NCBI RefSeq assembly: GCF_013376455.1
Contig: NZ_CP045504.1
Location: 3,679,001-3,743,000, forward strand
Source of the DNA: Desulfolutivibrio sulfodismutans DSM 3696
GTDB taxonomy: Bacteria > Desulfobacterota > Desulfovibrionia > Desulfovibrionales > Desulfovibrionaceae
Length of the DNA stretch: 64,000 nt
Direction of reading: 5' to 3'
Shown here: positions 1 through 64,000 of the stretch, one piece after another
How positions within the stretch are numbered: position 1 is the first letter of the stretch
Layout: the number at the start of each line of letters is the position of its first letter
The notes under the pieces: model-generated
What the model saw: only the letters and a program-made list of their open reading frames with translations
Told to the model about the DNA's origin: nothing
The model's database searches: none
Position numbers and translations under genes: made by a program

Positions 1-609
1 GGGGCCGGACCGGGCAGTGTGGCGATTGTCGTGGGGGACGTGTCCGGGCACGGGGTGGCCTCGGCGTTGCTTATGACTACGGCCCGGGCGCTTTTGCGCA
101 TGCGGGCCTCCATGGGCGGCGGCCCGGCCTGCCATGTGGAGGACCTAAACCGCCTGCTGACCCAGGACACGGCCGAGACCGGGCGTTTCGTGACGCTTTT
201 CTACCTGTCCATGGAGCCGTCGCCGGATGGGTCGCAGCCCGGGCGCATGCGCTGGGTGCGGGCCGGGCACGATCCGGCCCTGGTGTACGACCCGAGGACC
301 GGGGGATTTCTGGAGTTGTCCGAGGGCGGCGTGCCGCTGGGGATCATCGGCGAGGTGGCTTACGAGGAATTCGTCTTTGAGGGCATGGTTGGGGGGCAGG
401 TGGTGGCGCTGGGCACGGACGGCATCTGGGAGGCCCGGAACCGCAACGGCGAGATGTTCGGGAAAAAGCGCCTGCGCCGGATCATCAGCGAACATGCGGA
501 CCTTCCGGCCCGAAAGATCGTTGGTGCGGTGCTCGAGGAACTGGAGGCGTTTCGCCGCGGGCTGCCCGCCGAGGATGACGTGACGCTGGTGGTGGTGAAG
601 GTGTTGTAA
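1..609 (+). CDS. PP2C/SpoIIE-type serine phosphatase domain, 5'-truncated
   Basis: This is the C-terminal part of an RsbU/SpoIIE-family phosphatase that removes phosphate from an anti-anti-sigma protein. The frame is open to base 1, so the gene starts outside the window; the GTG at 19 is only an internal codon. Visible family motifs are VVGDVSGHGVASALLM (metal-binding Asp and GHG), GTDGIWEARN with its conserved Asp, and a C-terminal DDVTLVVVKVL. The missing N-terminal part probably carries a sensor or receiver domain, as in most relatives. A decayed RsbW-like anti-sigma remnant lies about 19 kb downstream, but nothing shows that the two worked together. The stop is followed directly by AT-rich DNA. 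Confidence 0.88.
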   Translation, partial: GAGPGSVAIVVGDVSGHGVASALLMTTARALLRMRASMGGGPACHVEDLNRLLTQDTAETGRFVTLFYLSMEPSPDGSQPGRMRWVRAGHDPALVYDPRTGGFLELSEGGVPLGIIGEVAYEEFVFEGMVGGQVVALGTDGIWEARNRNGEMFGKKRLRRIISEHADLPARKIVGAVLEELEAFRRGLPAEDDVTLVVVKVL

Positions 610-671
610 TATAAGTATATTTGATTATATGTAGCCCTGAGAGATAAGTATGATTCGGGGAGCTGGCACAA

Positions 672-1406
672 ATGATTGAAGAATTTAAAGACAAGAACGT
701 TGGAGGAGAAAGGGTTATTTTTTGCAATAGATGCAAGCAGGATACGAAGCATATTATTAAGTCTTCTTTAGTGACGAACGGGAATGATCAAATTAACGAT
801 GATTTCATATTTTATTGGAGCGAGAACGTTGAGATATTAAAATGCAATGGGTGCGGAACAACGACGGTGATGGTTGAAGAATCAAATTCAGAGGAATTGC
901 CATGGAAAGACGGAGCTTATCCACATATAGTGTATTTTCCGAATAGAGAGGATGGTTATATTCAGGTTATTGAAAAAGGATTTCTCCCATGGAAAATACA
1001 AAAAATATATTCAGAAACGATAGAATGTTATCGACATGGTTTGGTTGTTTTGTGCGTTGCGGGTATTCGTGCTACACTTGAAGGAGTGTGCCAGGATAGA
1101 AATGTGAAGGACGGAATTGTAAAAAGAAAAAGAAAAGGAGTTTATGTCGATCGAAAAATTAATAACCTGGAAGGAAAGATAAATGGAATGTGTGAGGCAG
1201 GGTTTGTTTCGAAAAGAAATATTGATATACTTCACACGTTAAGGATTGTTGGAAATGATGCAGTTCATGAGCTTTCTGTGTTAGAAAAGGTCAAAGTTGA
1301 AGCTGCTATCAGTATATTAAACCATATTTTGACAGATGTGTATGTTTTGCCAGAAAAACAACGGCTGTTGAAAAATGTACAAGATGGTTCTGGGCTGCCT
1401 CTATAG
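672..1406 (+). CDS. DUF4145-like protein with an N-terminal zinc-finger-like motif
   Basis: This 244-residue protein of unknown function starts with a Cys pair (CNRCKQDTKH) and has a second pair (CNGCGTTTV) about 45 residues later, a layout that suggests a zinc ribbon. The C-terminal half is a helical region with the HELSVLEKVKVEAA stretch seen in DUF4145 proteins, which often occur near restriction or defence genes. No catalytic motif was seen. The coding sequence is markedly AT-rich, with codons such as AAA, ATA and TTA that the neighbours avoid, which points to recent acquisition. The preceding bases are weakly SD-like (GGGGAGCTGG). The assignment to DUF4145 is from remembered family patterns and needs a profile search. 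Confidence 0.68.
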   Translation: MIEEFKDKNVGGERVIFCNRCKQDTKHIIKSSLVTNGNDQINDDFIFYWSENVEILKCNGCGTTTVMVEESNSEELPWKDGAYPHIVYFPNREDGYIQVIEKGFLPWKIQKIYSETIECYRHGLVVLCVAGIRATLEGVCQDRNVKDGIVKRKRKGVYVDRKINNLEGKINGMCEAGFVSKRNIDILHTLRIVGNDAVHELSVLEKVKVEAAISILNHILTDVYVLPEKQRLLKNVQDGSGLPL

Positions 1407-1436
1407 CGTATGGGGGTAGTACGCAAATCAAAATGA

Positions 1437-1850
1437 TCACCCTGTTAATTCGACATACTCCCCAAATGGTGTCCCCATGAGCCCCTGCGCCAGCCGGGCA
1501 TCGGCCGTCACCATCACCCCCTCCAGGGCCACGGCCAACGCCACATACAGACAGTCATACATGGCCCGGCCGGTCATGGTCGCAATCTCCCAGGCGTGGT
1601 CGCGAAGCTCGGACGTCTCAAAATACAAGATCGGCTGCCCTGCCAGGGTCTCCCGCGCCTCCTCCGCCTCCAACCGGGTCATGTCCCCCCGGCGCACAAA
1701 CTTGGCCAGCAGATTGTCCATCTCGATCAGAAAAAAGTCCGGGGCATAGAGATCGATCCCGGAGCGCATGTATGCGGCGGCCGCGTCCCCGCCCGGTTCG
1801 GACGTGAACCACTTGGCGGCCACCGAGGCGTCAAGAATGATCGGCCTCAT
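1437..1850 (-). CDS. PIN-domain toxin of a type II toxin-antitoxin pair (VapC/FitB-like)
   Basis: A 137-residue PIN-domain ribonuclease. The family's acidic residues are visible: Asp in PIILDASVAAKWF near the N-terminus, Glu in IEMDNLLAKF, and Asp in MYDCLYVALAVA and VTADARL near the C-terminus. PIN toxins of this type cleave tRNA or other RNA and are held inactive by the partner antitoxin. The start codon overlaps the antitoxin stop by four bases (ATGA), which is typical translational coupling. The gene lies tail to tail with the AT-rich DUF4145-like gene, and only about 30 bases separate them. Confidence 0.88.
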   Translation of the reverse strand: MRPIILDASVAAKWFTSEPGGDAAAAYMRSGIDLYAPDFFLIEMDNLLAKFVRRGDMTRLEAEEARETLAGQPILYFETSELRDHAWEIATMTGRAMYDCLYVALAVALEGVMVTADARLAQGLMGTPFGEYVELTG

Positions 1851-2086
1851 GCGTCGCGATCTTCCCGAAGAAGCGCCGTCGTGTCGGGAAAGACCCGCCC
1901 CGCCATGCGCCTGCGGAAATCCTCAAGTTTCGCAGCGGCCGCCTGATGATCCAGCACCTTGCGGGTGCTGGCCTGACTCAGGATGACCCGCACCTCGGCC
2001 TCGAGCGAGCGGTTGTGTTCGGCGGCCAGGGCCTTGAGACGGCCGACCACGCCCTCGTCCAGATCGCGAACCAGTATCTGCGACAT
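1847..2086 (-). CDS. FitA-like ribbon-helix-helix antitoxin
   Basis: A 79-residue antitoxin. The N-terminus (MSQILVRDLDEGVVGRLK) followed by AAEHNRSLEAEVRVIL is the pattern of FitA/Arc-type ribbon-helix-helix DNA-binding proteins; the C-terminal tail (FRRRMAGRVFPDTTALLRE) is the part that usually fits into the toxin's active site. The frame is open further upstream, but the ATG at 2086 is preceded by a strong Shine-Dalgarno sequence (AGGAGGGAG), so the shorter form was chosen. It is the first gene of the pair and probably represses its own operon together with the toxin. Confidence 0.87.
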   Translation of the reverse strand: MSQILVRDLDEGVVGRLKALAAEHNRSLEAEVRVILSQASTRKVLDHQAAAAKLEDFRRRMAGRVFPDTTALLREDRDA

Positions 2087-2223
2087 GATGACTCCCTCCT
2101 TCATGCGTGCTATCAATATGATAACATTTTGGGAGATGTCAATTCTCTCCCCGCGCCGTGCGGCCAGAAGCGGCACGGCATACCTCCGTCGACTCACTCC
2201 CCGCATATCGCCCCACATCCATC

Positions 2224-2252
2224 TTGACAAACCCCTGCGTTTCGCATTTCAT
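2224..2252 (+). promoter_or_regulatory. Predicted sigma70-type promoter for the lrp-putA operon
   Basis: A perfect TTGACA at 2224-2229 is followed 17 bases later by TTTCAT at 2247-2252 (four of six matches to TATAAT). It lies about 25 bases upstream of the Lrp-family start codon. Lrp/AsnC regulators usually control their own promoter, so this is also the likely site of control for putA. Read by eye only. Confidence 0.45.
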
Positions 2253-2276
2253 TCCGCAAATCGGAGTGAAAACCGC

Positions 2277-2735
2277 ATGTTCAACGAAATCGATCTCAAA
2301 ATTCTGAATATCCTTCAGGAAAACGCCCGCACCTCCAACGCCGACCTGGCCCGGGCCGTGGACCTGGCCCCGTCCGCCGTGCTCGAGCGGGTGCGCAAGC
2401 TCGAACGCCGGGGCGTCATCACCGGCTACGCCGCGCATCTGTCCCCCCCGGCCGTGGGGCTTTCGCTGACCGCGTTCACCTTCGTGCGCGTGGAGGAGGC
2501 CGTGGGGGCCACGGACACCGGGCGGCTTCTGGCCGATCTGCCGGGCGTGCTCGAGGTCCACTACACCGCCGGGGCCGCCGCCTATCTGGTCAAGGTCCGG
2601 GTGGCCGACACCGCCGCCCTGGCCGGGCTTTTGCGGGAGATGGGCCGCATCGAAAGCGTGCGCGACACCAACACCACCATCGTGTTGGAAACGGTCAAGG
2701 AAACCGCCGCGCTGCCTCTCAACCACCATTCATAA
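2277..2735 (+). CDS. Lrp/AsnC-family transcriptional regulator
   Basis: A 152-residue regulator with an N-terminal helix-turn-helix (IDLKILNILQENARTSNADL, then VLERVRKLERRGVITGY) and a C-terminal RAM domain (LSLTAFTFVRVE, LPGVLEVHYTAG), which binds amino acids and forms the octamer. The start chosen is the ATG followed by FNEIDLKI, since the family begins almost exactly there; GGAGTG lies about nine bases before it. Only 14 bases separate its stop from putA, so the two are almost certainly co-transcribed. By analogy with PutR/Lrp regulators it probably activates putA in response to proline; this is inference from position. Confidence 0.92.
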   Translation: MFNEIDLKILNILQENARTSNADLARAVDLAPSAVLERVRKLERRGVITGYAAHLSPPAVGLSLTAFTFVRVEEAVGATDTGRLLADLPGVLEVHYTAGAAAYLVKVRVADTAALAGLLREMGRIESVRDTNTTIVLETVKETAALPLNHHS

Positions 2736-2749
2736 AAAGGATCGCCGTC

Positions 2750-5761
<3,012 letters not shown>

Positions 5762-5767
5762 CGGGAG

Positions 5768-5835
5768 TCGGGGAGGAGGTGCCGCCTCCTCCCCGAACCC
5801 CACCGCCGCCAGGGGGCCATTGCCCCCTGGACCCC
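5768..5835. repeat. Double-hairpin intergenic repeat, copy A
   Basis: Just after the putA stop there are two hairpins: 12-bp perfect arms at 5768-5779 and 5785-5796, and 9-bp arms at 5809-5817 and 5822-5830. The pattern is hairpin, GAACCCC, short spacer, hairpin, GGACCCC. A very similar arrangement is at 7731-7781 and partial copies are near 10.7-10.86 kb. No T-tract follows, so if it ends transcription it is not a classical terminator. Confidence 0.6.
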
Positions 5836-5863
5836 ACGTCAGCTTCGCCCTATCCTCCCCTCC

Positions 5864-6538
5864 ATGTGCGGACGCTTCGCCCTGGGCATTCCCAGAAAAA
5901 AACTGGCCGAGGAATTCGGCCTGGACGCGGTTCCCGAGGCCCCGGCGCGCTACAACATCGCCCCGGGCCAGCTCGTGGAGGCCGTGGTGGACGCGGGCTT
6001 TGGGCGGCGCGAGATGCGCCTGTTTCGCTGGGGCCTGGTCCCGTCGTGGTCCAAGGAAGGCAGCAAGGGCCGGGGGTTCGTGAACGCGCGGTTGGAAACG
6101 GCGGCGGAAAAGCCGTCGTTTCGAGCGGCCATGCGCTACAGGCGGTGCCTGCTGCCCGCCTCGGGATTCTACGAATGGCAGGCCCGGCCGGGCGGCAAGC
6201 AGCCGTGGTATTTTTACCGAACTGACGGGCGGTTGGCGGCCCTGGCCGGGCTCTGGGAGCGCTATGAAGGCGCGATGGGCGAGATCGTGGAATCCTGCGC
6301 GGTCCTGACCACCGAGGCCGACGAGGCCGTGTCGCCGGTACACGAACGCATGCCGGTGGCCATCGAACCAAAGGACTATGAGCGCTGGCTCGACACGGCC
6401 ATGCGCGACGGGGCACGCGCGGCGTCGATTTTTCGACGCCCCGGGCCGTCGATCTGGGCCGGGCATCCGGTCGGGCCGGGGGTGAACCGGGCGGCGGCGG
6501 ATGAAGAGCAACTCATCCTGCCGCTGACCATGCGCTGA
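5864..6538 (+). CDS. SRAP-family protein (YedK/HMCES), abasic-site DNA crosslinker
   Basis: A 224-residue SOS-response-associated peptidase-like protein. The family hallmark MCGRF is at the very start; after removal of Met, Cys2 forms the thiazolidine crosslink with abasic sites in single-stranded DNA. Other conserved parts are ARYNIAPGQ, FRWGLVPSWSK, NARLETAAEKPSFR, CLLPASGFYEW with its catalytic Glu, and HERMPVAI with the conserved His. Length is normal for the family. It shields abasic sites at replication forks. No LexA-type operator was recognised upstream; the spacer from putA is filled by repeat copy A. Confidence 0.94.
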   Translation: MCGRFALGIPRKKLAEEFGLDAVPEAPARYNIAPGQLVEAVVDAGFGRREMRLFRWGLVPSWSKEGSKGRGFVNARLETAAEKPSFRAAMRYRRCLLPASGFYEWQARPGGKQPWYFYRTDGRLAALAGLWERYEGAMGEIVESCAVLTTEADEAVSPVHERMPVAIEPKDYERWLDTAMRDGARAASIFRRPGPSIWAGHPVGPGVNRAAADEEQLILPLTMR

Positions 6539-6573
6539 TGGCGGCCCATTGCGGGGCATGACGGGGATCAGGG

Positions 6574-6605
6574 CGCGGCTTCGGCCGCGTTTTTCGTTTT
6601 TTTTT
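6574..6605 (+). terminator. Rho-independent terminator after the SRAP gene
   Basis: A perfect CGCGGC-TTCG-GCCGCG stem with a stable TTCG tetraloop (6574-6589) is followed by a T-rich run broken by one CG (6590-6605). It lies 35 bases after the SRAP stop and isolates the next gene transcriptionally. Confidence 0.85.
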
Positions 6606-6621
6606 GGCGCTGTGGCGTTTG

Positions 6622-6637
6622 TGGCACTACATCTGCA
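6622..6637 (+). promoter_or_regulatory. Predicted sigma54 (-24/-12) promoter
   Basis: TGGCACTACATCTGCA matches the sigma54 consensus TGGCAC-N5-TTGCA with one mismatch and has the obligatory ten bases between the GG and GC elements. It lies immediately after the terminator and about 65 bases before the ATG of the methyltransferase-like gene, so the start site would be near 6648. Such promoters need an AAA+ activator; PspF, encoded 3 kb away, is one candidate, but no activator site was identified. Confidence 0.68.
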
Positions 6638-6660
6638 ACAAAGGCGAGGCAGGGCAAAAA

Positions 6661-6681
6661 ACTCCGCCGTGGGGGCGGAGT
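6661..6681. other. Leader hairpin before the methyltransferase-like gene
   Basis: ACTCCGCC and GGCGGAGT form 8-bp perfect arms with a GTGGG loop. It would sit in the 5' untranslated region made from the sigma54 promoter, about 20 bases before the start codon. A run of six A lies on its left, so it could also act as a terminator for minus-strand transcripts. Confidence 0.45.
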
Positions 6682-6701
6682 CTTGACCAACGGGGGAGGC
6701 T

Positions 6702-7694
6702 ATGGCGATAGCTCAAGAGGCAGCATCACAACGGTTCCGCACCGCGCCCGTGGGGCGTCCGGACCAAACCGCGCCGGTCATCCGGCCCGGCGTGTTCCGT
6801 CCCGGGCCGCTGGTGGAGGACGTCGAGCGGTTGTCGCGTCCAGGCGTGGTGTTGTCGGATGAGGACATCATCAACGTCCTGGTGAAATATTTTCACGCCT
6901 ACATCTATCCCGGTTCCGAGGCGCATGCCGTGCCGCTTGGGGATATCTCCGAACTGTTCTGGCGGTTTTGCGGCATGTGGTGGGAGGGCACGCGGGATAC
7001 GCCCGCCGATCTGGGCCTGCGCGACTCCACCGGATATGCCCTGCGCATGCTGGCCGATCTGCCCAAGACCGGGCATATCTTCCGCTCTATCGCCGGACGT
7101 CCGGCCATGCCGACCGGCCTCGCCGACGGCTACGTGGGGCTCGGCCTGGGCACAGGGACCGGGGTGTTGCTCTTGGCGGCGTCGCTCCAAGCCAGGCGGC
7201 ATGGAGCCGGACGGTTCGACCTGCTGGGGGTGGAATACGACACCTTGGTGGCCGAACGTACCGGACTTCTGCTGGACCGGCTCGGCGTAGGCCGGGTGGT
7301 GGCGGCCGACGCCCGGGACGCCCAGGCTTACATCGACATGGTGGACGGGCCGATCACCTTTGTGGCCAACGAAACCATCCCGGGCATGAACCAGCGCATG
7401 CAGTCCGAACACTTTTCGGCCATCCATGGGGCGCTTTTCGAGGCCGCGGCCGCCCGTCTGCGGGAGACGCTCTTTTTCCCGGAAGGCTTGGTGGCGGTGG
7501 AGCCCAAGACAGACGCCTCGGTGGTCTTGTCGCGGCAAAACCGGTTCCAGGTGCCGAAATACTACCGCAACGTGAACGTCTTTCCCCGGGCCATCATCAT
7601 TGAGGGACGACTGACGGCCCTGACCCGGCTCGGGAAAGACTTCCCCCGGCTCATCCCGCCGCAGGTGCGGCGCTTCCTGCCCAGGCGCTGGTAA
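6702..7694 (+). CDS. Unknown protein with a class I methyltransferase-like core
   Basis: A 330-residue protein not recognised as a named family. From residue 144 it has the motif order of SAM-dependent methyltransferases: YVGLGLGTGTG (motif I, 144-154), LLGVEYD (Glu178 at the end of strand 2), VVAADARDA (Asp203) and ITFVANETIPG (218-228, where an acidic or NPP-type motif IV is expected). The N-terminal 140 residues are a separate region with a Trp/aromatic-rich segment (LFWRFCGMWWEG). No membrane segment or signal peptide. It stands alone between a terminator and a hairpin cluster and has its own likely sigma54 promoter, so it may be made under a specific stress. Substrate unknown; Rossmann-like binding of another ligand remains possible. 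Confidence 0.72.
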   Translation: MAIAQEAASQRFRTAPVGRPDQTAPVIRPGVFRPGPLVEDVERLSRPGVVLSDEDIINVLVKYFHAYIYPGSEAHAVPLGDISELFWRFCGMWWEGTRDTPADLGLRDSTGYALRMLADLPKTGHIFRSIAGRPAMPTGLADGYVGLGLGTGTGVLLLAASLQARRHGAGRFDLLGVEYDTLVAERTGLLLDRLGVGRVVAADARDAQAYIDMVDGPITFVANETIPGMNQRMQSEHFSAIHGALFEAAAARLRETLFFPEGLVAVEPKTDASVVLSRQNRFQVPKYYRNVNVFPRAIIIEGRLTALTRLGKDFPRLIPPQVRRFLPRRW

Positions 7695-7705
7695 CCACTG
7701 CCGTC

Positions 7706-7781
7706 GGGGCTGCCGCCCCGCACTGTTCTCGGGGCTGCCGCCCCGAACCCCGCCCGGGGGAAATCATTTCCCCCGGACCCC
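7706..7781. repeat. Double-hairpin intergenic repeat, copy B
   Basis: Two CGGGGCTGCCGCCCCG hairpins are followed by GAACCCC, a spacer, a hairpin with CCGGGGGAAAT and ATTTCCCCCGG arms, then GGACCCC. The hairpin-GAACCCC-hairpin-GGACCCC order matches copy A at 5768-5835. The element begins just after the stop of the methyltransferase-like gene. Confidence 0.55.
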
Positions 7782-7788
7782 CTGATAT

Positions 7789-7833
7789 CGTTGCCGTTTC
7801 CGGAGCAGCAAAGCTGCTCCGGAAACGGCAACG
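7789..7833. repeat. Perfect 21-bp-arm hairpin with a 3-base loop (first of two)
   Basis: The left arm at 7789-7809 and the right arm at 7813-7833 are exact reverse complements separated by AAA. It lies between convergent genes (methyltransferase-like and pspC). No T-tract follows on either strand. Confidence 0.8.
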
Positions 7834-7895
7834 GAAATCGGGATGGCCGGAGAACTCGATGCCTCCCGCACGCGGACGCGAAGCGCGCCATGCAC

Positions 7896-7940
7896 CCGGC
7901 CCAGTGTGTGCGGCGCGCAGCGCCGCACACACTGGGCCGG
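7896..7940. repeat. Perfect 21-bp-arm hairpin with a 3-base loop (second of two)
   Basis: Arms 7896-7916 and 7920-7940 are exact reverse complements around GCA. The arm sequence is unrelated to the hairpin at 7789, but arm length and loop size are identical. A 15-base direct repeat (CGGACGCGAAGCGCG) occurs on either side, at 7873-7887 and 7962-7976. Confidence 0.8.
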
Positions 7941-7998
7941 AAAGAACTGGTTCTTCGCATACGGACGCGAAGCGCGATGAAGTTTTCGAAGGGGGGTC

Positions 7999-8034
7999 AA
8001 GGGGGGAAACCTTTTTCAAAAGGTTTCCCCCCTT
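7999..8034 (-). terminator. Strong hairpin terminator after pspC
   Basis: Perfect 17-bp arms (AAGGGGGGAAACCTTTT at 7999-8015 and its complement at 8018-8034) lie only ten bases beyond the pspC stop on the minus strand. The T/A runs in the stem and position suggest the end of the psp transcript. Confidence 0.6.
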
Positions 8035-8043
8035 GTCGCGGTG

Positions 8044-8430
8044 CTACCGGTCGCGGAAACGGCGTTCCCAGTCGTATTCCTTGGACGTGACCACATCCTC
8101 CATGCGGCGGATGCGGCGGCTGAGGCGTTCGAAGCGGCGTTTGAGCTCCTCGCGGCCGCTTTTTTTGTTTGCTGCAAAGCGGGAGTAGAAGTCGCGTTCG
8201 TCGTCGCTGCCGGGGGCCAGGACGGGTTCCGGGCGCAGCAGGAATCCGGCCAGGATGTAGGCCCCGATCACCGGCCAGACGCCGGAGAACACGGCCAAAA
8301 AGACGACGCCCAGTCGGACCCAGGTCACGGGCACGTCCAGGTAGCGGGCCAGCCCCTTGCACACCCCGAGCAGCCGACCGTCGCGGGCCCGGTAGAGCTT
8401 GTGGTATTTGAGTTCCGAGACGTGTCTCAT
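8044..8430 (-). CDS. pspC: Phage-shock protein C, membrane stress sensor
   Basis: A 128-residue PspC-domain protein. The domain is at residues 9-70: KLYRARDGRLLGVCKGLARYL (split here by the DGRLLGVC signature), a membrane segment around VRLGVVFLAVFSGVW and a second around VIGAYILAGFLL. The C-terminal half is charged and helical (REELKRRFERLSRRIRRMED). In the Psp system PspB and PspC sense inner-membrane damage and take PspA away from PspF. Its ATG overlaps the pspB stop (ATGA), indicating coupled translation. Confidence 0.93.
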   Translation of the reverse strand: MRHVSELKYHKLYRARDGRLLGVCKGLARYLDVPVTWVRLGVVFLAVFSGVWPVIGAYILAGFLLRPEPVLAPGSDDERDFYSRFAANKKSGREELKRRFERLSRRIRRMEDVVTSKEYDWERRFRDR

Positions 8431-8675
8431 GGGTTGCCACCTCCGCCATCCCGTCTGCCGGAGATGATGATGGTTTCCAGGCTCTCCACGCGGCTCTCCA
8501 ACTGTTCCAACTGCCGGTAAAGCTCCTGGGCGGTTTCGGCCTCCTGGCGCTCGTCCTGGGCGTTTTTGCCGCCGGACTTGAACAGGCGGGCCGCCAGGAC
8601 GAGGACGCCGCCCAGGATGACCACGCCGATGACCATGGCCCCGGCCACGATCAGGGTGACGAGAAGTTTGATCAT
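8427..8675 (-). CDS. pspB: PspB-like membrane protein
   Basis: An 82-residue protein with one N-terminal membrane helix (MIKLLVTLIVAGAMVIGVV through VLVLAARL) followed by a charged coiled-coil segment (ELYRQLEQLESRVESLETII). The layout and size match PspB. The frame is open further upstream, but the ATG at 8675 places the helix at the very N-terminus as in the family. It probably forms the membrane sensor complex with PspC, whose start codon it overlaps. Sequence similarity to enterobacterial PspB is low, so the name rests on topology and context. Confidence 0.8.
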   Translation of the reverse strand: MIKLLVTLIVAGAMVIGVVILGGVLVLAARLFKSGGKNAQDERQEAETAQELYRQLEQLESRVESLETIIISGRRDGGGGNP

Positions 8676-8697
8676 GGTGTCTGGCTCCGCATATCCG

Positions 8698-8778
8698 TCA
8701 GGCCCGAAGCAGCCGGGCGCAGGTCCGTTGCAAGAGAAACAGGGCGAAGAGGGCACAAAGCCGCAACGCGGTTTTCAT
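8698..8778 (-). CDS. Possible 26-residue hydrophobic peptide between pspA and pspB
   Basis: A small ORF starts one base after the pspA stop (TGA-C-ATG), a spacing typical of translational coupling. The encoded peptide begins MKTALRLCALFALFLLQ and continues RTCARLLRA: a short hydrophobic stretch between basic ends, with two Cys. It ends 22 bases before pspB. It could be a membrane microprotein of the Psp system, comparable in position only to PspD of enterobacteria, which is much longer. No homology was recognised, and chance is possible in a 100-base gap. Confidence 0.4.
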   Translation of the reverse strand: MKTALRLCALFALFLLQRTCARLLRA

Positions 8779-8779
8779 G

Positions 8780-9481
8780 TCACTTTCCGCCGCCGGTTTC
8801 GGGGCGGGGAGGGCGCAGGGCGGCCAGTTCCCGCTCGATGTCCTCGTCGGCCTCCATGCGGGCGAACTTTTCTTCCAGGGTCATGGGTTCGCCGGGCCGG
8901 GACGCGGCGCCGCGCTCCCGGGGGGCAGCCAGATCGGCCTCGGCCTCCAGGCGCTCGATGCGGTTCTCGAATTCCTCAAAGCGTAGCAGGGTGTCGGCGG
9001 ATTGTACACGCCGCAACTCGTCCCCGGCCCGCTTCTTGCCAGCGGCCCGATGATGCCGGGCCACCAGGACTCGGCGGCGTTCCTTGGCCGAGGCCAGCTT
9101 TTCCTCAAGCTTTTCGAGATCGCCCTTGCAGGCCTCGATCATCCCCTCGAATTCGGCGGTCTCGGCTTCCATGGCCAGGGCGCGTTCCTCCAGGCGGCGC
9201 TTTTCCAGAAGCGCCTCCCGGGCCAGATCCTCGCGGCCCTTGTCCACGGCCAGCTTGGCCTTGCCGCGCCACAGTTCGGCGCGGTGGACGGCCTCGTCGC
9301 GCTGCCTGCGGGCCGTGGCCGCCTGGGCCATGGTGCGGGCGCAGGAGGCCTTGAGTTCGACCAGGGTCTCCTCCATCTCCTGGATCATGAGCCGGATGAG
9401 CTTTTCGGGGTCTTCGGCCTTGTCGAGCATGGCGCTGATGTTGGCGCTGATAATGTCGCGGAAGCGGGTGAAAATACCCAT
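8780..9481 (-). CDS. pspA: Phage-shock protein A, membrane-stabilising and PspF-inhibiting protein
   Basis: A 233-residue PspA/IM30 protein, almost wholly helical coiled coil. The N-terminus MGIFTRFRDIISANISAMLD is diagnostic and includes the amphipathic helix that binds stressed membranes. Further on EDPEKLIRLMIQEMEETLVE is the conserved second block. PspA holds the activator PspF inactive under calm conditions and coats damaged membrane under stress. The ATG at 9481 is preceded by AAGGAGG, so the longer frame upstream is not used. It is the first gene of pspA-(small ORF)-pspB-pspC and follows a good sigma54 promoter at 9515-9530. Confidence 0.95.
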   Translation of the reverse strand: MGIFTRFRDIISANISAMLDKAEDPEKLIRLMIQEMEETLVELKASCARTMAQAATARRQRDEAVHRAELWRGKAKLAVDKGREDLAREALLEKRRLEERALAMEAETAEFEGMIEACKGDLEKLEEKLASAKERRRVLVARHHRAAGKKRAGDELRRVQSADTLLRFEEFENRIERLEAEADLAAPRERGAASRPGEPMTLEEKFARMEADEDIERELAALRPPRPETGGGK

Positions 9482-9514
9482 GGTGGTTCCTCCTTGGGGC
9501 GTTTGCAACGGAAA

Positions 9515-9530
9515 AGCAGGGATCATGCCA
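9515..9530 (-). promoter_or_regulatory. Predicted sigma54 promoter of the psp operon
   Basis: On the minus strand TGGCATGATCCCTGCT has GG and GC exactly ten bases apart, as sigma54 requires. The transcription start would be near 9504, about 23 bases before the pspA ATG. Sigma54 dependence with PspF as activator is the established design of psp loci, and pspF lies divergently 100 bases away. Confidence 0.78.
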
Positions 9531-9630
9531 GATAAAAAATCGAATAAAAAAGCGGTAATATGTTTTAAGAATAAAACTTGTGTGGTTTATCTGGCTAAGA
9601 TATGGCATGAAACGCAAAAGGATGGTGAAA

Positions 9631-10686
9631 ATGGCGAATAGCTATCAGGCGCCGGAGCAGGCCGTCAGCGAGGCCATTGGCCAGTCCGACGCCTTTCTGG
9701 CCTTTCAGGAACGCCTTTCCGCCGTGGCGGGCGTGGCGCGGCCCGTCATCCTGCTTGGCGAACGCGGCACCGGCAAGGAGCTGGCCGCCATCCGTCTGCA
9801 CTACCTCTCCACGCGTTGGGACAAGCCGCTTCTCACCCTCAACTGCGCCGCGCTGCCTGCCTCGCTGCTCGAATCCGAACTCTTCGGGCATGAGCCCGGG
9901 GCCTTCACCGGCGCGCTCAAGGTCCGCCACGGCCGCTTCGAGGCCGCCCGCCAGGGCACCCTGTTTCTCGACGAGGCCGCTGCCATCCCCTTGTCCGTTC
10001 AGGAAAAAATTCTGCGGGTCGTGGAATACGGCACGTTCGAACGCTTGGGCTCCTCCGAGCAAAAACGCGTGGATGTGCGGCTTATCGCCGCCGCCAACGC
10101 CGATCTGGCGGCCATGGCCCGGCAGGGAACCTTCAAGCCCGATCTGCTGGATCGCTTAAGCTTTGAAGTGCTGCATCTGCCGCCGCTGCGCGCTCGCCAC
10201 GGCGACATCCCCCTGCTTGCCGCCCGTTTCGCCGCGCGCATGCAGGCCGAACTCGGGCACAAATCGCCCCCCGAGTTCACCTCCGCCGCCATGGCCACCC
10301 TGGAGGCCCATCCCTGGCCCGGCAACGTCCGGGAACTCAAAAACGTGGTGGAGCGGGCTGTGTTTCGCGCTGCAGGCAAACGCATCCGGCAGGTGGACTT
10401 TGACCCCTTTGCCTCGCCGTTTCCGCCGCTTCCGCCGCTTCCCGCGCCTGCCTTCACAGCACCCCCTGCCGTCCAGGCATCCCTGTCTGCGGCCCCCTTG
10501 CCGTCCGATCCCCCCAGCCTGCCCGCCTCGCTGCCCGACGCCCTGGCGAGCCTCGAGAACCGGCTCGTCCATGACGCCCTGGCCAAAGCCAACCATAACC
10601 AACGCCGCGCCGCCGAACTGCTGGGCCTGAGCTACCACGCCTTTCGCGGCGTCTACCGGAGGGTGAGAGGCGGGAAGGGGGGATGA
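9631..10686 (+). CDS. pspF: Psp operon sigma54 activator
   Basis: A 351-residue AAA+ activator with no N-terminal regulatory domain, as expected for PspF. Motifs in order: Walker A GERGTGKE, LNCAALPASLLESELFGHE, the sigma54-contact loop GAFTGA, Walker B TLFLDEAAA, RLIAAANADL, and a C-terminal Fis-type helix-turn-helix (NHNQRRAAELLGLSYHAF). The start at 9631 was chosen for AAAAGGA eight bases upstream and for agreement with PspF length; ATGs at 9607 and 9622 are alternatives. A long Pro/Ala-rich linker joins the AAA+ and DNA-binding parts. It drives pspABC from the divergent -24/-12 promoter and is inhibited by PspA. Confidence 0.93.
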   Translation: MANSYQAPEQAVSEAIGQSDAFLAFQERLSAVAGVARPVILLGERGTGKELAAIRLHYLSTRWDKPLLTLNCAALPASLLESELFGHEPGAFTGALKVRHGRFEAARQGTLFLDEAAAIPLSVQEKILRVVEYGTFERLGSSEQKRVDVRLIAAANADLAAMARQGTFKPDLLDRLSFEVLHLPPLRARHGDIPLLAARFAARMQAELGHKSPPEFTSAAMATLEAHPWPGNVRELKNVVERAVFRAAGKRIRQVDFDPFASPFPPLPPLPAPAFTAPPAVQASLSAAPLPSDPPSLPASLPDALASLENRLVHDALAKANHNQRRAAELLGLSYHAFRGVYRRVRGGKGG

Positions 10687-10699
10687 AGGGAGAAGAGGA

Positions 10700-10747
10700 C
10701 CGGGGAGGGGAACCCCTTTTGTGAACAAAAGGGGTTCCCCTCCCCGG
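10700..10747. terminator. Perfect 23-bp-arm hairpin after pspF
   Basis: Arms at 10700-10722 and 10725-10747 are exact reverse complements with a TGAA-type turn. It begins 13 bases after the pspF stop. It ends in GGACCCC (10746-10752), the same tail as the repeat copies at 5.8 and 7.7 kb. Probable terminator or transcript-end stabiliser; no T-tract. Confidence 0.55.
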
Positions 10748-11088
10748 ACCCCTCCCCTCCCCAAAAAACTTTCGTAAAGGGGGGGGTGAGAGGGGGAGCT
10801 ATGCAGCAGACTGAACGAAACTATCCGGGGGGGCCGGGAATGATTCCCCCCGGGCAGGGAAGGGGTGTGGGGAGGGGGCGAAGCCACCTCCCCGCCGTCG
10901 GCCTGCCGACGGTTGCGAAAATCACAAGCAGGTCGCGGCTTGCCGCGCCGTAAGCGAGTGATTTTTGTGCCTTTCCGTCCGGCGGTGTAGCCGCCGCAGA
11001 CGGCACAAAGCCCCGGTTTCTTTGAAACCGGGGCTTTGGTGTCTGTGCGGCAAGGGGCGACGCCCCCTCCCCGCAGCGTCAGGCGGCC
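10748..11088. other. Gene-free repeat-rich spacer between pspF and the epimerase gene
   Basis: The stretch holds no convincing gene. At 10827-10856, on the minus strand, is a near copy of the GCCCGGGGG-AA-ATCATT core of repeat copy B. A CCGTCGG-CCTG-CCGACGG hairpin is at about 10893-10910, and an excellent terminator at 11007-11037. Confidence 0.6.
11007..11037. terminator. Bidirectional hairpin terminator between convergent genes
   Basis: AAAGCCCCGGTTTC and its exact complement form 14-bp arms around a TTT loop; the stem ends in A/T runs so it can act on both strands. It serves pspF from the left and the epimerase gene (stop at 11089, minus strand) from the right. Confidence 0.72.
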
Positions 11089-12042
11089 CTAGGCCGATTC
11101 GAGTATTTTTTTGAAGTAGGGGATGGTTTTTTCCAGGCCCTCTTCGAGTTTGATGGTGGGTTCCCAGCCGAAGACCGACTTGGCCAGGGTGATATCCGGA
11201 CGACGCTGTTTGGGATCGTCTTCGGGCAGGGGTTTGAAGTCGATCTTGGATTTCGAGCCGGTGTGCTTGAGCACCAGTTCGGCCAGTTCCAGGATGGTGA
11301 ACTCGCCGGGGTTGCCCAAGTTGGCGGGCCCGGTGAAATCGTCACCGGTGTTGTTCATGAGCCGCACAAAACCCTCGACGAGGTCGTCCACATAGCAGAA
11401 CGACCGGGTCTGCTGGCCTTTGCCGTACACCGTCAGCGGCTTGCCCTGCAGGGCCTGGATGATGAAGTTGGAGACCACCCGGCCGTCGTTGGGGTGCATG
11501 TTGGGGCCGTAGGTGTTGAAAATTCGGGCCACCTTGATGCGCAGTTTGTGCTGGCGGCGATAGTCGAAGAAAAGCGTCTCGGCGCAGCGCTTGCCTTCGT
11601 CGTAGCAGGAACGGAACCCAATGGGGTTGACGTTGCCCCAATAGGATTCGGGCTGGGGATGCACGGCCGGATCGCCGTAGACCTCGGAGGTCGAGGCCTG
11701 CATGATTTTGGCTTTGAGGCGTTTGGCCAGGCCAAGCATGTTGATGGCGCCATGCACGCTGGTCTTGGTGGTCTGCACGGGATCGTGCTGGTAGTGGATG
11801 GGCGAGGCCGGGCAGGCCAGGTTGTAGATCTCATCCACTTCAATAAACAACGGGAAGGTGATGTCGTGCCGCAGGAACTCGAAATTCGGGTTGCTCATAA
11901 GCGGCAGGATGTTCTGCTTGGAGCCGGTGAAACAATTGTCCAGGCACACGACTTCGCAGTTGTCGGCAAGGAGCCGTTTGCACAGGTGGGAGCCCAAAAA
12001 GCCCGCGCCGCCGGTGACCAAAACACGTTTTTTCAGATGCAT
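11089..12042 (-). CDS. NAD-dependent epimerase/dehydratase, probable UDP-glucuronate decarboxylase
   Basis: A 317-residue extended SDR protein. The N-terminal NAD motif is [14 protein letters not shown]; catalytic residues are in [10 protein letters not shown] and in the YxxxK block [12 protein letters not shown]. The sequences [26 protein letters not shown] and [11 protein letters not shown] are characteristic of UDP-xylose synthase (UXS/ArnA-dehydrogenase-like), which converts UDP-glucuronate to UDP-xylose for cell-surface glycans. Length fits the cytoplasmic form. It is monocistronic here, between a terminator and a likely promoter at 12094-12122. dTDP-glucose dehydratase is less likely, since its YGP/decarboxylase context differs. 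Confidence 0.88.
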
Positions 12043-12093
12043 GGCCGTTTATCCAGATGTGTTTGAAAGGTGGTGGGGAAAAATCCCGGGTCG

Positions 12094-12122
12094 CACATAA
12101 TGCCGATTCTGCGCTTTGTAAA
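12094..12122 (-). promoter_or_regulatory. Possible sigma70 promoter of the epimerase gene
   Basis: On the minus strand TTTACA and TATGTG are 17 bases apart; the start site would be about 45 bases before the ATG. The -10 element is weak. Confidence 0.35.
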
Positions 12123-12184
12123 CAGGGGAATCGTAACGCCCCTTTTACAGCGGTTTCAGGGAAAGGGAAAAGGAAATAACAGGG

Positions 12185-13087
12185 TCAGGCCCAGGCCAGG
12201 GCCGCCCATTCCCCGGACAGGCGGATGACCGGTTGCGGCAGGCCGGTGCGGCGATAGGCCGCCGCCACGGCGTCGGCCTGTTCGGCCAGGATTCCCGACA
12301 GGATGAGCGCGCCGCCCGGGGCCACGCACGCCGCGAGATGGGGGGCCATGGCCGTCAGCGGCTGGGCCAGGATGTTGGCCGCAACCACGTCGAAGCGCTC
12401 CCCCGGGGCCAGGCAGTCCAGGCTGCCGACGGCCGTGCGCATGGCCGAGGCCACGCCGTTGGCCAGCGCGTTTTCGGCGGCGCAGAACACGGCCTGGGGA
12501 TCGATGTCCAGGCCGATCCCGGAAAGCCCCAGGCGGCACAGGCCGATGCCCAGGATTCCCGAGCCCGTGCCCAGGTCCAGGAAGCGCATGCCGGGGGCGA
12601 TGCGGCCCGCTCCGGACATCTCGCCGAAGAGTTCCAGGCACAGGGCCGTGGTGGGGTGGTGGCCGGTGCCGAAGGCCATCTTGGGTTCGATGATGATGGG
12701 GGTGCGGTCGGCATGGCCCTCATGGACCAGCCAGGGCGGCAGCACCTCGAAGACTTCGCCCACGGCGATGGGGGTGAAAAAGGCCTTCCAAGCCGCGCCC
12801 CAGTCCTCGCTGGCCACGGATTCGCGCCGGATGGCCAGATGGGGCCAGGCGGCGGCCAGGGCGTCGGCCAGATCGCGGCCGGCCGGGTTGTCGTCCACAT
12901 GGACGCGGAAGACGGCCCCCTCAGGGGTGTCCATCTCCTCCCAGCCCTGGGCCAGGCGCGGCGCAAGCCAAGCGGTGAGCTCCTCCCGGACGGGGTCCAC
13001 AGGGTCGGGCAGGGCCTCTTCGACAAGTGCGCCCACCACCGGGGCCGTTCCGGGGACGCAGATTTCCAGGCGCAACAAATCGCTCAC
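12185..13087 (-). CDS. prmA: Ribosomal protein L11 methyltransferase
   Basis: A 300-residue enzyme that trimethylates ribosomal protein L11 using SAM. The C-terminal catalytic domain shows KMAFGTGHHPTTALCL, the glycine motif FLDLGTGSGILGIG, GLDIDPQAV and VVAANILAQPL (an Asn-Ile-Leu motif IV typical of PrmA). The N-terminal part has the substrate-recruiting EDWGAAWKAFF block. No ATG is available; the GTG at 13087 with GAGGGA before it gives the expected N-terminus, while a TTG at 13126 would add 13 residues. It is followed by a 142-base gap and the epimerase gene on the same strand. Confidence 0.93.
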   Translation of the reverse strand: MSDLLRLEICVPGTAPVVGALVEEALPDPVDPVREELTAWLAPRLAQGWEEMDTPEGAVFRVHVDDNPAGRDLADALAAAWPHLAIRRESVASEDWGAAWKAFFTPIAVGEVFEVLPPWLVHEGHADRTPIIIEPKMAFGTGHHPTTALCLELFGEMSGAGRIAPGMRFLDLGTGSGILGIGLCRLGLSGIGLDIDPQAVFCAAENALANGVASAMRTAVGSLDCLAPGERFDVVAANILAQPLTAMAPHLAACVAPGGALILSGILAEQADAVAAAYRRTGLPQPVIRLSGEWAALAWA

Positions 13088-13146
13088 AACGTGTTCCCTC
13101 GCAACGCGCGGTAAAAAACGGGACAACGGCGCGCGCGGCCGATTTT

Positions 13147-15591
13147 CTATCGGGCCGCCATCACGCTGGCCGGGATGTTCAGAGGCTGCCCGATCTCCAG
13201 CCGGTCGGGGTTCACGCTGGCGTTGGCCTCAAGGATGCGCGTCACGCTCACGCCGAAACGGCGCGACAGGTTCCACAGGGTGTCGCCGTCGGCCACGCTG
13301 TAGGCCCGAACGGAGCCTTCCTGGCGCACGCTGACCTCGATGGAGGCGTCGCGGCGTTCCCGTTCGGCCTTGGCGGCCTCGTGGGAGGGAATGGCCAGTT
13401 CGCTGCCGATCTCCAGACGCATGGGGTCGATGCCCTGGTTGACGGCCAGGAGGTCGTCCACGCGCAGGCCGTGGCGGCGGGCCAGGGACCACAGGTTGTC
13501 GCCCTTGGCCACGGGCACGCGCACGGCGTCGGCGTCCTGGCGCAGATCACGCCCCTTGGCCATGCCCGGGGCGGATTCGGACGGGATGGTCAGCAGCTGG
13601 CCGATCTGGAGGCGTTTGGGGTTGACGCCGTCGTTGGCGGCCAAAAGCTGCTCCACGCTCACGCCGAAACGCTTGGCCACGGTCCACGGGGTGTCGCCCC
13701 CGGCCACGGCATAGGCGGTGACGCCGTCCTGGCCCTGGACGACCTGTCCCGGGGTCGGGGCGCTCTGGGCCTGGCTTGGGGCGGCCGGATCGGGGATGGC
13801 CAGACGCTGTCCGGGCTGTAGCCGATCCGGGCGCACGCCCGCGTTGGCCTTCTTGAGATCCGAGACGCTGACGCCGAAGCGGCGGGCGATGCTCCACAGG
13901 TTGTCGCCGTCGGCCACAGCGTAGCCGCCGTCAATGCGCGTGGCGGGCGTGGCGGCGGCCGTTTCCGTCTGGGCCGGGGAGGCGGGCACGGCGATGGTCT
14001 GGCCGGGCTGAAGCTTTTTGGGATCGAGCCCGGGGTTGGCCGTGCGCAGATCGGACACCCGCACGCCCAGCCGCTTGGCCACGCTCCAGAAGTTGTCGCC
14101 CTGGGCCAGGACATGGGACGGACCGTCGACGACCTGGGCCGTCGGGGCCGGGGTTTTGGTCGTGGGGGCGGCATCGGCCGCCTGGGTCTTGGCCGGAACG
14201 TGTAAGAGCTGTCCCAGGGACAGCCGGTCGGGATCGATGGAGCTGTTGGCCCGTACCAGTTCGCGGGCGCTCACGCCAAGCTTTTTGGACACGGTCCAGA
14301 TGGAGTCGCCGGGCAGGACCGCATAGGTCCCCAGGGGGCTCGCCGGGGCGGCCTGCTCCGTCTGATCGTCCGCGCGGGGCGCGGCGGCAGGGACATCCGC
14401 GGCCTGGGCCAGGGCGGCCTGGGCCGGGACGGCGTCCGGGGCGGCGTCCGGGGCGGCGGCCGAGACGGCCGGTTGCTCGGTCGGGACGGCGACGGGCGCC
14501 GCGGCCGCAACCTCTACGGTGATGGTTTCCATCTGGGACGCGGCGGCGGACGGCGGAAGGGTCAACACCTGCCCGGCGGCCAGACGGTCGGGGTGCAGGC
14601 CCGGATTGGAGGCGACCAGGGCGGCCACGGTGGTTCCGGCATTTTTGGCGACGCGCCACAGGGTTTCGCCGGAACGCACGGTGTGGCGTCCGGGGGCGTC
14701 GACCGGGGTTTTTCCGGCCGGGATGGCGGCCGTGACGGAGGCGTCGGGCTTGGCCGAGGCCACCTCGCGGGCGGCCACCGGACGCAGATGCGTGGCGTCG
14801 GCGAAAACCGTCCCGATCACCGAGGCGTCCAGCCCCATGGCGGGCAGGATGGTCTCCAGGCAGCGCGAGGCCAGGAGGCGGGAGCCGACCGGGGTGACAT
14901 GCACCCCGTCGTCCAGACGGATGGCGGTCATCTCGCCCGTGGCGGCGGCGGCCAGGGGCGCGAAACGTCCCTCGCCGTCGGCCAGGACGCTCCAGGTGTC
15001 GATGAAGGTGCAGCCTTTTTTGCCAGCGCACATGGCGGCCAGGGCGGCGTTGATGCGCTTGAGGTCGCGGCTCAGCGCGGCGTCGGCCATGACTGGCGCG
15101 CCGACCCAGAAGAGTTTGGCCTGGGGGGCGTGGGCCCGGCAGGCGTCGGCCAAAAGCGCGGCCCGGGCGGCATAGGCCGCGTCCCAGGCGGGGTCGGTGA
15201 AGTAGATGGTGCGGCCATCCTCGGTGAGGATGTTCTTATTGTCGTTGGCCCCGATCATGATCACAACCACGTCGGGCTCAAGGTCCGAGGCCAGTTTTGC
15301 CGCGGTTTTTTCCCAGTCGAAAAATTCCGGCTTGGCCAGACCGCTGGAGACCTTGCCCAGGCGGGTGAAACCCACGTCCTGCCGCGCGGCGAACACGCGC
15401 TCCATCTCCTTGCCAAGGCCGATGGACAGGGAATCGCCGATCACGGCCACGGTGTGGGCCGGGGCGGTCCTGGTCACGGAAGAGGCTTCGGGCTCGGCCG
15501 AAACCGAGGCCAGAAGGCGTCCGGGCAGAGGGGGCAGGGCCATGGCCACCATGAGGGCCAGGACGAGCAGATTCGGTCCTTTTCGATGCAT
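13147..15591 (-). CDS. Secreted SGNH-hydrolase-like protein with seven LysM repeats
   Basis: An 814-residue exported protein. Residues 1-30 look like a signal peptide (LLVLALMVAMALPPLPG). The SGNH domain (about 46-255) has GDSLSIG (nucleophile Ser54), MIGANDNK and DDGVHVTPVGSRLL with the Asp-x-x-His pair. From about residue 300 there are seven LysM repeats, each of the GDxxWxxAxxxGV...NPxLxPxxLxxGQ type, separated by Ala/Pro/Thr-rich linkers. LysM binds peptidoglycan, so the SGNH domain is probably tethered to the wall. It is close to the SGNH protein at 17631-18842 (both share RLGKVSSGLA and FFDWEK) and next to an MBOAT protein, which suggests acyl transfer to a surface polymer, as with PatB or AlgX/AlgJ. 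Activity is inferred. Confidence 0.85.
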   Translation of the reverse strand: MHRKGPNLLVLALMVAMALPPLPGRLLASVSAEPEASSVTRTAPAHTVAVIGDSLSIGLGKEMERVFAARQDVGFTRLGKVSSGLAKPEFFDWEKTAAKLASDLEPDVVVIMIGANDNKNILTEDGRTIYFTDPAWDAAYAARAALLADACRAHAPQAKLFWVGAPVMADAALSRDLKRINAALAAMCAGKKGCTFIDTWSVLADGEGRFAPLAAAATGEMTAIRLDDGVHVTPVGSRLLASRCLETILPAMGLDASVIGTVFADATHLRPVAAREVASAKPDASVTAAIPAGKTPVDAPGRHTVRSGETLWRVAKNAGTTVAALVASNPGLHPDRLAAGQVLTLPPSAAASQMETITVEVAAAAPVAVPTEQPAVSAAAPDAAPDAVPAQAALAQAADVPAAAPRADDQTEQAAPASPLGTYAVLPGDSIWTVSKKLGVSARELVRANSSIDPDRLSLGQLLHVPAKTQAADAAPTTKTPAPTAQVVDGPSHVLAQGDNFWSVAKRLGVRVSDLRTANPGLDPKKLQPGQTIAVPASPAQTETAAATPATRIDGGYAVADGDNLWSIARRFGVSVSDLKKANAGVRPDRLQPGQRLAIPDPAAPSQAQSAPTPGQVVQGQDGVTAYAVAGGDTPWTVAKRFGVSVEQLLAANDGVNPKRLQIGQLLTIPSESAPGMAKGRDLRQDADAVRVPVAKGDNLWSLARRHGLRVDDLLAVNQGIDPMRLEIGSELAIPSHEAAKAERERRDASIEVSVRQEGSVRAYSVADGDTLWNLSRRFGVSVTRILEANASVNPDRLEIGQPLNIPASVMAAR

Positions 15592-15784
15592 GCGTCACCT
15601 CGACGATGCGGGCGCGATGTTCACGCGCACTGATAATGCGGCAGGGCGCGCCAGATCCATGTGATCCTTGCGCCATGGCTTTTTCCTGCTGCCGCAGTTT
15701 CACGAAACGGACGACACGACGGACGACGAAGGCCTGGTCGGCCGGTTCACCGCCCGATAAAAAGTATAACTATCTAAACATGTT

Positions 15785-15813
15785 ATACTATGGCCCGGAT
15801 GCAATGGGGCCAA
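15785..15813 (-). promoter_or_regulatory. Possible promoter with overlapping dyad upstream of the SGNH-LysM gene
   Basis: On the minus strand TTGGCC and TAGTAT are 17 bases apart (15808-15813 and 15785-15790). An inverted repeat AGTATAAC-N11-GTTATACT (15763-15789) covers the -10 and start region, where a repressor could bind. The transcript would have a leader of about 185 bases. The rest of the 340-base gap (15592-15931) holds no gene. Confidence 0.38.
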
Positions 15814-15838
15814 ACATCCATTCTGAACCCGTAGCTTA

Positions 15839-15860
15839 GCAAAAAAAGGGCTTTTTTTGC
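15839..15860. terminator. AT-rich palindrome, probable terminator of the MBOAT gene
   Basis: GCAAAAAAAG-GG-CTTTTTTTGC is a perfect 10-bp-arm inverted repeat about 70 bases beyond the MBOAT stop on the minus strand. T-runs are present on either strand. Confidence 0.45.
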
Positions 15861-15931
15861 AAGGGGAGGGAACGGAAAAAATGCCCGGGGCGTCCAAGGC
15901 CGTGATCAGCAAGAACCGGACCACTGTTTCG

Positions 15932-17380
15932 TCAAAAGGAAAAATAGATGAAGGGCAACACCCCGTCGGGGCCGAGCTTGAGGATGGCCGTGGCCGCAAG
16001 GCCCAGGGCCACGCCCTGGATCGGCGCGGGCAGGGGCCGGATCATGCGGTCGTAAAGCCCCCGGGCGTCGAAGCGCCAGATCTGGGCGGCCAGCACCAGG
16101 ACCGCCAGGACCACCGGAACCAGCGGAAGATGGCCGCCGGATGCGCCATGGGGATCGAAGGCGGCCACCCGGGCCAGGATGTCCATGGCCTTGCCCGCGT
16201 CCTCGGCCCCGAAAAACACCCAGGCCAGGGTCACGTAGGAAAAGGTGGCCACACGGCCGAGGAACCGGGAGGCGAAGGGACCAAATCCCGCCTCGGGAAC
16301 CGGCGCGTCGCCGCGCCTGCGGGATTTGCGGTCGATGAACAGATGGACGGCCACCAGCCCGAAGCCGTGGATGAACCCCCACACCAGGAAGTTGTACGCC
16401 GCGCCGTGCCACAGGCCCCCCAGGGCCATGGTCACGACCAGGTTGGCGTATTTGCGGAACTGGCCTTTGCGGTTGCCGCCCAGGGGAATGTACAGGTAGT
16501 CGCGCAGCCAGGTGGAGAAGGTGATGTGCCAGCGACGCCAGAAGTCGCGCAGATTGCAGGCGGCATAAGGCAGGTTGAAGTTGTTGGGCAGGGAAAAGCC
16601 CAGAAGCCGCCCGATGCCCCGGGCCAGGTCGGTATATCCGGAGAAGTCGCAATAGATCTGTATGGAATAGGACACCACGCCGACCAGCACGGCCAGGGAG
16701 CTGAATCCCTCGGGGGCGGCGAAGACCTGGCGCACGATGTGCTCGGAAAGGTAGCTGGAGATGACCAGTTTTTTGAACAGGCCGCGCAGCAGCAGATAAA
16801 AACCCGAGCCCATGTCCACCTGGTTCGCCGTGGTCCGGCGCAGTTGGGGCATGAAGTCCTTGGCCCGCAGGATGGGGCCGGAGAGGATGGTCGGGAAAAA
16901 GGCGATGAAGATGAAGACGTCCAGGGGATTTTTGACCACGTTCTTGTCGTCGCGATAGACATCAATGGCGTAGGACAGGCCCTGGAAGGTGAAAAAAGAG
17001 ATGCCGATGGGCAAAAACACGTCCATAAACGGCACCGGATTGGCCACGTTCACCCATCCCAGGAGATGGTCCAAAGAGAGATAGAGCATCTCGTAGTATT
17101 TGAAAAAGATCAGGATGCCCAGGGAGATGCTTAAATAGAGAATGAGGCAGAATTTTCGGAACCAGCGTTCGCCGGACTCGCGGAAGATGATGGCGAAAAA
17201 CCAGGTCAGAAAGCTGAAGATGAAAAGGATCAGGAAGAACTTCAGATTGAAGGAGGCATAAAACACATAGGACGCCGCCAGCAGAAACAGCCGGTAGCCA
17301 AGATCATGGGACCGCAACAGCCAGTTCAGCGGAAATACGATCAGGAAAAATAGCGCGAATTCGAGGCTCGTGGGATTCAT
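15932..17380 (-). CDS. MBOAT-family membrane O-acyltransferase (AlgI/PatA-like)
   Basis: A 482-residue membrane protein with about ten to twelve hydrophobic segments. MBOAT landmarks are FLPIGISFFTFQGLSYAIDVY, IYCDFSGYTDLARGIG, NFNLPYAACNLRDFWRRWHI and the catalytic His in LGGLWHGAAYNFLVWG. Proteins of this type move acyl (usually acetyl) groups from the cytoplasm across the membrane and hand them to a periplasmic SGNH partner that modifies peptidoglycan, alginate or another glycan. Two such SGNH genes lie on either side, one divergent, one upstream on the same strand. The last two residues-rich segment is basic/hydrophobic (GVLPFIYFSF). Substrate polymer is unknown. Confidence 0.9.
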   Translation of the reverse strand: MNPTSLEFALFFLIVFPLNWLLRSHDLGYRLFLLAASYVFYASFNLKFFLILFIFSFLTWFFAIIFRESGERWFRKFCLILYLSISLGILIFFKYYEMLYLSLDHLLGWVNVANPVPFMDVFLPIGISFFTFQGLSYAIDVYRDDKNVVKNPLDVFIFIAFFPTILSGPILRAKDFMPQLRRTTANQVDMGSGFYLLLRGLFKKLVISSYLSEHIVRQVFAAPEGFSSLAVLVGVVSYSIQIYCDFSGYTDLARGIGRLLGFSLPNNFNLPYAACNLRDFWRRWHITFSTWLRDYLYIPLGGNRKGQFRKYANLVVTMALGGLWHGAAYNFLVWGFIHGFGLVAVHLFIDRKSRRRGDAPVPEAGFGPFASRFLGRVATFSYVTLAWVFFGAEDAGKAMDILARVAAFDPHGASGGHLPLVPVVLAVLVLAAQIWRFDARGLYDRMIRPLPAPIQGVALGLAATAILKLGPDGVLPFIYFSF

Positions 17381-17630
17381 GCGGGCTGTGATGCCATCCT
17401 TTGACGCAATTTATTGCACAAAGGGATGGTAAAACGGGGCCGCGAAAATGACAACCGCAACCAGCGCCAAACTTCCGGCGCTTTGGTCCGGCGGCCTGGG
17501 TTTGAAATACTTAATGCTTTGTATTTATTGTCTATTTTTTTGATTTTTTCATCGGCCCGGCCTTTGCATTCGTGTCCCCAAACGCCTCGCGACCGACGGG
17601 TTTGACCGGTTGCGGGGCTTCGGGAACGCC

Positions 17631-18842
17631 ATGAATGCACCACGCCGCCATACCTCGGCCGTTCTGCGGCTTCTCCTGACGCTGTGCGCCGGTTTCGCCC
17701 TTGCGGCCTTTCCCCGGGAGCTTTTATCCATGCGGCCCCCGGCCCAGGCCTCGGCGACAGCCTCGCCGACCACGCCGGTTGTCGATTTTCCCTTCCCGCC
17801 AAGCCTGGCCCAGCCCCCGGCGACGGCTCCGGGCGGCGTCACCCATGTCCTGCGACAGCCGGTAAAGGCCAACGCGGTGCGTCTGGCCGTGGACAAAAAC
17901 GCGCATCATCCCCTGGACCATCCCCTGGCCGTGCGCCGCGAGGGACGGCTCCCCGGCCGGACCCAGGCCCCTCGGCCGGTGCGGGTCTATGCCGTCAATG
18001 AACCGACTCCGGCTGTCGATCCGCGCGGGACGGTCCCGGCCCCGCCAGTTTCCCCTCCCGTGGCCGCCGCCCCGCCCGCCGTATCGCTCCGGTCGCCCGC
18101 ACCCGCCGCGCCCCGGGAGGTCGCCGTCCAGACCGCCCCCCGCGTGGCCACGCCTCCCCCCTCCCCGGGCGATCCCGCCAAGGCGGCAGGCCGGGCCCTG
18201 ACCGGGTCGCGCCTTCTGGTCGTGGGCGACTCCCTGTCCATCTCCCTGGCCGATGTCCTGGAGCGGCGGCTGGCCAAAACGCCCGAACTGGCCTTTGCCC
18301 GGCTGGGCAAGGTCTCCAGCGGGCTGGCCCGCCCCGGGTTTTTCGACTGGGAGAAACACCTGGCCGAGATGGTGCAAACCAACCGCCCGGACACGGTGGT
18401 GGTCATGATCGGGGCCAACGACAACAAATCCCTGCCCCTGCCCTCGGGCAAGACAGCGGCCTTCGGCACGGCGGCCTGGAGCGTCGAATATCGCCGCCGG
18501 GCCGCCCGGCTGGTGGATATCGCCCGGGCGGCCAATCCGGACGTGCGGATCGTCTGGCTCGGCGCGCCGGTCATGGCCGATCCCGGGCTTTTCCGGGACA
18601 TGCCCGTGGTCAATGCCGCGTTGGCCGAGGAGATGCGCCGTCTGCCCGGATGCCGGTTCGTCGACGTCTGGCCGGTGCTGGCCGGTCCCGGGGGGCGGTA
18701 TGCGGAATTTCTCAACCCTGGAACCCGCCTGCGCGCCCCCGACGGCGTGCATCTGGCCCCGGCCGGGGCCGCGCGCCTGGCCGACGCCTGTCTGGCCGCC
18801 CTGGCCGAACCGGCCCGGGTCATGCTCTCCCAGAATCCGTGA
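17631..18842 (+). CDS. Secreted SGNH-hydrolase-like protein, paralogue of the LysM protein
   Basis: A 403-residue exported protein. The N-terminus is a signal-anchor type segment (AVLRLLLTLCAGFALAAF), followed by about 160 residues rich in Pro and Ala. The C-terminal SGNH domain has VVGDSLSISLADVLERR, MIGANDNKSLPL, a VWLGAPVMAD block and APDGVHLAPAGAARL (Asp/His). It lacks LysM repeats, so it may be anchored by the N-terminal helix. The ATG at 17631 is preferred to an upstream TTG at 17610. It is divergent from the MBOAT gene, with about 250 bases between, AT-rich near 17500-17560 where promoters are likely. It is probably the second acyl-transfer partner. Confidence 0.84.
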   Translation: MNAPRRHTSAVLRLLLTLCAGFALAAFPRELLSMRPPAQASATASPTTPVVDFPFPPSLAQPPATAPGGVTHVLRQPVKANAVRLAVDKNAHHPLDHPLAVRREGRLPGRTQAPRPVRVYAVNEPTPAVDPRGTVPAPPVSPPVAAAPPAVSLRSPAPAAPREVAVQTAPRVATPPPSPGDPAKAAGRALTGSRLLVVGDSLSISLADVLERRLAKTPELAFARLGKVSSGLARPGFFDWEKHLAEMVQTNRPDTVVVMIGANDNKSLPLPSGKTAAFGTAAWSVEYRRRAARLVDIARAANPDVRIVWLGAPVMADPGLFRDMPVVNAALAEEMRRLPGCRFVDVWPVLAGPGGRYAEFLNPGTRLRAPDGVHLAPAGAARLADACLAALAEPARVMLSQNP

Positions 18843-18954
18843 CGCCCGCCCATGCCCCGGCCCATGCTTGCCTATCCGGGGCGGCCGCACGTAGGATGCG
18901 CCGCGCCGGTCTCCCCGAAGGAGTCCCTGGGGCTGCCCGGGATTTGGAGCGTCT

Positions 18955-20052
18955 ATGTCCCTGTTCCGACGTGCCTGGCTGTGGGCCGCGCTTGTCCTGG
19001 TTTCCGGCCTTTTGGCCGGGCTTTTGGCCTGGGCCGCCTTTCCGGCCGCCGTACTGCTCGGTCCCATGATCGCCGCCATGGCCTTTTCCCTGGGCGGCGT
19101 CCCCCTGGAGGTGCCCCATAGGGCCTTCGCCGCCGCCCAGGCCGTGGTCGGCTGTCTGGTGGCCGTGACCGTCACCCCCGCCACCCTGGCCGCCCTGGGC
19201 CAGCAGTGGCTGCCGATGCTCGTGACCATCGTCCACATCATCATTTCCGGGGCGGTCGTGGGGCTGGTGCTCATCCTCCGGGGCGTCGTGCCCGGCTCCA
19301 CGGCCGCCTGGGGGGCCTCGCCCGGGGGTGCCGCGGCCATGTCGATCATGGCCGAGTCCTACGGCGCGGACATGCGCATGGTGGCCTTCATGCAGTACCT
19401 GCGGATGTTCGTGGTGGTGCTGACCGCCTCGGGTGTCTCACGCCTTCTGCTTGGCCATGCGGTTGCGCCTCCCGCCGACCGCGCCCTGTCCCTGGGCCTG
19501 GATGCGCCGGTGCTCCCCCTGGCCCTGACCTTGCTCGTCATCGCCTGCGGCATGCTCCTGGCCCGCCGGTTGCGCGTACCGGCCGGGACCATGCTGCTGC
19601 CCATGCTTCTCGCCGCCGCGCTCAACGCCAGCGGTCTTTTGCGCATCACCCTGCCTGCCTGGCTGTTGTGGGCCACGTATGCCTGCCTGGGCTGGTACAT
19701 CGGCATGCGCTTCACGCGCTGCACGGTGCGCCACGCTCTGCGGGCCATTCCCCAGTTGGTTCTGGCCACCTTCCTGCTCATCGCCCTGTGCGGCATCGCG
19801 GCCTGGATGTTGACCGCCTGGCTCGGTGTGGACCCCTTGAGCGCCTACCTGGCCACCAGCCCGGGAGGCCTCGATTCGGTGGTGGTCATCGCCGCGGGCA
19901 GCGGCTGCGATGTCCCCTTCGTCATGGCCCAGCAGACCCTGCGCCTCTTCGCGGTGGTGCTCATCGGCCCCCAGGTGGCGCGGCTGCTCTGCCGCTTCGA
20001 CGCGCGGCGAAGGGGAATAAAGGAAACGGCCGGAAACCGGACGGGCCGCTGA
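18955..20052 (+). CDS. AbrB-family membrane protein
   Basis: A 365-residue integral membrane protein of the AbrB/ammonia-monooxygenase-like group (a misleading name; function not established). It consists of two halves with repeated hydrophobic helices; the signature STAAWGASPGGAAAMSIMAE in the first half is mirrored by SAYLATSPGGLDSVVVIA in the second, showing an internal duplication. GGAG lies seven bases before the ATG. E. coli AbrB is described as a regulator of aidB, but these proteins look like transporters. It stands between the SGNH gene and a decayed anti-sigma fragment. Confidence 0.85.
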   Translation: MSLFRRAWLWAALVLVSGLLAGLLAWAAFPAAVLLGPMIAAMAFSLGGVPLEVPHRAFAAAQAVVGCLVAVTVTPATLAALGQQWLPMLVTIVHIIISGAVVGLVLILRGVVPGSTAAWGASPGGAAAMSIMAESYGADMRMVAFMQYLRMFVVVLTASGVSRLLLGHAVAPPADRALSLGLDAPVLPLALTLLVIACGMLLARRLRVPAGTMLLPMLLAAALNASGLLRITLPAWLLWATYACLGWYIGMRFTRCTVRHALRAIPQLVLATFLLIALCGIAAWMLTAWLGVDPLSAYLATSPGGLDSVVVIAAGSGCDVPFVMAQQTLRLFAVVLIGPQVARLLCRFDARRRGIKETAGNRTGR

Positions 20053-20059
20053 CGGCATG

Positions 20060-20283
20060 AGGGGGGTCTCTCAGCCGCGCCGGGCAGCCACTTGGCCAGA
20101 CACAGCCCCTTGCCCTGTCGGCCGCGATTGATCCAGTGGACCTCGTCGGCGGCATGGTGGATGAGCTTCAGGCCAAGGCCGCCCGAAACCTATGGTCGCC
20201 AGATCCCGGACGTGGCCCTGGATCATGGTCAGGAAGCGGGTGCCGACCGGGATGCGCAACTGGGTCTTGAGGGTATTAAGCAT
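20060..20283 (-). pseudogene. Remnant of an RsbW-like anti-sigma factor
   Basis: Two pieces of a HATPase anti-sigma protein are left. The first, from an ATG at 20283, reads TQLRIPVGTRFLTMIQGHVRDLA, here described in part: the usual N-terminal strand and helix. It runs straight into a second piece in a different frame (offset by one base) that reads GGLGLKLIHHAADEVHW and GKGLCLAKWL, the C-terminal G2-box end of the family. The roughly 70-80 residues between (N-box and first Gly box) are missing, and no clean stop is present before the AbrB gene. It is therefore a deleted and frameshifted relic. The rest of 20053-20530 holds no gene. Confidence 0.7.
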
Positions 20284-20530
20284 AAGCCCTTTTACGCATC
20301 CAATGGAAATGCGTCCATACTCCGGGATTCGGTCGGCCTTTGTCCGGCGGATCGTTTTCCGGACCCGGCCCATATCCCCGTTTTGGAAAAACGAAATGAC
20401 AGTATGAAAGGATCGGGCGGAGCGGCTTCCGCATCCGGTTTCCGGCAGGTTGCCGACAATGTCCCGCAGCCGCCGCAGTTCTTGACAAGGATGCCAAGCG
20501 GGGCGAGACTGAATAATTAGGAAAAAGCGG

Positions 20531-21958
20531 ATGCAACAGACGCAGGCGGACGATATGGGCAACGCAGACGAAGACGACGGACTTTTTCCCTATGATCTGG
20601 TCCTGGACCCGCAGGTCCGATATTTCCTGTATGTGGGCGAGGCCAGGTACGATTCCCTGAACCAGTTCATGCGTGAGGCCCTGGAGCGCAGGACCGGACA
20701 ACGCATGGATTACGTCCGGATCATCCCCGATGTGTCAGGGTGCAGCCTGCACCGCAACACCATTGTTTTGAACCCCAGGGCCAAGCGCCGTTTCGCCAAA
20801 ACCGGGGTCATGTCCCGCTGTCCCATCCCCCCCCGCGAATTCGCCGCAGCGGTTTCCGCCTCGGAAACCATTTTGGGCCTTATCCGTTCCCTGGTGCGCC
20901 GCCAGGGCGAGGTCTACGTGCATGTGGCGGAATCCGTTCCGGAACTGACGCTTTGCCGCCTGCCGGGCGTACAATTCATCGGCCCGGACGGGGAGACGGC
21001 GGCCATGTGGAACAACCGCCTCTTCCAGTCGCGCATGCTGCGCGACCTGGTTCCCGTTCTGGACCACCGCCAGTGCCGGGCCGATGAGGAGATCGCCCAG
21101 GTCGTGGCCGGGCTGCTGCCGGTCTGGGGCGACGGGGTGGGCGTGCTGACCGAGGGCTTCCGCGAGGCAGACGCGACGTTTGTGGTCACGGACCCCCGGG
21201 ATGCCGCCGCGCGCCTTGGGGGAGGCGGCGAGGCGTTCCTGTTCCGCCATGTCCCGGCCGTCCACGCGCCCACGGTCCTCGGCATCACGGCCGGAGAGGA
21301 CGACGTGTTCATCGCGGCCGTGGCGGATCGCCGGAAAGAGGCCAACGGAGGATGGGGGGCGTCGTATCCGTCGGTTCTGCCTGCCCACGTCCTGCGGGAG
21401 TTGCGTGAACACACCCGCACGGCCGGACAGGTGTTGGGAGGCAGCGGATATCGCGGCGTATTCGGTTGTGATTTCATCGTGGACCGGGAAGGCACGGTCC
21501 ATTTCGTGGAAGTCAACGCCCGAAAGCACGGGGCGGCCCTGGAGATGTGCTGCACCCTGGAAAGCGCCCTGCCCGCCGGAGCGCCCACCCTGGCCGACCT
21601 GGAGCTGGGGGCCGTGTTCGAGGGGCGCTTGCCGGAAAACGCCCGGGAATTGGCCCGGGCCCTGGAAGGCCTTTTCTGGAGAACCTGCACGATCCGCGCC
21701 GACCGGACCCTGCGGATCGACGCCGCACCCGCCGCCCATGCCGATGTGCGGGCGCTTTTTCGGCGCATCCTGTCGCGCGGGGCCGACCACGGCATGATCA
21801 TCCTGGAGCATCCGGCCAGCGACTGCCAGGTGGAACGGGGCGGGGTGCTCGGCCGGGTGGTGGCCGTGGCTACGGACCCGGCCTATCTGCCCGAAGATCT
21901 GGAGCTTGGGCGCACCCTTTTGCGGGCCTGCGCTCAGGAACCCCGAGAGGATATCTAG
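20531..21958 (+). CDS. Orphan ATP-grasp-like protein of unknown substrate
   Basis: A 475-residue protein with the order of an ATP-grasp ligase. After an N-terminal pre-grasp region, VQFIGPDGETAAMWNNRL (148-164) resembles the start of the ATP-binding part, and GYRGVFGCDFIVD plus TVHFVEVNARKHGA (306-335) supplies the metal-binding Asp314, Glu327 and Asn329 seen in carbamoyl-phosphate synthetase and D-Ala ligase relatives. ATP-grasp enzymes join a carboxylate to an amine or thiol through an acyl phosphate. There is no peptide precursor, transporter or partner gene next to it, so the substrate cannot be guessed. AGGA lies about nine bases before the ATG. The next gene, a B12-radical SAM, is 285 bases away and may be unrelated. 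Confidence 0.75.
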   Translation: MQQTQADDMGNADEDDGLFPYDLVLDPQVRYFLYVGEARYDSLNQFMREALERRTGQRMDYVRIIPDVSGCSLHRNTIVLNPRAKRRFAKTGVMSRCPIPPREFAAAVSASETILGLIRSLVRRQGEVYVHVAESVPELTLCRLPGVQFIGPDGETAAMWNNRLFQSRMLRDLVPVLDHRQCRADEEIAQVVAGLLPVWGDGVGVLTEGFREADATFVVTDPRDAAARLGGGGEAFLFRHVPAVHAPTVLGITAGEDDVFIAAVADRRKEANGGWGASYPSVLPAHVLRELREHTRTAGQVLGGSGYRGVFGCDFIVDREGTVHFVEVNARKHGAALEMCCTLESALPAGAPTLADLELGAVFEGRLPENARELARALEGLFWRTCTIRADRTLRIDAAPAAHADVRALFRRILSRGADHGMIILEHPASDCQVERGGVLGRVVAVATDPAYLPEDLELGRTLLRACAQEPREDI

Positions 21959-22243
21959 AGTCGCCTTCGGTACTTTCCGTTATGGGTTAGCGATCAGCAA
22001 TACTTTGAACTTATTGTTTTTATTAAAAAAATAATTGTTTTTGTGGGCGCCACGCGAGGCGGCGCACGTCAGCCGCGCCCCAGGCGGCCGCCGGGCGCAG
22101 CCGTCCCGAAGCGGCTGTTTTCTTCCCCCGGATTGTGGCGTATCATGACTTCTCCCGTCGCCGTGACTCGAATCCGGGACGCCCCACCTCCTCCGGCCGT
22201 GGCCGGAAACACAAACCCGCCTTCTTCCCCGGCCTGGAGGGCC

Positions 22244-23806
22244 ATGAAAAACATCCTGCTGGTCAATCCGCGTCTGCCGCGTTCCTTTTGGAGTTTCCCG
22301 GACATCATGCAGGTGACCGGGAAAAAGGCCCTTTTGCCGTCCCTTGGACTGTTGACCGTGGCCGGGCTTTTGCCTCCGGACTGGAATGTGCGTCTGGCCG
22401 ACGAAAACGTGCGACCCGTGTCCGATGCGGATCTGCGCTTTGCCGATGTGGTCATGATTTCGGCCATGCTGGTGCAGCGCGACGGCCTGTTCGCCTGCGC
22501 CGCGCGGGCCAGGGCCATGGGGAAGATCGTGGTCGCGGGCGGTCCCTACGCCACCTCCGCGCCGGATGAGATGCTGGCCGGGGGCTGCAATTTCGTGGTG
22601 GTCGGGGAGGGGGAGGCAACCATCCCCCTGCTGGTGCGGGCCCTTGAAGAAGGCCGTCCGGGGGGCGTCATCGCCGTGGAGGAAAAAACCGACATGGAGC
22701 AGGTGCCCCTGCCCCGGTTCGATCTGATCAATCCCCGGGACTACGACGCCATGCCCGTGCAGACCTCCCGGGGCTGCCCGTTCGCCTGCGAATTTTGCGA
22801 CGTCATCAACCTGTTCGGCCGCACCCCCCGGTACAAGTCGGCCCGGCAGGTGGTGGCCGAACTGGCGGCGATCCTTGAGACGGGGCACCGGGGCGCGGTC
22901 TTTTTCACCGACGACAATTTCATCGGCAACCCCAAGCGGGCCAAGGAGCTTTTGCAATCCATCGCCGACTGGAACCGGGGGCACGGGGAGCCGTTCTGGT
23001 TCATCACCCAGGCCTCGGTGAACCTGGGCAGCAGCCCCGAACTCATCGACCTCATGACGGCGGCCAATTTCGGCTACGTGTTTGTGGGCATCGAGTCCCC
23101 GGACACGGACGTCCTGGCCGCCACCCATAAATACCAGAACATCCGCCATCCGCTCCTGGAGTCCATCCGGGCCATCGGGGCCGGGGGACTGACGGTGGTG
23201 GGCAGTTTCATCCTGGGGTTCGACAACGAGGCCGCCGGGGCGGGAACGCGCGTCACGGCCTTTGCCGAGGCGGCGCACATCCCCCTGGTGATGGTCAACA
23301 CCCTTCAGGCCGTGCCCCAGACCGAGCTGTGGCGGCGGCTTCGCGACGAGGGGCGGCTGGTGGACGGCGACGTGGGGGACTTGGCCACGGGGCCGATGAA
23401 CTTTACGCCCACCCGGCCCATGCGCGACATCCTGACGGAGCAGATCGCGGCCTGGGACCGTCTGTACGACGTGTCCCACCACATGGAACGGGTGCTGGGC
23501 AATATTTTGGCCATGCGCCCGGTCAGGTCCGAGCCGGGCACGGGAAAAAAGCCCCCTTCGCGGGAAAAAAGGCCCCAGGCCACGGTCTTGGCCGATACGT
23601 GCAGCGAACTGCGGCTTTTGGCGCGGCTGGTGTGGCGGCTTGGGATCGCCTCGCGGCACCGGGGGCAGTTCTGGCGGCAGCTTGTCACCGTGGCCCGGAA
23701 AAATCCCTCCCGCTGGCGTCGGTACCTGACCCTTTTGGTCATGGGCGACGACATCCTGTCGTTTACGGCGGTCATCCGGGAGCGGGCCGCGCCGTCTTTG
23801 CGATAG
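22244..23806 (+). CDS. B12-binding radical SAM protein (DUF4070-type)
   Basis: A 520-residue enzyme. The N-terminal cobalamin-binding domain (MKNILLVNPRLPRSFWSF, then VVVGEGEATIPLLVRALEEG) is followed by the radical SAM core with the cluster motif CPFACEFC in QTSRGCPFACEFCDV, FFTDDNFIGN and FVGIESPD. The C-terminal part (YDVSHHMERVLGNILAM and after) is the DUF4070-like extension. Relatives include hopanoid- and membrane-lipid-modifying enzymes. The start at 22244 follows GGAGG; the longer frame is rejected because it is Arg/Pro-rich with no family match. The upstream spacer is AT-rich at 22000-22040 with two ATTGTTTTT repeats, where a promoter is likely. Confidence 0.9.
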   Translation: MKNILLVNPRLPRSFWSFPDIMQVTGKKALLPSLGLLTVAGLLPPDWNVRLADENVRPVSDADLRFADVVMISAMLVQRDGLFACAARARAMGKIVVAGGPYATSAPDEMLAGGCNFVVVGEGEATIPLLVRALEEGRPGGVIAVEEKTDMEQVPLPRFDLINPRDYDAMPVQTSRGCPFACEFCDVINLFGRTPRYKSARQVVAELAAILETGHRGAVFFTDDNFIGNPKRAKELLQSIADWNRGHGEPFWFITQASVNLGSSPELIDLMTAANFGYVFVGIESPDTDVLAATHKYQNIRHPLLESIRAIGAGGLTVVGSFILGFDNEAAGAGTRVTAFAEAAHIPLVMVNTLQAVPQTELWRRLRDEGRLVDGDVGDLATGPMNFTPTRPMRDILTEQIAAWDRLYDVSHHMERVLGNILAMRPVRSEPGTGKKPPSREKRPQATVLADTCSELRLLARLVWRLGIASRHRGQFWRQLVTVARKNPSRWRRYLTLLVMGDDILSFTAVIRERAAPSLR

Positions 23807-24002
23807 CACCGCGCCTCAGGACTCCGTCCGCCCGGGTTCCAAAACGGGTTTTGAGGCGACGACGCGTTTTTTCGTAAAGCGGTTTTTTCAACGGGACGCA
23901 CCATGCGTCCCGGGAGCGGCGCAGCCCTTCCCCGGGGTGCGCCGCCGCTGTGTGTTCCGCCCTGACGGGGTGTCGCCCAGGCGGCCGTCCGGCCGCCCCT
24001 GG

Positions 24003-24767
24003 CTATTTGTCGCCGCCCAGGATGCCCCCCAAAAGCGAACCGCCCACCCCGGCGACGCCCTTTTTTTCTTCGCGGCCCGCATAGTTGGCCGAATGGATGC
24101 GGTCGGCCAGCCGGGAAAAGGGCAGGCTTTGCAGATAAACCCGGCCGGGACCGGTCATGGAGGCCAAAAACATGCCCTCGCCCCCGAAAAGCGCGTTGGT
24201 GAAGCCGCCCACGAACCCGATGTCGTAGTCCACGCTCTCCTCGAATCCGGCCAGACAGCCCGTGTCCACCCGCAGGACTTCCCCGGCGGCCAGCACCTTT
24301 TCGATGACCGTGCCCCCGGCGTGGATAAACGCCAGGCCGTCGCCGGTGAGCTTTTGCAGGACGAACCCCTCCCCGCCGAACAGCCCCGCCCCCAGACGCT
24401 TGGTGAAGGCCACGGTAATGTCCACACCCACGGCCGAGCACAGGTAGGCGTCTTTTTGGCACAGGAAGGAACCGCCGTGGTCGGCCAGTTCGATGGGTAC
24501 GATCTTGCCCGGATAGGGCGCCCCGAAGGCGGCCATGGCCGTGCCGGACCCGGTGTTTTCAAAGGTGGTGATGAAAAAGTTTTCCCCCGAGACCATGCGC
24601 TTGAGGCCGCTTAAGAGGCCGCCGCCGGCGCCGGTGGCCATCTCGATGCCGCCTTCGAGGTAGAGCATGGCCCCGGTTTCGGCCCGAACACCTTCACCCG
24701 GATCGAGAATGATCTCCACAATCTGCATGTCGTCACCCAGAATGCGATAGTCGATGTCGTCGGCCAT
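24003..24767 (-). CDS. AIM24/TIGR00266-family protein
   Basis: A 254-residue protein of the AIM24 family: beta-rich, with repeated Gly-rich strands such as MVSGENFFITTFENTG, GGSFLCQKDAYLCSA, KRLGAGLFGGEGFVLQKL and TNALFGGEGMFLASMTGPG. The C-terminus is Gly-rich and ends GGSLLGGILGGDK. Function in bacteria is not established; a mitochondrial relative supports inner-membrane organisation. GGGAGG precedes the ATG at 24767, so the upstream extension is ignored. It faces the radical SAM gene with a 196-base gap and is divergent from the glycosyltransferase gene, 131 bases away. Confidence 0.9.
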   Translation of the reverse strand: MADDIDYRILGDDMQIVEIILDPGEGVRAETGAMLYLEGGIEMATGAGGGLLSGLKRMVSGENFFITTFENTGSGTAMAAFGAPYPGKIVPIELADHGGSFLCQKDAYLCSAVGVDITVAFTKRLGAGLFGGEGFVLQKLTGDGLAFIHAGGTVIEKVLAAGEVLRVDTGCLAGFEESVDYDIGFVGGFTNALFGGEGMFLASMTGPGRVYLQSLPFSRLADRIHSANYAGREEKKGVAGVGGSLLGGILGGDK

Positions 24768-24898
24768 GGGGCCTCCCGTGTCGTTGATTTTTTGGCGGGT
24801 CCGGCTAGTGTGCTGGAAAGCGTCCCTAGTGGAGAACCGCAGTGCGCCGCAGGCGTCGCGGGCGTCGCGGGCGGCGCGGGCGGCAAACGGAGTCACGA

Positions 24899-26140
24899 AT
24901 GTCAGGCAGGAATTATCTGGGGCTGTGCGCCATCGTCAAGGACGAGCATCTCTTTTTGGAGGAGTTCGTGGCTTACCACCAGGCCATCGGTTTTGAGACG
25001 TTTATCCTCTACGACAACGAAAGCGCCATTCCCGTGGCCCACACCCTGCGCGCCCAGGTGGAGCGGGGGCTGGTGAGGGTCGTTCCGGTTCGGGGCGAAA
25101 GCATGCAGATGCCGTGCTATACCCACTGTCTGGAGACCTTCCGGGACCAGGCGGCGTTTCTGGCCTTCCTGGATGCGGACGAATTCATGGTTCTCAAAAA
25201 ACACGCCGACGCGCGGCTTTGCGTCCTGGACTACGAGAAGCACCCCGGCCTGGCCATGCACTGGGTGACCTACGGCTCCTCGGGACATCTGGGACGGCCG
25301 GGCGGGCTGGTCCTGGACACCTACACGCAGGCCCTGGCCGGGAACGTCCAAAACAACCATCACGTCAAATGCATCGTGAACACGGCCTTGGCCGTGGCCG
25401 CCCGCGATCCGCACCAGTTCGTGTTTCGCGAGCCCGGCATGTGCTGCGTGGACGAGCGGGGCATGCCCGTGACCAGCGCCCTGTCGCCCTTTTGCGCCGA
25501 CGTGGTCCAGGTGAACCACTACAGCTTCAAGTCGCAGGAGGATTACGAGGCCAAGATGAACCGGGGGCGGGCCGACGTTGCGGCTCTGTGCGGCGCTCGC
25601 ACCCTGGACCAGTTTTACGCCCAGGCCGCCGCGCCGATCGTGTCGGCCCCGGTCCTGTCCCGCCGCATGGCCGCCCGGATCAAGCGGGCCGTGGACACGG
25701 GGACGCCTTTTTGCGGGATCGAGACGGATGCGGCCTGCCTTGCGGCGGCTGACGAGGCGGTTTTGTCCCGGGCGGCGGGACGGCTTTTGGCCGAAAAAAA
25801 GGCCGCGGCGGCAGCGGTGTCGCTTTTGGCCAGACGGTGCGCCGGGGACGGCGCATGGACGACGACGGGACTTCTGGCCCTGGCCTGCGCCACGCTCGGG
25901 ATGCGCGAGCGGGCCGTGGACCTGTGTCGGGAGCTGCTTGTCCGCGAACCCTCGACGCGCTCCCACTTCCTGCATTTCCAGGTGCTTCTGGTCCTGGGGG
26001 ACCGGGCGGCGGCGGCGGCGGTGGGGCGCTACGTCAAATATGCCTGCGAACTGTTCGGGGCTGAGGCCTCCCCGCAGTACGCGGAACTGCGGGCCATGGA
26101 CGCCCGGGAGGGGCTCGGGGTGTGGACCCGGGAACGCTGA
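24899..26140 (+). CDS. Glycosyltransferase (family 2/92-like)
   Basis: A 413-residue cytoplasmic glycosyltransferase of the Glyco_tranf_2_4/GT92 type. The N-terminus LGLCAIVKDEHLFLEEFVAY and FETFILYDNES is the family signature, followed by the metal-binding DxD in AFLDADEFMVL and the later VNHYSFKSQEDYEAKM. The C-terminal 150 residues are Ala-rich helices, TPR-like by appearance. The ATG at 24899 was chosen because the residues before it are an Arg-rich run from a GC-rich GTCGCGGGC-type tandem repeat. It probably decorates surface glycan or a protein; no neighbour tells which. Confidence 0.86.
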   Translation: MSGRNYLGLCAIVKDEHLFLEEFVAYHQAIGFETFILYDNESAIPVAHTLRAQVERGLVRVVPVRGESMQMPCYTHCLETFRDQAAFLAFLDADEFMVLKKHADARLCVLDYEKHPGLAMHWVTYGSSGHLGRPGGLVLDTYTQALAGNVQNNHHVKCIVNTALAVAARDPHQFVFREPGMCCVDERGMPVTSALSPFCADVVQVNHYSFKSQEDYEAKMNRGRADVAALCGARTLDQFYAQAAAPIVSAPVLSRRMAARIKRAVDTGTPFCGIETDAACLAAADEAVLSRAAGRLLAEKKAAAAAVSLLARRCAGDGAWTTTGLLALACATLGMRERAVDLCRELLVREPSTRSHFLHFQVLLVLGDRAAAAAVGRYVKYACELFGAEASPQYAELRAMDAREGLGVWTRER

Positions 26141-26222
26141 CGGCGCTTTCCCCTTGGCGGGACCGCAGGGGGCGCAGCCCGTTGGCCGCCGGAGGGGGTC
26201 CCCCCCCGCCAGGCCTGTCCCC

Positions 26223-26732
26223 CTATTCTTCTTTGCCCTTGCCCGGCCGCAGATGCCCCATGACCCGCTCGAAGGCCTCCCGGGACTTGCCGGTCTCGAT
26301 TTTGGCGATGTCCTCCCGGGGGATGAAATGGATGGCCCCGCAGGGACACATCTCGGCGCAGGCCGGGGACAGCCCGATCTGCCGCCGTCCGGCGCACAGG
26401 TCGCACTTGGAGAGCATGACCCCGGTATCGGTCTCGAACATGGCCGCGTAGGGGCAGGCCAGAAGACACTGCCTGGTCTCGCAGCCCCGGCACAGTTGCG
26501 GTTGCAGGATCATGGCCCCGTCCACGTCGCGCACGATGGCCCCGCGCTTGCAGACCTTGGCGCAGTTGGGGCTTTCGCAGTGGCGGCAGTACAGGGGGGC
26601 CATCACCCCGGAGGCCGTGCGCATCATATGGATGCGCGGGGTGTCGTGGACGAACCGGCACACGTATTCGCAGGTTTCGCACCCGATACAGGTGGAATAG
26701 TCGATGTACAGGACTTTTTGCTTGTGCGGCAT
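26223..26732 (-). CDS. Four-cluster 4Fe-4S ferredoxin-type electron-transfer subunit
   Basis: A 169-residue protein with four Cys-rich binding motifs: CIGCETCEYVC, CRHCESPNCAKVC, CRGCETRQCLLAC and CDLC with CAEMCPCGAI. This is the layout of the HycB/DmsB/CooF family, which carries electrons for a molybdo- or hydrogenase-type catalytic subunit. Six bases separate it from the flavoprotein gene on the same strand, so both are one unit. No catalytic subunit gene is present nearby; in related bacteria such a pair accompanies aldehyde:ferredoxin oxidoreductase. Soluble, no signal peptide. Confidence 0.93.
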   Translation of the reverse strand: MPHKQKVLYIDYSTCIGCETCEYVCRFVHDTPRIHMMRTASGVMAPLYCRHCESPNCAKVCKRGAIVRDVDGAMILQPQLCRGCETRQCLLACPYAAMFETDTGVMLSKCDLCAGRRQIGLSPACAEMCPCGAIHFIPREDIAKIETGKSREAFERVMGHLRPGKGKEE

Positions 26733-26738
26733 GGGGCG

Positions 26739-27872
26739 TTACCTGTGCAGGCGGCCACCGGGGAAGCGGTCGGCCTCCCGGGCCACGAGGTCGTCGTAGG
26801 GGTAGTCGGCCAGGCGGTCCTGGTCCTTCAAATCCAGCCAGTTGGCCAGGGAGCGGGCCGCGCGCAGGCCGCTGTAAACGGCCTTGCCGATCTTCGAGGG
26901 GCCGGTCAGGGCGTCGCCGGCCACGAACACGTTTTCGATGTCAGTCATGTGCAGCCAGCGCACCTCGCCCTTGCGCACGTTTTCCAGCCCCAGCTCCTTG
27001 GCGAACGGCGGGGTGGCCGTCTCGCCGATGGCCGTGACCACCAGGTCGGCGTCGATGACCGTCACCTGTTCGCTGTCCGGCAGGGCGCAGCGTTTGCCGT
27101 CGGGGCCGGGCTGGCCCAGGGTCTTTTCCCGGATCTCCACGCCCGTGACCCGGTCCTCGCCGGTAAAGCGCAGGGGCGAGACCGACTCGTGCCACAGGGC
27201 CCCTGCCGCCTCCAGGCGGTCGATCTCATACGAGCCGCACGGGGCCTCGTTTTTGGTGCGCCGGTAGAGCAGATGCACCGTGGCCGCGCCCAGAAACAGC
27301 GCGCTATGCACCACATCCACGGCGGAATGCCCCGCGCCGATGACCGCCACGGTCTTTCCGGCCACGTCCGGGGCCTTGATGTTCGGCCCGGCATATCCGG
27401 CGGCCCGGATGGGGAAGAGGAATTCCAGGCCCGCCATGACCCCGGGCAGGTTCTCGCCCGGGATGCCCAGACGGCGCGAGCGCCAGGAGCCGGTGCAGAT
27501 GATGATGGCGTCGTGTTTTTTGACCAGGTCGCCAAGGCCCCGCACATCCGAGCAGAAATGGTCCCCTTCCTCGTCGTGCAGGGGGGCGCTGCAACAGATC
27601 TTGGTGCGCGGGTGGAAGACCACGCCGTATTTTTTGGCCATCCTCCGCACCCCGGCCTCCACCCGCTCCTTGGGGATGCGGTGCCCGGGGATGCCGAAGA
27701 GCATCAGCCCCCCGGCCTTGGGCAGCTTGTCGTAGACCTCCACCTGATAGCCCAGGCAGGACAGGTATCCGGCGGCGGCCAGGCCCGAGGGCCCGGCCCC
27801 GATGATGCCCACGTTGCGCGCAAAGGCCTGTGGCGGGTCGCCGCAGAGAAAATTGAAGTTCATGGCGTTCAT
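26739..27872 (-). CDS. GltD-like NAD(P)H/FAD oxidoreductase
   Basis: A 377-residue flavoprotein of the glutamate synthase small-subunit type, without its N-terminal Fe-S domain. FAD site: VGIIGAGPSGLAAAGYLS, with LPKAGGLMLFGIP; NAD(P) site: KTVAVIGAGHSAVDVV; C-terminal FAD motif VFVAGDALTGPSKIGKAVYSG. It probably passes electrons between NAD(P)H and the ferredoxin encoded next to it. The ATG at 27872 has AAGGA at proper spacing; another Met lies three codons on. The gene is divergent from rrf2-cydAB, so the 380-base gap is a shared regulatory region. Confidence 0.9.
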   Translation of the reverse strand: MNAMNFNFLCGDPPQAFARNVGIIGAGPSGLAAAGYLSCLGYQVEVYDKLPKAGGLMLFGIPGHRIPKERVEAGVRRMAKKYGVVFHPRTKICCSAPLHDEEGDHFCSDVRGLGDLVKKHDAIIICTGSWRSRRLGIPGENLPGVMAGLEFLFPIRAAGYAGPNIKAPDVAGKTVAVIGAGHSAVDVVHSALFLGAATVHLLYRRTKNEAPCGSYEIDRLEAAGALWHESVSPLRFTGEDRVTGVEIREKTLGQPGPDGKRCALPDSEQVTVIDADLVVTAIGETATPPFAKELGLENVRKGEVRWLHMTDIENVFVAGDALTGPSKIGKAVYSGLRAARSLANWLDLKDQDRLADYPYDDLVAREADRFPGGRLHR

Positions 27873-28042
27873 GGGCGTCCTTGTGAGGTCGCGGCGGCTG
27901 TCGCGCTGCGTCCGTATGGTGGCGGAGTTCCGCCGTCGACCGATTGCCCGGAAAAAGGGCCGGGCACGATCCATCATTGCCTTACCCAAAGGAGGCCTGG
28001 CACGCAATGGGCAAAACCTCGATATATTTTTCACGAAATCCG

Positions 28043-28071
28043 TTGACACGACTGGCCAGGGTCGATATAGG
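28043..28071 (+). promoter_or_regulatory. Strong sigma70-type promoter of rrf2-cydAB
   Basis: A perfect TTGACA (28043-28048) and TATAGG (28066-28071) are 17 bases apart, about 185 bases before the rrf2 ATG. The start site would be near 28078, inside a large dyad (28065-28089). A weaker -24/-12-like TGGCACGCAATGGGCA lies upstream at 27998-28013. Confidence 0.7.
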
Positions 28072-28089
28072 ACAAATCGTGTCCGATAT
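28065..28089. promoter_or_regulatory. 25-bp dyad operator candidate over the rrf2-cydAB promoter
   Basis: The sequence has the form ATAT-n-GGACA-N5-TGTCC-n-ATAT, with nine of the ten outer pairs matching. It covers the -10 element and the start site, the ideal place for repression. Rrf2-family regulators bind dyads of this size, and the gene for one is the first in the transcript, so autoregulation is likely. This is inference from position and symmetry. Confidence 0.6.
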
Positions 28090-28254
28090 GTCTTTTTTCT
28101 TGCGATGCGGATCAAAAAGGCGTTACATATCCGTGGCCCGGGCGGTCGTTCGGCAACGGATAGTGGAGGAGTCGGCCGCACGGGGAATGGCGAGCAGGGG
28201 CGCGATGAAAAAATTGCGTGAACTCCTCTCCAAAACCGTTACAAGGAAAGTGAC

Positions 28255-28731
28255 ATGCGCCTGACAAGGTCCGGAGACTATGGAGTCCGCTGTTTATTAT
28301 ATCTGGCCCTGCATGCAGGGCGCGGCGTGGTGGGACGCAAGGAGATAGCCGAAGTCATGAACATCCCTGCCCAATACCTGGGAAAGGTGGCCCAGACCCT
28401 GGCCCGGTCAGGGCTCATCTCCATCCGCCAGGGGGCCCGGGGCGGTTACGAACTGTCCAGGGCGCCGGAAGAGATATCGCTTTTGCAGGTGGTTGAGGCC
28501 GTGGATGGGGAAATCTATTTAAACGACTGTTTGCACCAGCTCGACGTCTGCGAACGTCGGCCGGTGTGTGCGGTGCATCGGGTATGGGGCCGGGCCCGCA
28601 AACAGTTGCGGGACATGCTTGGCGGAATCAGTCTTGCCGCACTGGTGGAAGAGGAGTCGCGCACAGCCGGGAAGGTGTGTGGGGAATGCCCGGCCACACG
28701 CGGCCAAACCCTGGAGGGGAAAGGAGAGTAA
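28255..28731 (+). CDS. Rrf2-family regulator, probably iron-sulfur
   Basis: A 158-residue winged-helix regulator of the IscR/NsrR/RsrR family. The N-terminus MRLTRSGDYGVRCLLYLALH and KEIAEVMNIPAQYLGKVAQT is the DNA-binding part, and RQGARGGYELSR is the wing. Three Cys in NDCLHQLDVCERRPVCAVH (x6 and x5 spacing) match the cluster-binding loop of the family, so it likely senses oxygen, nitric oxide or redox state through a Fe-S cluster. Two more Cys lie near the C-terminus (VCGEC). Its stop is one base before cydA, and a dyad covers the promoter upstream. Confidence 0.93.
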   Translation: MRLTRSGDYGVRCLLYLALHAGRGVVGRKEIAEVMNIPAQYLGKVAQTLARSGLISIRQGARGGYELSRAPEEISLLQVVEAVDGEIYLNDCLHQLDVCERRPVCAVHRVWGRARKQLRDMLGGISLAALVEEESRTAGKVCGECPATRGQTLEGKGE

Positions 28732-28732
28732 G

Positions 28733-30031
28733 ATGGACACGCTCATGCTTTCACGATTGCAGTTCGCCTTTGCCACGTTCATCCATTTCATCTTTGTGCC
28801 GTTGACCCTAGGGCTTTCCATCCTGGTGGCCTACATGGAGACCAAGTACGTGCGCACGGGCGACGAAACGTACAAAAAAATGGCCAAGTTCTGGGGAAAA
28901 CTGTTCCTGATCAACTTCGCCCTGGGCGTGGTCACGGGAATCACCCTGGAATTCCAGTTCGGCACCAACTGGTCGCGCTATTCGACCTATGTGGGTGACA
29001 TTTTCGGATCGCTTCTGGCCATCGAGGCCACGGCGGCCTTTTTTCTGGAATCCACGTTCGTGGCCGTGTGGGTTTTCGGCTGGAAAAAGCTCTCCAAAAC
29101 GTTTCATGCGGTCTGTATCTGGATCGTCGCCTTTGCCGCCAACCTCTCGGCCCTGTGGATCATCCTGGCCAACGGCTTCATGCAGAACCCCATGGGCTAC
29201 GTGATCCGCAACGGCCGGGCCGAGCTCGACAGCTTCTATGCAGTCATCACCAACGGATTCGCCTGGAGCCAGTACATCCACACGGTCGTCGGCTCCTATG
29301 TCCTGGCCGGATTTTTCGTCATGGGCGTATCGGCCTGGCATCTTTTGCGCAAGCAGAACATCGACTTTTTCGGCAAGTCGTTCCGCATCGGCCTGGGTTT
29401 CGCCCTGGTCGCCTCGCTGGTCGTGGCCATCCAGGGCCACTCCCACGGCAACGAAGTGGCCCGGATTCAGCCGGCCAAGCTGGCGGCCATGGAAGCCCAC
29501 TGGGAGACCGGCACGCACGTCCCCATGTATCTGCTTTCCATCCCTGACGAGAAAAACGAGAAAAACAGCGTGGAGGCCTTCGGCATCCCCAGCATGCTGA
29601 GCATCCTGGCCTTCAACGACCCGGCCGCCGAGGTCAAGGGCTTAAAGGCCTTCGCCCCCGAGGACCGGCCGCCCGTGACCCTGACCTTTTTGTCCTTCAG
29701 GCTCATGGTGGGCTTTGGCACGCTCATGATCCTCCTCACCGTCTGGGGATTTCTCAAGCGCAACAACCTCCTGGACAATCCGCGCTACCTCCAGTTCATG
29801 GTCTGGGCCATCCCGGTGCCCTACCTGGCGCTGCAGGCCGGATGGGCCGTGGCCGAGGTGGGGAGGCAGCCGTGGATCGTCCATGGGCTGATGCGCACCA
29901 AGGACGCGGTGTCGCCCATCGCCACCTCCCAGGTGGCCGTGAGCCTGGCGGCGTTCGTGGTGGTCTATCTGCTCCTGGCCTCCCTGGATATCTACCTTCT
30001 GGCCAAGTACGCCCGCAAAGTCCCGGCGTAG
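28733..30031 (+). CDS. cydA: Cytochrome bd-type quinol oxidase subunit I
   Basis: A 432-residue integral membrane haem protein that oxidises quinol and reduces oxygen to water. The N-terminal FATFIHFIFVPLTLGLSI carries the haem b595 His; NFALGVVTGITLEFQFGTNW, GHSHGNEVARIQPAKLAA and EVGRQPWIVHGLMRT are diagnostic. It is shorter than E. coli CydA because the Q-loop insert is missing, as in the cyanide-insensitive type found in many anaerobes. The start at 28733 directly follows AAGGAGA and the rrf2 stop. In sulfate reducers the enzyme is a defence against oxygen. Co-transcribed with rrf2 and cydB. Confidence 0.96.
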   Translation: MDTLMLSRLQFAFATFIHFIFVPLTLGLSILVAYMETKYVRTGDETYKKMAKFWGKLFLINFALGVVTGITLEFQFGTNWSRYSTYVGDIFGSLLAIEATAAFFLESTFVAVWVFGWKKLSKTFHAVCIWIVAFAANLSALWIILANGFMQNPMGYVIRNGRAELDSFYAVITNGFAWSQYIHTVVGSYVLAGFFVMGVSAWHLLRKQNIDFFGKSFRIGLGFALVASLVVAIQGHSHGNEVARIQPAKLAAMEAHWETGTHVPMYLLSIPDEKNEKNSVEAFGIPSMLSILAFNDPAAEVKGLKAFAPEDRPPVTLTFLSFRLMVGFGTLMILLTVWGFLKRNNLLDNPRYLQFMVWAIPVPYLALQAGWAVAEVGRQPWIVHGLMRTKDAVSPIATSQVAVSLAAFVVVYLLLASLDIYLLAKYARKVPA

Positions 30032-30116
30032 GTGCATGTAACGCGTTGACCAATGCCGCACGCGGCCGTTTTGTCCGATCATGCGGGCAGGATGGCCGAA
30101 GCAAAAGGAGAAGGCC

Positions 30117-31145
30117 ATGGATCTCGGTACCATCTGGTTCATCTTGTGGGGTGTTTTGTGGGCCGTGTACTTCATTCTCGACGGCTTCGACCTGGGCCTG
30201 GGGACGCTGTTGCCCTTTCTGGCCAAGACCGAGGACGAGAAACGCACCTTCTATAACGCCATGGGGCCGTTTTGGGACGGAAACGAGGTGTGGTTGATCA
30301 CGGCTGGCGGCGTGACCTTCGCGGCCTTTCCAACGACCTACGCGGTCATGTTTTCTGGCCTGTATTCGGCGCTGATGCTGCTGTTGTTCTCCCTGATCAT
30401 CCGGGGGGTATGCTTCGAATTCCGCAGCAAGGTGGAGAGCCCGGGCTGGAAGAAGCTGTGGGACACCTGTCTTTTCATCGGCAGCTTCGCCCCGGCCCTG
30501 CTTCTCGGAGTGGCCTTCGCCAACATCTTCAAGGGCATCCCCATTGACCAGGACCACATCTTCCAGGGCACGCTTTTCACTCTGCTCAACCCCTATGGCC
30601 TGGCCGGGGGCATTCTCTTCGTTCTCCTGTTCGCCCACCACGGGGCCCTGTGGCTGGCCATCAAGTCCGAGGGCAGCCTTCGGGAGCGGGCCTTCGCCAT
30701 GGCCGCCAAGCTGTGGCCGATCATGGCCGGGTGGATCGTGCTCTTTCTGGTCTATAGCATGTTCGCCACCAACCTGTTCTCCAACTACCTGCGCTGGCCG
30801 CTGCTCCTGGCCATCCTGCTCATCCCCGTGGGCGGGCTGGTCCTGACCAAGGTCTACGCCGCCAAGGCCCGGGCCTGGGCGGCCTGGGCCGCGTCGGCGG
30901 CGGTGATCGGCGGCACGGCCCTTTTCGGGGTCATGGGCATCTTTCCGGCCCTTCTGCCGTCGAGCTTAAGTCCCGCCTTCAGCATGACCATCGAGAACTC
31001 GTCCTCCTCGCCGCTTACCCTGTCCATCATGCTGGGCGTGGCCCTGGTGTTCGTTCCCGTGGTCATCGCCTACCAGATCTGGAACTTCAGAACCTTCCGC
31101 CATCCGGTGACTAAGGACGATCTGGACTACGAAGAGGCGTATTAA
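30117..31145 (+). CDS. cydB: Cytochrome bd-type quinol oxidase subunit II
   Basis: A 342-residue membrane partner of CydA with about eight hydrophobic helices. Typical segments are WFILWGVLWAVYFILDGFDL, MGPFWDGNEVWLITAGGVTF and FHGALWLAIK-like AHHGALWLAIKSEG. AAAGGAG precedes the ATG at 30117; the frame runs on upstream without family residues. An 85-base gap separates it from cydA, and a strong hairpin at 31171-31209 follows its stop, so rrf2-cydA-cydB form one transcript. Confidence 0.96.
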   Translation: MDLGTIWFILWGVLWAVYFILDGFDLGLGTLLPFLAKTEDEKRTFYNAMGPFWDGNEVWLITAGGVTFAAFPTTYAVMFSGLYSALMLLLFSLIIRGVCFEFRSKVESPGWKKLWDTCLFIGSFAPALLLGVAFANIFKGIPIDQDHIFQGTLFTLLNPYGLAGGILFVLLFAHHGALWLAIKSEGSLRERAFAMAAKLWPIMAGWIVLFLVYSMFATNLFSNYLRWPLLLAILLIPVGGLVLTKVYAAKARAWAAWAASAAVIGGTALFGVMGIFPALLPSSLSPAFSMTIENSSSSPLTLSIMLGVALVFVPVVIAYQIWNFRTFRHPVTKDDLDYEEAY

Positions 31146-31170
31146 CCGGCAACCCGCACCCCTCCTCATA

Positions 31171-31215
31171 TGGCAGGCTGCCCTGGGACGGTCCCGGGGC
31201 GGCCTGCCATTGTTT
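31171..31215 (+). terminator. Terminator of rrf2-cydAB
   Basis: A long stem with 8-bp outer arms (TGGCAGGC and GCCTGCCA) and an inner GGGAC/GTCCC stem is followed by TTGTTTTG. It lies 25 bases after the cydB stop. Confidence 0.78.
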
Positions 31216-31557
31216 TGGGGGCCCGACCGGGGGTGGGGTGCGGATGCCTGTGAGGCCCGCTGCGTCCCGGGCGGGCCGTCGTCCGGGGTTCATGACGGCG
31301 TTGGCTGTAACAATCTTGTGAATCAAGGCGCGAAAGGGGCCGCCGGGGCATGGCGCTTTCCGGTGAAATCTGCTAAAAAGCTGAAAAAACACGGGAGATC
31401 AGGCACCTACAGGACGGGCGCCCACCCGGAAGCCTTTCGCGGCGAGCCAGGGCGCCAAACCGACCCCGCCCCCCGTGCGCAAGTGAAAGGAGTTCGGCAG
31501 GCAGTCCGTTCTGACAACGACAGTCCCCCACTCCCGCATGCCGTGAAAGGAGAGCCC
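31216..31557. other. Gene-free spacer before the DUF47 gene
   Basis: No gene was recognised. The frame of the DUF47 gene stays open through part of it, but its residues are low-complexity and the Shine-Dalgarno AAAGGAGAG is at 31547-31555. A promoter is expected here; none stood out. Confidence 0.5.
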
Positions 31558-32229
31558 ATGCTTGCCCTGCTGCGCCGTTTCGCACCCCGCAGGCGCGTCT
31601 ATATGACCGGCCTTCTGGAACATTACGCCCCTGTGGCCCGGAGTCTGGCCGTGGTGGAGGAGGCCTTCGGCCGCTACGTGCGCAAAAGCGCCGACCGGGG
31701 ATATCAGATGCTGGCCGGGCGCATCGACGCCCTGGAGGGCGAGGCCGACCGCATCAAGCGCCGGGTGCGCAACCATCTGCCCCCGGCCGGGCTCATGGTC
31801 GTGGACAAGACCCTTTTCCTTTCCTACACGCGCCACCAGGACAACATCCTGGACGCCGCCCAGGAGGCCCTGACCTGGCTTGGCATGGGCGACCCGGACG
31901 TGCCGCCGGACGTGCTCGATCTTTTCGAGGACTATCTGGCCCGGGTGAAAAAGACCGTGCGCCGCTTGAAACCCGCCCTGGCTGACACCATCGCCCTCGT
32001 CCTGGACGGTACCCTTGACCGGACGGCGGTCAAACGCCGCCACCACGAGGTGCGCCAGCGCCACCTGAAGGCGGAGCGGGTGCGCCGCGACCTTCTGGCC
32101 TCGCTTTTTGCGGCCACGGCCGATTTCCGGGACGTGTACCGCCTGTTGCGGGTCCTGGAATGCCTGGAGCACATGAGCCACGAGGCCGAGGCCTGCGCCG
32201 ACACCCTGCGGGCCATGATCGCCCGGTAG
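31558..32229 (+). CDS. DUF47/PhoU-like protein (first of two)
   Basis: A 223-residue, almost wholly helical protein of the DUF47 group (distant PhoU relatives). It has the HYAPVARSLAVVEEAFGRYV start, DALEGEADRIKRRVRNHLP with the conserved Glu-Ala-Asp, and DNILDAAQEALTWL. DUF47 proteins usually accompany Pit-type phosphate transporters and regulate them. This copy is not beside a pit gene; a second DUF47 gene at 37098-37727 is. The ATG at 31558 has AAAGGAG at good spacing. It may interact with that distant transporter or with the permease downstream; both are guesses. Confidence 0.8.
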   Translation: MLALLRRFAPRRRVYMTGLLEHYAPVARSLAVVEEAFGRYVRKSADRGYQMLAGRIDALEGEADRIKRRVRNHLPPAGLMVVDKTLFLSYTRHQDNILDAAQEALTWLGMGDPDVPPDVLDLFEDYLARVKKTVRRLKPALADTIALVLDGTLDRTAVKRRHHEVRQRHLKAERVRRDLLASLFAATADFRDVYRLLRVLECLEHMSHEAEACADTLRAMIAR

Positions 32230-32283
32230 CGCGCCTTCCCAGTCCCGTTACGACGAGCGTTTTGTTGTTTCTGTTTGTCGCCT

Positions 32284-32307
32284 GGCCGAAACAGATCTGT
32301 TTCGGCC
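32284..32307. repeat. Perfect 24-base palindrome without a loop
   Basis: GGCCGAAACAGATCTGTTTCGGCC is fully self-complementary and lies 55 bases after the DUF47 stop. It may be a terminator-like hairpin or an operator for the following permease. The remaining bases to 32594 contain no recognised gene. Confidence 0.6.
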
Positions 32308-32594
32308 GGAGCCGATACCTTTTCGATTCGCATCCGGGCGCCCCTGCAGCAGGCCTGCGTCGAAATCCCGTAGCGTCCCGTGACGGCGGCCTCGCCCAAA
32401 AAACGCACCACGGGGAGTCGGCCCTTCATGGCGGGGTATCGTATGCGGAACCCGCCGGGAGGATTGATAAGGGCGGAACCCTCCCTGATGCACGCCAGCT
32501 GCCTGCCGCGTGCGATACTGCGACGCCAGGGGTTGTGTATTGTCATGCAGTTGCGCTATGTCTGCACACAGCATTTTTGAACATGGAGCCGTAC

Positions 32595-33824
32595 ATGACC
32601 TCATCCCCCGCGACCCCCCAGGCATCCTTGGTGAACATCCTCAGCATCGGCTTCCTCATCGTCGGCAATCTGATCGGCGCAGGCATCCTGGCCCTGCCGA
32701 TCAACACCGGCCTGTCAGGATTCATCCCCTCAATGTTCGGTCTCTTCCTGACCTCGGCCGCCATGTTTTATTCCGCGATCATCCTCAGCCGTGAGGCGGT
32801 CGGCAGGCAACGAAGCACCTTTAATTTTCCAAGCCTCTACCTGGAACACCTGGGTGTTGGTGGAAAATGGGTGGCGGTCGTCGCCAACCTGATCATTCTT
32901 TACGGATTGTTGACCGCCTATCTCACGGGCATCACCGCCATCATCAACAAACTTTTCGATCTCAACATCCCCACGGTCTGGCTCATGCTGGGTTTTTTTC
33001 TCATGACCTCGCTCATCTCCCTGGCCAGCGTGGACAAGATCATGAAATACATCGCCGTGATCGTGGTGGTGAAGTGCGGGATGTTCGTGGTCATTGCCTG
33101 GATGGGCGGCATGCACGTCAAGGCCGCAAACCTTTCCCATTCAGACTGGGCCTTGTTCGTGTGCGGCATTCCCATCCTGGTGACCGCCTTCCATTTCCAC
33201 AACATCATCCCCGCCATTTGCGAAAGCCTCCGGTGGAACCAAAAAACCATCAATAAAACCATGCTGGTGGGCATGAGCCTGGGCTTTGCGATGAACGCCA
33301 CCTGGCTCTTGGTGGGCATCGGCGTGTTGCCCCTGGACAACAGCCCCGTCGGGCTGATCAACGCCTTCGAACAGAATCTGCCGGCCACAATCCCCCTGGC
33401 TCAGATCATGAATTCCGAAACCTTTCTCATCCTGGCGGGCGCGTTTTCCCTGGCGGCCATCACCACCGCCTATCTGGCCAACGGCCTGGGACTTATCGGC
33501 TTCATGGACGATTTGACCAACCAGTTCACAGGCAGGACCAACCCCATTTTGAGCCGGGCCCTGGCCTTTCTGCCGCCGCTTCTCATCGCGCTGGTGTACC
33601 CGGACATCTTCCTTGAAGCGATCAACTTCGCCGGCGGCTTCGGCATCGTGACCCTGTTTGGCATCCTGCCGAGCATCATCGCCATTCGTCGGGCCAGGAC
33701 GCCTGTGGAAAAAGGGCTCGGCGTGGCCATGCTGGTTCTGTTCGCGCTGTTTTTTCTCGCGGAGGCCGGCCAGGAATTCGGCATGCTGAAGATCACTCCC
33801 GAAACCGAACACTGGCAGCAGTGA
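32595..33824 (+). CDS. HAAAP-type amino acid permease, probable serine transporter
   Basis: A 409-residue membrane protein with about eleven helices. LIVGNLIGAGILALPINTG at the start is the motif of the hydroxy/aromatic amino acid permease family (SdaC, TdcC, Mtr, TyrP). Further segments such as FHFHNIIPAICESLRWN are also family-typical. An L-serine dehydratase gene follows 90 bases downstream on the same strand, so serine uptake is the most likely role; this choice rests on context. The ATG at 32595 was preferred over one at 32583 because GGAG lies correctly spaced. Together the two genes would feed serine to pyruvate and ammonia. Confidence 0.84.
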   Translation: MTSSPATPQASLVNILSIGFLIVGNLIGAGILALPINTGLSGFIPSMFGLFLTSAAMFYSAIILSREAVGRQRSTFNFPSLYLEHLGVGGKWVAVVANLIILYGLLTAYLTGITAIINKLFDLNIPTVWLMLGFFLMTSLISLASVDKIMKYIAVIVVVKCGMFVVIAWMGGMHVKAANLSHSDWALFVCGIPILVTAFHFHNIIPAICESLRWNQKTINKTMLVGMSLGFAMNATWLLVGIGVLPLDNSPVGLINAFEQNLPATIPLAQIMNSETFLILAGAFSLAAITTAYLANGLGLIGFMDDLTNQFTGRTNPILSRALAFLPPLLIALVYPDIFLEAINFAGGFGIVTLFGILPSIIAIRRARTPVEKGLGVAMLVLFALFFLAEAGQEFGMLKITPETEHWQQ

Positions 33825-33914
33825 CGTCTTGCCCACGGTTCCCGGTTCGCTGTCCCTGACGGCGAACCGGGCGCTGACGGCGTCCCCAACCCCCTATCCG
33901 GTCACGGAGCCTTC

Positions 33915-35288
33915 ATGCCCGCTATCGACCTGAGCGTCTTCGACCTGTTCAAGATCGGCCCCGGTCCCTCCAGTTCGCATACCATCGGGCCAATGAAAGC
34001 CGGTTATGAGTTCATCCAGGCCGCCAGGGCGCTTCCGGCCGAGGCGCTGGCCAAGGCCGCCGGAATCGAGGTCCGGCTGTACGGGAGCCTTTCGGCCACC
34101 GGCAAGGGCCATGGCACGGATCGCGCGGTCCTGGCCGGACTGCTTGGCCGTTCACCGGAATCCTGCTCCCCGGACTTTCTCGACGATCTGGCCAGAACCC
34201 CCCTGGCCGGGCGTCCCGTGGATCTGGGCGGCGTGCGCTTGATGCTCAATGCCGGGAACGTCATTTTCGACGCCGTCGAACACGACCACCCTTTTAACAA
34301 TACCCTGGTCATCCGGCTCACCACCGCCGATCCCCAGGCCGCGCCGCTTCTTGAGCGCGAGTATTATTCCGTGGGCGGGGGCTTCATCCAGATCAAGGGG
34401 CAGGAAGAGCCGCCGCGCGGGACGCCGCTTTATCCCTATGGAACCATGGCCGAACTCAAGGAGCGCCTGGCCGAGAACGATCTGAGCCTGCCCCGGCTGA
34501 TCCTGGAAAACGAGATGGCTGTGACCGGGGCTGACGAAACGACGGTCATGGCCGGTGTGGACACGATCCTGCGGGTGATGGATGCAGCCGTGAGCGCAGG
34601 CCTTGCGGCCGAGGGCGTGCTCCCCGGCCCGATCGGCCTGGCGCGCAAGGCCAAACGCATCCTGGAACGCTCACGGATCAAAAGCCAGGTGCAGGAAACG
34701 ATCATCGGCCACATGTGCGCCTATGCCTTTGCGGTCGCGGAGGAGAACGCGGCCGGACATATCATCGTCACCGCGCCGACCTGCGGGTCGGCCGGCATCA
34801 TCCCGGCCATGGCCCGGATCATGCGCACGCGGCTTTCGCTTCCCGAACAGTCCATCCGCGAAGGGCTGCTGGCGGCGGCGGCGATTGGGTTTCTGGCCAA
34901 ACACAACGCCACCATCGCAGGCGCGGAAGGGGGTTGCCAGGCCGAAATCGGGGTGGCTTCGGCCATGGCGGCGGCGATGCTGGCCCAGGCCTCGGGCTAC
35001 GGTCCCCATGTCACCGAACACGCGGCGGAAACCGCTCTGGAGCACCACCTGGGCATGACCTGCGATCCTGTCGGCGGCTACGTCCAGATTCCCTGCATCG
35101 AACGCAACGCCGTGAGCGTGGTCAAGGCCTATACCGCCTTCATCATCGCCTCGGATGAATCTCCGGCCACGCACAAGGTCGGCCTGGACCAGGCCATCGC
35201 GGCCATGATGGACACCGGCAGGGACATGAGCTGCAAGTACAAGGAGACGGCCCAGGGCGGCCTGGCGGTCTGCGTGGCCACCTGTTGA
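33915..35288 (+). CDS. sdaA: L-serine dehydratase (single-chain, iron-sulfur)
   Basis: A 457-residue 4Fe-4S L-serine ammonia-lyase that converts serine to pyruvate and ammonia. The N-terminal beta part has FKIGPGPSSSHTIGPMKAG; the catalytic alpha part has VTAPTCGSAGIIPAM, GGCQAEIGVASAMA and MTCDPVGGYVQIPCIERNA, whose Cys residues bind the cluster. Length matches the fused form of E. coli SdaA. GGAG lies six bases before the ATG. With the permease upstream it forms a serine-use unit; pyruvate can feed sulfate respiration or fermentation. The cluster makes it oxygen-sensitive. Confidence 0.96.
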   Translation: MPAIDLSVFDLFKIGPGPSSSHTIGPMKAGYEFIQAARALPAEALAKAAGIEVRLYGSLSATGKGHGTDRAVLAGLLGRSPESCSPDFLDDLARTPLAGRPVDLGGVRLMLNAGNVIFDAVEHDHPFNNTLVIRLTTADPQAAPLLEREYYSVGGGFIQIKGQEEPPRGTPLYPYGTMAELKERLAENDLSLPRLILENEMAVTGADETTVMAGVDTILRVMDAAVSAGLAAEGVLPGPIGLARKAKRILERSRIKSQVQETIIGHMCAYAFAVAEENAAGHIIVTAPTCGSAGIIPAMARIMRTRLSLPEQSIREGLLAAAAIGFLAKHNATIAGAEGGCQAEIGVASAMAAAMLAQASGYGPHVTEHAAETALEHHLGMTCDPVGGYVQIPCIERNAVSVVKAYTAFIIASDESPATHKVGLDQAIAAMMDTGRDMSCKYKETAQGGLAVCVATC

Positions 35289-35302
35289 GACGGATCGGGC
35301 TG

Positions 35303-35329
35303 TGCGGATCAAAGACCCTGCGATCCGCA
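35303..35329. terminator. Hairpin between convergent sdaA and DUF2867 genes
   Basis: TGCGGATC and GATCCGCA form 8-bp perfect arms around an 11-base loop, 15 bases after the sdaA stop and 16 before the DUF2867 stop. It could end both transcripts, though no T-tract is present. Confidence 0.5.
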
Positions 35330-35344
35330 GCGTATGCTGCCTGA

Positions 35345-35836
35345 TCAGCCCCGCGCCGCGTGCCGGGCCATGGCCGCCACAATCAGATGATGAAACGGCA
35401 GGATGATCGTGAAATAGACCGGGCCGGTCCAATGCCGGTAGCGCACGATGGTCGCCACATGGCGCAGACTTTCCCCGGCCTCGCCGGTCCCGGCAGAGAC
35501 CGCCACATACGCGGCCAGATGCCTGTCAGAGGCCTCGGCGATCCAGTACCGTCCCTTCTCGGCCGCCGTGACCGTGAAAAATGTGGCCTTCGCCCCGGGC
35601 GTAAACGAAACCTCCGAAAGCCGTTCCCCTTGTCCGCCCGATTCCCGGCGAAGCCCCAAAAGCCCTGCCAATAGCCCGCGCAACCGGAAGAGAGCCCGCA
35701 TCCATCCCGGACGATAGGACAGGAGATCGGCCACGAACCGGCCAAGCTCCTTGTTGCAGGCCACGGTTTTCACGTCCACATGGTCGGCCCCCTCGGCCAG
35801 GGCTTCGATCTCCGGAATGGATGCCGCGCCGGGCAT
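35345..35836 (-). CDS. DUF2867-like protein
   Basis: A 163-residue protein with the pattern of DUF2867: EFTPGAKATFFTV-like strands, YWIAEASDRHLAAYVAV, and the C-terminal VRYRHWTGPVYFTIILPFHHLIV, which is the family signature. Function unknown; in other bacteria the domain is fused to SDR-type proteins or stands alone. The ATG at 35836 has AGGAAGGGGG upstream; an ATG at 35863 would add nine residues. It lies downstream of the pit gene on the same strand, 260 bases away, and may not be in that operon. Confidence 0.8.
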   Translation of the reverse strand: MPGAASIPEIEALAEGADHVDVKTVACNKELGRFVADLLSYRPGWMRALFRLRGLLAGLLGLRRESGGQGERLSEVSFTPGAKATFFTVTAAEKGRYWIAEASDRHLAAYVAVSAGTGEAGESLRHVATIVRYRHWTGPVYFTIILPFHHLIVAAMARHAARG

Positions 35837-36097
35837 GTCTGCCCCCTTCCTGGCGCCTCCCATGGAAAACACCCCCGTGATTTGATGAAAAGCTCTCTTT
35901 TTTCGGCATGTCGCTGCGGGGAAGGGGAGTCGGGCGGGCATCGGCTGCGGACCTTGACCCCCCTCCATGTCGCCGTGTGGGGGGAGATGCCGGTTCAAAG
36001 GACAACGCAGAAAAACGCCCTGCCGGGCCTCCCGGGCGCGACACGCGCGCAGGATAGGCGGCCTGCGTGAAGGCGGCGTGACGGCCAGCCGCATCCT

Positions 36098-37105
36098 TCA
36101 GGATAGGCCCAAAAGGGACAGCACCTCGAAGCAGATGGCCCCCATGACCGCCGCCGCCGGGATGGTCAGCACCCAGGCCATGACCAGGTTTCCGGCCACC
36201 CCCCAGCGTACGGCGGACAGCCGTTTCGAGGCCCCCACGCCGATGACCGCCGTGGAGATGGTATGCGTGGTGCTGATGGGCGCGCCGAAGGCCGAGGCCC
36301 CGGTGATGACCAGGGCGGCGGCGGTCTCGGCCGCGAAGCCGTGGATGGGTTCGAGCTTGAATATCTTGTGCCCCATGGTCTTGACGATCTTCCAGCCCCC
36401 CGTGGCCGTGCCCAGGCCCATGGCCAGGGCGCAGGACAGCTTGACCCACAGCGGCACGGCCATCTCCGGGATCTGATGAAAGGTGAAAAGGGCCAGGGTG
36501 ATGATGCCCATGGTTTTCTGGGCGTCGTTTAGGCCGTGGCTGGTGGCCATGAACGCCGAGGACACGATCTGCAGCTTCTTGAAGGCGTGGTTGACCTTGG
36601 TGGGATGGGCCCGGATCAGCATCCAGGAAAGGGACACCATGAGCAGGTAGCCGCATAAAAAACCGGCCAGGGGCGACAAAACCAGGGGCAACAGGATCTT
36701 CTCCGCGATGCTCGGATAGTTGGGGGCGTCAAAGCCGCCGTAGGCGATGGCGGCGCCGATGAGTCCGCCGATGAGGGCGTGGGAGGAGGAGGAGGGAAGC
36801 CCCAGATACCAGGTCAGCAGGTTCCAGACGATGGCCCCGAACAGGGCCGAGAGCACCAGCCCCTGGCTGCCCGCCACCATTTCGGGGCTGACGATGCCGC
36901 TGCCGATGGTGTGGGCCACGGCCGTGCCCAGAAACGCCCCGCCCAGGTTCAGGGAGGCGGCCATGACCACCGCCACCTGGGGCGAGAGCACCTTGGTGGA
37001 GACGATGGTGGCGATGGCGTTGGCGCTGTCGTGGGCCCCGTTGGTGAAGTCGAAGATCAGCGCGATGACCACCACGGCGATGAGCAGGAAAGGGATATCA
37101 AGCAT
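36098..37105 (-). CDS. pit: Pit-family inorganic phosphate transporter
   Basis: A 335-residue membrane permease that moves metal-phosphate with protons or sodium. The signature FDFTNGAHDSANAIATIVST is at residues 19-38 and its mirror FMATSHGLNDAQKTMGII in the second half, showing the two-fold repeat of the family. The start overlaps the DUF47 stop by eight bases, so both are translated together. It is the last gene in the group kinase-DUF47-pit. Low-affinity phosphate uptake is likely; sulfate or other anions cannot be excluded from sequence alone. Confidence 0.92.
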   Translation of the reverse strand: MLDIPFLLIAVVVIALIFDFTNGAHDSANAIATIVSTKVLSPQVAVVMAASLNLGGAFLGTAVAHTIGSGIVSPEMVAGSQGLVLSALFGAIVWNLLTWYLGLPSSSSHALIGGLIGAAIAYGGFDAPNYPSIAEKILLPLVLSPLAGFLCGYLLMVSLSWMLIRAHPTKVNHAFKKLQIVSSAFMATSHGLNDAQKTMGIITLALFTFHQIPEMAVPLWVKLSCALAMGLGTATGGWKIVKTMGHKIFKLEPIHGFAAETAAALVITGASAFGAPISTTHTISTAVIGVGASKRLSAVRWGVAGNLVMAWVLTIPAAAVMGAICFEVLSLLGLS

Positions 37106-37727
37106 TTTTTAGCATGACTCCTTCCAAAATGTCTCCCAGGGTGTCCACCCGGTCCACGGCGCTTTCGATGCGGTCGTAGATATGGCTCCATTTGACGATC
37201 TCCAGGATCGTGCCGTAGTCCTTGACCTCACAGTCGTACAGTTCGCCGATGCCCACCAAGAGCAGGGTCTCGCTTTCATATTTGAGCCAGCGAATGCGTT
37301 CCATGCTCGTCTCGCCCGTTTTGTTGCAGGCCAGGCACGCCAGCATCTTGCCCGATTCCTCCACCATGCCACGGATGTTCTGGGCCAGCTTTTTGGCCGG
37401 ATAGCGCATACGCGACGGTTCGTAGACCTCCATGCGGGTGGAGACGGCCTTGATGGCGTTTAAGATGTCTTCCTGGGAGACGTTGATGTCGTGGATGTCC
37501 TCCCGGTCGAGGGGGGTGATGAACGTCAGCGACAACTCCCGGGCGATGTTCCGGGAGATGACGTTGCCCTCGGACTCGATGATGTTCACCTGCTTGCACA
37601 CCTCCTCGGTGTCGGCCCCGTCTTCGAAGAGCGTGCAGAGATGTCCGGCGGCCCGTTGCAGTTTGCGGTTTTGCTCCTCGAAAAGCCTGAAGAATTTGAC
37701 CGTGCGGGGAAAGAAGCTAAAACCCAT
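37098..37727 (-). CDS. DUF47/PhoU-like regulator of the phosphate transporter (second copy)
   Basis: A 209-residue helical protein of the DUF47/TIGR00153 type: FRLFEEQNRKLQRAAGHLC, NIIESEGNVISRNIAREL, TFITPLDREDIHDIN (the conserved Pro-Leu-Asp-Arg-Glu-Asp-Ile) and IYDRIESAVDRVDTLGDIL. This is the classic form that sits directly upstream of pit genes and probably gates transport. AAGGAGAC precedes the ATG at 37727. It overlaps pit by eight bases. It is much closer to the standard family than the copy at 31558. Confidence 0.92.
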   Translation of the reverse strand: MGFSFFPRTVKFFRLFEEQNRKLQRAAGHLCTLFEDGADTEEVCKQVNIIESEGNVISRNIARELSLTFITPLDREDIHDINVSQEDILNAIKAVSTRMEVYEPSRMRYPAKKLAQNIRGMVEESGKMLACLACNKTGETSMERIRWLKYESETLLLVGIGELYDCEVKDYGTILEIVKWSHIYDRIESAVDRVDTLGDILEGVMLKNA

Positions 37728-37768
37728 GGCCGTCTCCTTGTCTCGGGAATGATGCGCCAAAATCCGGG

Positions 37769-39538
37769 TTATGCGGGTTCGGACCCGCTCGCGGGGGCCA
37801 GGGGCAGGCGGATCAGGAGCGCCCCGTTGTCGCCCGGGACGAGCGTGCCGCCATAGGCCGCCAGAAAATCCGCCGGAAGTCCCGTCCCATCGCCTTGGAC
37901 CTGGCCCGCCGCCGGGGACGCCAGACCCTGCGCCCCGGGAAATTCGATGCCGAGACCATCGTCCCGGCGCGACAGCACCACCGGCCGGTCGTCGCCGGAG
38001 GCCGCCGTGCGCTCCAGGCACAGGACGAACACCCGGCCCAGGCCGTTTGGCTCCACCTCGGCCACGAAATCGCCGTCCCCCTGGACGGTCAGGCGCGGCG
38101 GCGCGGCCTCCGGACAGCGCACCGCGGCCTCGCGCAGGGCGTTTTCCAGGATGCGCCGGACGTCGGTTCGGGGCGGGCGGTCCATGCTGGCGGAGAACCG
38201 CGCGGCCGCCATGGCCATGAGGTCGGCCACGGCGTCCTCCATTTCCCTGGAAAACCGCAGTGCGGCGTCAATGGCCGTACCGGCCCGGGCCGGGTCGCGG
38301 GACAGCGTGCCCCGGGCCATGTCCAGGTAGCCCGCGATCTTGGTCAGGGGGGTGCGCAGACGATGCGAGGCCTCGCGCACGAAGTCGCGGATGTTGGCCT
38401 CCATGCGGTTTTGCCCCGTGATGTCGCGCAGCGTCAGGATCAGCCGCCGCCGCCCGTCCTGGTCCGTAAACGGCACCAGATTCGCCTCCACGTCCCGGTC
38501 CCCGGCCAGGGTGAAGCGTCGCGTGGCGGCCTTGGCCTGGGGATCGTGCAGCATGGCCGCCACCTCGGCATGCACGGCCGGTCCCAGCGGGGTTTCGATG
38601 GGCAGGCGGCCGTCCAGTTCCCCCGATCCCACCAGCCGGGCCAGGGGGGCGTTGTGGGAGCCGATGCGGCCATCCGGGCACAGGACCGCCAGCCCTTCGT
38701 CCAGGCCGTCCAGCACGGCGGCATGGCGGTTACGCTGGCCCTCGATGGCGGCCACGTTTTTGCCCACCCGCTCGGCCATGGCGTTATAGGCCTCGGCCAG
38801 GCCGGAAAATTCCCGATCCGAGAGGTACAGGCGGCGCTCGTAGTCGCCGTCGCCCAGGGCCTTTATGGCCAGGGTCAGTTCCTTGATGGTTCCGGTCAGG
38901 CTGCGGGCGGGCAACAGGGACAAAAAGCCTCCGCACAAGAGTACGATGCCAAGCGCCCCCAGGATGACGCCCCGGAAACGGGCCAGATCCCTGGTGACGG
39001 CGTGATAGGGCACGGCCACGCGCAAGACCCCGTCGGGCAGGCCCGGGAGATTGTCGGCGCGCATGGCGGCGTAGACCGTCTGCCTGCCCGTGGTGCGGCT
39101 ATGGCGCACGTCCGTGCCGAAGCCCGAGGCCAGGGCGGCCACCACCTCGGGGCGTCCGGCATGGTCCTCCAGCTCGGCGGTTTCGGGGCCGGGCACCTCG
39201 GTGTCGGCCAGCACCTTGCCGCCTGCGATATAGGTGATTCGGGCCCCCAGGTGCCGCCCCATGTCGGCGGCCCAGTCCGGCAGGCCCTCCAGGGTGATCC
39301 GGTCGGACGGCGCGGGCTGCGCCGCCGGATCGTTTCGGTCGGCCAGCCCAGGCCGATCCGGGGCCGCGCGCAAAAGCCACAGCACCAGCTCCAGCTTGCT
39401 TGTGGCCTGGTTTGTGGCGTCCTCGACCAGAAGTCCCTCGGTCTGCCGGATGAAAAACCAGAAGACCAGGCATAAAAGGAAAAAAAACGCCGTCAGGCTG
39501 AGAAACAGGGTGCGTACCTGCAGGGAGGGCCGTTGCAT
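37769..39538 (-). CDS. PhoR-like membrane histidine kinase
   Basis: A 589-residue sensor kinase. A membrane helix lies at about 9-30 (FLSLTAFFFLLCLVFWFFI), a periplasmic domain to about 190, a second helix (GVILGALGIVLLCGGFLSLL), HAMP, and a PAS-like region ending in RDITGQNRMEAN. The HisKA box is REASHRLRTPLTKIAGYLD with the phospho-acceptor His. The ATP-binding domain has G1 (DDGLGIEF) and G2 (GDGTGLPADFLAAYGG), but the N-box reads RVFVLCLERTAAS where RxxxNLLxNA is expected, so the metal-binding Asn seems lost. It may be a weak kinase or mainly a phosphatase. Upstream of DUF47 and pit on the same strand, it may sense phosphate; no response regulator gene lies nearby. Confidence 0.83.
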   Translation of the reverse strand: MQRPSLQVRTLFLSLTAFFFLLCLVFWFFIRQTEGLLVEDATNQATSKLELVLWLLRAAPDRPGLADRNDPAAQPAPSDRITLEGLPDWAADMGRHLGARITYIAGGKVLADTEVPGPETAELEDHAGRPEVVAALASGFGTDVRHSRTTGRQTVYAAMRADNLPGLPDGVLRVAVPYHAVTRDLARFRGVILGALGIVLLCGGFLSLLPARSLTGTIKELTLAIKALGDGDYERRLYLSDREFSGLAEAYNAMAERVGKNVAAIEGQRNRHAAVLDGLDEGLAVLCPDGRIGSHNAPLARLVGSGELDGRLPIETPLGPAVHAEVAAMLHDPQAKAATRRFTLAGDRDVEANLVPFTDQDGRRRLILTLRDITGQNRMEANIRDFVREASHRLRTPLTKIAGYLDMARGTLSRDPARAGTAIDAALRFSREMEDAVADLMAMAAARFSASMDRPPRTDVRRILENALREAAVRCPEAAPPRLTVQGDGDFVAEVEPNGLGRVFVLCLERTAASGDDRPVVLSRRDDGLGIEFPGAQGLASPAAGQVQGDGTGLPADFLAAYGGTLVPGDNGALLIRLPLAPASGSEPA

Positions 39539-39629
39539 CAGGGGATTGTCCGGGAGGTTGGTGTTTGTCTACGCAGAAGTGACCGCAGGCCGACCGTCTC
39601 CAGGGCGTCGCATCGGGCCGGGCGACCGG

Positions 39630-42600
39630 TCATGCAGCCCGCTCCGGAGCATCGTCGACAGGGGGCGGGGCGTCCCACTGCGGCGGTTCTGCGGCCGGAC
39701 ATCGTCCGGCCAGCTTTTGCAGTTCGTCCAGGTACTCCTGATAGTGGCTCAGATAAAAGGACAGGGCCCGGGCGAAGTTCTTGCCCACCAGGCCGTCCAG
39801 GAACAGGCGGCTGATCTCGTATTCCCGGCGCAGCACATATTGCGAGAGCAGAAAGGCCCGCCGTTCGTCCTGGGACATGCCCGGGATGAGCAGGCGCAAA
39901 ACCGTGCGGGCCCGGGGTTGGTACATCCAGAAATAGAGCAGATCAAGGGCGTTGACGTAGAGGATCTTTTCCAGGTCGGACTTGTCCGTGGACAGGGCCT
40001 CGGAAAGCTCCTGGGGCGATTCGAGGAGACCCTCCACGTCCTTTTGGGGAAAGCGCACCTCCAGGGTGGAATAGGTGTCGTAGAGCTTTTTGGATTTGGC
40101 CTTGTAGTCGCGAAGCCGCATGGCGATGTATTTGGAGCGGTCGGCCAGGCCCTCGATCACTCCGGCCACGCCGTCCGAGCACAGCTTGGAGATGATGGCC
40201 GCCCACTGCTGCATGACGGCCCCGGCGTCGGGAACCCCGGCCAGGGACAAGAGGCCCGAGATCAGGGCGTTGACGCCGATGGCCAGGGGGATGGACACGG
40301 CGCTGCGAAACAGGTTTCCGGTCACGGCCCGGCGTGGCAGGCCCCGGAAGGCGTTGTGGGTGGCGATATAGACGCCGTTGACCACGGCCATGACCGTGTA
40401 CAGGGCCACGGGGTTGCTTTGGGCGGTGATCTGGAAGCCCTGGTCCATCACCAGGGTCTTGACCACATAGTCCAAAAGCGGCACCGAAAAGCCCGTATAG
40501 AGCAGGGAATCAGCCAGTCGTGAGAAGCTGACGTATTCGTTCCATTTGAGCACCGGCGACCGGCGAAGCCCTCCGGAACCGAACACCGACTGGATGACGT
40601 TGCGAAGCCCGGTGATGCCGAACCAGATAAGCGGGCCGAACCAGCACAGCACCCACCAGTCCTTGGTCAGGCCAAACGACAGGGCGGCCGGGATGAACCC
40701 GGCCAGGATCTTGAGGGAGTTTTTGACGGCGCTGTTGGCGTAGCGGAAGCAAAATTTCGGGGTACGCGGCCCGGCCAGGAGTTTGCCTTTGTACACCTCG
40801 CCGCTTGGGGGCTGGATGCCGCCCAGGGTGTAGATGTTGGCGGTTTTTTCCGAGGCGTGGAAGTAGCGGGTTCTGGACCATTTGAGACTGGGCCGAAGCG
40901 CCGCGTGCCGGAAGAGCGGAGAAAAAAGCGCCAGCCGGGCCGCCCGAAGGGTCATGGGCGAGGCCCCGGCCGCCGTGTGGTACTGCAGGGAGGGAACTAC
41001 CTCCACGCCAACCGGCAGGGCCTTGCGCTGGTGGCTGTGGCCACGCTCCAAATGGCGCGCCGCCCGGGCGGGCAGGGTGTCCTTGACCACCAGGCCCATG
41101 CCGTGGTGGCGGCAGGACTGGCCCGTGGAGTCGGTGCCGATGCAGGCCCGAAGCGGGGTGGTCTTGTAATAGTCCATGAGCCCGGCCATGTTGTCCAGGA
41201 CGCTTGAGAGACGGTTGATCTTCTCCGCGCTCCCGGGGCCGCCCCGGTCTTCCAGGCGGCGCATGATGCGGCGCACGAACTTTTTGATCTTGACCGGGTT
41301 GCCGGAGTTGACCACGGCGATGAGCTCGATGATCTCGGCGTTGTCCCTGGAGGGGTCGACCTCGAAATCGTGGAGGTTGAAGATCTCCACATGGGTCACG
41401 GCCCCCCGGCATTCGCTTAAGATCATGAGCACGTCTTCGGGGCCGTGTCCGTCCAGGGTCAGGACGAAACGGTTCAGGGAATGGAACTCGTGGATGGTCT
41501 CGATGAGCTCGCATGGCGTCAGGCGCAGGATGTCCGGGCAGTCTGCGCTGTCGCAGGGGATGTCCGGATTTTTCAGCCCGGGATTGTGTTCCGGGGCGAG
41601 ATGGGCCTCGATGAGGTATTCGGGACTGAAGCGGTCCATGTGGGCGAACACCGCCGAAAGCTCCGGCCCCTGGGGAGCGGCCCCGGCCGCGAGCAGGCCG
41701 TCGGCCTTGCGGGTCAGGGCCTCCTGCACGGCGTTTTGGGCGAAGCGTCCCAGATGCATGAGCGAGGCCTGTCCGGCCCCCACGAAGGCCGTGAAGTCCT
41801 CGGGGTCCAGGGCCGGGACGTCCACGCCGCAGATCTCGCCGATGGCCTGGCGGTGCGTGGCGTTGAAGGCCGCAAGCGCCTCCATGACGTAGTGTTTTTG
41901 GAACTGGGCGGCCTCGCGCCCCCGGCGCAGAAACGTCCCCACCTCGGGCTTGGTCAGAAATTCCAGAAACTCCCCAAGTTCATGGAATCCCCGGGGAATC
42001 CAGATCATCTTCAGATAGCTCCCGGCATGCCGGGTGCGGTATTCCAGGCCGATGCGCACGGCGATGCCCATGATCCGGGCGGCCTGGTACAGTTCCGAGG
42101 CCACCTCGGGGCGCACGAAATTGTTGTGGATGACCGTGAGCTTGCGGATGCCCTTGATCCAGGCGTCCATGATCAGGTGGGTGGGGGATTTGCGGCCCTT
42201 GGTGTTGGCGTCGTGGACGTGGTCGTCGAAGGCCAGTTGGTTCCACTCCTCGGGCATCTCCAGCAGATGGTGTTCAGCCAGGCCCCGGCGCACGATGCGC
42301 GGCTTGCCCGAGGAGGCCGCCCGGAAGTCGTGGGCCAGCTCCAACTGGCGCAGGGGGTCGTCCTTGGCCCGCACCAGCTCTTTTATGATCTGCAACAAAA
42401 GCCGGGCCGTGTTTTTTTCCAGGTCGCTTTCGGCCGAAAAAAGCACCTCGTCGCGCAGCGACCGCAGGGCCTTGATGCGGTCCCCGGCCATGCCGGCCTC
42501 CAGCGACCCCAGCAGGTGGATGATGGCGTAGGCCATGCGCAATTCGCGCGGCGCGGCCATTTCCTTGATGCCGTGGGGGTGCAGGTAGGGGGTCAAAAGG

Positions 42601-42773
42601 CGGCGCAGGCCGGGATACTTTTTGCGGCCCAGGACATCATTTACGATTTTTAAAAGGGCATAGTCTTCGCGGTCGAACAAAAGGCGTGACAAAAGACCGC
42701 CCTCGGATGCGGAGGAGGGGCCGGTCTCAGGCGACGGCCCGGGGAGGGCGGAGGTGGGTTCGTTTCGCCACAT
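39630..42773 (-). CDS. Large membrane protein with PHP-like N-terminal region, unknown function
   Basis: A 1047-residue protein that was not recognised as a named family. Residues 182-246 read like a PHP-type metal phosphoesterase core: FDDHVHDANTKGRKSPTHL, then IKGIRKLTVIHNN, AARIMGIAVRIGLEYRT; a His-x-His and later acidic and His residues are present. Residues 430-480 include LTLDGHGPEDVLMILS. A membrane block covers about 685-846 (KILAGFIPAALSFGL, WVLCWFGPLIWFGITGL, SIPLAIGVNALISGLLSL), and the rest is helical and charged. The gene has a good promoter and stands at the head of a strand-continuous series with a sensor kinase, DUF47 and pit. A PHP role is inference; it may be a degenerate domain. 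Confidence 0.7.
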   Translation of the reverse strand: MWRNEPTSALPGPSPETGPSSASEGGLLSRLLFDREDYALLKIVNDVLGRKKYPGLRRLLTPYLHPHGIKEMAAPRELRMAYAIIHLLGSLEAGMAGDRIKALRSLRDEVLFSAESDLEKNTARLLLQIIKELVRAKDDPLRQLELAHDFRAASSGKPRIVRRGLAEHHLLEMPEEWNQLAFDDHVHDANTKGRKSPTHLIMDAWIKGIRKLTVIHNNFVRPEVASELYQAARIMGIAVRIGLEYRTRHAGSYLKMIWIPRGFHELGEFLEFLTKPEVGTFLRRGREAAQFQKHYVMEALAAFNATHRQAIGEICGVDVPALDPEDFTAFVGAGQASLMHLGRFAQNAVQEALTRKADGLLAAGAAPQGPELSAVFAHMDRFSPEYLIEAHLAPEHNPGLKNPDIPCDSADCPDILRLTPCELIETIHEFHSLNRFVLTLDGHGPEDVLMILSECRGAVTHVEIFNLHDFEVDPSRDNAEIIELIAVVNSGNPVKIKKFVRRIMRRLEDRGGPGSAEKINRLSSVLDNMAGLMDYYKTTPLRACIGTDSTGQSCRHHGMGLVVKDTLPARAARHLERGHSHQRKALPVGVEVVPSLQYHTAAGASPMTLRAARLALFSPLFRHAALRPSLKWSRTRYFHASEKTANIYTLGGIQPPSGEVYKGKLLAGPRTPKFCFRYANSAVKNSLKILAGFIPAALSFGLTKDWWVLCWFGPLIWFGITGLRNVIQSVFGSGGLRRSPVLKWNEYVSFSRLADSLLYTGFSVPLLDYVVKTLVMDQGFQITAQSNPVALYTVMAVVNGVYIATHNAFRGLPRRAVTGNLFRSAVSIPLAIGVNALISGLLSLAGVPDAGAVMQQWAAIISKLCSDGVAGVIEGLADRSKYIAMRLRDYKAKSKKLYDTYSTLEVRFPQKDVEGLLESPQELSEALSTDKSDLEKILYVNALDLLYFWMYQPRARTVLRLLIPGMSQDERRAFLLSQYVLRREYEISRLFLDGLVGKNFARALSFYLSHYQEYLDELQKLAGRCPAAEPPQWDAPPPVDDAPERAA

Positions 42774-42805
42774 ATTCGTAACAACAGCGTCCGATTCGTC
42801 ACAAG

Positions 42806-42835
42806 ATTATGCCAATGGTTGCCCTTCGGCGTCAA
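42806..42835 (-). promoter_or_regulatory. Predicted sigma70 promoter of the 1047-residue protein gene
   Basis: On the minus strand TTGACG (42830-42835) and CATAAT (42806-42811) are 18 bases apart; the start would be near 42799, about 25 bases before the ATG at 42773. Confidence 0.55.
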
Positions 42836-43074
42836 GGAGCGTCGCCATGGCGTCGAGTCTCTCCGCGCCCGGCTGGCCGCATCGGGGACTGGCCCGAGAG
42901 GCCCCCGGCGGGCGTCGCCGGGATACGCGCGCGTCGGGCGCTTTTTCCCAGCCTGGGGGCTTTGGCGTTGACATCGGAACACCCATGGGCGATTCGTGAC
43001 CCTGGACCTCCCGAGGCAGGGCGTCCGGCGGGCTGGCCGCCCGGGCGGCGCGCCAGAGGGGGCCGGACTTGTCT

Positions 43075-46000
43075 ATGAATAAAAAGCTGCCGTCACGCAA
43101 AGGCGAACGGGCCGACGGGCATCCCCTGAGGTTGCTGCTTACGGTCCCCATGGTGCTCCTGACCATCCTGGCGGCAGGGATTGTGGGCGGTTTCGCCCTG
43201 TTCGACAGCAAGCTCGCCGTGGGCGACGTGGCCGCGAAGCTCCGGGCCGAGGTGCTGGCCCGGGTGGACGTGCAACTGCGCGAGTACCTGTCCATCCCCC
43301 CGGCGGTCAACGCCGCCAACGCCATGGCCCTGTCCCTGGGCCTTCTTGATCCGGACGATCCCGGCCAGCGCCAAAGGTATTTCTACGGCGCGGTGGCCTC
43401 CAGGCCCTCCATCGCCTACAGCTTTTTCGGCGCCCCTGACGGCGCATTCTGCGGGGCCCGGCGGCTGCCCGACGGCGAATTGCAGATTGTGCGGGCCGGG
43501 CCGGAAACCGGCGGCGACTCCCATAATTTCACCGTTTCAGCCTCGGGCCAGGCCGGGGAGCTCAAAAACGTCTATCCTGCCTTCGATCCCCGTACCCGGC
43601 CCTGGTACAAAGCGGGCGAGGCGGCCCGGGGACCGGTATGGACCCCTGTCTACCGGCATTTCGCCCTCAAGGATATGGCCATCACGGCCGCGCTGCCGGC
43701 CTACGATGCGGCGGGGCGGCTTGTGGGCGTGTTCGGCGTGGACTACGTGCTGGGGCAGATACGGGATTTTTTGCGCACCATCCGGGTGGGCGAGCATGGC
43801 GGGGTGTTTCTCCTGGAACGGTCGGGCGATCTGGTGGCGGCCTCGGCCATGCCGCCGGAGGCCGGGCTTTTCACGCGCCAGGGCGATGCCTATGTCCGCA
43901 TCCCGGCGGCGGCCTGCGGCCTGCCCATGGTGGAGGCCGCCGCCGGGGCCATGGCCGGTCACGGGGACGGGCTGGCCGGGATCCATCGGGAAATCCTTCT
44001 GGAATTCTCCCTTGAGGGGGAACGGTATTTCCTCCAGGCCGCGCCGTTTCGCGACGGATTGGGGTTGGACTGGATCATGGCCGCCGTGGTCCCCGAGTCG
44101 GATTTCATGGCCAGGGTGGACAGCCAGGCGGCGCGCACCGTGGGCATGCTGTTTCTGGTCGTGGGGTTGGCCGCCGGGGCGGGACTTTTCATCGCCGGCC
44201 GCCTGTCGGCCCCGGTGGAGAACCTCAGCCACGCTGCGGCGGCCCTGGCCTCCGGACAATGGGACCACCCCGTCGAAAGCGAGGGGCACGCCTGGGAATT
44301 GCGCCAACTGGCCCTGTCTTTTTCCGGGATGCGGAGACAGCTTCGGGAATCGTTCGCCGAGCTTGAGGCCCGAAGCGCCACCATCGCCGAACAAAATCGC
44401 ACCCTGGAGGACCGGGTGGCCCGGCGCACCCGGGAACTGGGCCGCCTAAACAACCGCCTGCGGGCCATCTTCGACGCCATCCCCGGGCACATCCACGTCA
44501 TCGGCCGGGACTACCGGGTGGTGGACGTGGGGGACAAGATGCTGCGGGCCATGGGCAAAACGCGCCAGGAGGTGGTGGGGCGGCTGTGCCACGAGGTCTT
44601 CCGGGATCTCCCGGCCGTGTGCGATGCATGTCCCGTGGTCGGCCCCGACGCGGCGATGCGTATCCATACCCGGCCCTCCACCCCCGAGGAGGAGGCCCGC
44701 CTGGGCATGGCCTTCATGGTCTATTCCGCGCCGGTTCTCGATGATGCCGGGGAGGTGTGGGGGTTCATCGAATGCCTCATGGACATCTCCCAACTGCGGG
44801 CCGTGGAACGCGAACTGGTGCGGGCCAAGGAGCAGGCCGAGGAGGCGGCCCGGGTCAAGGGCGCATTTCTGGCGGGCATGAGCCACGAGATCCGCACCCC
44901 GCTCAATTCCATCATCGGCCTGACGGAAATCACCCTGCAGACCAGCCTTGACCCGGAGCAGCGCGACCATTTGCAGACCGTGCGCGAGGCGGGCACGGCC
45001 CTTCTGGCCCTGGTCAACGACATCCTGGATTTCTCCCGCCTGGACAGCCAGGGACTTGAACTGCACAACGAGCATTTCTCCCTGCCCCGGGTCATTTCCT
45101 CCGTGGCCCGCACGCTTCGGGTCCAGGCCCGGGCCAAGGGCGTGGGACTTCGGGCGCGCATGAAAAAGGGCTGCCCCATGGCCAGCCGGGGCGACCCGGA
45201 TCGGCTGCGCCAGATCCTGTTCAACCTGGTGGGCAACGCGGTCAAATTCACGGAGCGCGGCGAGGTGGAGTTCTGGGCCGAGCCGTGGCCCGGGGGCGAC
45301 GTCGCGCACAAGGATGCGGCCGGGGCGGATGCGCCGGTGTGGGTGAAATTTTTCGTGCGCGACACCGGCATCGGCGTTTCACCGGAAAAGATGGAGGTGA
45401 TCTTCGATCCCTTCCGGCAGGCCGACGGCTCCATCACCCGCAAATACGGCGGCACGGGCCTGGGATTGGCCATCTGCAGGCAACTGGTGGAGCGCATGGG
45501 CGGTGAGATCGGGGTGGAAAGCACGCCCGGCGCGGGAAGCACGTTTTTTTTCACCCTGCCCCTTTGGCCGGGGGATCCGGCCAGGGTGCCCAAGAAAAGG
45601 GCCCCTGCCACGTCCATGGCGGCCCTGCGCGCCGCGTCGCGCCCCCTGCGCGTGCTTCTGGCCGAAGACAATCTGATGAACATCAAACTGGCCAAGGCCC
45701 TGCTCGGCCGGTTGGGGCATGCCACGCACACGGCGCAAAACGGCCGTGAGGCCCTGGATATGCTCTCCCGGGAGTCCTTCGACGTGGTGCTCATGGACCT
45801 GGAGATGCCGGGGATGGACGGCCTGGCCGCCGCCCGGGCCATCCGGCAGGGTCAGGCCGGGCAGGCCGCCATGACCATCCCTGTGGTGGCCATGACCGCC
45901 CATGCCGTGGACGGCATGGAGGGGAAGTGCCGTGCGGCGGGCATGAACGGGTTTGTGCCCAAGCCCGTTGATTTCGGGAAATTGGCCCGGGTTCTCGGCG

Positions 46001-46521
46001 AGGTGGCTCCCGCTGCGCCGGGTAGGGGCGACCTGCCGATCCCCCCCGGCCTCCCGGACTCGCCTGTACAACCATCCCCGCCGCAGACGCCGCCTGCGGC
46101 GCAGGCGGACGATGCGGTCAACGTGCCCGAGGCCCTGGAAAAACTCGGCGACGACGCGGAACTGTACCTGGAGTTGGCCCAACTGTACCTGGATGAACTC
46201 GCCCCGCGCCGCGACCAGTTGGCCCGGTTGGGCGCCGAGGGGACGGCCGAAGAGGTGTTCCGCCTGGCCCATTCCTGCAAGAACTCCTGCGGGGCCATCG
46301 GGGCCTGGGGGTGTCTGACGCTGTCGACGCGCACGGAAAAAGCGGCCCGAAGCGGCGATCTGGAGCAGGCCAGGGCCGCCCTGGCCGAGCTTGACGCGGA
46401 AATGCTCCGGGTGGAGGCGGTGGTGCGCCGGATCGTGGCCGATCCCGGGGCCTTCGGGCTGCTCAGAACGTCCGGCAAACCCGTGGGGGCCGATGCCTCC
46501 GCCTCGAGCCGCATCCCTTAA
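43075..46521 (+). CDS. Hybrid histidine kinase: Cache, HAMP, PAS, HisKA, HATPase, receiver, Hpt
   Basis: A 1148-residue multidomain sensor. Membrane helices lie near 25-45 and 355-375 with a double-Cache periplasmic domain between them ([20 protein letters not shown] is the Cache signature). After HAMP comes a PAS domain ([18 protein letters not shown]), HisKA ([20 protein letters not shown]), HATPase with N-box [13 protein letters not shown] and [18 protein letters not shown], a receiver ([20 protein letters not shown], phospho-acceptor in [13 protein letters not shown]) and a C-terminal Hpt ([20 protein letters not shown]). All key residues look intact. The Cache domain suggests sensing of a small organic molecule. 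A TTG six bases earlier (43069) has a better spaced GGGGG and is an alternative start. No response regulator is next to it. Confidence 0.93.
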
Positions 46522-46616
46522 AAGAGAACGGTTTCAATCTGTGGGTATAAAATCCAGGTCCGCCGAGTGTGGGGGCACGACGCTGCCCCGGCGTTTCGGA
46601 GGCGCTCCCGCCAGGA

Positions 46617-46865
46617 TTATCCCCGGTATTTCACCTCATCGCGCCAGGAATTGAGCTTGGCGCAACAGCCCTCGCCCACACCCAGCAGGTACCGGTAGCG
46701 TTCCCCCTGTTCGGGATCTTCCGCCAGACGGCACTTGTAGCGTGCCTCGGCCTCGCCCCAGTACAATTCCGGACAGCGTTTCCGGTAGCCGTGCAGGATG
46801 TGCGACTCCCGGCATTGGTCGCTTAAGCAGCACCAGCCGCAGCCCACGCAGGGCACGGCGCTCAA
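46617..46865 (-). CDS. Small YkgJ-like Cys-cluster protein
   Basis: An 82-residue protein with the CVGCGWCC metal-binding motif near its N-terminus plus four further Cys (DQC, RC, KC, CC). This is the Cx2Cx2CC pattern of YkgJ-type proteins, presumed iron or zinc binders with no established function. No ATG exists in frame; TTG at 46865 or GTG at 46856 must be used, and no clear Shine-Dalgarno precedes either, so the 5' end could be truncated. It is convergent with the hybrid kinase gene. Confidence 0.65.
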   Translation of the reverse strand: MSAVPCVGCGWCCLSDQCRESHILHGYRKRCPELYWGEAEARYKCRLAEDPEQGERYRYLLGVGEGCCAKLNSWRDEVKYRG

Positions 46866-47461
46866 GGGGAACGCAGGCGCGCTGCATGGTCGGCTGTTTT
46901 TTCGGCCGGTCGCGCGGGAGAAACCCGGTGTGCCGGGCCAAAGCCCCCTGGGCCGGAAGGGGCGGGGTGAAACACGGACGCAGGCATGGCGAATCCTTTG
47001 GCCGGGGCGTCTGGCCGCAGTCGTTCGCCGGGAGGGCGACGACGCGGCGGCGCAGATCCGTCCGCATGGGCCAAAGAAAGAGCCTATCGGATAACTGACG
47101 CCCGGGACAGCCCCAGGGCCGCGGGTCTTTTTTCACAATTCCCGGTTCGAAAGCGGCGGGAATTTCCGAAACGGCGTCTCTGGAGAGAACCGCCAATTTT
47201 TCTGGTGAGTTATCAGGGCAGCATAGCCCTGGCGTCCTGCTTTCTGAACATGCCGACATGGCGGGCCGTTCCCTGGACAGGTCAGGCCACAGGGGCAACC
47301 TGGCGTGCCCTGGGTCAGGCGTGCGTTGGCGTTGCGTCAGAACGGTTTTCGCACCCGTCGACGCCCTGGACGCAGCCGGGCCGTAAAAGGGGCAGGCGGC
47401 AAAGGGAGGTTTTGGTTTTGGACAAGGTGGCGCACGGTCGGGGCCGTTCACGCGGCCAGGG
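46866..47461. other. Gene-free spacer, about 600 bases
   Basis: No credible gene, tRNA or promoter was recognised on either strand. The only structure seen is an inverted repeat at 47137-47164 (AATTCCCG and CGGGAATT, 12-base loop) next to a run of T (47128-47133). Long open frames here are GC-driven shadows. Confidence 0.5.
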
Positions 47462-47971
47462 TTACTGGCGCGGCGTTTTCCCGGCGGCGTAGCGTGCGGC
47501 CTTGTCCTTGCGCGCGGCGTTTCGCCGGGCGAGCACCTCGTCCGTCAGTTCGCGGCCTTTCTCGGTCAGTTCGGGATGCTCCCGGCGGTAGGCCTCCAGA
47601 TCCTCGGCGGTCTGTTTCTCCATACGCTCGGATTCCAGGAACATAAGGTAGGCCAGGGTCAGGGCCGCGTCATTTTCCGAGGCGCCGTCGCACAGAAGGG
47701 CCACCTGGTTGCCGGGAACGGTCTCCACCAGTCGCGCGGCGAACATGGCCGCCCATTTCTCGTGCAATTCCGGCACAAGCGGCGGAATGTTCTCAGCCAG
47801 GGACATGGCCGCGTCGTCGCCAAGGTCGGGCCGGGTGACCCGGAAAAGCTCCCGCAGGGCCTCGTGGCGGCGTTGCGGGGTGGTGGAGATGCGGGCCAGG
47901 ACGGCAGCCGTGATGTGATTGCGCCAGGCGTCCGGGTGCGCCGGGCAGGGCTCTGAGGCGTGGTCGGACAT
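47462..47971 (-). CDS. Conserved hypothetical helical protein
   Basis: A 169-residue, charged, helical, probably cytoplasmic protein of unknown family. It begins MSDHASEPCPAHPDAWRNH and contains ISTTPQRRHEALRELFRVT and a C-terminal segment rich in Glu, Arg and Lys. AGGAG lies eight bases before the ATG at 47971, which was preferred over the longer open frame. No motif that suggests a function was found and neighbours do not help: the gene is divergent from the polyamine operon. Confidence 0.65.
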   Translation of the reverse strand: MSDHASEPCPAHPDAWRNHITAAVLARISTTPQRRHEALRELFRVTRPDLGDDAAMSLAENIPPLVPELHEKWAAMFAARLVETVPGNQVALLCDGASENDAALTLAYLMFLESERMEKQTAEDLEAYRREHPELTEKGRELTDEVLARRNAARKDKAARYAAGKTPRQ

Positions 47972-48083
47972 GGTCGGGGCTCCTGTGCGAGATGAAGGTC
48001 GCCGGGCGGTTACCACGAAGGGGGGGGGCAAGCAAATGGCCCGTTCCCGGGACTTCCCCGAGGGGAAATTATTTTCGGAAACG

Positions 48084-48136
48084 AAAATTTGTAACATTTG
48101 CAGGCTGTGAAGTTGGCGCGGGAAAATCTGTAACAT
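48084..48136. promoter_or_regulatory. Direct repeats upstream of the polyamine operon
   Basis: AAAATTTGTAACAT (48084-48097) and AAAATCTGTAACAT (48123-48136) match at 13 of 14 positions and start 39 bases apart. A small TTTTCG-GAAA-CGAAAA hairpin (48072-48087) touches the first. They may be regulator sites for the divergent genes; the rest of the 338-base gap shows nothing else. Confidence 0.4.
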
Positions 48137-48309
48137 AAGGGGGTTGCCGTCTCCAAAGCGAGCTCCTGCGGCGGATTCTTCAGGCATTCGTCACCCGGCC
48201 GTCATGGTTTCCCGGTTGCCTAAATCCAAACGCCCGGCTATTTTTTTGAGAGATTTTGAAAACACGTCCGCCCGGACAGAAAAACACACGGGAAACAAGG
48301 GGGTTTGGC

Positions 48310-49371
48310 ATGAAACGGATCGTGGCGTTTGTGGCGATTTGTCTGTTCGCCCTGGTTGGGACGGCCCAGGCCGCAGGAACGTTCAAACTGCTCACCTGGA
48401 AGGGCTATGCCCCCAAGGAGCTGGTGGACAAATTCGAGAAGGAGACCGGCATCAAGGTCGAGGTCACCTATTCCAACAACGAGGAAATGGTCGCCAAGTT
48501 GCGGGCCACGCGCGGCGCGGGCTTTGATCTGGCCCAGCCCAGCCAGGACCGCATCTCCGCCGTGCAGGAGGAATTCCAGATCTACCAGCCCATGGACTAC
48601 TCCAAGATTGAGGCGGCCCTGTTCATCCCGTCGCTTCTCGACGCGGTCAAGAAAAACACCCTGGTGGGCGGCAAGTCCCACGCCGTGCCTTTCTGCTGGG
48701 GCACCTCGGGCCTGGTGGTGAACACGGAAAAGGCCCCGGACGCCAAAAGCTGGAAGGCGCTCATCGACCCGGCCTACAAGGGCCGCATCAGCTACCGCTT
48801 AAAGCGTGTGGCGCTCATCGGCCTGGGCTTCGCCCTGGGCTACAAGCCCTTTGACCTCTACGGCGATCCCAAGGCCTACAAGGACATGTTGGACAAGGTG
48901 GCCGAGGCCATGATCGCGGGCAAGCCCCTGGTCCAGAACTACTGGTCCAACGGCGACGCCCTGCTCGAATCCGTGCGTTCGGGCGAGGTGACCGTGGCCG
49001 AGGCCTGGGACAACGGCGCCTGGAAGCTGCATGCCGAGAATCCCAAGATCGATTTCGTGGCCCCGGTCGAAGGCTGCCTGGGTTGGATCGACACCTTCGC
49101 CATCCCGGCCAAGGCCGAGAACGTGGACGCCGCCTACAAGTGGATCAACTTCATGCTCAAGCCTGAAAACGCGGCCCTCTTCACCAACCAGGAAAAGACC
49201 CCCACGGCCTCCAAGGGTGCTGGGCAGTTCGTGGACAAGACCGTGCAGGCCGACTTCGACCGTTCCTTCTCCACGGCGACCATCGACAACATCAAGTGGT
49301 ATCCGCCGGTTCCGGCTGCGCTGGAGGAGATGGAAGGCAAGATCCTGGACAAGATCAAGGCCGCCAACTAG
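48310..49371 (+). CDS. Periplasmic polyamine-binding protein (PotD/PotF-like)
   Basis: A 353-residue solute-binding protein. Residues 1-21 are a signal peptide (IVAFVAICLFALVGTAQAAG). The mature part starts TFKLLTWKGYAPKELVDKFE and includes VPFCWGTSGLVVNTE, NYWSNGDALLESVRSGEVTVAEAW and VEGCLGWIDTFAIP, the pattern of PotD/PotF spermidine or putrescine receptors. AAGGGGG precedes the ATG. It is followed by the ATPase (gap 111) and two permeases, making a full transporter. Substrate specificity between putrescine and spermidine cannot be read from sequence here. Confidence 0.93.
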   Translation: MKRIVAFVAICLFALVGTAQAAGTFKLLTWKGYAPKELVDKFEKETGIKVEVTYSNNEEMVAKLRATRGAGFDLAQPSQDRISAVQEEFQIYQPMDYSKIEAALFIPSLLDAVKKNTLVGGKSHAVPFCWGTSGLVVNTEKAPDAKSWKALIDPAYKGRISYRLKRVALIGLGFALGYKPFDLYGDPKAYKDMLDKVAEAMIAGKPLVQNYWSNGDALLESVRSGEVTVAEAWDNGAWKLHAENPKIDFVAPVEGCLGWIDTFAIPAKAENVDAAYKWINFMLKPENAALFTNQEKTPTASKGAGQFVDKTVQADFDRSFSTATIDNIKWYPPVPAALEEMEGKILDKIKAAN

Positions 49372-49482
49372 GCATGCCGACATGGCGGCCGTGGCATGCT
49401 GCGGCCGCCATGCGCGTCGGGACGGCCGAAAAAAGCCGCCCCGACGCCTTTCCCTCCCCTTTTTCGCCGGTGATGTGAGCCC

Positions 49483-50595
49483 ATGGAAATCGATCTCAGC
49501 GTCAAAAAATGCGTCAAGTCCTTCGGCTCCTTCCTGGCCGTGGACAATGTCACCTTCGACGTCCCGCAAGGGTCGTTTTTCTCCATCCTCGGCCCCTCGG
49601 GCTGCGGCAAGACCACGCTCCTTCGCATGGTGGCCGGGTTCGAGGAACCCACCTCCGGCGCCATCATGATCCGGGGCAAGGACATGCGCGGGGTGTTGCC
49701 CAACCGCCGTCCGGCCAATCTGGTGTTCCAGCACCTGGCCCTTTTTCCCATGATGACCGTGGCCGAAAACATCGCCTTTGGCCTTCGGCGTCGCAAGGTG
49801 GCGGCCCCGGAGATAGCCCGGCGCACCGAGGACATCCTGGAGCGCGTGGGGCTGCCCGGCTACGGCGTCAAGCGCGTGGATCAGCTCTCCGGCGGCCAGA
49901 AGCAGCGGGTGGCCATCGCCCGGTGTCTGGTCCTGGAGCCCCTGGTGCTGCTTTTGGACGAGCCCCTGGGGGCGCTTGACCTGAAGCTGCGCGAGCAGAT
50001 GAAGGTCGAACTGAAAAAGCTCCAGGCCAAGGTGGGCACCACCTTCGTCTACATCACCCACGACCAGTCCGAGGCCCTGGTCATGTCCGACGTGGTGGCG
50101 GTCATGAACAAAGGCCGCTTTGAGCAGATGGGCAGCCCCCAGGAGCTGTACCGCGCCCCGCAGTCGCCCTTCGTGGCCCGGTTCGTGGGCGAAAACAACA
50201 TCTGGGCGGGCCGGGTGGAAAAGAGCAGCGGCGACGAGGTCGCCATCAAGACCGACGAGGGCTTCGTTTTTTCGGCCAAAAGCCATTCCCCGCTCACCAT
50301 AGGCGACCGGGCCGACCTGTTTTTGCGCCCCGAGGCCATGCGCATCGAACCCCGGGAACCCGCCGGGCTCAACACCTTCACCGTCGCCGTGCGGGCCATC
50401 CTCTTCGATGGGGCCGCCAGCCGCCTGCTCACGGCCACGGACAGCGGCCACGAACTCATGGTGGCCCTGCCCCAGAACCGCCGCTTCGACCACATCGTTC
50501 CCGGACAGACCATCGCCGTGGGCTGGCATCCCGAATCCGGCGTCTGCTTCCCGGCCACGACATCCGCCGCAGCGGCGGCCGCGGGGGAGGCATAG
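49483..50595 (+). CDS. potA: Polyamine ABC transporter ATPase
   Basis: A 370-residue ATPase. Walker A GPSGCGKTTLL, Q-loop LVFQHLALFPMMTVAENIAF, signature LSGGQKQRVAIARC, Walker B LLLDEPLGALD and H-loop YITHDQSEAL are all intact. The C-terminal third (from about 240) is the TOBE domain that binds the importer's regulatory ligand. It energises uptake through PotB and PotC. Its stop is three bases from the potB GTG start. Confidence 0.95.
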   Translation: MEIDLSVKKCVKSFGSFLAVDNVTFDVPQGSFFSILGPSGCGKTTLLRMVAGFEEPTSGAIMIRGKDMRGVLPNRRPANLVFQHLALFPMMTVAENIAFGLRRRKVAAPEIARRTEDILERVGLPGYGVKRVDQLSGGQKQRVAIARCLVLEPLVLLLDEPLGALDLKLREQMKVELKKLQAKVGTTFVYITHDQSEALVMSDVVAVMNKGRFEQMGSPQELYRAPQSPFVARFVGENNIWAGRVEKSSGDEVAIKTDEGFVFSAKSHSPLTIGDRADLFLRPEAMRIEPREPAGLNTFTVAVRAILFDGAASRLLTATDSGHELMVALPQNRRFDHIVPGQTIAVGWHPESGVCFPATTSAAAAAAGEA

Positions 50596-50598
50596 GCC

Positions 50599-51453
50599 GT
50601 GAAAACCTCCCGGCTCTCCCTGTGGATATTTTTAAGCCCCGTGCTCATGTGGCTTTTTTTGCTGATCGTCCTGCCGCATCTCGATCTGTTCATCATGAGC
50701 TTCCGGGCCAAGGATGAATACGGCCAGATGGGATTTTCCCTGCAAAACTACGCCAATTTCTTCGCCGAGCCCATCTATTGGCTGACCTTCGTGCGCACCG
50801 CGATCTATTCCGTGATCACCACCGTCTTCACCTTCCTTTTGGCCATGCCTGTGGCCTTTTACATCGTCAAGGTGGTGCGCCCGAAATATAAGGGCTTTCT
50901 CATGGTGCTTCTGCTTTTGCCCTTTTGGGTCAGCGAGCTGGTGCGGGTCTACGGCTGGATGATCCTTTTGCGCGAATCCGGGGTCGTCAATTTCTTCCTT
51001 CTCAAACTCGGCATCGTGGATGCGCCGCTGCACATGCTGTACACCGACGCCACCATGATCATGGGACTGGTCTACACCTCCATGCTGTTCATGGTCGTGC
51101 CCGTCATCTCGGTCCTGGAAAGCCTGGACGACAGCCTGATCGAGGCTGCAAGCGACCTGGGCGGCTCCAAAATCAGCATCTGGCGGGAGATCATCCTGCC
51201 CCACTGCAAGCCGGGCATCACCTCCGGGGCCATCGTGGTCTTCATGCTGTCGCTTGGCAACTACCTCACCCCCAACCTCATGGGCGGCAAGAACTCCCTG
51301 TGGTTCACGGAGCAGATCTACAACCAGTTCATCGCCAGCTTCAACTGGAACCAGGGTGCGGCCTTCGGCTTCCTGCTTCTGCTCCTAAGCTCCCTCATCA
51401 TCTGGGCGGGCCTCAAAATAAGCCGCCAGAAGCTCGGGGAGGTGGCCTCGTGA
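50599..51453 (+). CDS. potB: Polyamine ABC transporter permease, first subunit
   Basis: A 284-residue inner-membrane permease with six helices. The cytoplasmic EAA loop reads EAASDLGGSKISIWREIILP (coupling helix to the ATPase). It begins with GTG and is tightly packed behind potA. Its stop overlaps the potC start by four bases (GTGA). Confidence 0.94.
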   Translation: MKTSRLSLWIFLSPVLMWLFLLIVLPHLDLFIMSFRAKDEYGQMGFSLQNYANFFAEPIYWLTFVRTAIYSVITTVFTFLLAMPVAFYIVKVVRPKYKGFLMVLLLLPFWVSELVRVYGWMILLRESGVVNFFLLKLGIVDAPLHMLYTDATMIMGLVYTSMLFMVVPVISVLESLDDSLIEAASDLGGSKISIWREIILPHCKPGITSGAIVVFMLSLGNYLTPNLMGGKNSLWFTEQIYNQFIASFNWNQGAAFGFLLLLLSSLIIWAGLKISRQKLGEVAS

Positions 51454-52304
51454 TCCGCTCGCTGCCCAATTCCAAGGCCTACACCTGGTCCTTTCACGTC
51501 TTCGTGATCCTCTATTTCGTCTTTCTCTTTGCGCCGCTTCTGGTCACCTGCGTGCTGGCCTTCAATGACTCCAACTTTCCGTCCCTGCCCTGGAACGGCG
51601 GCACCCTGGACTGGTTTTTCTCTCCCGGGCCAAAGCGCGTGGGCATCTTCCACGACGCCCAGAACCTGCGCTCCATCATGGTCAGCTTCGAGACCGCGGT
51701 CATCGTCTCCATCCTGTGCGTCGTGGTCGGCACCTGCACCGCCTTCGCCTTCGAGCAGGAAAAATTTCCATTCAAAAATGTCCTCTATTTTCTCATGCTG
51801 GCCCCCCTGGTCATCCCCGGCGTCATCCTGGGCATCTCCCAGCTCCTGGGGGCCACCACCGCCGGAATGTTCGCGGAAAAACACCTCGGCGTCGACGTGC
51901 CCTTTTTCCGGCCAAGCTTCTGGCTGGTGGTCCTGGGGCAGTTCTCGTTCATCACCACCTTCGTGGCCCTGGTGGTCTCGGCCCGCCTGCGCAAGTTCGA
52001 CCGCTCCCTGGAAGAGGCCGCCCTGAACCTGGGGGCCACCCGCTTCGAGGTCATAAGGCTCATCACCCTGCGTTTTCTTCGGCCCTCCATCATCGGAGCC
52101 GGGGCCGTGGCCTTCCTCATGAGCTTTGAAAACTTCAACACCACCTTGTTTCTGGTCGGCTCCCAGCCCACCCTGCCCATCAACCTCTACCTCCAGGTCC
52201 GCGACGGCAGCACCCCGGTCATAAACGCCATCTCGTTTCTGCTCATCGTCGGCACCTCCGGACTGGCCCTGGTCAACCTGTACCTCAATCGCAAGGAATC
52301 CTGA
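51450..52304 (+). CDS. potC: Polyamine ABC transporter permease, second subunit
   Basis: A 284-residue permease with six helices. The EAA loop is EEAALNLGATRFEVIRLITL. The GTG start at 51450 has GGGGAGG before it and overlaps the potB stop. Together with PotB it makes the transmembrane channel. The next gene starts three bases after its stop. Confidence 0.94.
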   Translation: MIRSLPNSKAYTWSFHVFVILYFVFLFAPLLVTCVLAFNDSNFPSLPWNGGTLDWFFSPGPKRVGIFHDAQNLRSIMVSFETAVIVSILCVVVGTCTAFAFEQEKFPFKNVLYFLMLAPLVIPGVILGISQLLGATTAGMFAEKHLGVDVPFFRPSFWLVVLGQFSFITTFVALVVSARLRKFDRSLEEAALNLGATRFEVIRLITLRFLRPSIIGAGAVAFLMSFENFNTTLFLVGSQPTLPINLYLQVRDGSTPVINAISFLLIVGTSGLALVNLYLNRKES

Positions 52305-52307
52305 GCC

Positions 52308-53123
52308 GTGTTCTTCCACCATATCCCCGACTCCCAGGCCATCGGCGCACACCGGGGGGCACGCTCCCTGGCCCCGGAAAACACCCTCCCGGCCATCGCC
52401 AGGGCCCATCACTGCGGCGCGCATTTCCTGGAAATCGACGTGCGCCTGACCGCTGACGGCCATGTGGTCGTCTTTCACGACGACACCCCGGCCCGCACCA
52501 CGAATATCGCCGCCTCACCCCTGGCCGCGCGCGCCACGCACCACATCGACACCTTCACCCTGGCCGAACTGCAAAGCCTCGACGCCGGTTCCTGGTTCGC
52601 CGCCACGGATCCCCATGGAACCGTCAAGACTGGCGAGGTCGCTCCCCAGGATGCCGCGTCCTTTCCTTCCGTCATTATCCCCACTCTGCGTCAGGTGCTC
52701 GATTTCTGCCGCGAACACGCCTTCCCCATAAACGTGGAGATCAAGGATCACGCCGGGCGCTCCGGCGATTCCGCCATCACCGCCGCCGTCCTGGAACTCG
52801 TGGCCGATACCGAAACCCGGGATCTGGTGCTTCTCTCCTCCTTCAACCACCGCTACCTCACCCAGGCCGCCGTCTTCGACCCGGATGTCCCCCGGGCCGC
52901 CCTGATCGAGACCGCTCACCCCGGAAACATCCTGGACTACCTCATGTTCCTCGACGTGGCCGCCTGCCATCCCGATCACCATATCACCCCCCCCGATCTG
53001 GCCCGGGCACTTCTGGACGACGGGCTTCGCGTCAACCTCTGGACCATCAACGACCCGGATGTCGCCCGCGCCTACCCCCCCGGGGCGGGAATCATCACCG
53101 ACGTGCCGCAACGGTTTGTCTAA
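52308..53123 (+). CDS. Glycerophosphodiester phosphodiesterase
   Basis: A 271-residue GDPD-family TIM-barrel enzyme that splits glycerophosphodiesters to glycerol 3-phosphate and an alcohol. The catalytic motif GAHRGARSLAPENT (His-Arg and Glu-Asn) and FLEIDVRLTADGHVVVFHDD are intact; a later VEIKDHAG supplies the third metal ligand. No signal peptide, so it is cytoplasmic. GTG start, three bases after potC, hence part of the pot operon although functionally separate. Its end overlaps the trmFO stop by four bases on the opposite strand. Confidence 0.93.
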   Translation: MFFHHIPDSQAIGAHRGARSLAPENTLPAIARAHHCGAHFLEIDVRLTADGHVVVFHDDTPARTTNIAASPLAARATHHIDTFTLAELQSLDAGSWFAATDPHGTVKTGEVAPQDAASFPSVIIPTLRQVLDFCREHAFPINVEIKDHAGRSGDSAITAAVLELVADTETRDLVLLSSFNHRYLTQAAVFDPDVPRAALIETAHPGNILDYLMFLDVAACHPDHHITPPDLARALLDDGLRVNLWTINDPDVARAYPPGAGIITDVPQRFV

Positions 53124-54460
53124 CCCCGGGGCAGCCGCCCCGGTTCGTCCAGGTATTGGTTTTTCCAGGCCGTCCAGGCCTCGCGGGCGCGGGAGGCGTA
53201 GAGGGCCTTGCGGCTGGCCTTCTTGTTCCGGCCGGGCAGTTCGGGAGAGAGGCCGAAGTTGACGTTGGAGGGTTGGAAGTGTTTGGCGTCGGTGCGCAGG
53301 TGCGAGAGCAGCGCGCCCAGGGCCGATTCGGGAGGCGGAGGGGGGAGTTCCCGGCCATGGAGCCGGGCTACGAGGGAAAGGCCGAGCCACAGGCCACAGG
53401 CGGCGGATTCCACGTAGCCTTCCACGCCGGTGATCTGTCCGGCCAGGAAGACGCCGGGCCGGGCCAGGAGTTCCAGGGAGGGCGAGAGGGTTTTGGGGGC
53501 CTCGACGAAGGTGTTGCGGTGGATGCTGCCCAGGCGGAGGAATTCGGCGTGAGCGAGGCCGGGGATGGTGCGGAACACGCGTTGTTGTTCGGGATAGGTG
53601 AGTTTGGTCTGGAAGCCGACCATGTTGTATGCGGTGCGGGCGGCGTTTTCTGGGCGCAGTTGGATGACGGCGAAGGGGCGTCGGCCGGTGCGCGGGTCCG
53701 TGAGGCCCACGGGTTTGAGGGGCCCGAAGGCCAGGGTCATTTCGCCGCGCTGGGCCATGGCCTCGATGGGCAGGCAGCCTTCGAAGTGCAGTTCCTTTTC
53801 GAATTCCCGAGGCTGGACCTTGTCGGCGGCCAGGAGGTCGGCCACGAAGCGGCGGTAGCCGTCCTCGTCCATGGGGCAGTTGAGGTAGTCGCCCTCGCCT
53901 TCCTCGTAGCGGGAGGCGAAGAAGGCGACGTCGTAGTCGACGCTGGCGGCGTCCACGATGGGCGCGATGGCGTCGTAGAAATAGAGGCTTTGCTGGCCGA
54001 TGGCCCGGGCCAGGTCGGCGGCCAGGGCGTCCGAGGCCAGGGGACCGGCGGCCAGGACCACGGCGTCGAGACCGGCCAGGGCCGGATCGTCCAGGCTTTG
54101 AATCTCTCGGCGGTCGAGGCGGATGCGGGGCTGGGCCGTTATACGGGCGGTGATTTCGGCGGAGAAGAGGTCGCGGTCCACGGCCAGGGCCTTTCCGGCC
54201 GGGATGGCGGTGTGCCGGGCGGCGTCCATGACCAGGCTTCCGGCCTCGGCCATTTCGAGCTTGAGAAGCCCCACGGCGGACAGGGGATCGTCCGAGCGAA
54301 AGGAATTGGAGCACACCAGTTCCGCCAGATTTTCGGAGGTATGGGCCGGGGAGAACGTCGTCGGCTTCATCTCGAAAAGGGTCACGTCCACATCCGCCCG
54401 AGCCAGGGCCATGGCGCATTCGCACCCGGCGAGTCCTGCGCCCACGATTCCGACACGCAT
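53120..54460 (-). CDS. trmFO: Folate-dependent tRNA (uracil-54-C5) methyltransferase
   Basis: A 446-residue FAD/NADH/methylene-THF enzyme that makes ribothymidine at tRNA position 54. The FAD motif GIVGAGLAGCECA opens the protein; LFEMKPTTFSPAHTSENLAE, LVCSNSFRSDDP and the C-terminal GVFLAGQITGVEGYVESAA are diagnostic. Length is normal. Its presence instead of TrmA fits a deltaproteobacterium. It is convergent with the phosphodiesterase gene (four-base overlap) and follows wrbA on the same strand about 100 bases downstream. Confidence 0.96.
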   Translation of the reverse strand: MRVGIVGAGLAGCECAMALARADVDVTLFEMKPTTFSPAHTSENLAELVCSNSFRSDDPLSAVGLLKLEMAEAGSLVMDAARHTAIPAGKALAVDRDLFSAEITARITAQPRIRLDRREIQSLDDPALAGLDAVVLAAGPLASDALAADLARAIGQQSLYFYDAIAPIVDAASVDYDVAFFASRYEEGEGDYLNCPMDEDGYRRFVADLLAADKVQPREFEKELHFEGCLPIEAMAQRGEMTLAFGPLKPVGLTDPRTGRRPFAVIQLRPENAARTAYNMVGFQTKLTYPEQQRVFRTIPGLAHAEFLRLGSIHRNTFVEAPKTLSPSLELLARPGVFLAGQITGVEGYVESAACGLWLGLSLVARLHGRELPPPPPESALGALLSHLRTDAKHFQPSNVNFGLSPELPGRNKKASRKALYASRAREAWTAWKNQYLDEPGRLPRG

Positions 54461-54556
54461 GAAAAACCTCCCTGTCCGCCCGGATGTGGCGGAGATTTCG
54501 ATGCCGCTCTGGTGTTTCCCCGGCGTACGAGGCGGCGTGACCCCGCCGGGCGGGGG

Positions 54557-55168
54557 TTAGGCCGTCAGTTTGGCAGCGATGGCGGCCAGATGGCGTCCCT
54601 GGAAGCGGGCGGCGGCCAGTTCGTTTTCCGAAGGGCGGCGGCTGCCGTCGGGACCGGCGATGGTGGTGGCCCCGTAGGGGGAGCCGCCGGTGATCTCGTC
54701 CACCCGGGTCTGCCCGGAAAAGGAATAGGGCAGCCCGACCACGACCATGCCGTGGTGCAAAAGGGTGTAGATGAAGCTGACCAGGGTGGTTTCCTGTCCG
54801 CCGTGCTGGGTGGCGGTCGAGCAAAAGACCCCGGCGGGTTTGCCCACCAGGGCTCCTTTGGCCCACAGGCCGCCGGTGGCGTCCAGGAATTGCCGCATCT
54901 GGCCGCACATGTTGCCGAAGCGGGTGGGCGTGCCGAAGAGGATGGCGTCGGCCGCCTCAAGTTCGTCCAGGGTGCAGACGGGAACCACGCTCAAGGATTT
55001 CTGGATGTCGGCGGCCCCCATTTTTTCGATGACCTCCGGGGACAGGGTCTCCGGCACGCGGCGCAGCGTGGCCACGGCGCCGGGGATTTCGGCCACGCCT
55101 TCGGCGGCGGCCTGGGCCAGGGCGCTGACGTGTCCGTAGAGGGAATAATACACGGTGAGCACGTTCAT
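54557..55168 (-). CDS. wrbA: WrbA-type NAD(P)H:quinone oxidoreductase (flavodoxin-like)
   Basis: A 203-residue flavodoxin-like FMN enzyme that reduces quinones by two electrons. [18 protein letters not shown] is the FMN phosphate loop, and [19 protein letters not shown] and [17 protein letters not shown] are WrbA signatures. Length is normal. AGGAG lies nine bases before the ATG at 55168. It guards against oxidative stress caused by quinone cycling. A GC-rich hairpin of CCCCGCC type follows the stop. Confidence 0.94.
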
Positions 55169-55382
55169 GGGGGCGACTCCTGTTGCGGTTTGTCGGCGCC
55201 GCAAGGGTAGCCTGGAGCGGAGACGGGGGCAAGCCGTATGGTGCGTCGGCCTGGCTTGGGAGATGCCGGGGAACGGCGGTCGGGCCGGGGGGCTCCCTGG
55301 CGTGGAGCATATGGGGCTGTGGCCGGGAGGAGGCCTTGATGCGGGGAAAAGCCGGGAGGACAGGGGGCGGATCGGCCGGGCG

Positions 55383-56039
55383 TCAGCGCGGCGGGATATG
55401 CAAAACCTGTCCCGGGGTGATCCTGTTTTGGCTGGCGAGGGCGTTGTGGGAGGCCAAGGTGGCGACTTCAACGTTATGCCGCTTGGCGATGCCTCCCAGA
55501 GTGTCGCCTTTTTGTACGGTATAGGCGGCTTCGGCGCTGCCGGAGGGGGCTTGGGCCGGGGCGGCCTTTTCGAGGGCCTGCCCGGGAGGGCCGGGGACGT
55601 CGGCGTCGGTTGTCGGTTTCGGTGCGCTGTCCGGGGTTTCGGCCGGGATTTCGGCCGGGGAATGGGCGGGCCTTTTGGTGTTCCCGCTTGGCGGTTCCGG
55701 AATGACCAGTTCAGGGTCCGAAGCGAGATCCTTGGTGCTGGATTGGCGGCCCATGCGCAATTCTTTTTCTTTCTTGATGACGATGTATTTCTCCCGGGCG
55801 GCGAAGAATTGTTTTTCCACCTCGGCCCCCGGGGCCACGGGGCCGGAACGCACGGCCTGGGCATAGTCGGCGCGGGCGGCGCGCAGTTGTTCCAGGGCCA
55901 GTTCGCCCTCCTGGTTGAGAAGATCGTCATTGATATAGGCCATATTGGCCTGGTAGTCGGAATACTTGGCGCATCCGGCCATGGTCGTCGCCAGGACGGC
56001 AATGAGGCAGAAAGCGAGGAATTTCGGGCTATTCGCCAT
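55383..56039 (-). CDS. LysM-domain lipoprotein
   Basis: A 218-residue lipoprotein. The signal peptide ends in the lipobox TTMAGC, with Cys23 as the lipid-bearing residue. A helical part (to about 100) is followed by a Pro/Ala-rich linker and one LysM at the C-terminus ([31 protein letters not shown]). It probably links the outer membrane to peptidoglycan. It lies 136 bases downstream of an M23 peptidase gene on the same strand; such LysM proteins can act as activators of M23 amidase-type enzymes, though no evidence of partnership is visible. Confidence 0.88.
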
Positions 56040-56175
56040 GAGGGTCTCTTCCGTCGGTTTGTCGGGATGTCGTGTGCCGACAGCGGTGATTCGTGTGGTG
56101 TGCGGCGTCGTGTATGGACACTGATAGCATTTGGCCCCGGGGGGCGTAAAGTCCGGCCTTGCATGCCGCCGGGGA

Positions 56176-57081
56176 TTAGTCGAGCATGAACCGCATGGGG
56201 TTGACCGGCGTCCCGTTGACCTGCACCTCGTAGTGGAGATGGGTGCCGGTGGTGCGGCCGGAGTTCCCGGAATAGGCGATGAGCTGGCCGCGTTTGACCT
56301 CCTGCCCCGGGGTGACTGCGGCCGATTTGAGATGGCCGTAGAGGGTGCTTATGCCGTAGTCGTGGACGATGACCACCCGCAGGCCGTAGCCGCTTTGATA
56401 ATCCACATCCGTTACCCGCCCGGCGCCCGGGGCGTAGATGGGCGTCCCGTAGGGAGCTTTGATGTCCACGCCGTTGTGGAAATCGGCCCGCCGCCCGAAG
56501 GGGGAGCGTCTGGGGCCGAAGGTGGAGGTGATGTAGCCGGCCATGGGCCACAGGGAGGGTCTGGCGTCGAACTCCAGTTTCTTTTCCCGCAGGGAGTGGC
56601 GCAACTGTTGCTGCAATACCTCTTGCAGGGCGATCTCCTGGCCGAGGTATTCCAGAAATTCGTTCATCTTGCGCGTCAGCACGCCCTGGCGCAGGAAATA
56701 CAGGCCGGATGAGGCCGCCAGATCCGGTCCCGGCGCGCCCATTCCCAGGGGGGAGGCTTCCCTGGCCGGATCGAAGTCGACCATGACCCCGAGTTTTTCA
56801 TTGAACGCGGCGATGCGGGTGACCTCGGCCTCCACGCGCTCCATGCGCTCCTTGAGGCGCAGGGACGTGGATTTCTGTTCGGCCAGGGCGGCCCGTCCGT
56901 CTTCGGCCAGCCGGGACACACGGTCGTACCCGGCATAATACCGCCATAAAAAGGCGTTGACGACCACCAGCGCAACCAGCGCCGCCACAGGAAGGGCGAT
57001 CATCCACCCCCTGACGGTGAAAAGCGATTTGACGCCCTTGCCGCGCCGAAAGAGGCAGACTTGATATCCGGATATGGGCAT
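56176..57081 (-). CDS. M23-family peptidase with N-terminal membrane anchor and coiled coil
   Basis: A 301-residue protein. A membrane helix lies at about 27-47 ([19 protein letters not shown]), a coiled-coil segment to about 110, and the LytM/M23 domain at the C-terminus. Zinc ligands are in [19 protein letters not shown] (His and Asp) and [10 protein letters not shown] (His-x-His); [13 protein letters not shown] supplies the third His region. All residues are present, so an active endopeptidase acting on peptidoglycan crosslinks is likely. A good promoter is at 57256-57284. The start was taken at the ATG 57081; its Shine-Dalgarno is weak. Confidence 0.9.
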
Positions 57082-57255
57082 GGCTTGATCGGTACGACGT
57101 GAATGCAGTATCGGGCCGCCCCGGGTTCGGGTCGCGTTGCGCCAAAGGGGGGCGTGGCCTGTTTCGCCCGGCGAGAGAAATTCTGGCTCCGGGCCGGGTG
57201 ACCGGACGGGAGAGCCACAAGAGCTGGGCCAACCCGCTGATACGCCAATGTAACG

Positions 57256-57284
57256 CTTATATCCAAGAAAAAGAAGAAGGGCAA
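57256..57284 (-). promoter_or_regulatory. Predicted sigma70 promoter of the M23 peptidase gene
   Basis: On the minus strand TTGCCC (57279-57284) and TATAAG (57256-57261) are 17 bases apart. The leader would be about 170 bases. The remaining part of the 57082-57469 gap, up to cheV, shows no gene and no clear sigma28 promoter. Confidence 0.55.
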
Positions 57285-57469
57285 GTCCCGGCATTGTCAG
57301 CGGCGGCGCACGTTTTGTGGCGGTTGATTTACAAAACCCCCCGCGCTGGCATAGGACTATGGCAAATGGCTGAAACGGCAGGGGTGGGCGGGCCGATGCC
57401 CCCCGGGCGGCAGCCGTTTCGCGAACCTCCCACCGGACCAGTGTCCGCCGACGAGTTGAAAAGGGATCC

Positions 57470-58393
57470 ATGGACCACGCCGACATCCTTCTGGAATCCG
57501 GCACCAACGAGCTGGAGATCGTCGAGTTCCACGTGCTGGAAGACCTGGGCCACGGCGAGACCCGGGCCCTGGCCTTTGGGGTCAATGTGGCCAAGGTGCT
57601 GGAGATCATCGAAAATCCGGGCCTGTCCCCCTTGTCTTCGGCCCCGCACCCCTGTTTTCTGGGAACCATCCCCTTGCGGGAGCTGGTCCTTCCGGTGCTC
57701 GATCTGGCCGTATGGCTGGATATCACACGGGCGCGCACCCCGGGCGAGGTGGTTCTTGTGACACGCTTCAACTCCCGGACAACGGGATTTCTGGCCTCAG
57801 GGGTGACCCATATTCATCGTGTGGCCTGGAGCAGCGTGGAAGCGCCGCACCGGTTGCTTGGCGGGTGCGTCACCGGGCTTGTGCGCATCGAGGACCACTT
57901 CGTCCAACTGATCGACCTGGAGCGGATCCTTTTTGAACTGGACCCGGTGCCGGACGAGGAGCCTAAGCAGCGGGAAAAACCCGCCCGGACGTATTCGGTG
58001 CTTCTGGCCGAGGACTCGGCGGTCATGCGCCAGATGGTGTTCGAACGGCTCACCGAGGCCGGGTTCCGGGTCATCCTGACCGGGAACGGCGACGAGGCCC
58101 TGACCCTTTTGCGCGCCATGGCGGCCGGGGCGAAGTCTGAAGACCAGCCGGGCGCGGAGCTTCCCGACGTGGTGGTCACGGATGTCGAAATGCCCCAACT
58201 CGACGGCTACACCCTTACCCGCCGGATCAAGGAGGATCCGGACCTTGGCGCGCTGCCCGTGATTTTGTTTTCCTCCCTGGTCAACGAGGATCTGCGCCAC
58301 AAGGGCCGGGCCGTGGGGGCCGACGCCCAGATTTCCAAGCCGGAATTCGGAAGACTGGCCGATGTGGTGCGTGCCCTGATCGAAAAGCGGTGA
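57470..58393 (+). CDS. cheV: CheV-type chemotaxis coupling protein (CheW plus receiver)
   Basis: A 307-residue protein with an N-terminal CheW-like domain (residues about 10-165: FGVNVAKVLEIIENP, LGTIPLRELVLPVLDLAVWL) and a C-terminal receiver (about 178-305: YSVLLAEDSAVMRQMVFERL, with the phospho-acceptor Asp in DVVVTDVEMPQLDGYTLTRR). It couples chemoreceptors to CheA and adjusts signalling by phosphorylation. No other chemotaxis gene lies in the window. It is divergent from the M23 gene with a 388-base gap. Confidence 0.94.
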   Translation: MDHADILLESGTNELEIVEFHVLEDLGHGETRALAFGVNVAKVLEIIENPGLSPLSSAPHPCFLGTIPLRELVLPVLDLAVWLDITRARTPGEVVLVTRFNSRTTGFLASGVTHIHRVAWSSVEAPHRLLGGCVTGLVRIEDHFVQLIDLERILFELDPVPDEEPKQREKPARTYSVLLAEDSAVMRQMVFERLTEAGFRVILTGNGDEALTLLRAMAAGAKSEDQPGAELPDVVVTDVEMPQLDGYTLTRRIKEDPDLGALPVILFSSLVNEDLRHKGRAVGADAQISKPEFGRLADVVRALIEKR

Positions 58394-58508
58394 TCCGCAG
58401 GAGGCCGCTCATGCGGCATTTCTGGCGGGAATTGACGCTGTTGCGTTGCTTTTCTTGCAAAACGAAGGCACAAGGGGACATCGTCAACCCCGTATCCGGA
58501 ACCAGATC

Positions 58509-61049
58509 ATGAAATTTCCCCCGGACATTCCCGCGCTCATCACACGGCGTTCGCTCTTTTCCTGGGTGTGGACCAGCAACCTGAAGTTGCAGGGCATCCT
58601 CTTCCTGGTCATCGTGGTCACGGTCGGCGCCCGGGTGCTGCCGCTCGAGATGCAGAAAAAGATCATCAACCAGGCCATCGGGCTGCAAAAGCTCGATCTG
58701 CTCTATATGTATTGCGGCTACTATCTGGCCGCCGTGGTGGCCGCCTCGGGGCTCAAGCTGGTCATCAACACGCTGCAGACCTATATCGGCCAGCAATCCC
58801 TGGCGGATCTGCGCAAAAAGCTCTACGCCCACATCCTGACCATGCCCATGCCCTTTTTCCGCAAGGCCTCCCCGGGCATGGTGGTCCAATCCCTGGTGTC
58901 CGAAGTGGCCAACACCGGCGAGTTCGTCGGCCAGGCCGTGGCCGTGCCGGTGACCAACCTTTTGACCCTGGTGGCCTTCGCCACCTACCTTTTTTACCTC
59001 AATCCGCTCATGGCCGGCATCAGCATGGCCCTGTACCCCGTGGCCATCGTGGTCATCCCGTTTCTGCAAAAGAGGGCCAACGCGGCCAACAAGGAACGGG
59101 TGGACACGGGGCGCAAGCTGTCGACCATGATCGGCGAGACCATCTCGGGCATCCACGAGGTGCATTCCAACGCCAGCTTCAACCTGGAGAACCGGCGTTT
59201 CGGCGGGTTCGTGGACACGCTGTCCCGGGTGCGCGTGGTGTGGAACCTGTATAAGTACGCCATCAAGGTCTCCAACAATTTTTTCCAGAGCCTGGGGCCC
59301 TTCGTGCTCTTTCTGGTGGGCGGCTACCTGGCCATCAACGGCCGTTTCGACCTGGGCGCGCTGGTGGCCTTTCTGTCGGCCAACGAAAAGCTCTACGACC
59401 CCTGGAAGGAGCTGATGGACTTCTATCAGGTCTATCAGGACGCCAAGGTCAGCTACGGCCGGATCATGGAATATTTCGAGGGCGCGCCGGAATTTCCGCT
59501 GACGCCCGAAACGCCGCGTCCGCCCCTGGTCCTGGACGGCAGCGTCAACGTACAGGATCTGGTCATGGAGGTCGCCGGCGGCATCCAGTTGCTCAAGGGC
59601 GTCTCCATGGACATAAGGCCCGGCGAGCAGGTGGCCCTGGTGGGGTATTCCGGGTCCGGGAAGTCCACCCTGGCCCTGTGCATGTGTCAGATCAACAAGT
59701 ACTCCGCCGGGCGGGCCACGCTTTCCGGGTACGACATCGACGCCACTCCCAAAAGCGACATCGCCGACAACATGGGCGTGGTGGCCCAGCATCCCTTCAT
59801 CTTCGAGGGCACCATCCGCGACAACCTGCTTTATTCCATCAACGCCCGGCGCGAGGCGCATGGCATTGAGGGAGAGGAGGGCCTGCCGAGCCTGGACCGC
59901 ATCATCGAGACCATCCAGCAGGTGGGGCTTTTCCAGGATGTGCTCAGGTTCGGATTGAATACGGTCTTCAAGAAGGGGCGCAAGGAAAACCTGGTTAAGA
60001 AGATCATCCACATCCGCGAGAACTATTACCAGGAGCAGGGCGAGATCCTCAAAGACATCGTGGAGTTCTTCGATGTCGACAAGTATCTCTATTACAGCCC
60101 GGTTTCGGCCAACATCCTCTTCGGCAACCCCAACCGGGACGACTATCAGCCGGAGAATCTGGCGAACAACCAGGTGTTCCTGGAATTTCTGCGCGAGGCC
60201 GGGCTGCGGCAGCTTTTGGTGCAGTTGGGACGGGAGTTGGCGGCCCAGACCGTGGACATCTTGAAAAACGTACCCTCCCCGGATGCCAGCTTTTTTGAGC
60301 AGTCCCCGGTCGGGGCGGACGAATTCGCCGCCTATTCCGAGCTGACGACCCACCTGGAGCGGGTCAAGATCCACGAGATCAGTCCCGATGAGGAGCGCCT
60401 GCTTTTGACCCTGGCCCTGCGCTTCACCCCCGGCCGCCACAAGATCGTGGGGCTGTCCAGGCTTTCCGAGGAGCTTTTGCTGCAAGGCCGGGCGCTTTTC
60501 ATGGACAGGACCGGCAAGTCCGACCCCGAGGCCGTGACGTTTTACCGCCGCGAGGATTTCATCCATTCCCAGACGATCATGGACAACATCCTCTTCGGCC
60601 GCATCCGCACCGACAACCCCAAGGCCCTGGACCAGATCAACAAGACCATCGTCAGCCTGCTCATCCAGGAGGACATGCTGGAGCGCATCGTGGAGCTGGG
60701 TCTGGATTTCCATGTGGGCTCCTCGGGCGACCGCCTGTCCGGCGGCCAACGCTCGAAGGTGGCCCTGGCCCGGGCCTTCCTCAAGGAGCCGCCGCTTTTG
60801 ATCCTCGACGAGGCCACGGCGGCCCTGGACAACGCCTCCCAGACCCGCATCCAGAACCTGCTGGAATCCAAGTGGAAGGGCAAAAGCACGGTGGTGTCCG
60901 TGGTTCACCGCCTGGACACCATCAAGGGGTTCGACAAGGTGGCGGTGATGAAGGCCGGACGTATCGTGGAATGCGCCTCCTACAATGAACTCATGGACAA
61001 AAAGGGGATGCTCTATGAACTCGTCCACGGAACATCAGGACGCAAGTGA
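58509..61049 (+). CDS. ABC exporter half-transporter with enlarged nucleotide-binding domain
   Basis: An 846-residue exporter-type ABC protein. The membrane domain (1-310) has six helices. In the nucleotide-binding domain Walker A is GYSGSGKST (379-387), Q-loop Gln427, signature LSGGQ 743-747, Walker B LLILDEAT 763-770, H-loop His800. The distance between Walker A and signature is about 355 residues instead of the usual 100-120. The extra part contains three similar segments: FEGTIRDNLLYSI (432-444), SPVSANILFGNP (530-541) and SQTIMDNILFGRI (687-699), each followed by a helical stretch, as if the Q-loop-plus-helical unit was copied twice. The catalytic residues are intact. It overlaps by 35 bases a cNMP-binding protein. 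Substrate unknown; lipid or drug export is the usual role. Confidence 0.9.
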   Translation: MKFPPDIPALITRRSLFSWVWTSNLKLQGILFLVIVVTVGARVLPLEMQKKIINQAIGLQKLDLLYMYCGYYLAAVVAASGLKLVINTLQTYIGQQSLADLRKKLYAHILTMPMPFFRKASPGMVVQSLVSEVANTGEFVGQAVAVPVTNLLTLVAFATYLFYLNPLMAGISMALYPVAIVVIPFLQKRANAANKERVDTGRKLSTMIGETISGIHEVHSNASFNLENRRFGGFVDTLSRVRVVWNLYKYAIKVSNNFFQSLGPFVLFLVGGYLAINGRFDLGALVAFLSANEKLYDPWKELMDFYQVYQDAKVSYGRIMEYFEGAPEFPLTPETPRPPLVLDGSVNVQDLVMEVAGGIQLLKGVSMDIRPGEQVALVGYSGSGKSTLALCMCQINKYSAGRATLSGYDIDATPKSDIADNMGVVAQHPFIFEGTIRDNLLYSINARREAHGIEGEEGLPSLDRIIETIQQVGLFQDVLRFGLNTVFKKGRKENLVKKIIHIRENYYQEQGEILKDIVEFFDVDKYLYYSPVSANILFGNPNRDDYQPENLANNQVFLEFLREAGLRQLLVQLGRELAAQTVDILKNVPSPDASFFEQSPVGADEFAAYSELTTHLERVKIHEISPDEERLLLTLALRFTPGRHKIVGLSRLSEELLLQGRALFMDRTGKSDPEAVTFYRREDFIHSQTIMDNILFGRIRTDNPKALDQINKTIVSLLIQEDMLERIVELGLDFHVGSSGDRLSGGQRSKVALARAFLKEPPLLILDEATAALDNASQTRIQNLLESKWKGKSTVVSVVHRLDTIKGFDKVAVMKAGRIVECASYNELMDKKGMLYELVHGTSGRK

Positions 61050-61548
61050 CGGAGCCTGCGGGTTCACCACCCACCTGGACATCCTGCGGGAGATGCCGAT
61101 ATTCACCGGCATGTCCCTGGATGTGCTCAAGGTGTTGGCCTATTTGAGCAGCAATGAGACCTATCGCGACGGGGACCGGCTGTGCGTGCAGGGGGAGATG
61201 TTCGACAACTGCCGCTCTATCACCATGGGCCGGGTGGAGATCCTGCGCGCCCCGGAGGGCGGCACGCCTGTGGTGGTCGGGACGGCGGGCGGCGGCTGGG
61301 CCTTCGGCGGGCTGGCCCTTTTGACCCACGTCAAATCCCTGTATACCATCCGGGCCAAAGGCGATGTGGAGTGCCTGGTGCTTTCCAGGGAAAAATTTCA
61401 AAAGGCGGCCGAGCGGTTTCCCCAAATGTTGCCGAGGGTTTTACACGTCGTCGTCGAGCACATGTTCTCGTGGGAGGCCAAGGTGCTGTCTTCCCTTGAG
61501 CGCAACACGGCCACACCGGAAGAGGTTCACGGCCTGACGCTGTTTTAG
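61015..61548 (+). CDS. Cyclic nucleotide-binding-domain protein, partner of the ABC exporter
   Basis: A 177-residue protein with a cNMP-binding fold: REMPIFTGMSLDVLKVLAYL, YRDGDRLCVQGEMFDNC and GGGWAFGGLALLTHVKSLYTI (the phosphate-binding cassette position). The usual RxA arginine of cAMP binders is not obvious, so the ligand may be another molecule or none. No DNA-binding domain follows, so it is not a CRP-type regulator. The start codon lies 35 bases inside the exporter gene, which indicates translational coupling and a possible regulatory subunit of the exporter. Confidence 0.85.
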   Translation: MNSSTEHQDASDGACGFTTHLDILREMPIFTGMSLDVLKVLAYLSSNETYRDGDRLCVQGEMFDNCRSITMGRVEILRAPEGGTPVVVGTAGGGWAFGGLALLTHVKSLYTIRAKGDVECLVLSREKFQKAAERFPQMLPRVLHVVVEHMFSWEAKVLSSLERNTATPEEVHGLTLF

Positions 61549-61588
61549 GCCCGGGCACGACCGGCGAGGCCTTCGGGACAGAACCCCT

Positions 61589-61618
61589 CGCATCGGGGTG
61601 CGCCATGACCCCGATGCG
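61589..61618. terminator. Hairpin after the exporter operon
   Basis: CGCATCGGGGT and ACCCCGATGCG form 11-bp perfect arms with an 8-base loop, 40 bases after the stop of the cNMP-binding gene. No T-tract. Confidence 0.45.
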
Positions 61619-61699
61619 CCGCATGTCGCGGCGGGGCATGAGGCCGTTTACGTCCAGCGGCCCGGTCCGGGACGGAAAACCTGAGCATGGTGGGAGTCC

Positions 61700-62158
61700 A
61701 TGAGCGCAGACAACAAAGACCCCCTTGTCGTTTTTGCCGACTTCGTCGCCAAAAAACGGCTCAAGATGACCCCCCAGCGCAGGCACATTCTTGAGGTGTT
61801 CCTGAACTCCGAGGGGCATCTGACGGCTGAGGAACTCTACCGCAAGGTGAAGGACGCCAATCCCTTCATCGGCCAGGCCACGGTTTACCGGACGGTGAAG
61901 CTTTTGGCCGATTCGGGGCTGGCCAAGGGCGTGGAATTCGGGGATGGCGTGGTCCGCTACGAGGTCAAATACGGGCAGACCCACCATGACCACCTGATCT
62001 GCGAGCGGTGCGGCCGCAACGTGGAGGTGGTCAACGCGGACATCGAGAAGCTCCAGGAGGAGGTGGCCGCGCGCCACGGCTTCGTGCTCACCGGGCACAA
62101 GCTTTATCTCTACGGCGTGTGCCCGGAGTGCCGCAAGGCCGACCCGACCATCGGCTAG
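61700..62158 (+). CDS. Fur-family metal or peroxide regulator
   Basis: A 152-residue Fur-family repressor. The DNA-binding half has RLKMTPQRRHILEVFLNSEG and FIGQATVYRTVKLLADSGL; the dimer/metal half has YGQTHHDHLICERCGRNVEV (the HHDH metal site and first Cys pair) and GVCPECRKAD (second Cys pair, structural zinc). It could be Fur, PerR or Zur; key residues do not settle which. GGTGGGAGT lies before the ATG. It is monocistronic between an upstream hairpin and a 270-base spacer. Confidence 0.93.
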   Translation: MSADNKDPLVVFADFVAKKRLKMTPQRRHILEVFLNSEGHLTAEELYRKVKDANPFIGQATVYRTVKLLADSGLAKGVEFGDGVVRYEVKYGQTHHDHLICERCGRNVEVVNADIEKLQEEVAARHGFVLTGHKLYLYGVCPECRKADPTIG

Positions 62159-62430
62159 CATTGCACGTTCCGCTCTGGCGCGCACGCCGCAACGCCTTGA
62201 GTGTCTGTTTTTTTGTGAACGCCACGCGGGCGCGCGTCTCTTGAAAATTCGCTCGTATTTTTACGGGAAAAGAACTCTTTCAACTTGTTGTTTCCAAACT
62301 TCGGTGCGCCGGTCTTGGGGGCGCGACACGAGCGGTGCAGCTGTCGCGGCGGGGTGTCGACGCCGTGGCCATGAGGCAATGACGGACGTGAGGCGACGTC
62401 GGCATGGCGGATCGCCAGGGAGAGAAGGAA

Positions 62431-63615
62431 ATGCGCCTGCGCCACAGCCGGGTTCTCCTGGCGGCCATCGCCATATGTCTGGCCTTCGCCACGGTTTCCC
62501 GGGCCGGGGACGCCCCGCTGGTCTTCGGCCTTTTGCTCGTCGGACCTTACAACGACAAGGGCTACAGCCAGGCCCAGTACGAGGGCGGCCGGTATGTCGA
62601 GGCCAAGCTGCCCGGGTCCAGGATGATCTATCTGGACCAGGTCAATCCCACGGATCGTCCCGGGATGACCATCCCCCAGGCCGTGGACGACATGGCGGCC
62701 AAGGGCGCGCGGCTGGTCATCGCCGGTTCCGAGGACATGCGTGACGGCATTCTGGAGGCCGCCGTCCGGCATCCGGAGATGACCTTCCTCCATGTCTCCG
62801 GCGACGACGTGCTGACGGGCAAGGCCCCGAAAAACCTGGGCAACCTGTTCGCCAAGATCGAATACGGCAAGATGATGGCCGGATTCGCCGCAGCCATGAC
62901 CACCAAGACGGGAAAAATCGGCTACCTGGGACCGCTGGTCAACGACGAGACGAGGCGCGTGGCCAACGCCGCCTACCTTGGGGCGCGTTACGCCTGGGAG
63001 CATGTGCGCGGCAAAAAACCCGAGGAACTGACCTTCAAGGTGAGCTGGATCGGGTTCTGGTTCAACATCCCCGGGGTGACCGCCGACCCCAACCAGATGG
63101 CCGGGGCCTTTTTCGACCAGGGCTTCGACGTGGTCATCTCCGGCCTGGACGCCCCCGAGGCCCTGACCGTGGCCGCTGCCCGCCGCGAGGCCGGGGCCGA
63201 CGCGTACGCCCTGCCCTACGTCTACAAACCGGCCTGCCAGCTTGCCCCCGAGGCCTGCCTGGGGGTGCCCTATTTCAACTGGGGGCCGCCGTTTCTGATC
63301 ATCGCCCGGCAGGTGGCCGCCGGAACCTACCAGCCCGCCTTCGCCTGGCTGACGCCGGATTTCGCGGACATGAACGATGCGGACAAAAGTCCGGTGGGCT
63401 TTCTGCCTGGCCCGGCCCTTTCGGCGGAAAACAGGAAATACCTGGACATCTTCTCGGCCGCCCTGGGCTCTGGGGCCGTGGACCTGTACGCCGGGCCCCT
63501 GGACTACCAGGACGGCACGGTGTTCGTTCCAGCCGGGCGCACGGCCACGGAAAAGGAACAGTGGTATTGCCCGCAGCTTCTTCGCGGCATGCAGGGCCAA
63601 AGCGCCGCCAAGTAG
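62431..63615 (+). CDS. BMP-family ABC substrate-binding protein
   Basis: A 394-residue periplasmic-binding protein of the basic membrane protein (BMP/PnrA-like) family, which usually binds nucleosides or purines. The signal peptide is RVLLAAIAICLAFATVSRAG. The mature part has FGLLLVGPYNDKGYSQAQYE, LVIAGSEDMRDGILEAA, FLHVSGDD and KIGYLGPLVND. The Cys typical of a lipobox is absent, so it is soluble. GAGAAGGAA precedes the ATG at 62431. No ATPase or permease gene follows in the window, so it may be an orphan or have partners past the right edge. Confidence 0.87.
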   Translation: MRLRHSRVLLAAIAICLAFATVSRAGDAPLVFGLLLVGPYNDKGYSQAQYEGGRYVEAKLPGSRMIYLDQVNPTDRPGMTIPQAVDDMAAKGARLVIAGSEDMRDGILEAAVRHPEMTFLHVSGDDVLTGKAPKNLGNLFAKIEYGKMMAGFAAAMTTKTGKIGYLGPLVNDETRRVANAAYLGARYAWEHVRGKKPEELTFKVSWIGFWFNIPGVTADPNQMAGAFFDQGFDVVISGLDAPEALTVAAARREAGADAYALPYVYKPACQLAPEACLGVPYFNWGPPFLIIARQVAAGTYQPAFAWLTPDFADMNDADKSPVGFLPGPALSAENRKYLDIFSAALGSGAVDLYAGPLDYQDGTVFVPAGRTATEKEQWYCPQLLRGMQGQSAAK

Positions 63616-63660
63616 GGCCCGCCGGGGGCGGGGGGGGCAGTGAACGCCGGGAGGGTTGCT

Positions 63661-63715
63661 TCCCCTGGCGTCCCCTGACTTCCCCTGACGTCCCTGGGCA
63701 TCCCTGGACATCCCA
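63661..63715. repeat. Tandem 10-base repeats upstream of the last gene
   Basis: About five and a half copies of a TCCCCTGACG-like unit stand in a row (TCCCCTGGCG, TCCCCTGACT, TCCCCTGACG, TCCCTGGGCA, TCCCTGGACA, TCCC). The period is exactly ten bases, about one turn of DNA. It lies 40 bases before the start of the partial gene at 63757. Confidence 0.75.
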
Positions 63716-63756
63716 TAATTGCGCGGCGGGAAATGCCATCAGGCAGGAGGGGGGAC

Positions 63757-64000
63757 ATGGCCGACGTTTTCGACCAGATGATCGCGCGCATCCGCAAAAT
63801 CATCGATGCCGGGCTCGACGCCGACGCCACCATGCGGGTGCTGGAGATACTGGAGGCCCCGTTCGTCTCCGAAGGCATCCTGGAGAAGGCACGGCTCTAC
63901 AGCGAGACCCTTCCCAAGGCCGAGGAGCGGCCCTTCACGCCCACCGAACGGTATCTGCATTTTTTATGGGACGCCTTCGACAAGCTGCCCCTGTGTCTTA
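63757..64000 (+). CDS. Unrecognised protein, 3'-truncated by window edge
   Basis: Only the first 81 residues are inside the window. They begin MADVFDQMIARIRKIIDAGL and are helical and charged, with no recognisable motif; the end reads YLHFLWDAFDKLPLCL. GGAGGGGGG lies just before the ATG, so the start is well supported. The tandem 10-base repeats lie upstream. No function can be proposed. Confidence 0.75.
   Translation, partial: MADVFDQMIARIRKIIDAGLDADATMRVLEILEAPFVSEGILEKARLYSETLPKAEERPFTPTERYLHFLWDAFDKLPLCL

Follow-up and report, generated by a model that had tools for sequence, protein, structure and literature searches.

A single gene near the end of the stretch of DNA analysed here (the window: 64,000 nucleotides of Desulfolutivibrio sulfodismutans DSM 3696, NZ_CP045504.1, positions 3,679,001 to 3,743,000) raises the question of what fills the unusually long interval between two ATPase motifs of an ABC exporter-type protein, and what that extra material does. 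The gene (58509..61049, forward strand, as are all features given below) encodes 846 residues from a start codon common to its near relatives: a transmembrane domain (residues ~10-330, 58536..59498, placed by a PF00664 match and by model helices), followed by an ATPase domain bearing an insert of 260 residues. The PF00664 match covers residues 31-290 (E 1.2e-27, 97.7 bits against a cut-off of 28), and Pfam splits the ATPase domain (PF00005) into two stretches. The full set of motifs is present: Walker A GYSGSGKST (residues 379-387, 59643..59669), Q-loop glutamine Q427, signature LSGGQ (743-747, 60735..60749), Walker B LLILDE (763-768, 60795..60812) and H-loop H800 (60906..60908). The distance from K385 of Walker A to L743 of the signature is 358 residues, against 97-98 in ordinary exporters of the same phylum (29 of 29 measured), so the abnormal spacing of about 355 noticed in the initial annotation stands, but the excess is about 260 residues and not 240. 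The ordinary exporters came from 31 loci, 29 of them measurable, which were the best-scoring of 70 ordinary matches (72 matches less two family members). The window protein scored 283 bits with the MsbA model TIGR02203, below its curated cut-off of 602, and a Pfam scan up to E 1 found no C39 peptidase in it. A PADLOC search matched it to mad3 (E 6.9e-31), with the best stretch in the generic ATPase part.

The insert, together with the segment ahead of it, contains three copies of a module consisting of a strand, a helix with the motif N-x-x-F/Y-G and further helices, all from the segment between Q-loop and signature. Copy 1 (S1, residues 421-492, 59769..59984) is the canonical Q-loop strand and first helical segment, with N439 and Y442. 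A long connecting helix (residues 493-510, 59985..60038) carrying the invariant R503 leads into copy 2 (S2, residues 515-600, 60051..60308), with strand VEFF and helix PVSANILFG, in which N535 is invariant and F538 and G539 are almost invariant. There follow a helical linker (residues 601-650, 60309..60458), whose end from residue 637 onward pairs with residue 479 onward at an offset of 158, a second long connecting helix (residues 651-671, 60459..60521) with the invariant R661, and copy 3 (S3, residues 673-742, 60525..60734), with strand VTFY, helix TIMDNILFG and invariant N693 and G697. Copy 3 runs directly into the signature, ending at residue 742 where LSGGQ begins at 743, just as first proposed; PVSANILFG and TIMDNILFG likewise lie where they had been placed, at 531-539 and 689-697, but GTIRDNLLY is found one residue lower, at 434-442.

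Profiles of S1 (421-492), S2 (515-600) and S3 (673-748) were built from 102 distinct family members (103 rows, the window protein appearing twice), and hhalign related them with E-values of 2e-8 (S1-S2), 3e-9 (S1-S3) and 3e-15 (S2-S3). For the same pairs, the values were 8e-9, 2e-7 and 1e-15 in the clade with degenerate ATPase motifs alone, 3e-6, 1e-6 and 1e-10 in the clade with intact motifs alone, and weaker, at 1.1e-4, 7e-5 and 4e-7, for 25 Desulfobacterota-type sequences. Among 1081 pairs of non-overlapping 75-residue stretches, the top 24 join stretches within 460-594 to stretches within 610-759, and S1-S3 ranks 25th. A profile of the Q-loop to signature segment of ordinary exporters (n=29) matched S1 (E 8.6e-17), S3 (2.1e-8) and also S2 (5.4e-7, score 35.0); the top score among 36 stretches outside the repeat region was 13.4 (E 0.036), and the linker stretch 575-650 gave no match (score 11.1). 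In a gapless self-comparison of 123 sequences, offset 158 (479-574 against 637-732) gave 17.7% mean identity, the next best of the 210 offsets from 60 to 269 giving 10.5% (median 6.9%, sd 1.3). An alignment of 41 inserts has R503, N535 and F538, and their counterparts R661, N693 and F696, all invariant. Copies 2 and 3 are closest to each other, and both are preceded by the long helix with its invariant arginine, which copy 1 does not have; this mutual likeness and shared helix fit two successive in-frame duplications. Both the likeness of the three segments beyond chance and the duplication origin put forward in the initial annotation were thus upheld by the profile matches, the match to ordinary Q-loop segments and the regular offset, and the derivation of copies 2 and 3 from the Q-loop and first helical segment is supported at the level of sequence. 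A search of PDB sequences with the insert profile returned weak copy-3 matches to ordinary exporters (best 3.9e-4) together with chance matches.

Structure prediction gave the same picture. The AlphaFold2 model of the window protein, made with 24 aligned sequences, has a mean pLDDT of 81.6 and a pTM of 0.71, with ten-residue blocks of the insert at 75-94 apart from one block at 69; that of a homologue 48% identical to it, made with the same sequence set, has a mean pLDDT of 79.9. Both models show an identical repeated order of long helix, short strand, short helix, short strand and helices, the modelled pairs including long helices at 493-510 and 651-671, short strands at 518-520 and 676-678, and short helices at 532-537 and 690-695 that fall on the N-x-x-F-G motif. 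The model aligns with the ATPase domain of TAP1 over 251 residues (Z 31.0, 2.4 A) and with whole exporters (P-glycoprotein, MsbA, TAP) at Z about 31, so that the predicted core is left in place despite the insert. The best 50 rows of each structure search were ABC transporters, and the protein is accordingly modelled with an exporter fold.

The exporter belongs to a conserved ABC exporter-like family found in Desulfobacterota and Alphaproteobacteria. At E 1e-60, full-length relatives were present in 11 of 39 near genomes, a count that takes in the window's own; they also occupy 27 of 32 distinct loci among genome contigs, under names such as Desulfovibrio, Solidesulfovibrio, Desulfacinum and Syntrophobacteraceae, among others. 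Two samples of the window's phylum gave the family in 9 of 148 and 21 of 297 genomes (one of the matches being to the copy-3 part only), and a further sample (14 of 247 genomes) returned the same places without added breadth. It was present in 57 of 190 genomes of the class of the Parasphingopyxis locus, which is taken here to be Alphaproteobacteria, and matched 32 of 349 genomes of the phylum of the alphaproteobacterial locus (six matches to the copy-3 part only) and one of 119 in the phylum of the Clostridia locus (copy-3 part only, in a frame of 592 aa). These were the three phyla sampled, others being represented by five plus two single genomes. The copy-3-only matches in the first two phyla are ordinary frames of 610-656 aa, the remaining matches cover most or all of the insert, and no intermediate with one extra copy was seen among the 297, 349 and 119 genomes. 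The window insert, used as query, matched 246 plasmid records and a rhizobial member matched 262, mostly from Rhizobium and Sinorhizobium. Removal of 13 loci with proteins shorter than 700 aa (fragments and ordinary exporters) from a set of 143 left 130, and merging of identical proteins gave the 102 distinct members, with the window counted once; merging of members 99% identical reduced a set of 123 to 119. None of the best 25 of 192 NCBIfam models for the window protein, nor of the best 25 of 153 for a rhizobial member, reached its cut-off for a curated subfamily, and searches among open-licence PMC articles brought up no title or abstract opening that describes a family with this triplicated segment.

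The family divides according to the fate of its ATPase. All motifs are intact in 53 of the 119 distinct members and broken in 66, none of the latter being from the window's phylum; when sequences were sorted by best-fitting query and not by motif, all motifs were present in 45 of 45 Desulfobacterota-type and in none of 57 alphaproteobacterial-type sequences. The 66 degenerate members retain the Walker A lysine in 26 cases, the next serine or threonine in 6, the Q-loop glutamine in 11, the Walker B aspartate in 13 and glutamate in 20, and the H-loop histidine in 14; in 49 of them Walker A, Walker B, H-loop and signature are jointly broken, and in 41 of the 57 alphaproteobacterial-type sequences glutamate or aspartate replaces the Walker A serine or threonine. 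The distance from Walker A lysine to signature remains long on both sides, at 351-378 residues in the intact sequences (n=56) and 354-467 in the degenerate ones (n=67). All 119 members have R503, N535, R661, N693 and G697, and 118 have N439 of copy 1, so the key residues of the repeats outlive the ATPase. Database records call several proteins of the degenerate clade ATP-binding, a label to which their sequences lend no support.

Mean pairwise identities point the same way. In the degenerate clade the membrane domain averages 50%, the ATPase cores 34-37% and the repeat cores (counted over residues 491-545 and 648-700) 40%; the corresponding figures in the intact clade are 59%, 53-69% and 39-42%, from which it follows that the ATPase has been relaxed and the repeat cores held level. 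Conservation of the insert as a whole is modest, and a few invariant residues stand out from it; within the intact clade the insert ranks lowest of all parts of the protein, with 39-43% identity over the segments between residues 491 and 735. Five members that form a divergent subgroup (L200-L203 and L205), compared with the other 62 degenerate members, give 40.6% and 39.8% for the two repeat cores, against 17.0% for the membrane domain and 24.3% for the C-terminal ATPase core. A quick tree of the membrane domain alone, with two long-branch outgroup rows and an unresolved root, separates the 62 degenerate rows from the rest at one branch (SH-aLRT 100) and groups 55 intact rows at another (support 93), the subgroup of five lying apart from the 62 on very long branches; L118, which comes from the window's phylum and has intact motifs, is not in that group of 55.

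The exporter gene overlaps at its 3' end a gene for a protein with a single cyclic-nucleotide-binding (CNB) domain (60985..61548, 187 aa from this start), which matches PF00027 over residues 59-144 (E 7.9e-14, 51.8 bits against a cut-off of 27.5). Searched with a CNB model built from three partners of the family, 88 of the 102 distinct members have such a gene on the same strand, starting at most 400 bases from the exporter's end; in 6 the domain is fused to the exporter C-terminus (L094, L101, L102, L142, L143 and L145), 2 have it near, 4 have none in 1.5-3 kb and 2 have no room. Among another 21 loci, which include copies of earlier ones, a CNB gene is adjacent in 16 and is not adjacent in the five of the divergent subgroup. 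The model matched beside none of the 31 loci of ordinary exporters, with at least 570 downstream bases in the 29 measured. The idea that the insert is conserved with its CNB partner therefore holds at nearly all loci, but nine members in which no CNB domain was found at the gene's end (L128, L115, L073, L093, L200, L201, L202, L203 and L205) keep the insert, although in L203 another kind of CNB gene lies at a distance of 1.4 kb; docking of the CNB protein cannot, then, be the insert's only task.

In CNB domains a glutamate and an arginine of the phosphate-binding cassette contact the cyclic phosphate of the cNMP. An alignment of 96 partners shows the cassette of the window's partner, GGLALLTHVKSLYTI (61306..61350), to be degenerate, with Glu replaced by Gly and Arg by Ser. 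Both residues are kept in 48 of 54 partners from the degenerate clade as against one of 42 from the intact clade, in which the Glu has mostly given way to Gly (28) or Ala (8). Taken with the motif counts, these figures make the decay of ATPase and CNB domain reciprocal between the clades. The one exception, the partner of L118, has both residues beside an exporter whose ATPase motifs are intact too, and it is tempting to suggest that L118 may preserve the ancestral state.

The wider surroundings of the two clades also differ. A STAS-domain gene lies nearby in 27 of 50 intact-clade loci, a HATPase_c_2 gene in 19 and both, which together are an anti-sigma type pair, in 18; the window contains neither. 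At 47 degenerate-clade loci there are two clusters of glycosyltransferases, present in 27 and 22 and mostly upstream on the opposite strand, whose rhizobial members, checked by BLAST, belong to PF04101 and PF00534. These neighbours give a hint, and no more than that, in favour of a glycolipid or polysaccharide role for the degenerate clade.

The reading that fits these results best, and that is held to be rather more probable than otherwise, is that the exporter, a member of a CNB-linked family with a twice-duplicated segment, works as a homodimer and uses the added modules as a coupling and docking platform, and that in the Pseudomonadota clade the family has passed under control by a CNB ligand. 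The window protein would be a homodimeric, ATP-driven exporter whose two added modules extend the helical subdomain, close to the docking site of the membrane domain's coupling helices, a placement suggested by established knowledge of exporters. There they may form a permanent cytosolic platform for coupling and docking through which the membrane domain receives the CNB subunit's state, and would provide the signal path that links membrane domain, ATPase and CNB protein. ATP-driven export is expected of the window protein, with a CNB subunit that probably no longer senses cyclic nucleotide. The Pseudomonadota clade would have lost the use of ATP and kept the platform, along with the membrane domain in all but one divergent subgroup; because the platform is kept while ATP use is lost, control by a CNB ligand has probably replaced control by ATP there. 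Altered coupling of ATPase to membrane, the change of gating put forward in the initial annotation, cannot be the whole role of the copies, since in the degenerate clade the catalytic residues are gone and the repeat residues kept. In ABC transporters the parts of the ATPase core are viewed as fixed by the catalytic cycle. What gives the family its interest is that one coupling element of this core was copied twice and that the key residues of the copies persisted after the ATPase had decayed, in a clade that 57 of 190 sampled alphaproteobacterial genomes, as well as rhizobial plasmids, carry; the family's natural pairs, with motor intact or dead and sensor intact or degenerate, offer a means to separate ATP use, coupling and ligand control within the exporter fold.

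It is possible, though doubtful, that the family turns an ABC pump into a ligand-controlled, ATP-independent membrane device, the triplicated segment being the transmission that both lineages need. The ancestral pair would then have combined an active ATPase with a cyclic-nucleotide sensor, as in L118; Desulfobacterota would have kept the motor and lost the sensor site, and Pseudomonadota the reverse, so that the membrane domain of the latter might act on glycolipids as a cNMP-gated passive flippase, channel or receptor. Somewhat similar doubt attaches to the proposal that binding of the CNB partner is the main purpose of the extra copies, the two proteins forming one regulated complex. In its favour, 96 of 102 members have a CNB gene next to the exporter, fused to it or near it, and 6 fusions place both on one chain; against it stand the members that keep the insert without a CNB domain at the gene's end, the five most decayed included. 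That the similarity of the segments arose by chance, "NILFG" strings being a common motif and the insert an unrelated helical domain, is very improbable indeed. The insert has no Pfam model (five families each match one of 41 members, best E 0.045), and in the window protein alone copies 2 and 3 share only 17 of 96 residues at offset 158, with 15 identical at offset 197, a lead so small that the case for the repeat rests on the family. There the profile matches, the offset seen across 123 sequences, the likeness of copy 2 to the Q-loop segments of ordinary exporters and the equal spacing of the invariant Arg and Asn pairs argue against chance, and a chance repeat was ruled out on the first three of these grounds.

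Members with dead motifs might instead pair with an ordinary ABC exporter from another locus to form a heterodimer, in line with the well-known exporters that have one degenerate half (PMC7756269). This is unlikely, though an unlinked partner is conceivable: the 14 largest neighbour clusters (97 loci, 47 of degenerate type) have no ABC-like example sequence, although several of those examples resemble mere opposite-strand frames, and 49 of 66 degenerate members have lost the key residues of all four motifs (Walker A, Walker B, H-loop and signature). That these members are simply decaying pseudogenes is scarcely credible. None of the 57 alphaproteobacterial-type sequences keeps all motifs, as such decay would predict; but there are no stops inside the listed matches, the repeat residues are invariant, and within the clade the membrane domain is 50% identical, well above the 34-37% of the ATPase cores.

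The favoured reading, of a CNB-linked exporter family with a duplicated segment, may be set beside known systems. The window protein resembles the Type IV (ABCB/MsbA-like) exporters MsbA, TAP1 and Sav1866 in membrane domain, ATPase fold and motifs, and differs from them in its motif spacing (358 against 97-98), its three copies of the post-Q-loop segment and its CNB partner gene. HetC of Nostoc (PMC10986499) is an ABC exporter that contains a peptidase and, at its N-terminus, a CNB domain that is needed for function and binds ppGpp in vitro. It is thus likewise an ABC exporter working with a CNB domain, whereas the present exporter has no C39 peptidase and its family encodes the CNB domain as a separate downstream gene, or C-terminally in the fusions. 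In TM287/288, TAP, ABCC1 and Pdr5 one of the two nucleotide-binding sites is degenerate (PMC7756269). The degenerate clade is comparable in having lost catalytic residues from otherwise conserved exporters; the other site still works in those proteins, however, whereas most members of this clade lose Walker A, Walker B and signature on one chain, and the window's own clade is intact.

Sinorhizobium meliloti MsbA2 is also an exporter near glycosyltransferase genes (PMC3687685, PMC12239276). The ORF taken as msbA2, by coordinates in PMC3687685, is of ordinary length (597 aa). A link between msbA2 and the present family was rejected: the ORF matched the family's member in S. meliloti only once, over ~110 residues at 32%, and showed no homology to the insert. 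CNB domains fused to MFS transporters are mentioned in PMC10710835. Finally, the rhizobial CNB partner matches TIGR03896, which describes CNB proteins tied to bacteriocin-type ABC export, with E 3.3e-10 and 39.8 bits, far under the cut-off of 161.

At 27 of the 50 Desulfobacterota-type loci, those of the clade with an intact ATPase, a gene of the STAS anti-anti-sigma type lies close to the exporter-CNB pair, and at 19 of the 50 a gene for an anti-sigma-type kinase (HATPase_c_2) does so; examples of such neighbours are found at L030:6890-7234 and L020:3967-4410. The presence of these genes near the pair suggests a regulatory link by partner switching.

In the window itself, the exporter gene is immediately preceded by a gene for a CheV-like protein with CheW and response regulator parts (57470-58393), and downstream lie genes for a Fur-family regulator (61700-62158) and a Bmp-type substrate-binding protein (62404-63615). 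The CNB partner (60985-61548) shows weak similarity to family 2B encapsulins in their CNB portion, with an E-value of 1.1e-10 and a score of 41 bits against a cut-off of 400.

Glycosyltransferase genes of two kinds recur next to the degenerate, alphaproteobacterial-type clade, a GT28-like one at 27 of 47 loci and a group 1 one at 22 of 47, frequently in divergent orientation; L062:1071-3454 and L147:2865-4889 are examples. Exporter-like proteins with a C-terminal CNB fusion are encoded at L094, L101, L102, L142, L143 and L145; three of these (L101, L102 and L143) are paralogues of the degenerate fused form in a single alphaproteobacterial genome, G344. Genome G481 gave two matches, one of which was examined.

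In the subgroup L200-L203 and L205, Walker A, signature and Walker B are all destroyed, the membrane domain is strongly diverged and no CNB gene lies next to the exporter gene, yet the repeat cores are well kept. In a copy from a Desulfovibrio MAG (L037), the reading of the exporter gene is divided between two frames, giving two pieces that overlap, and undetermined sequence lies between these; this may be an assembly fault.
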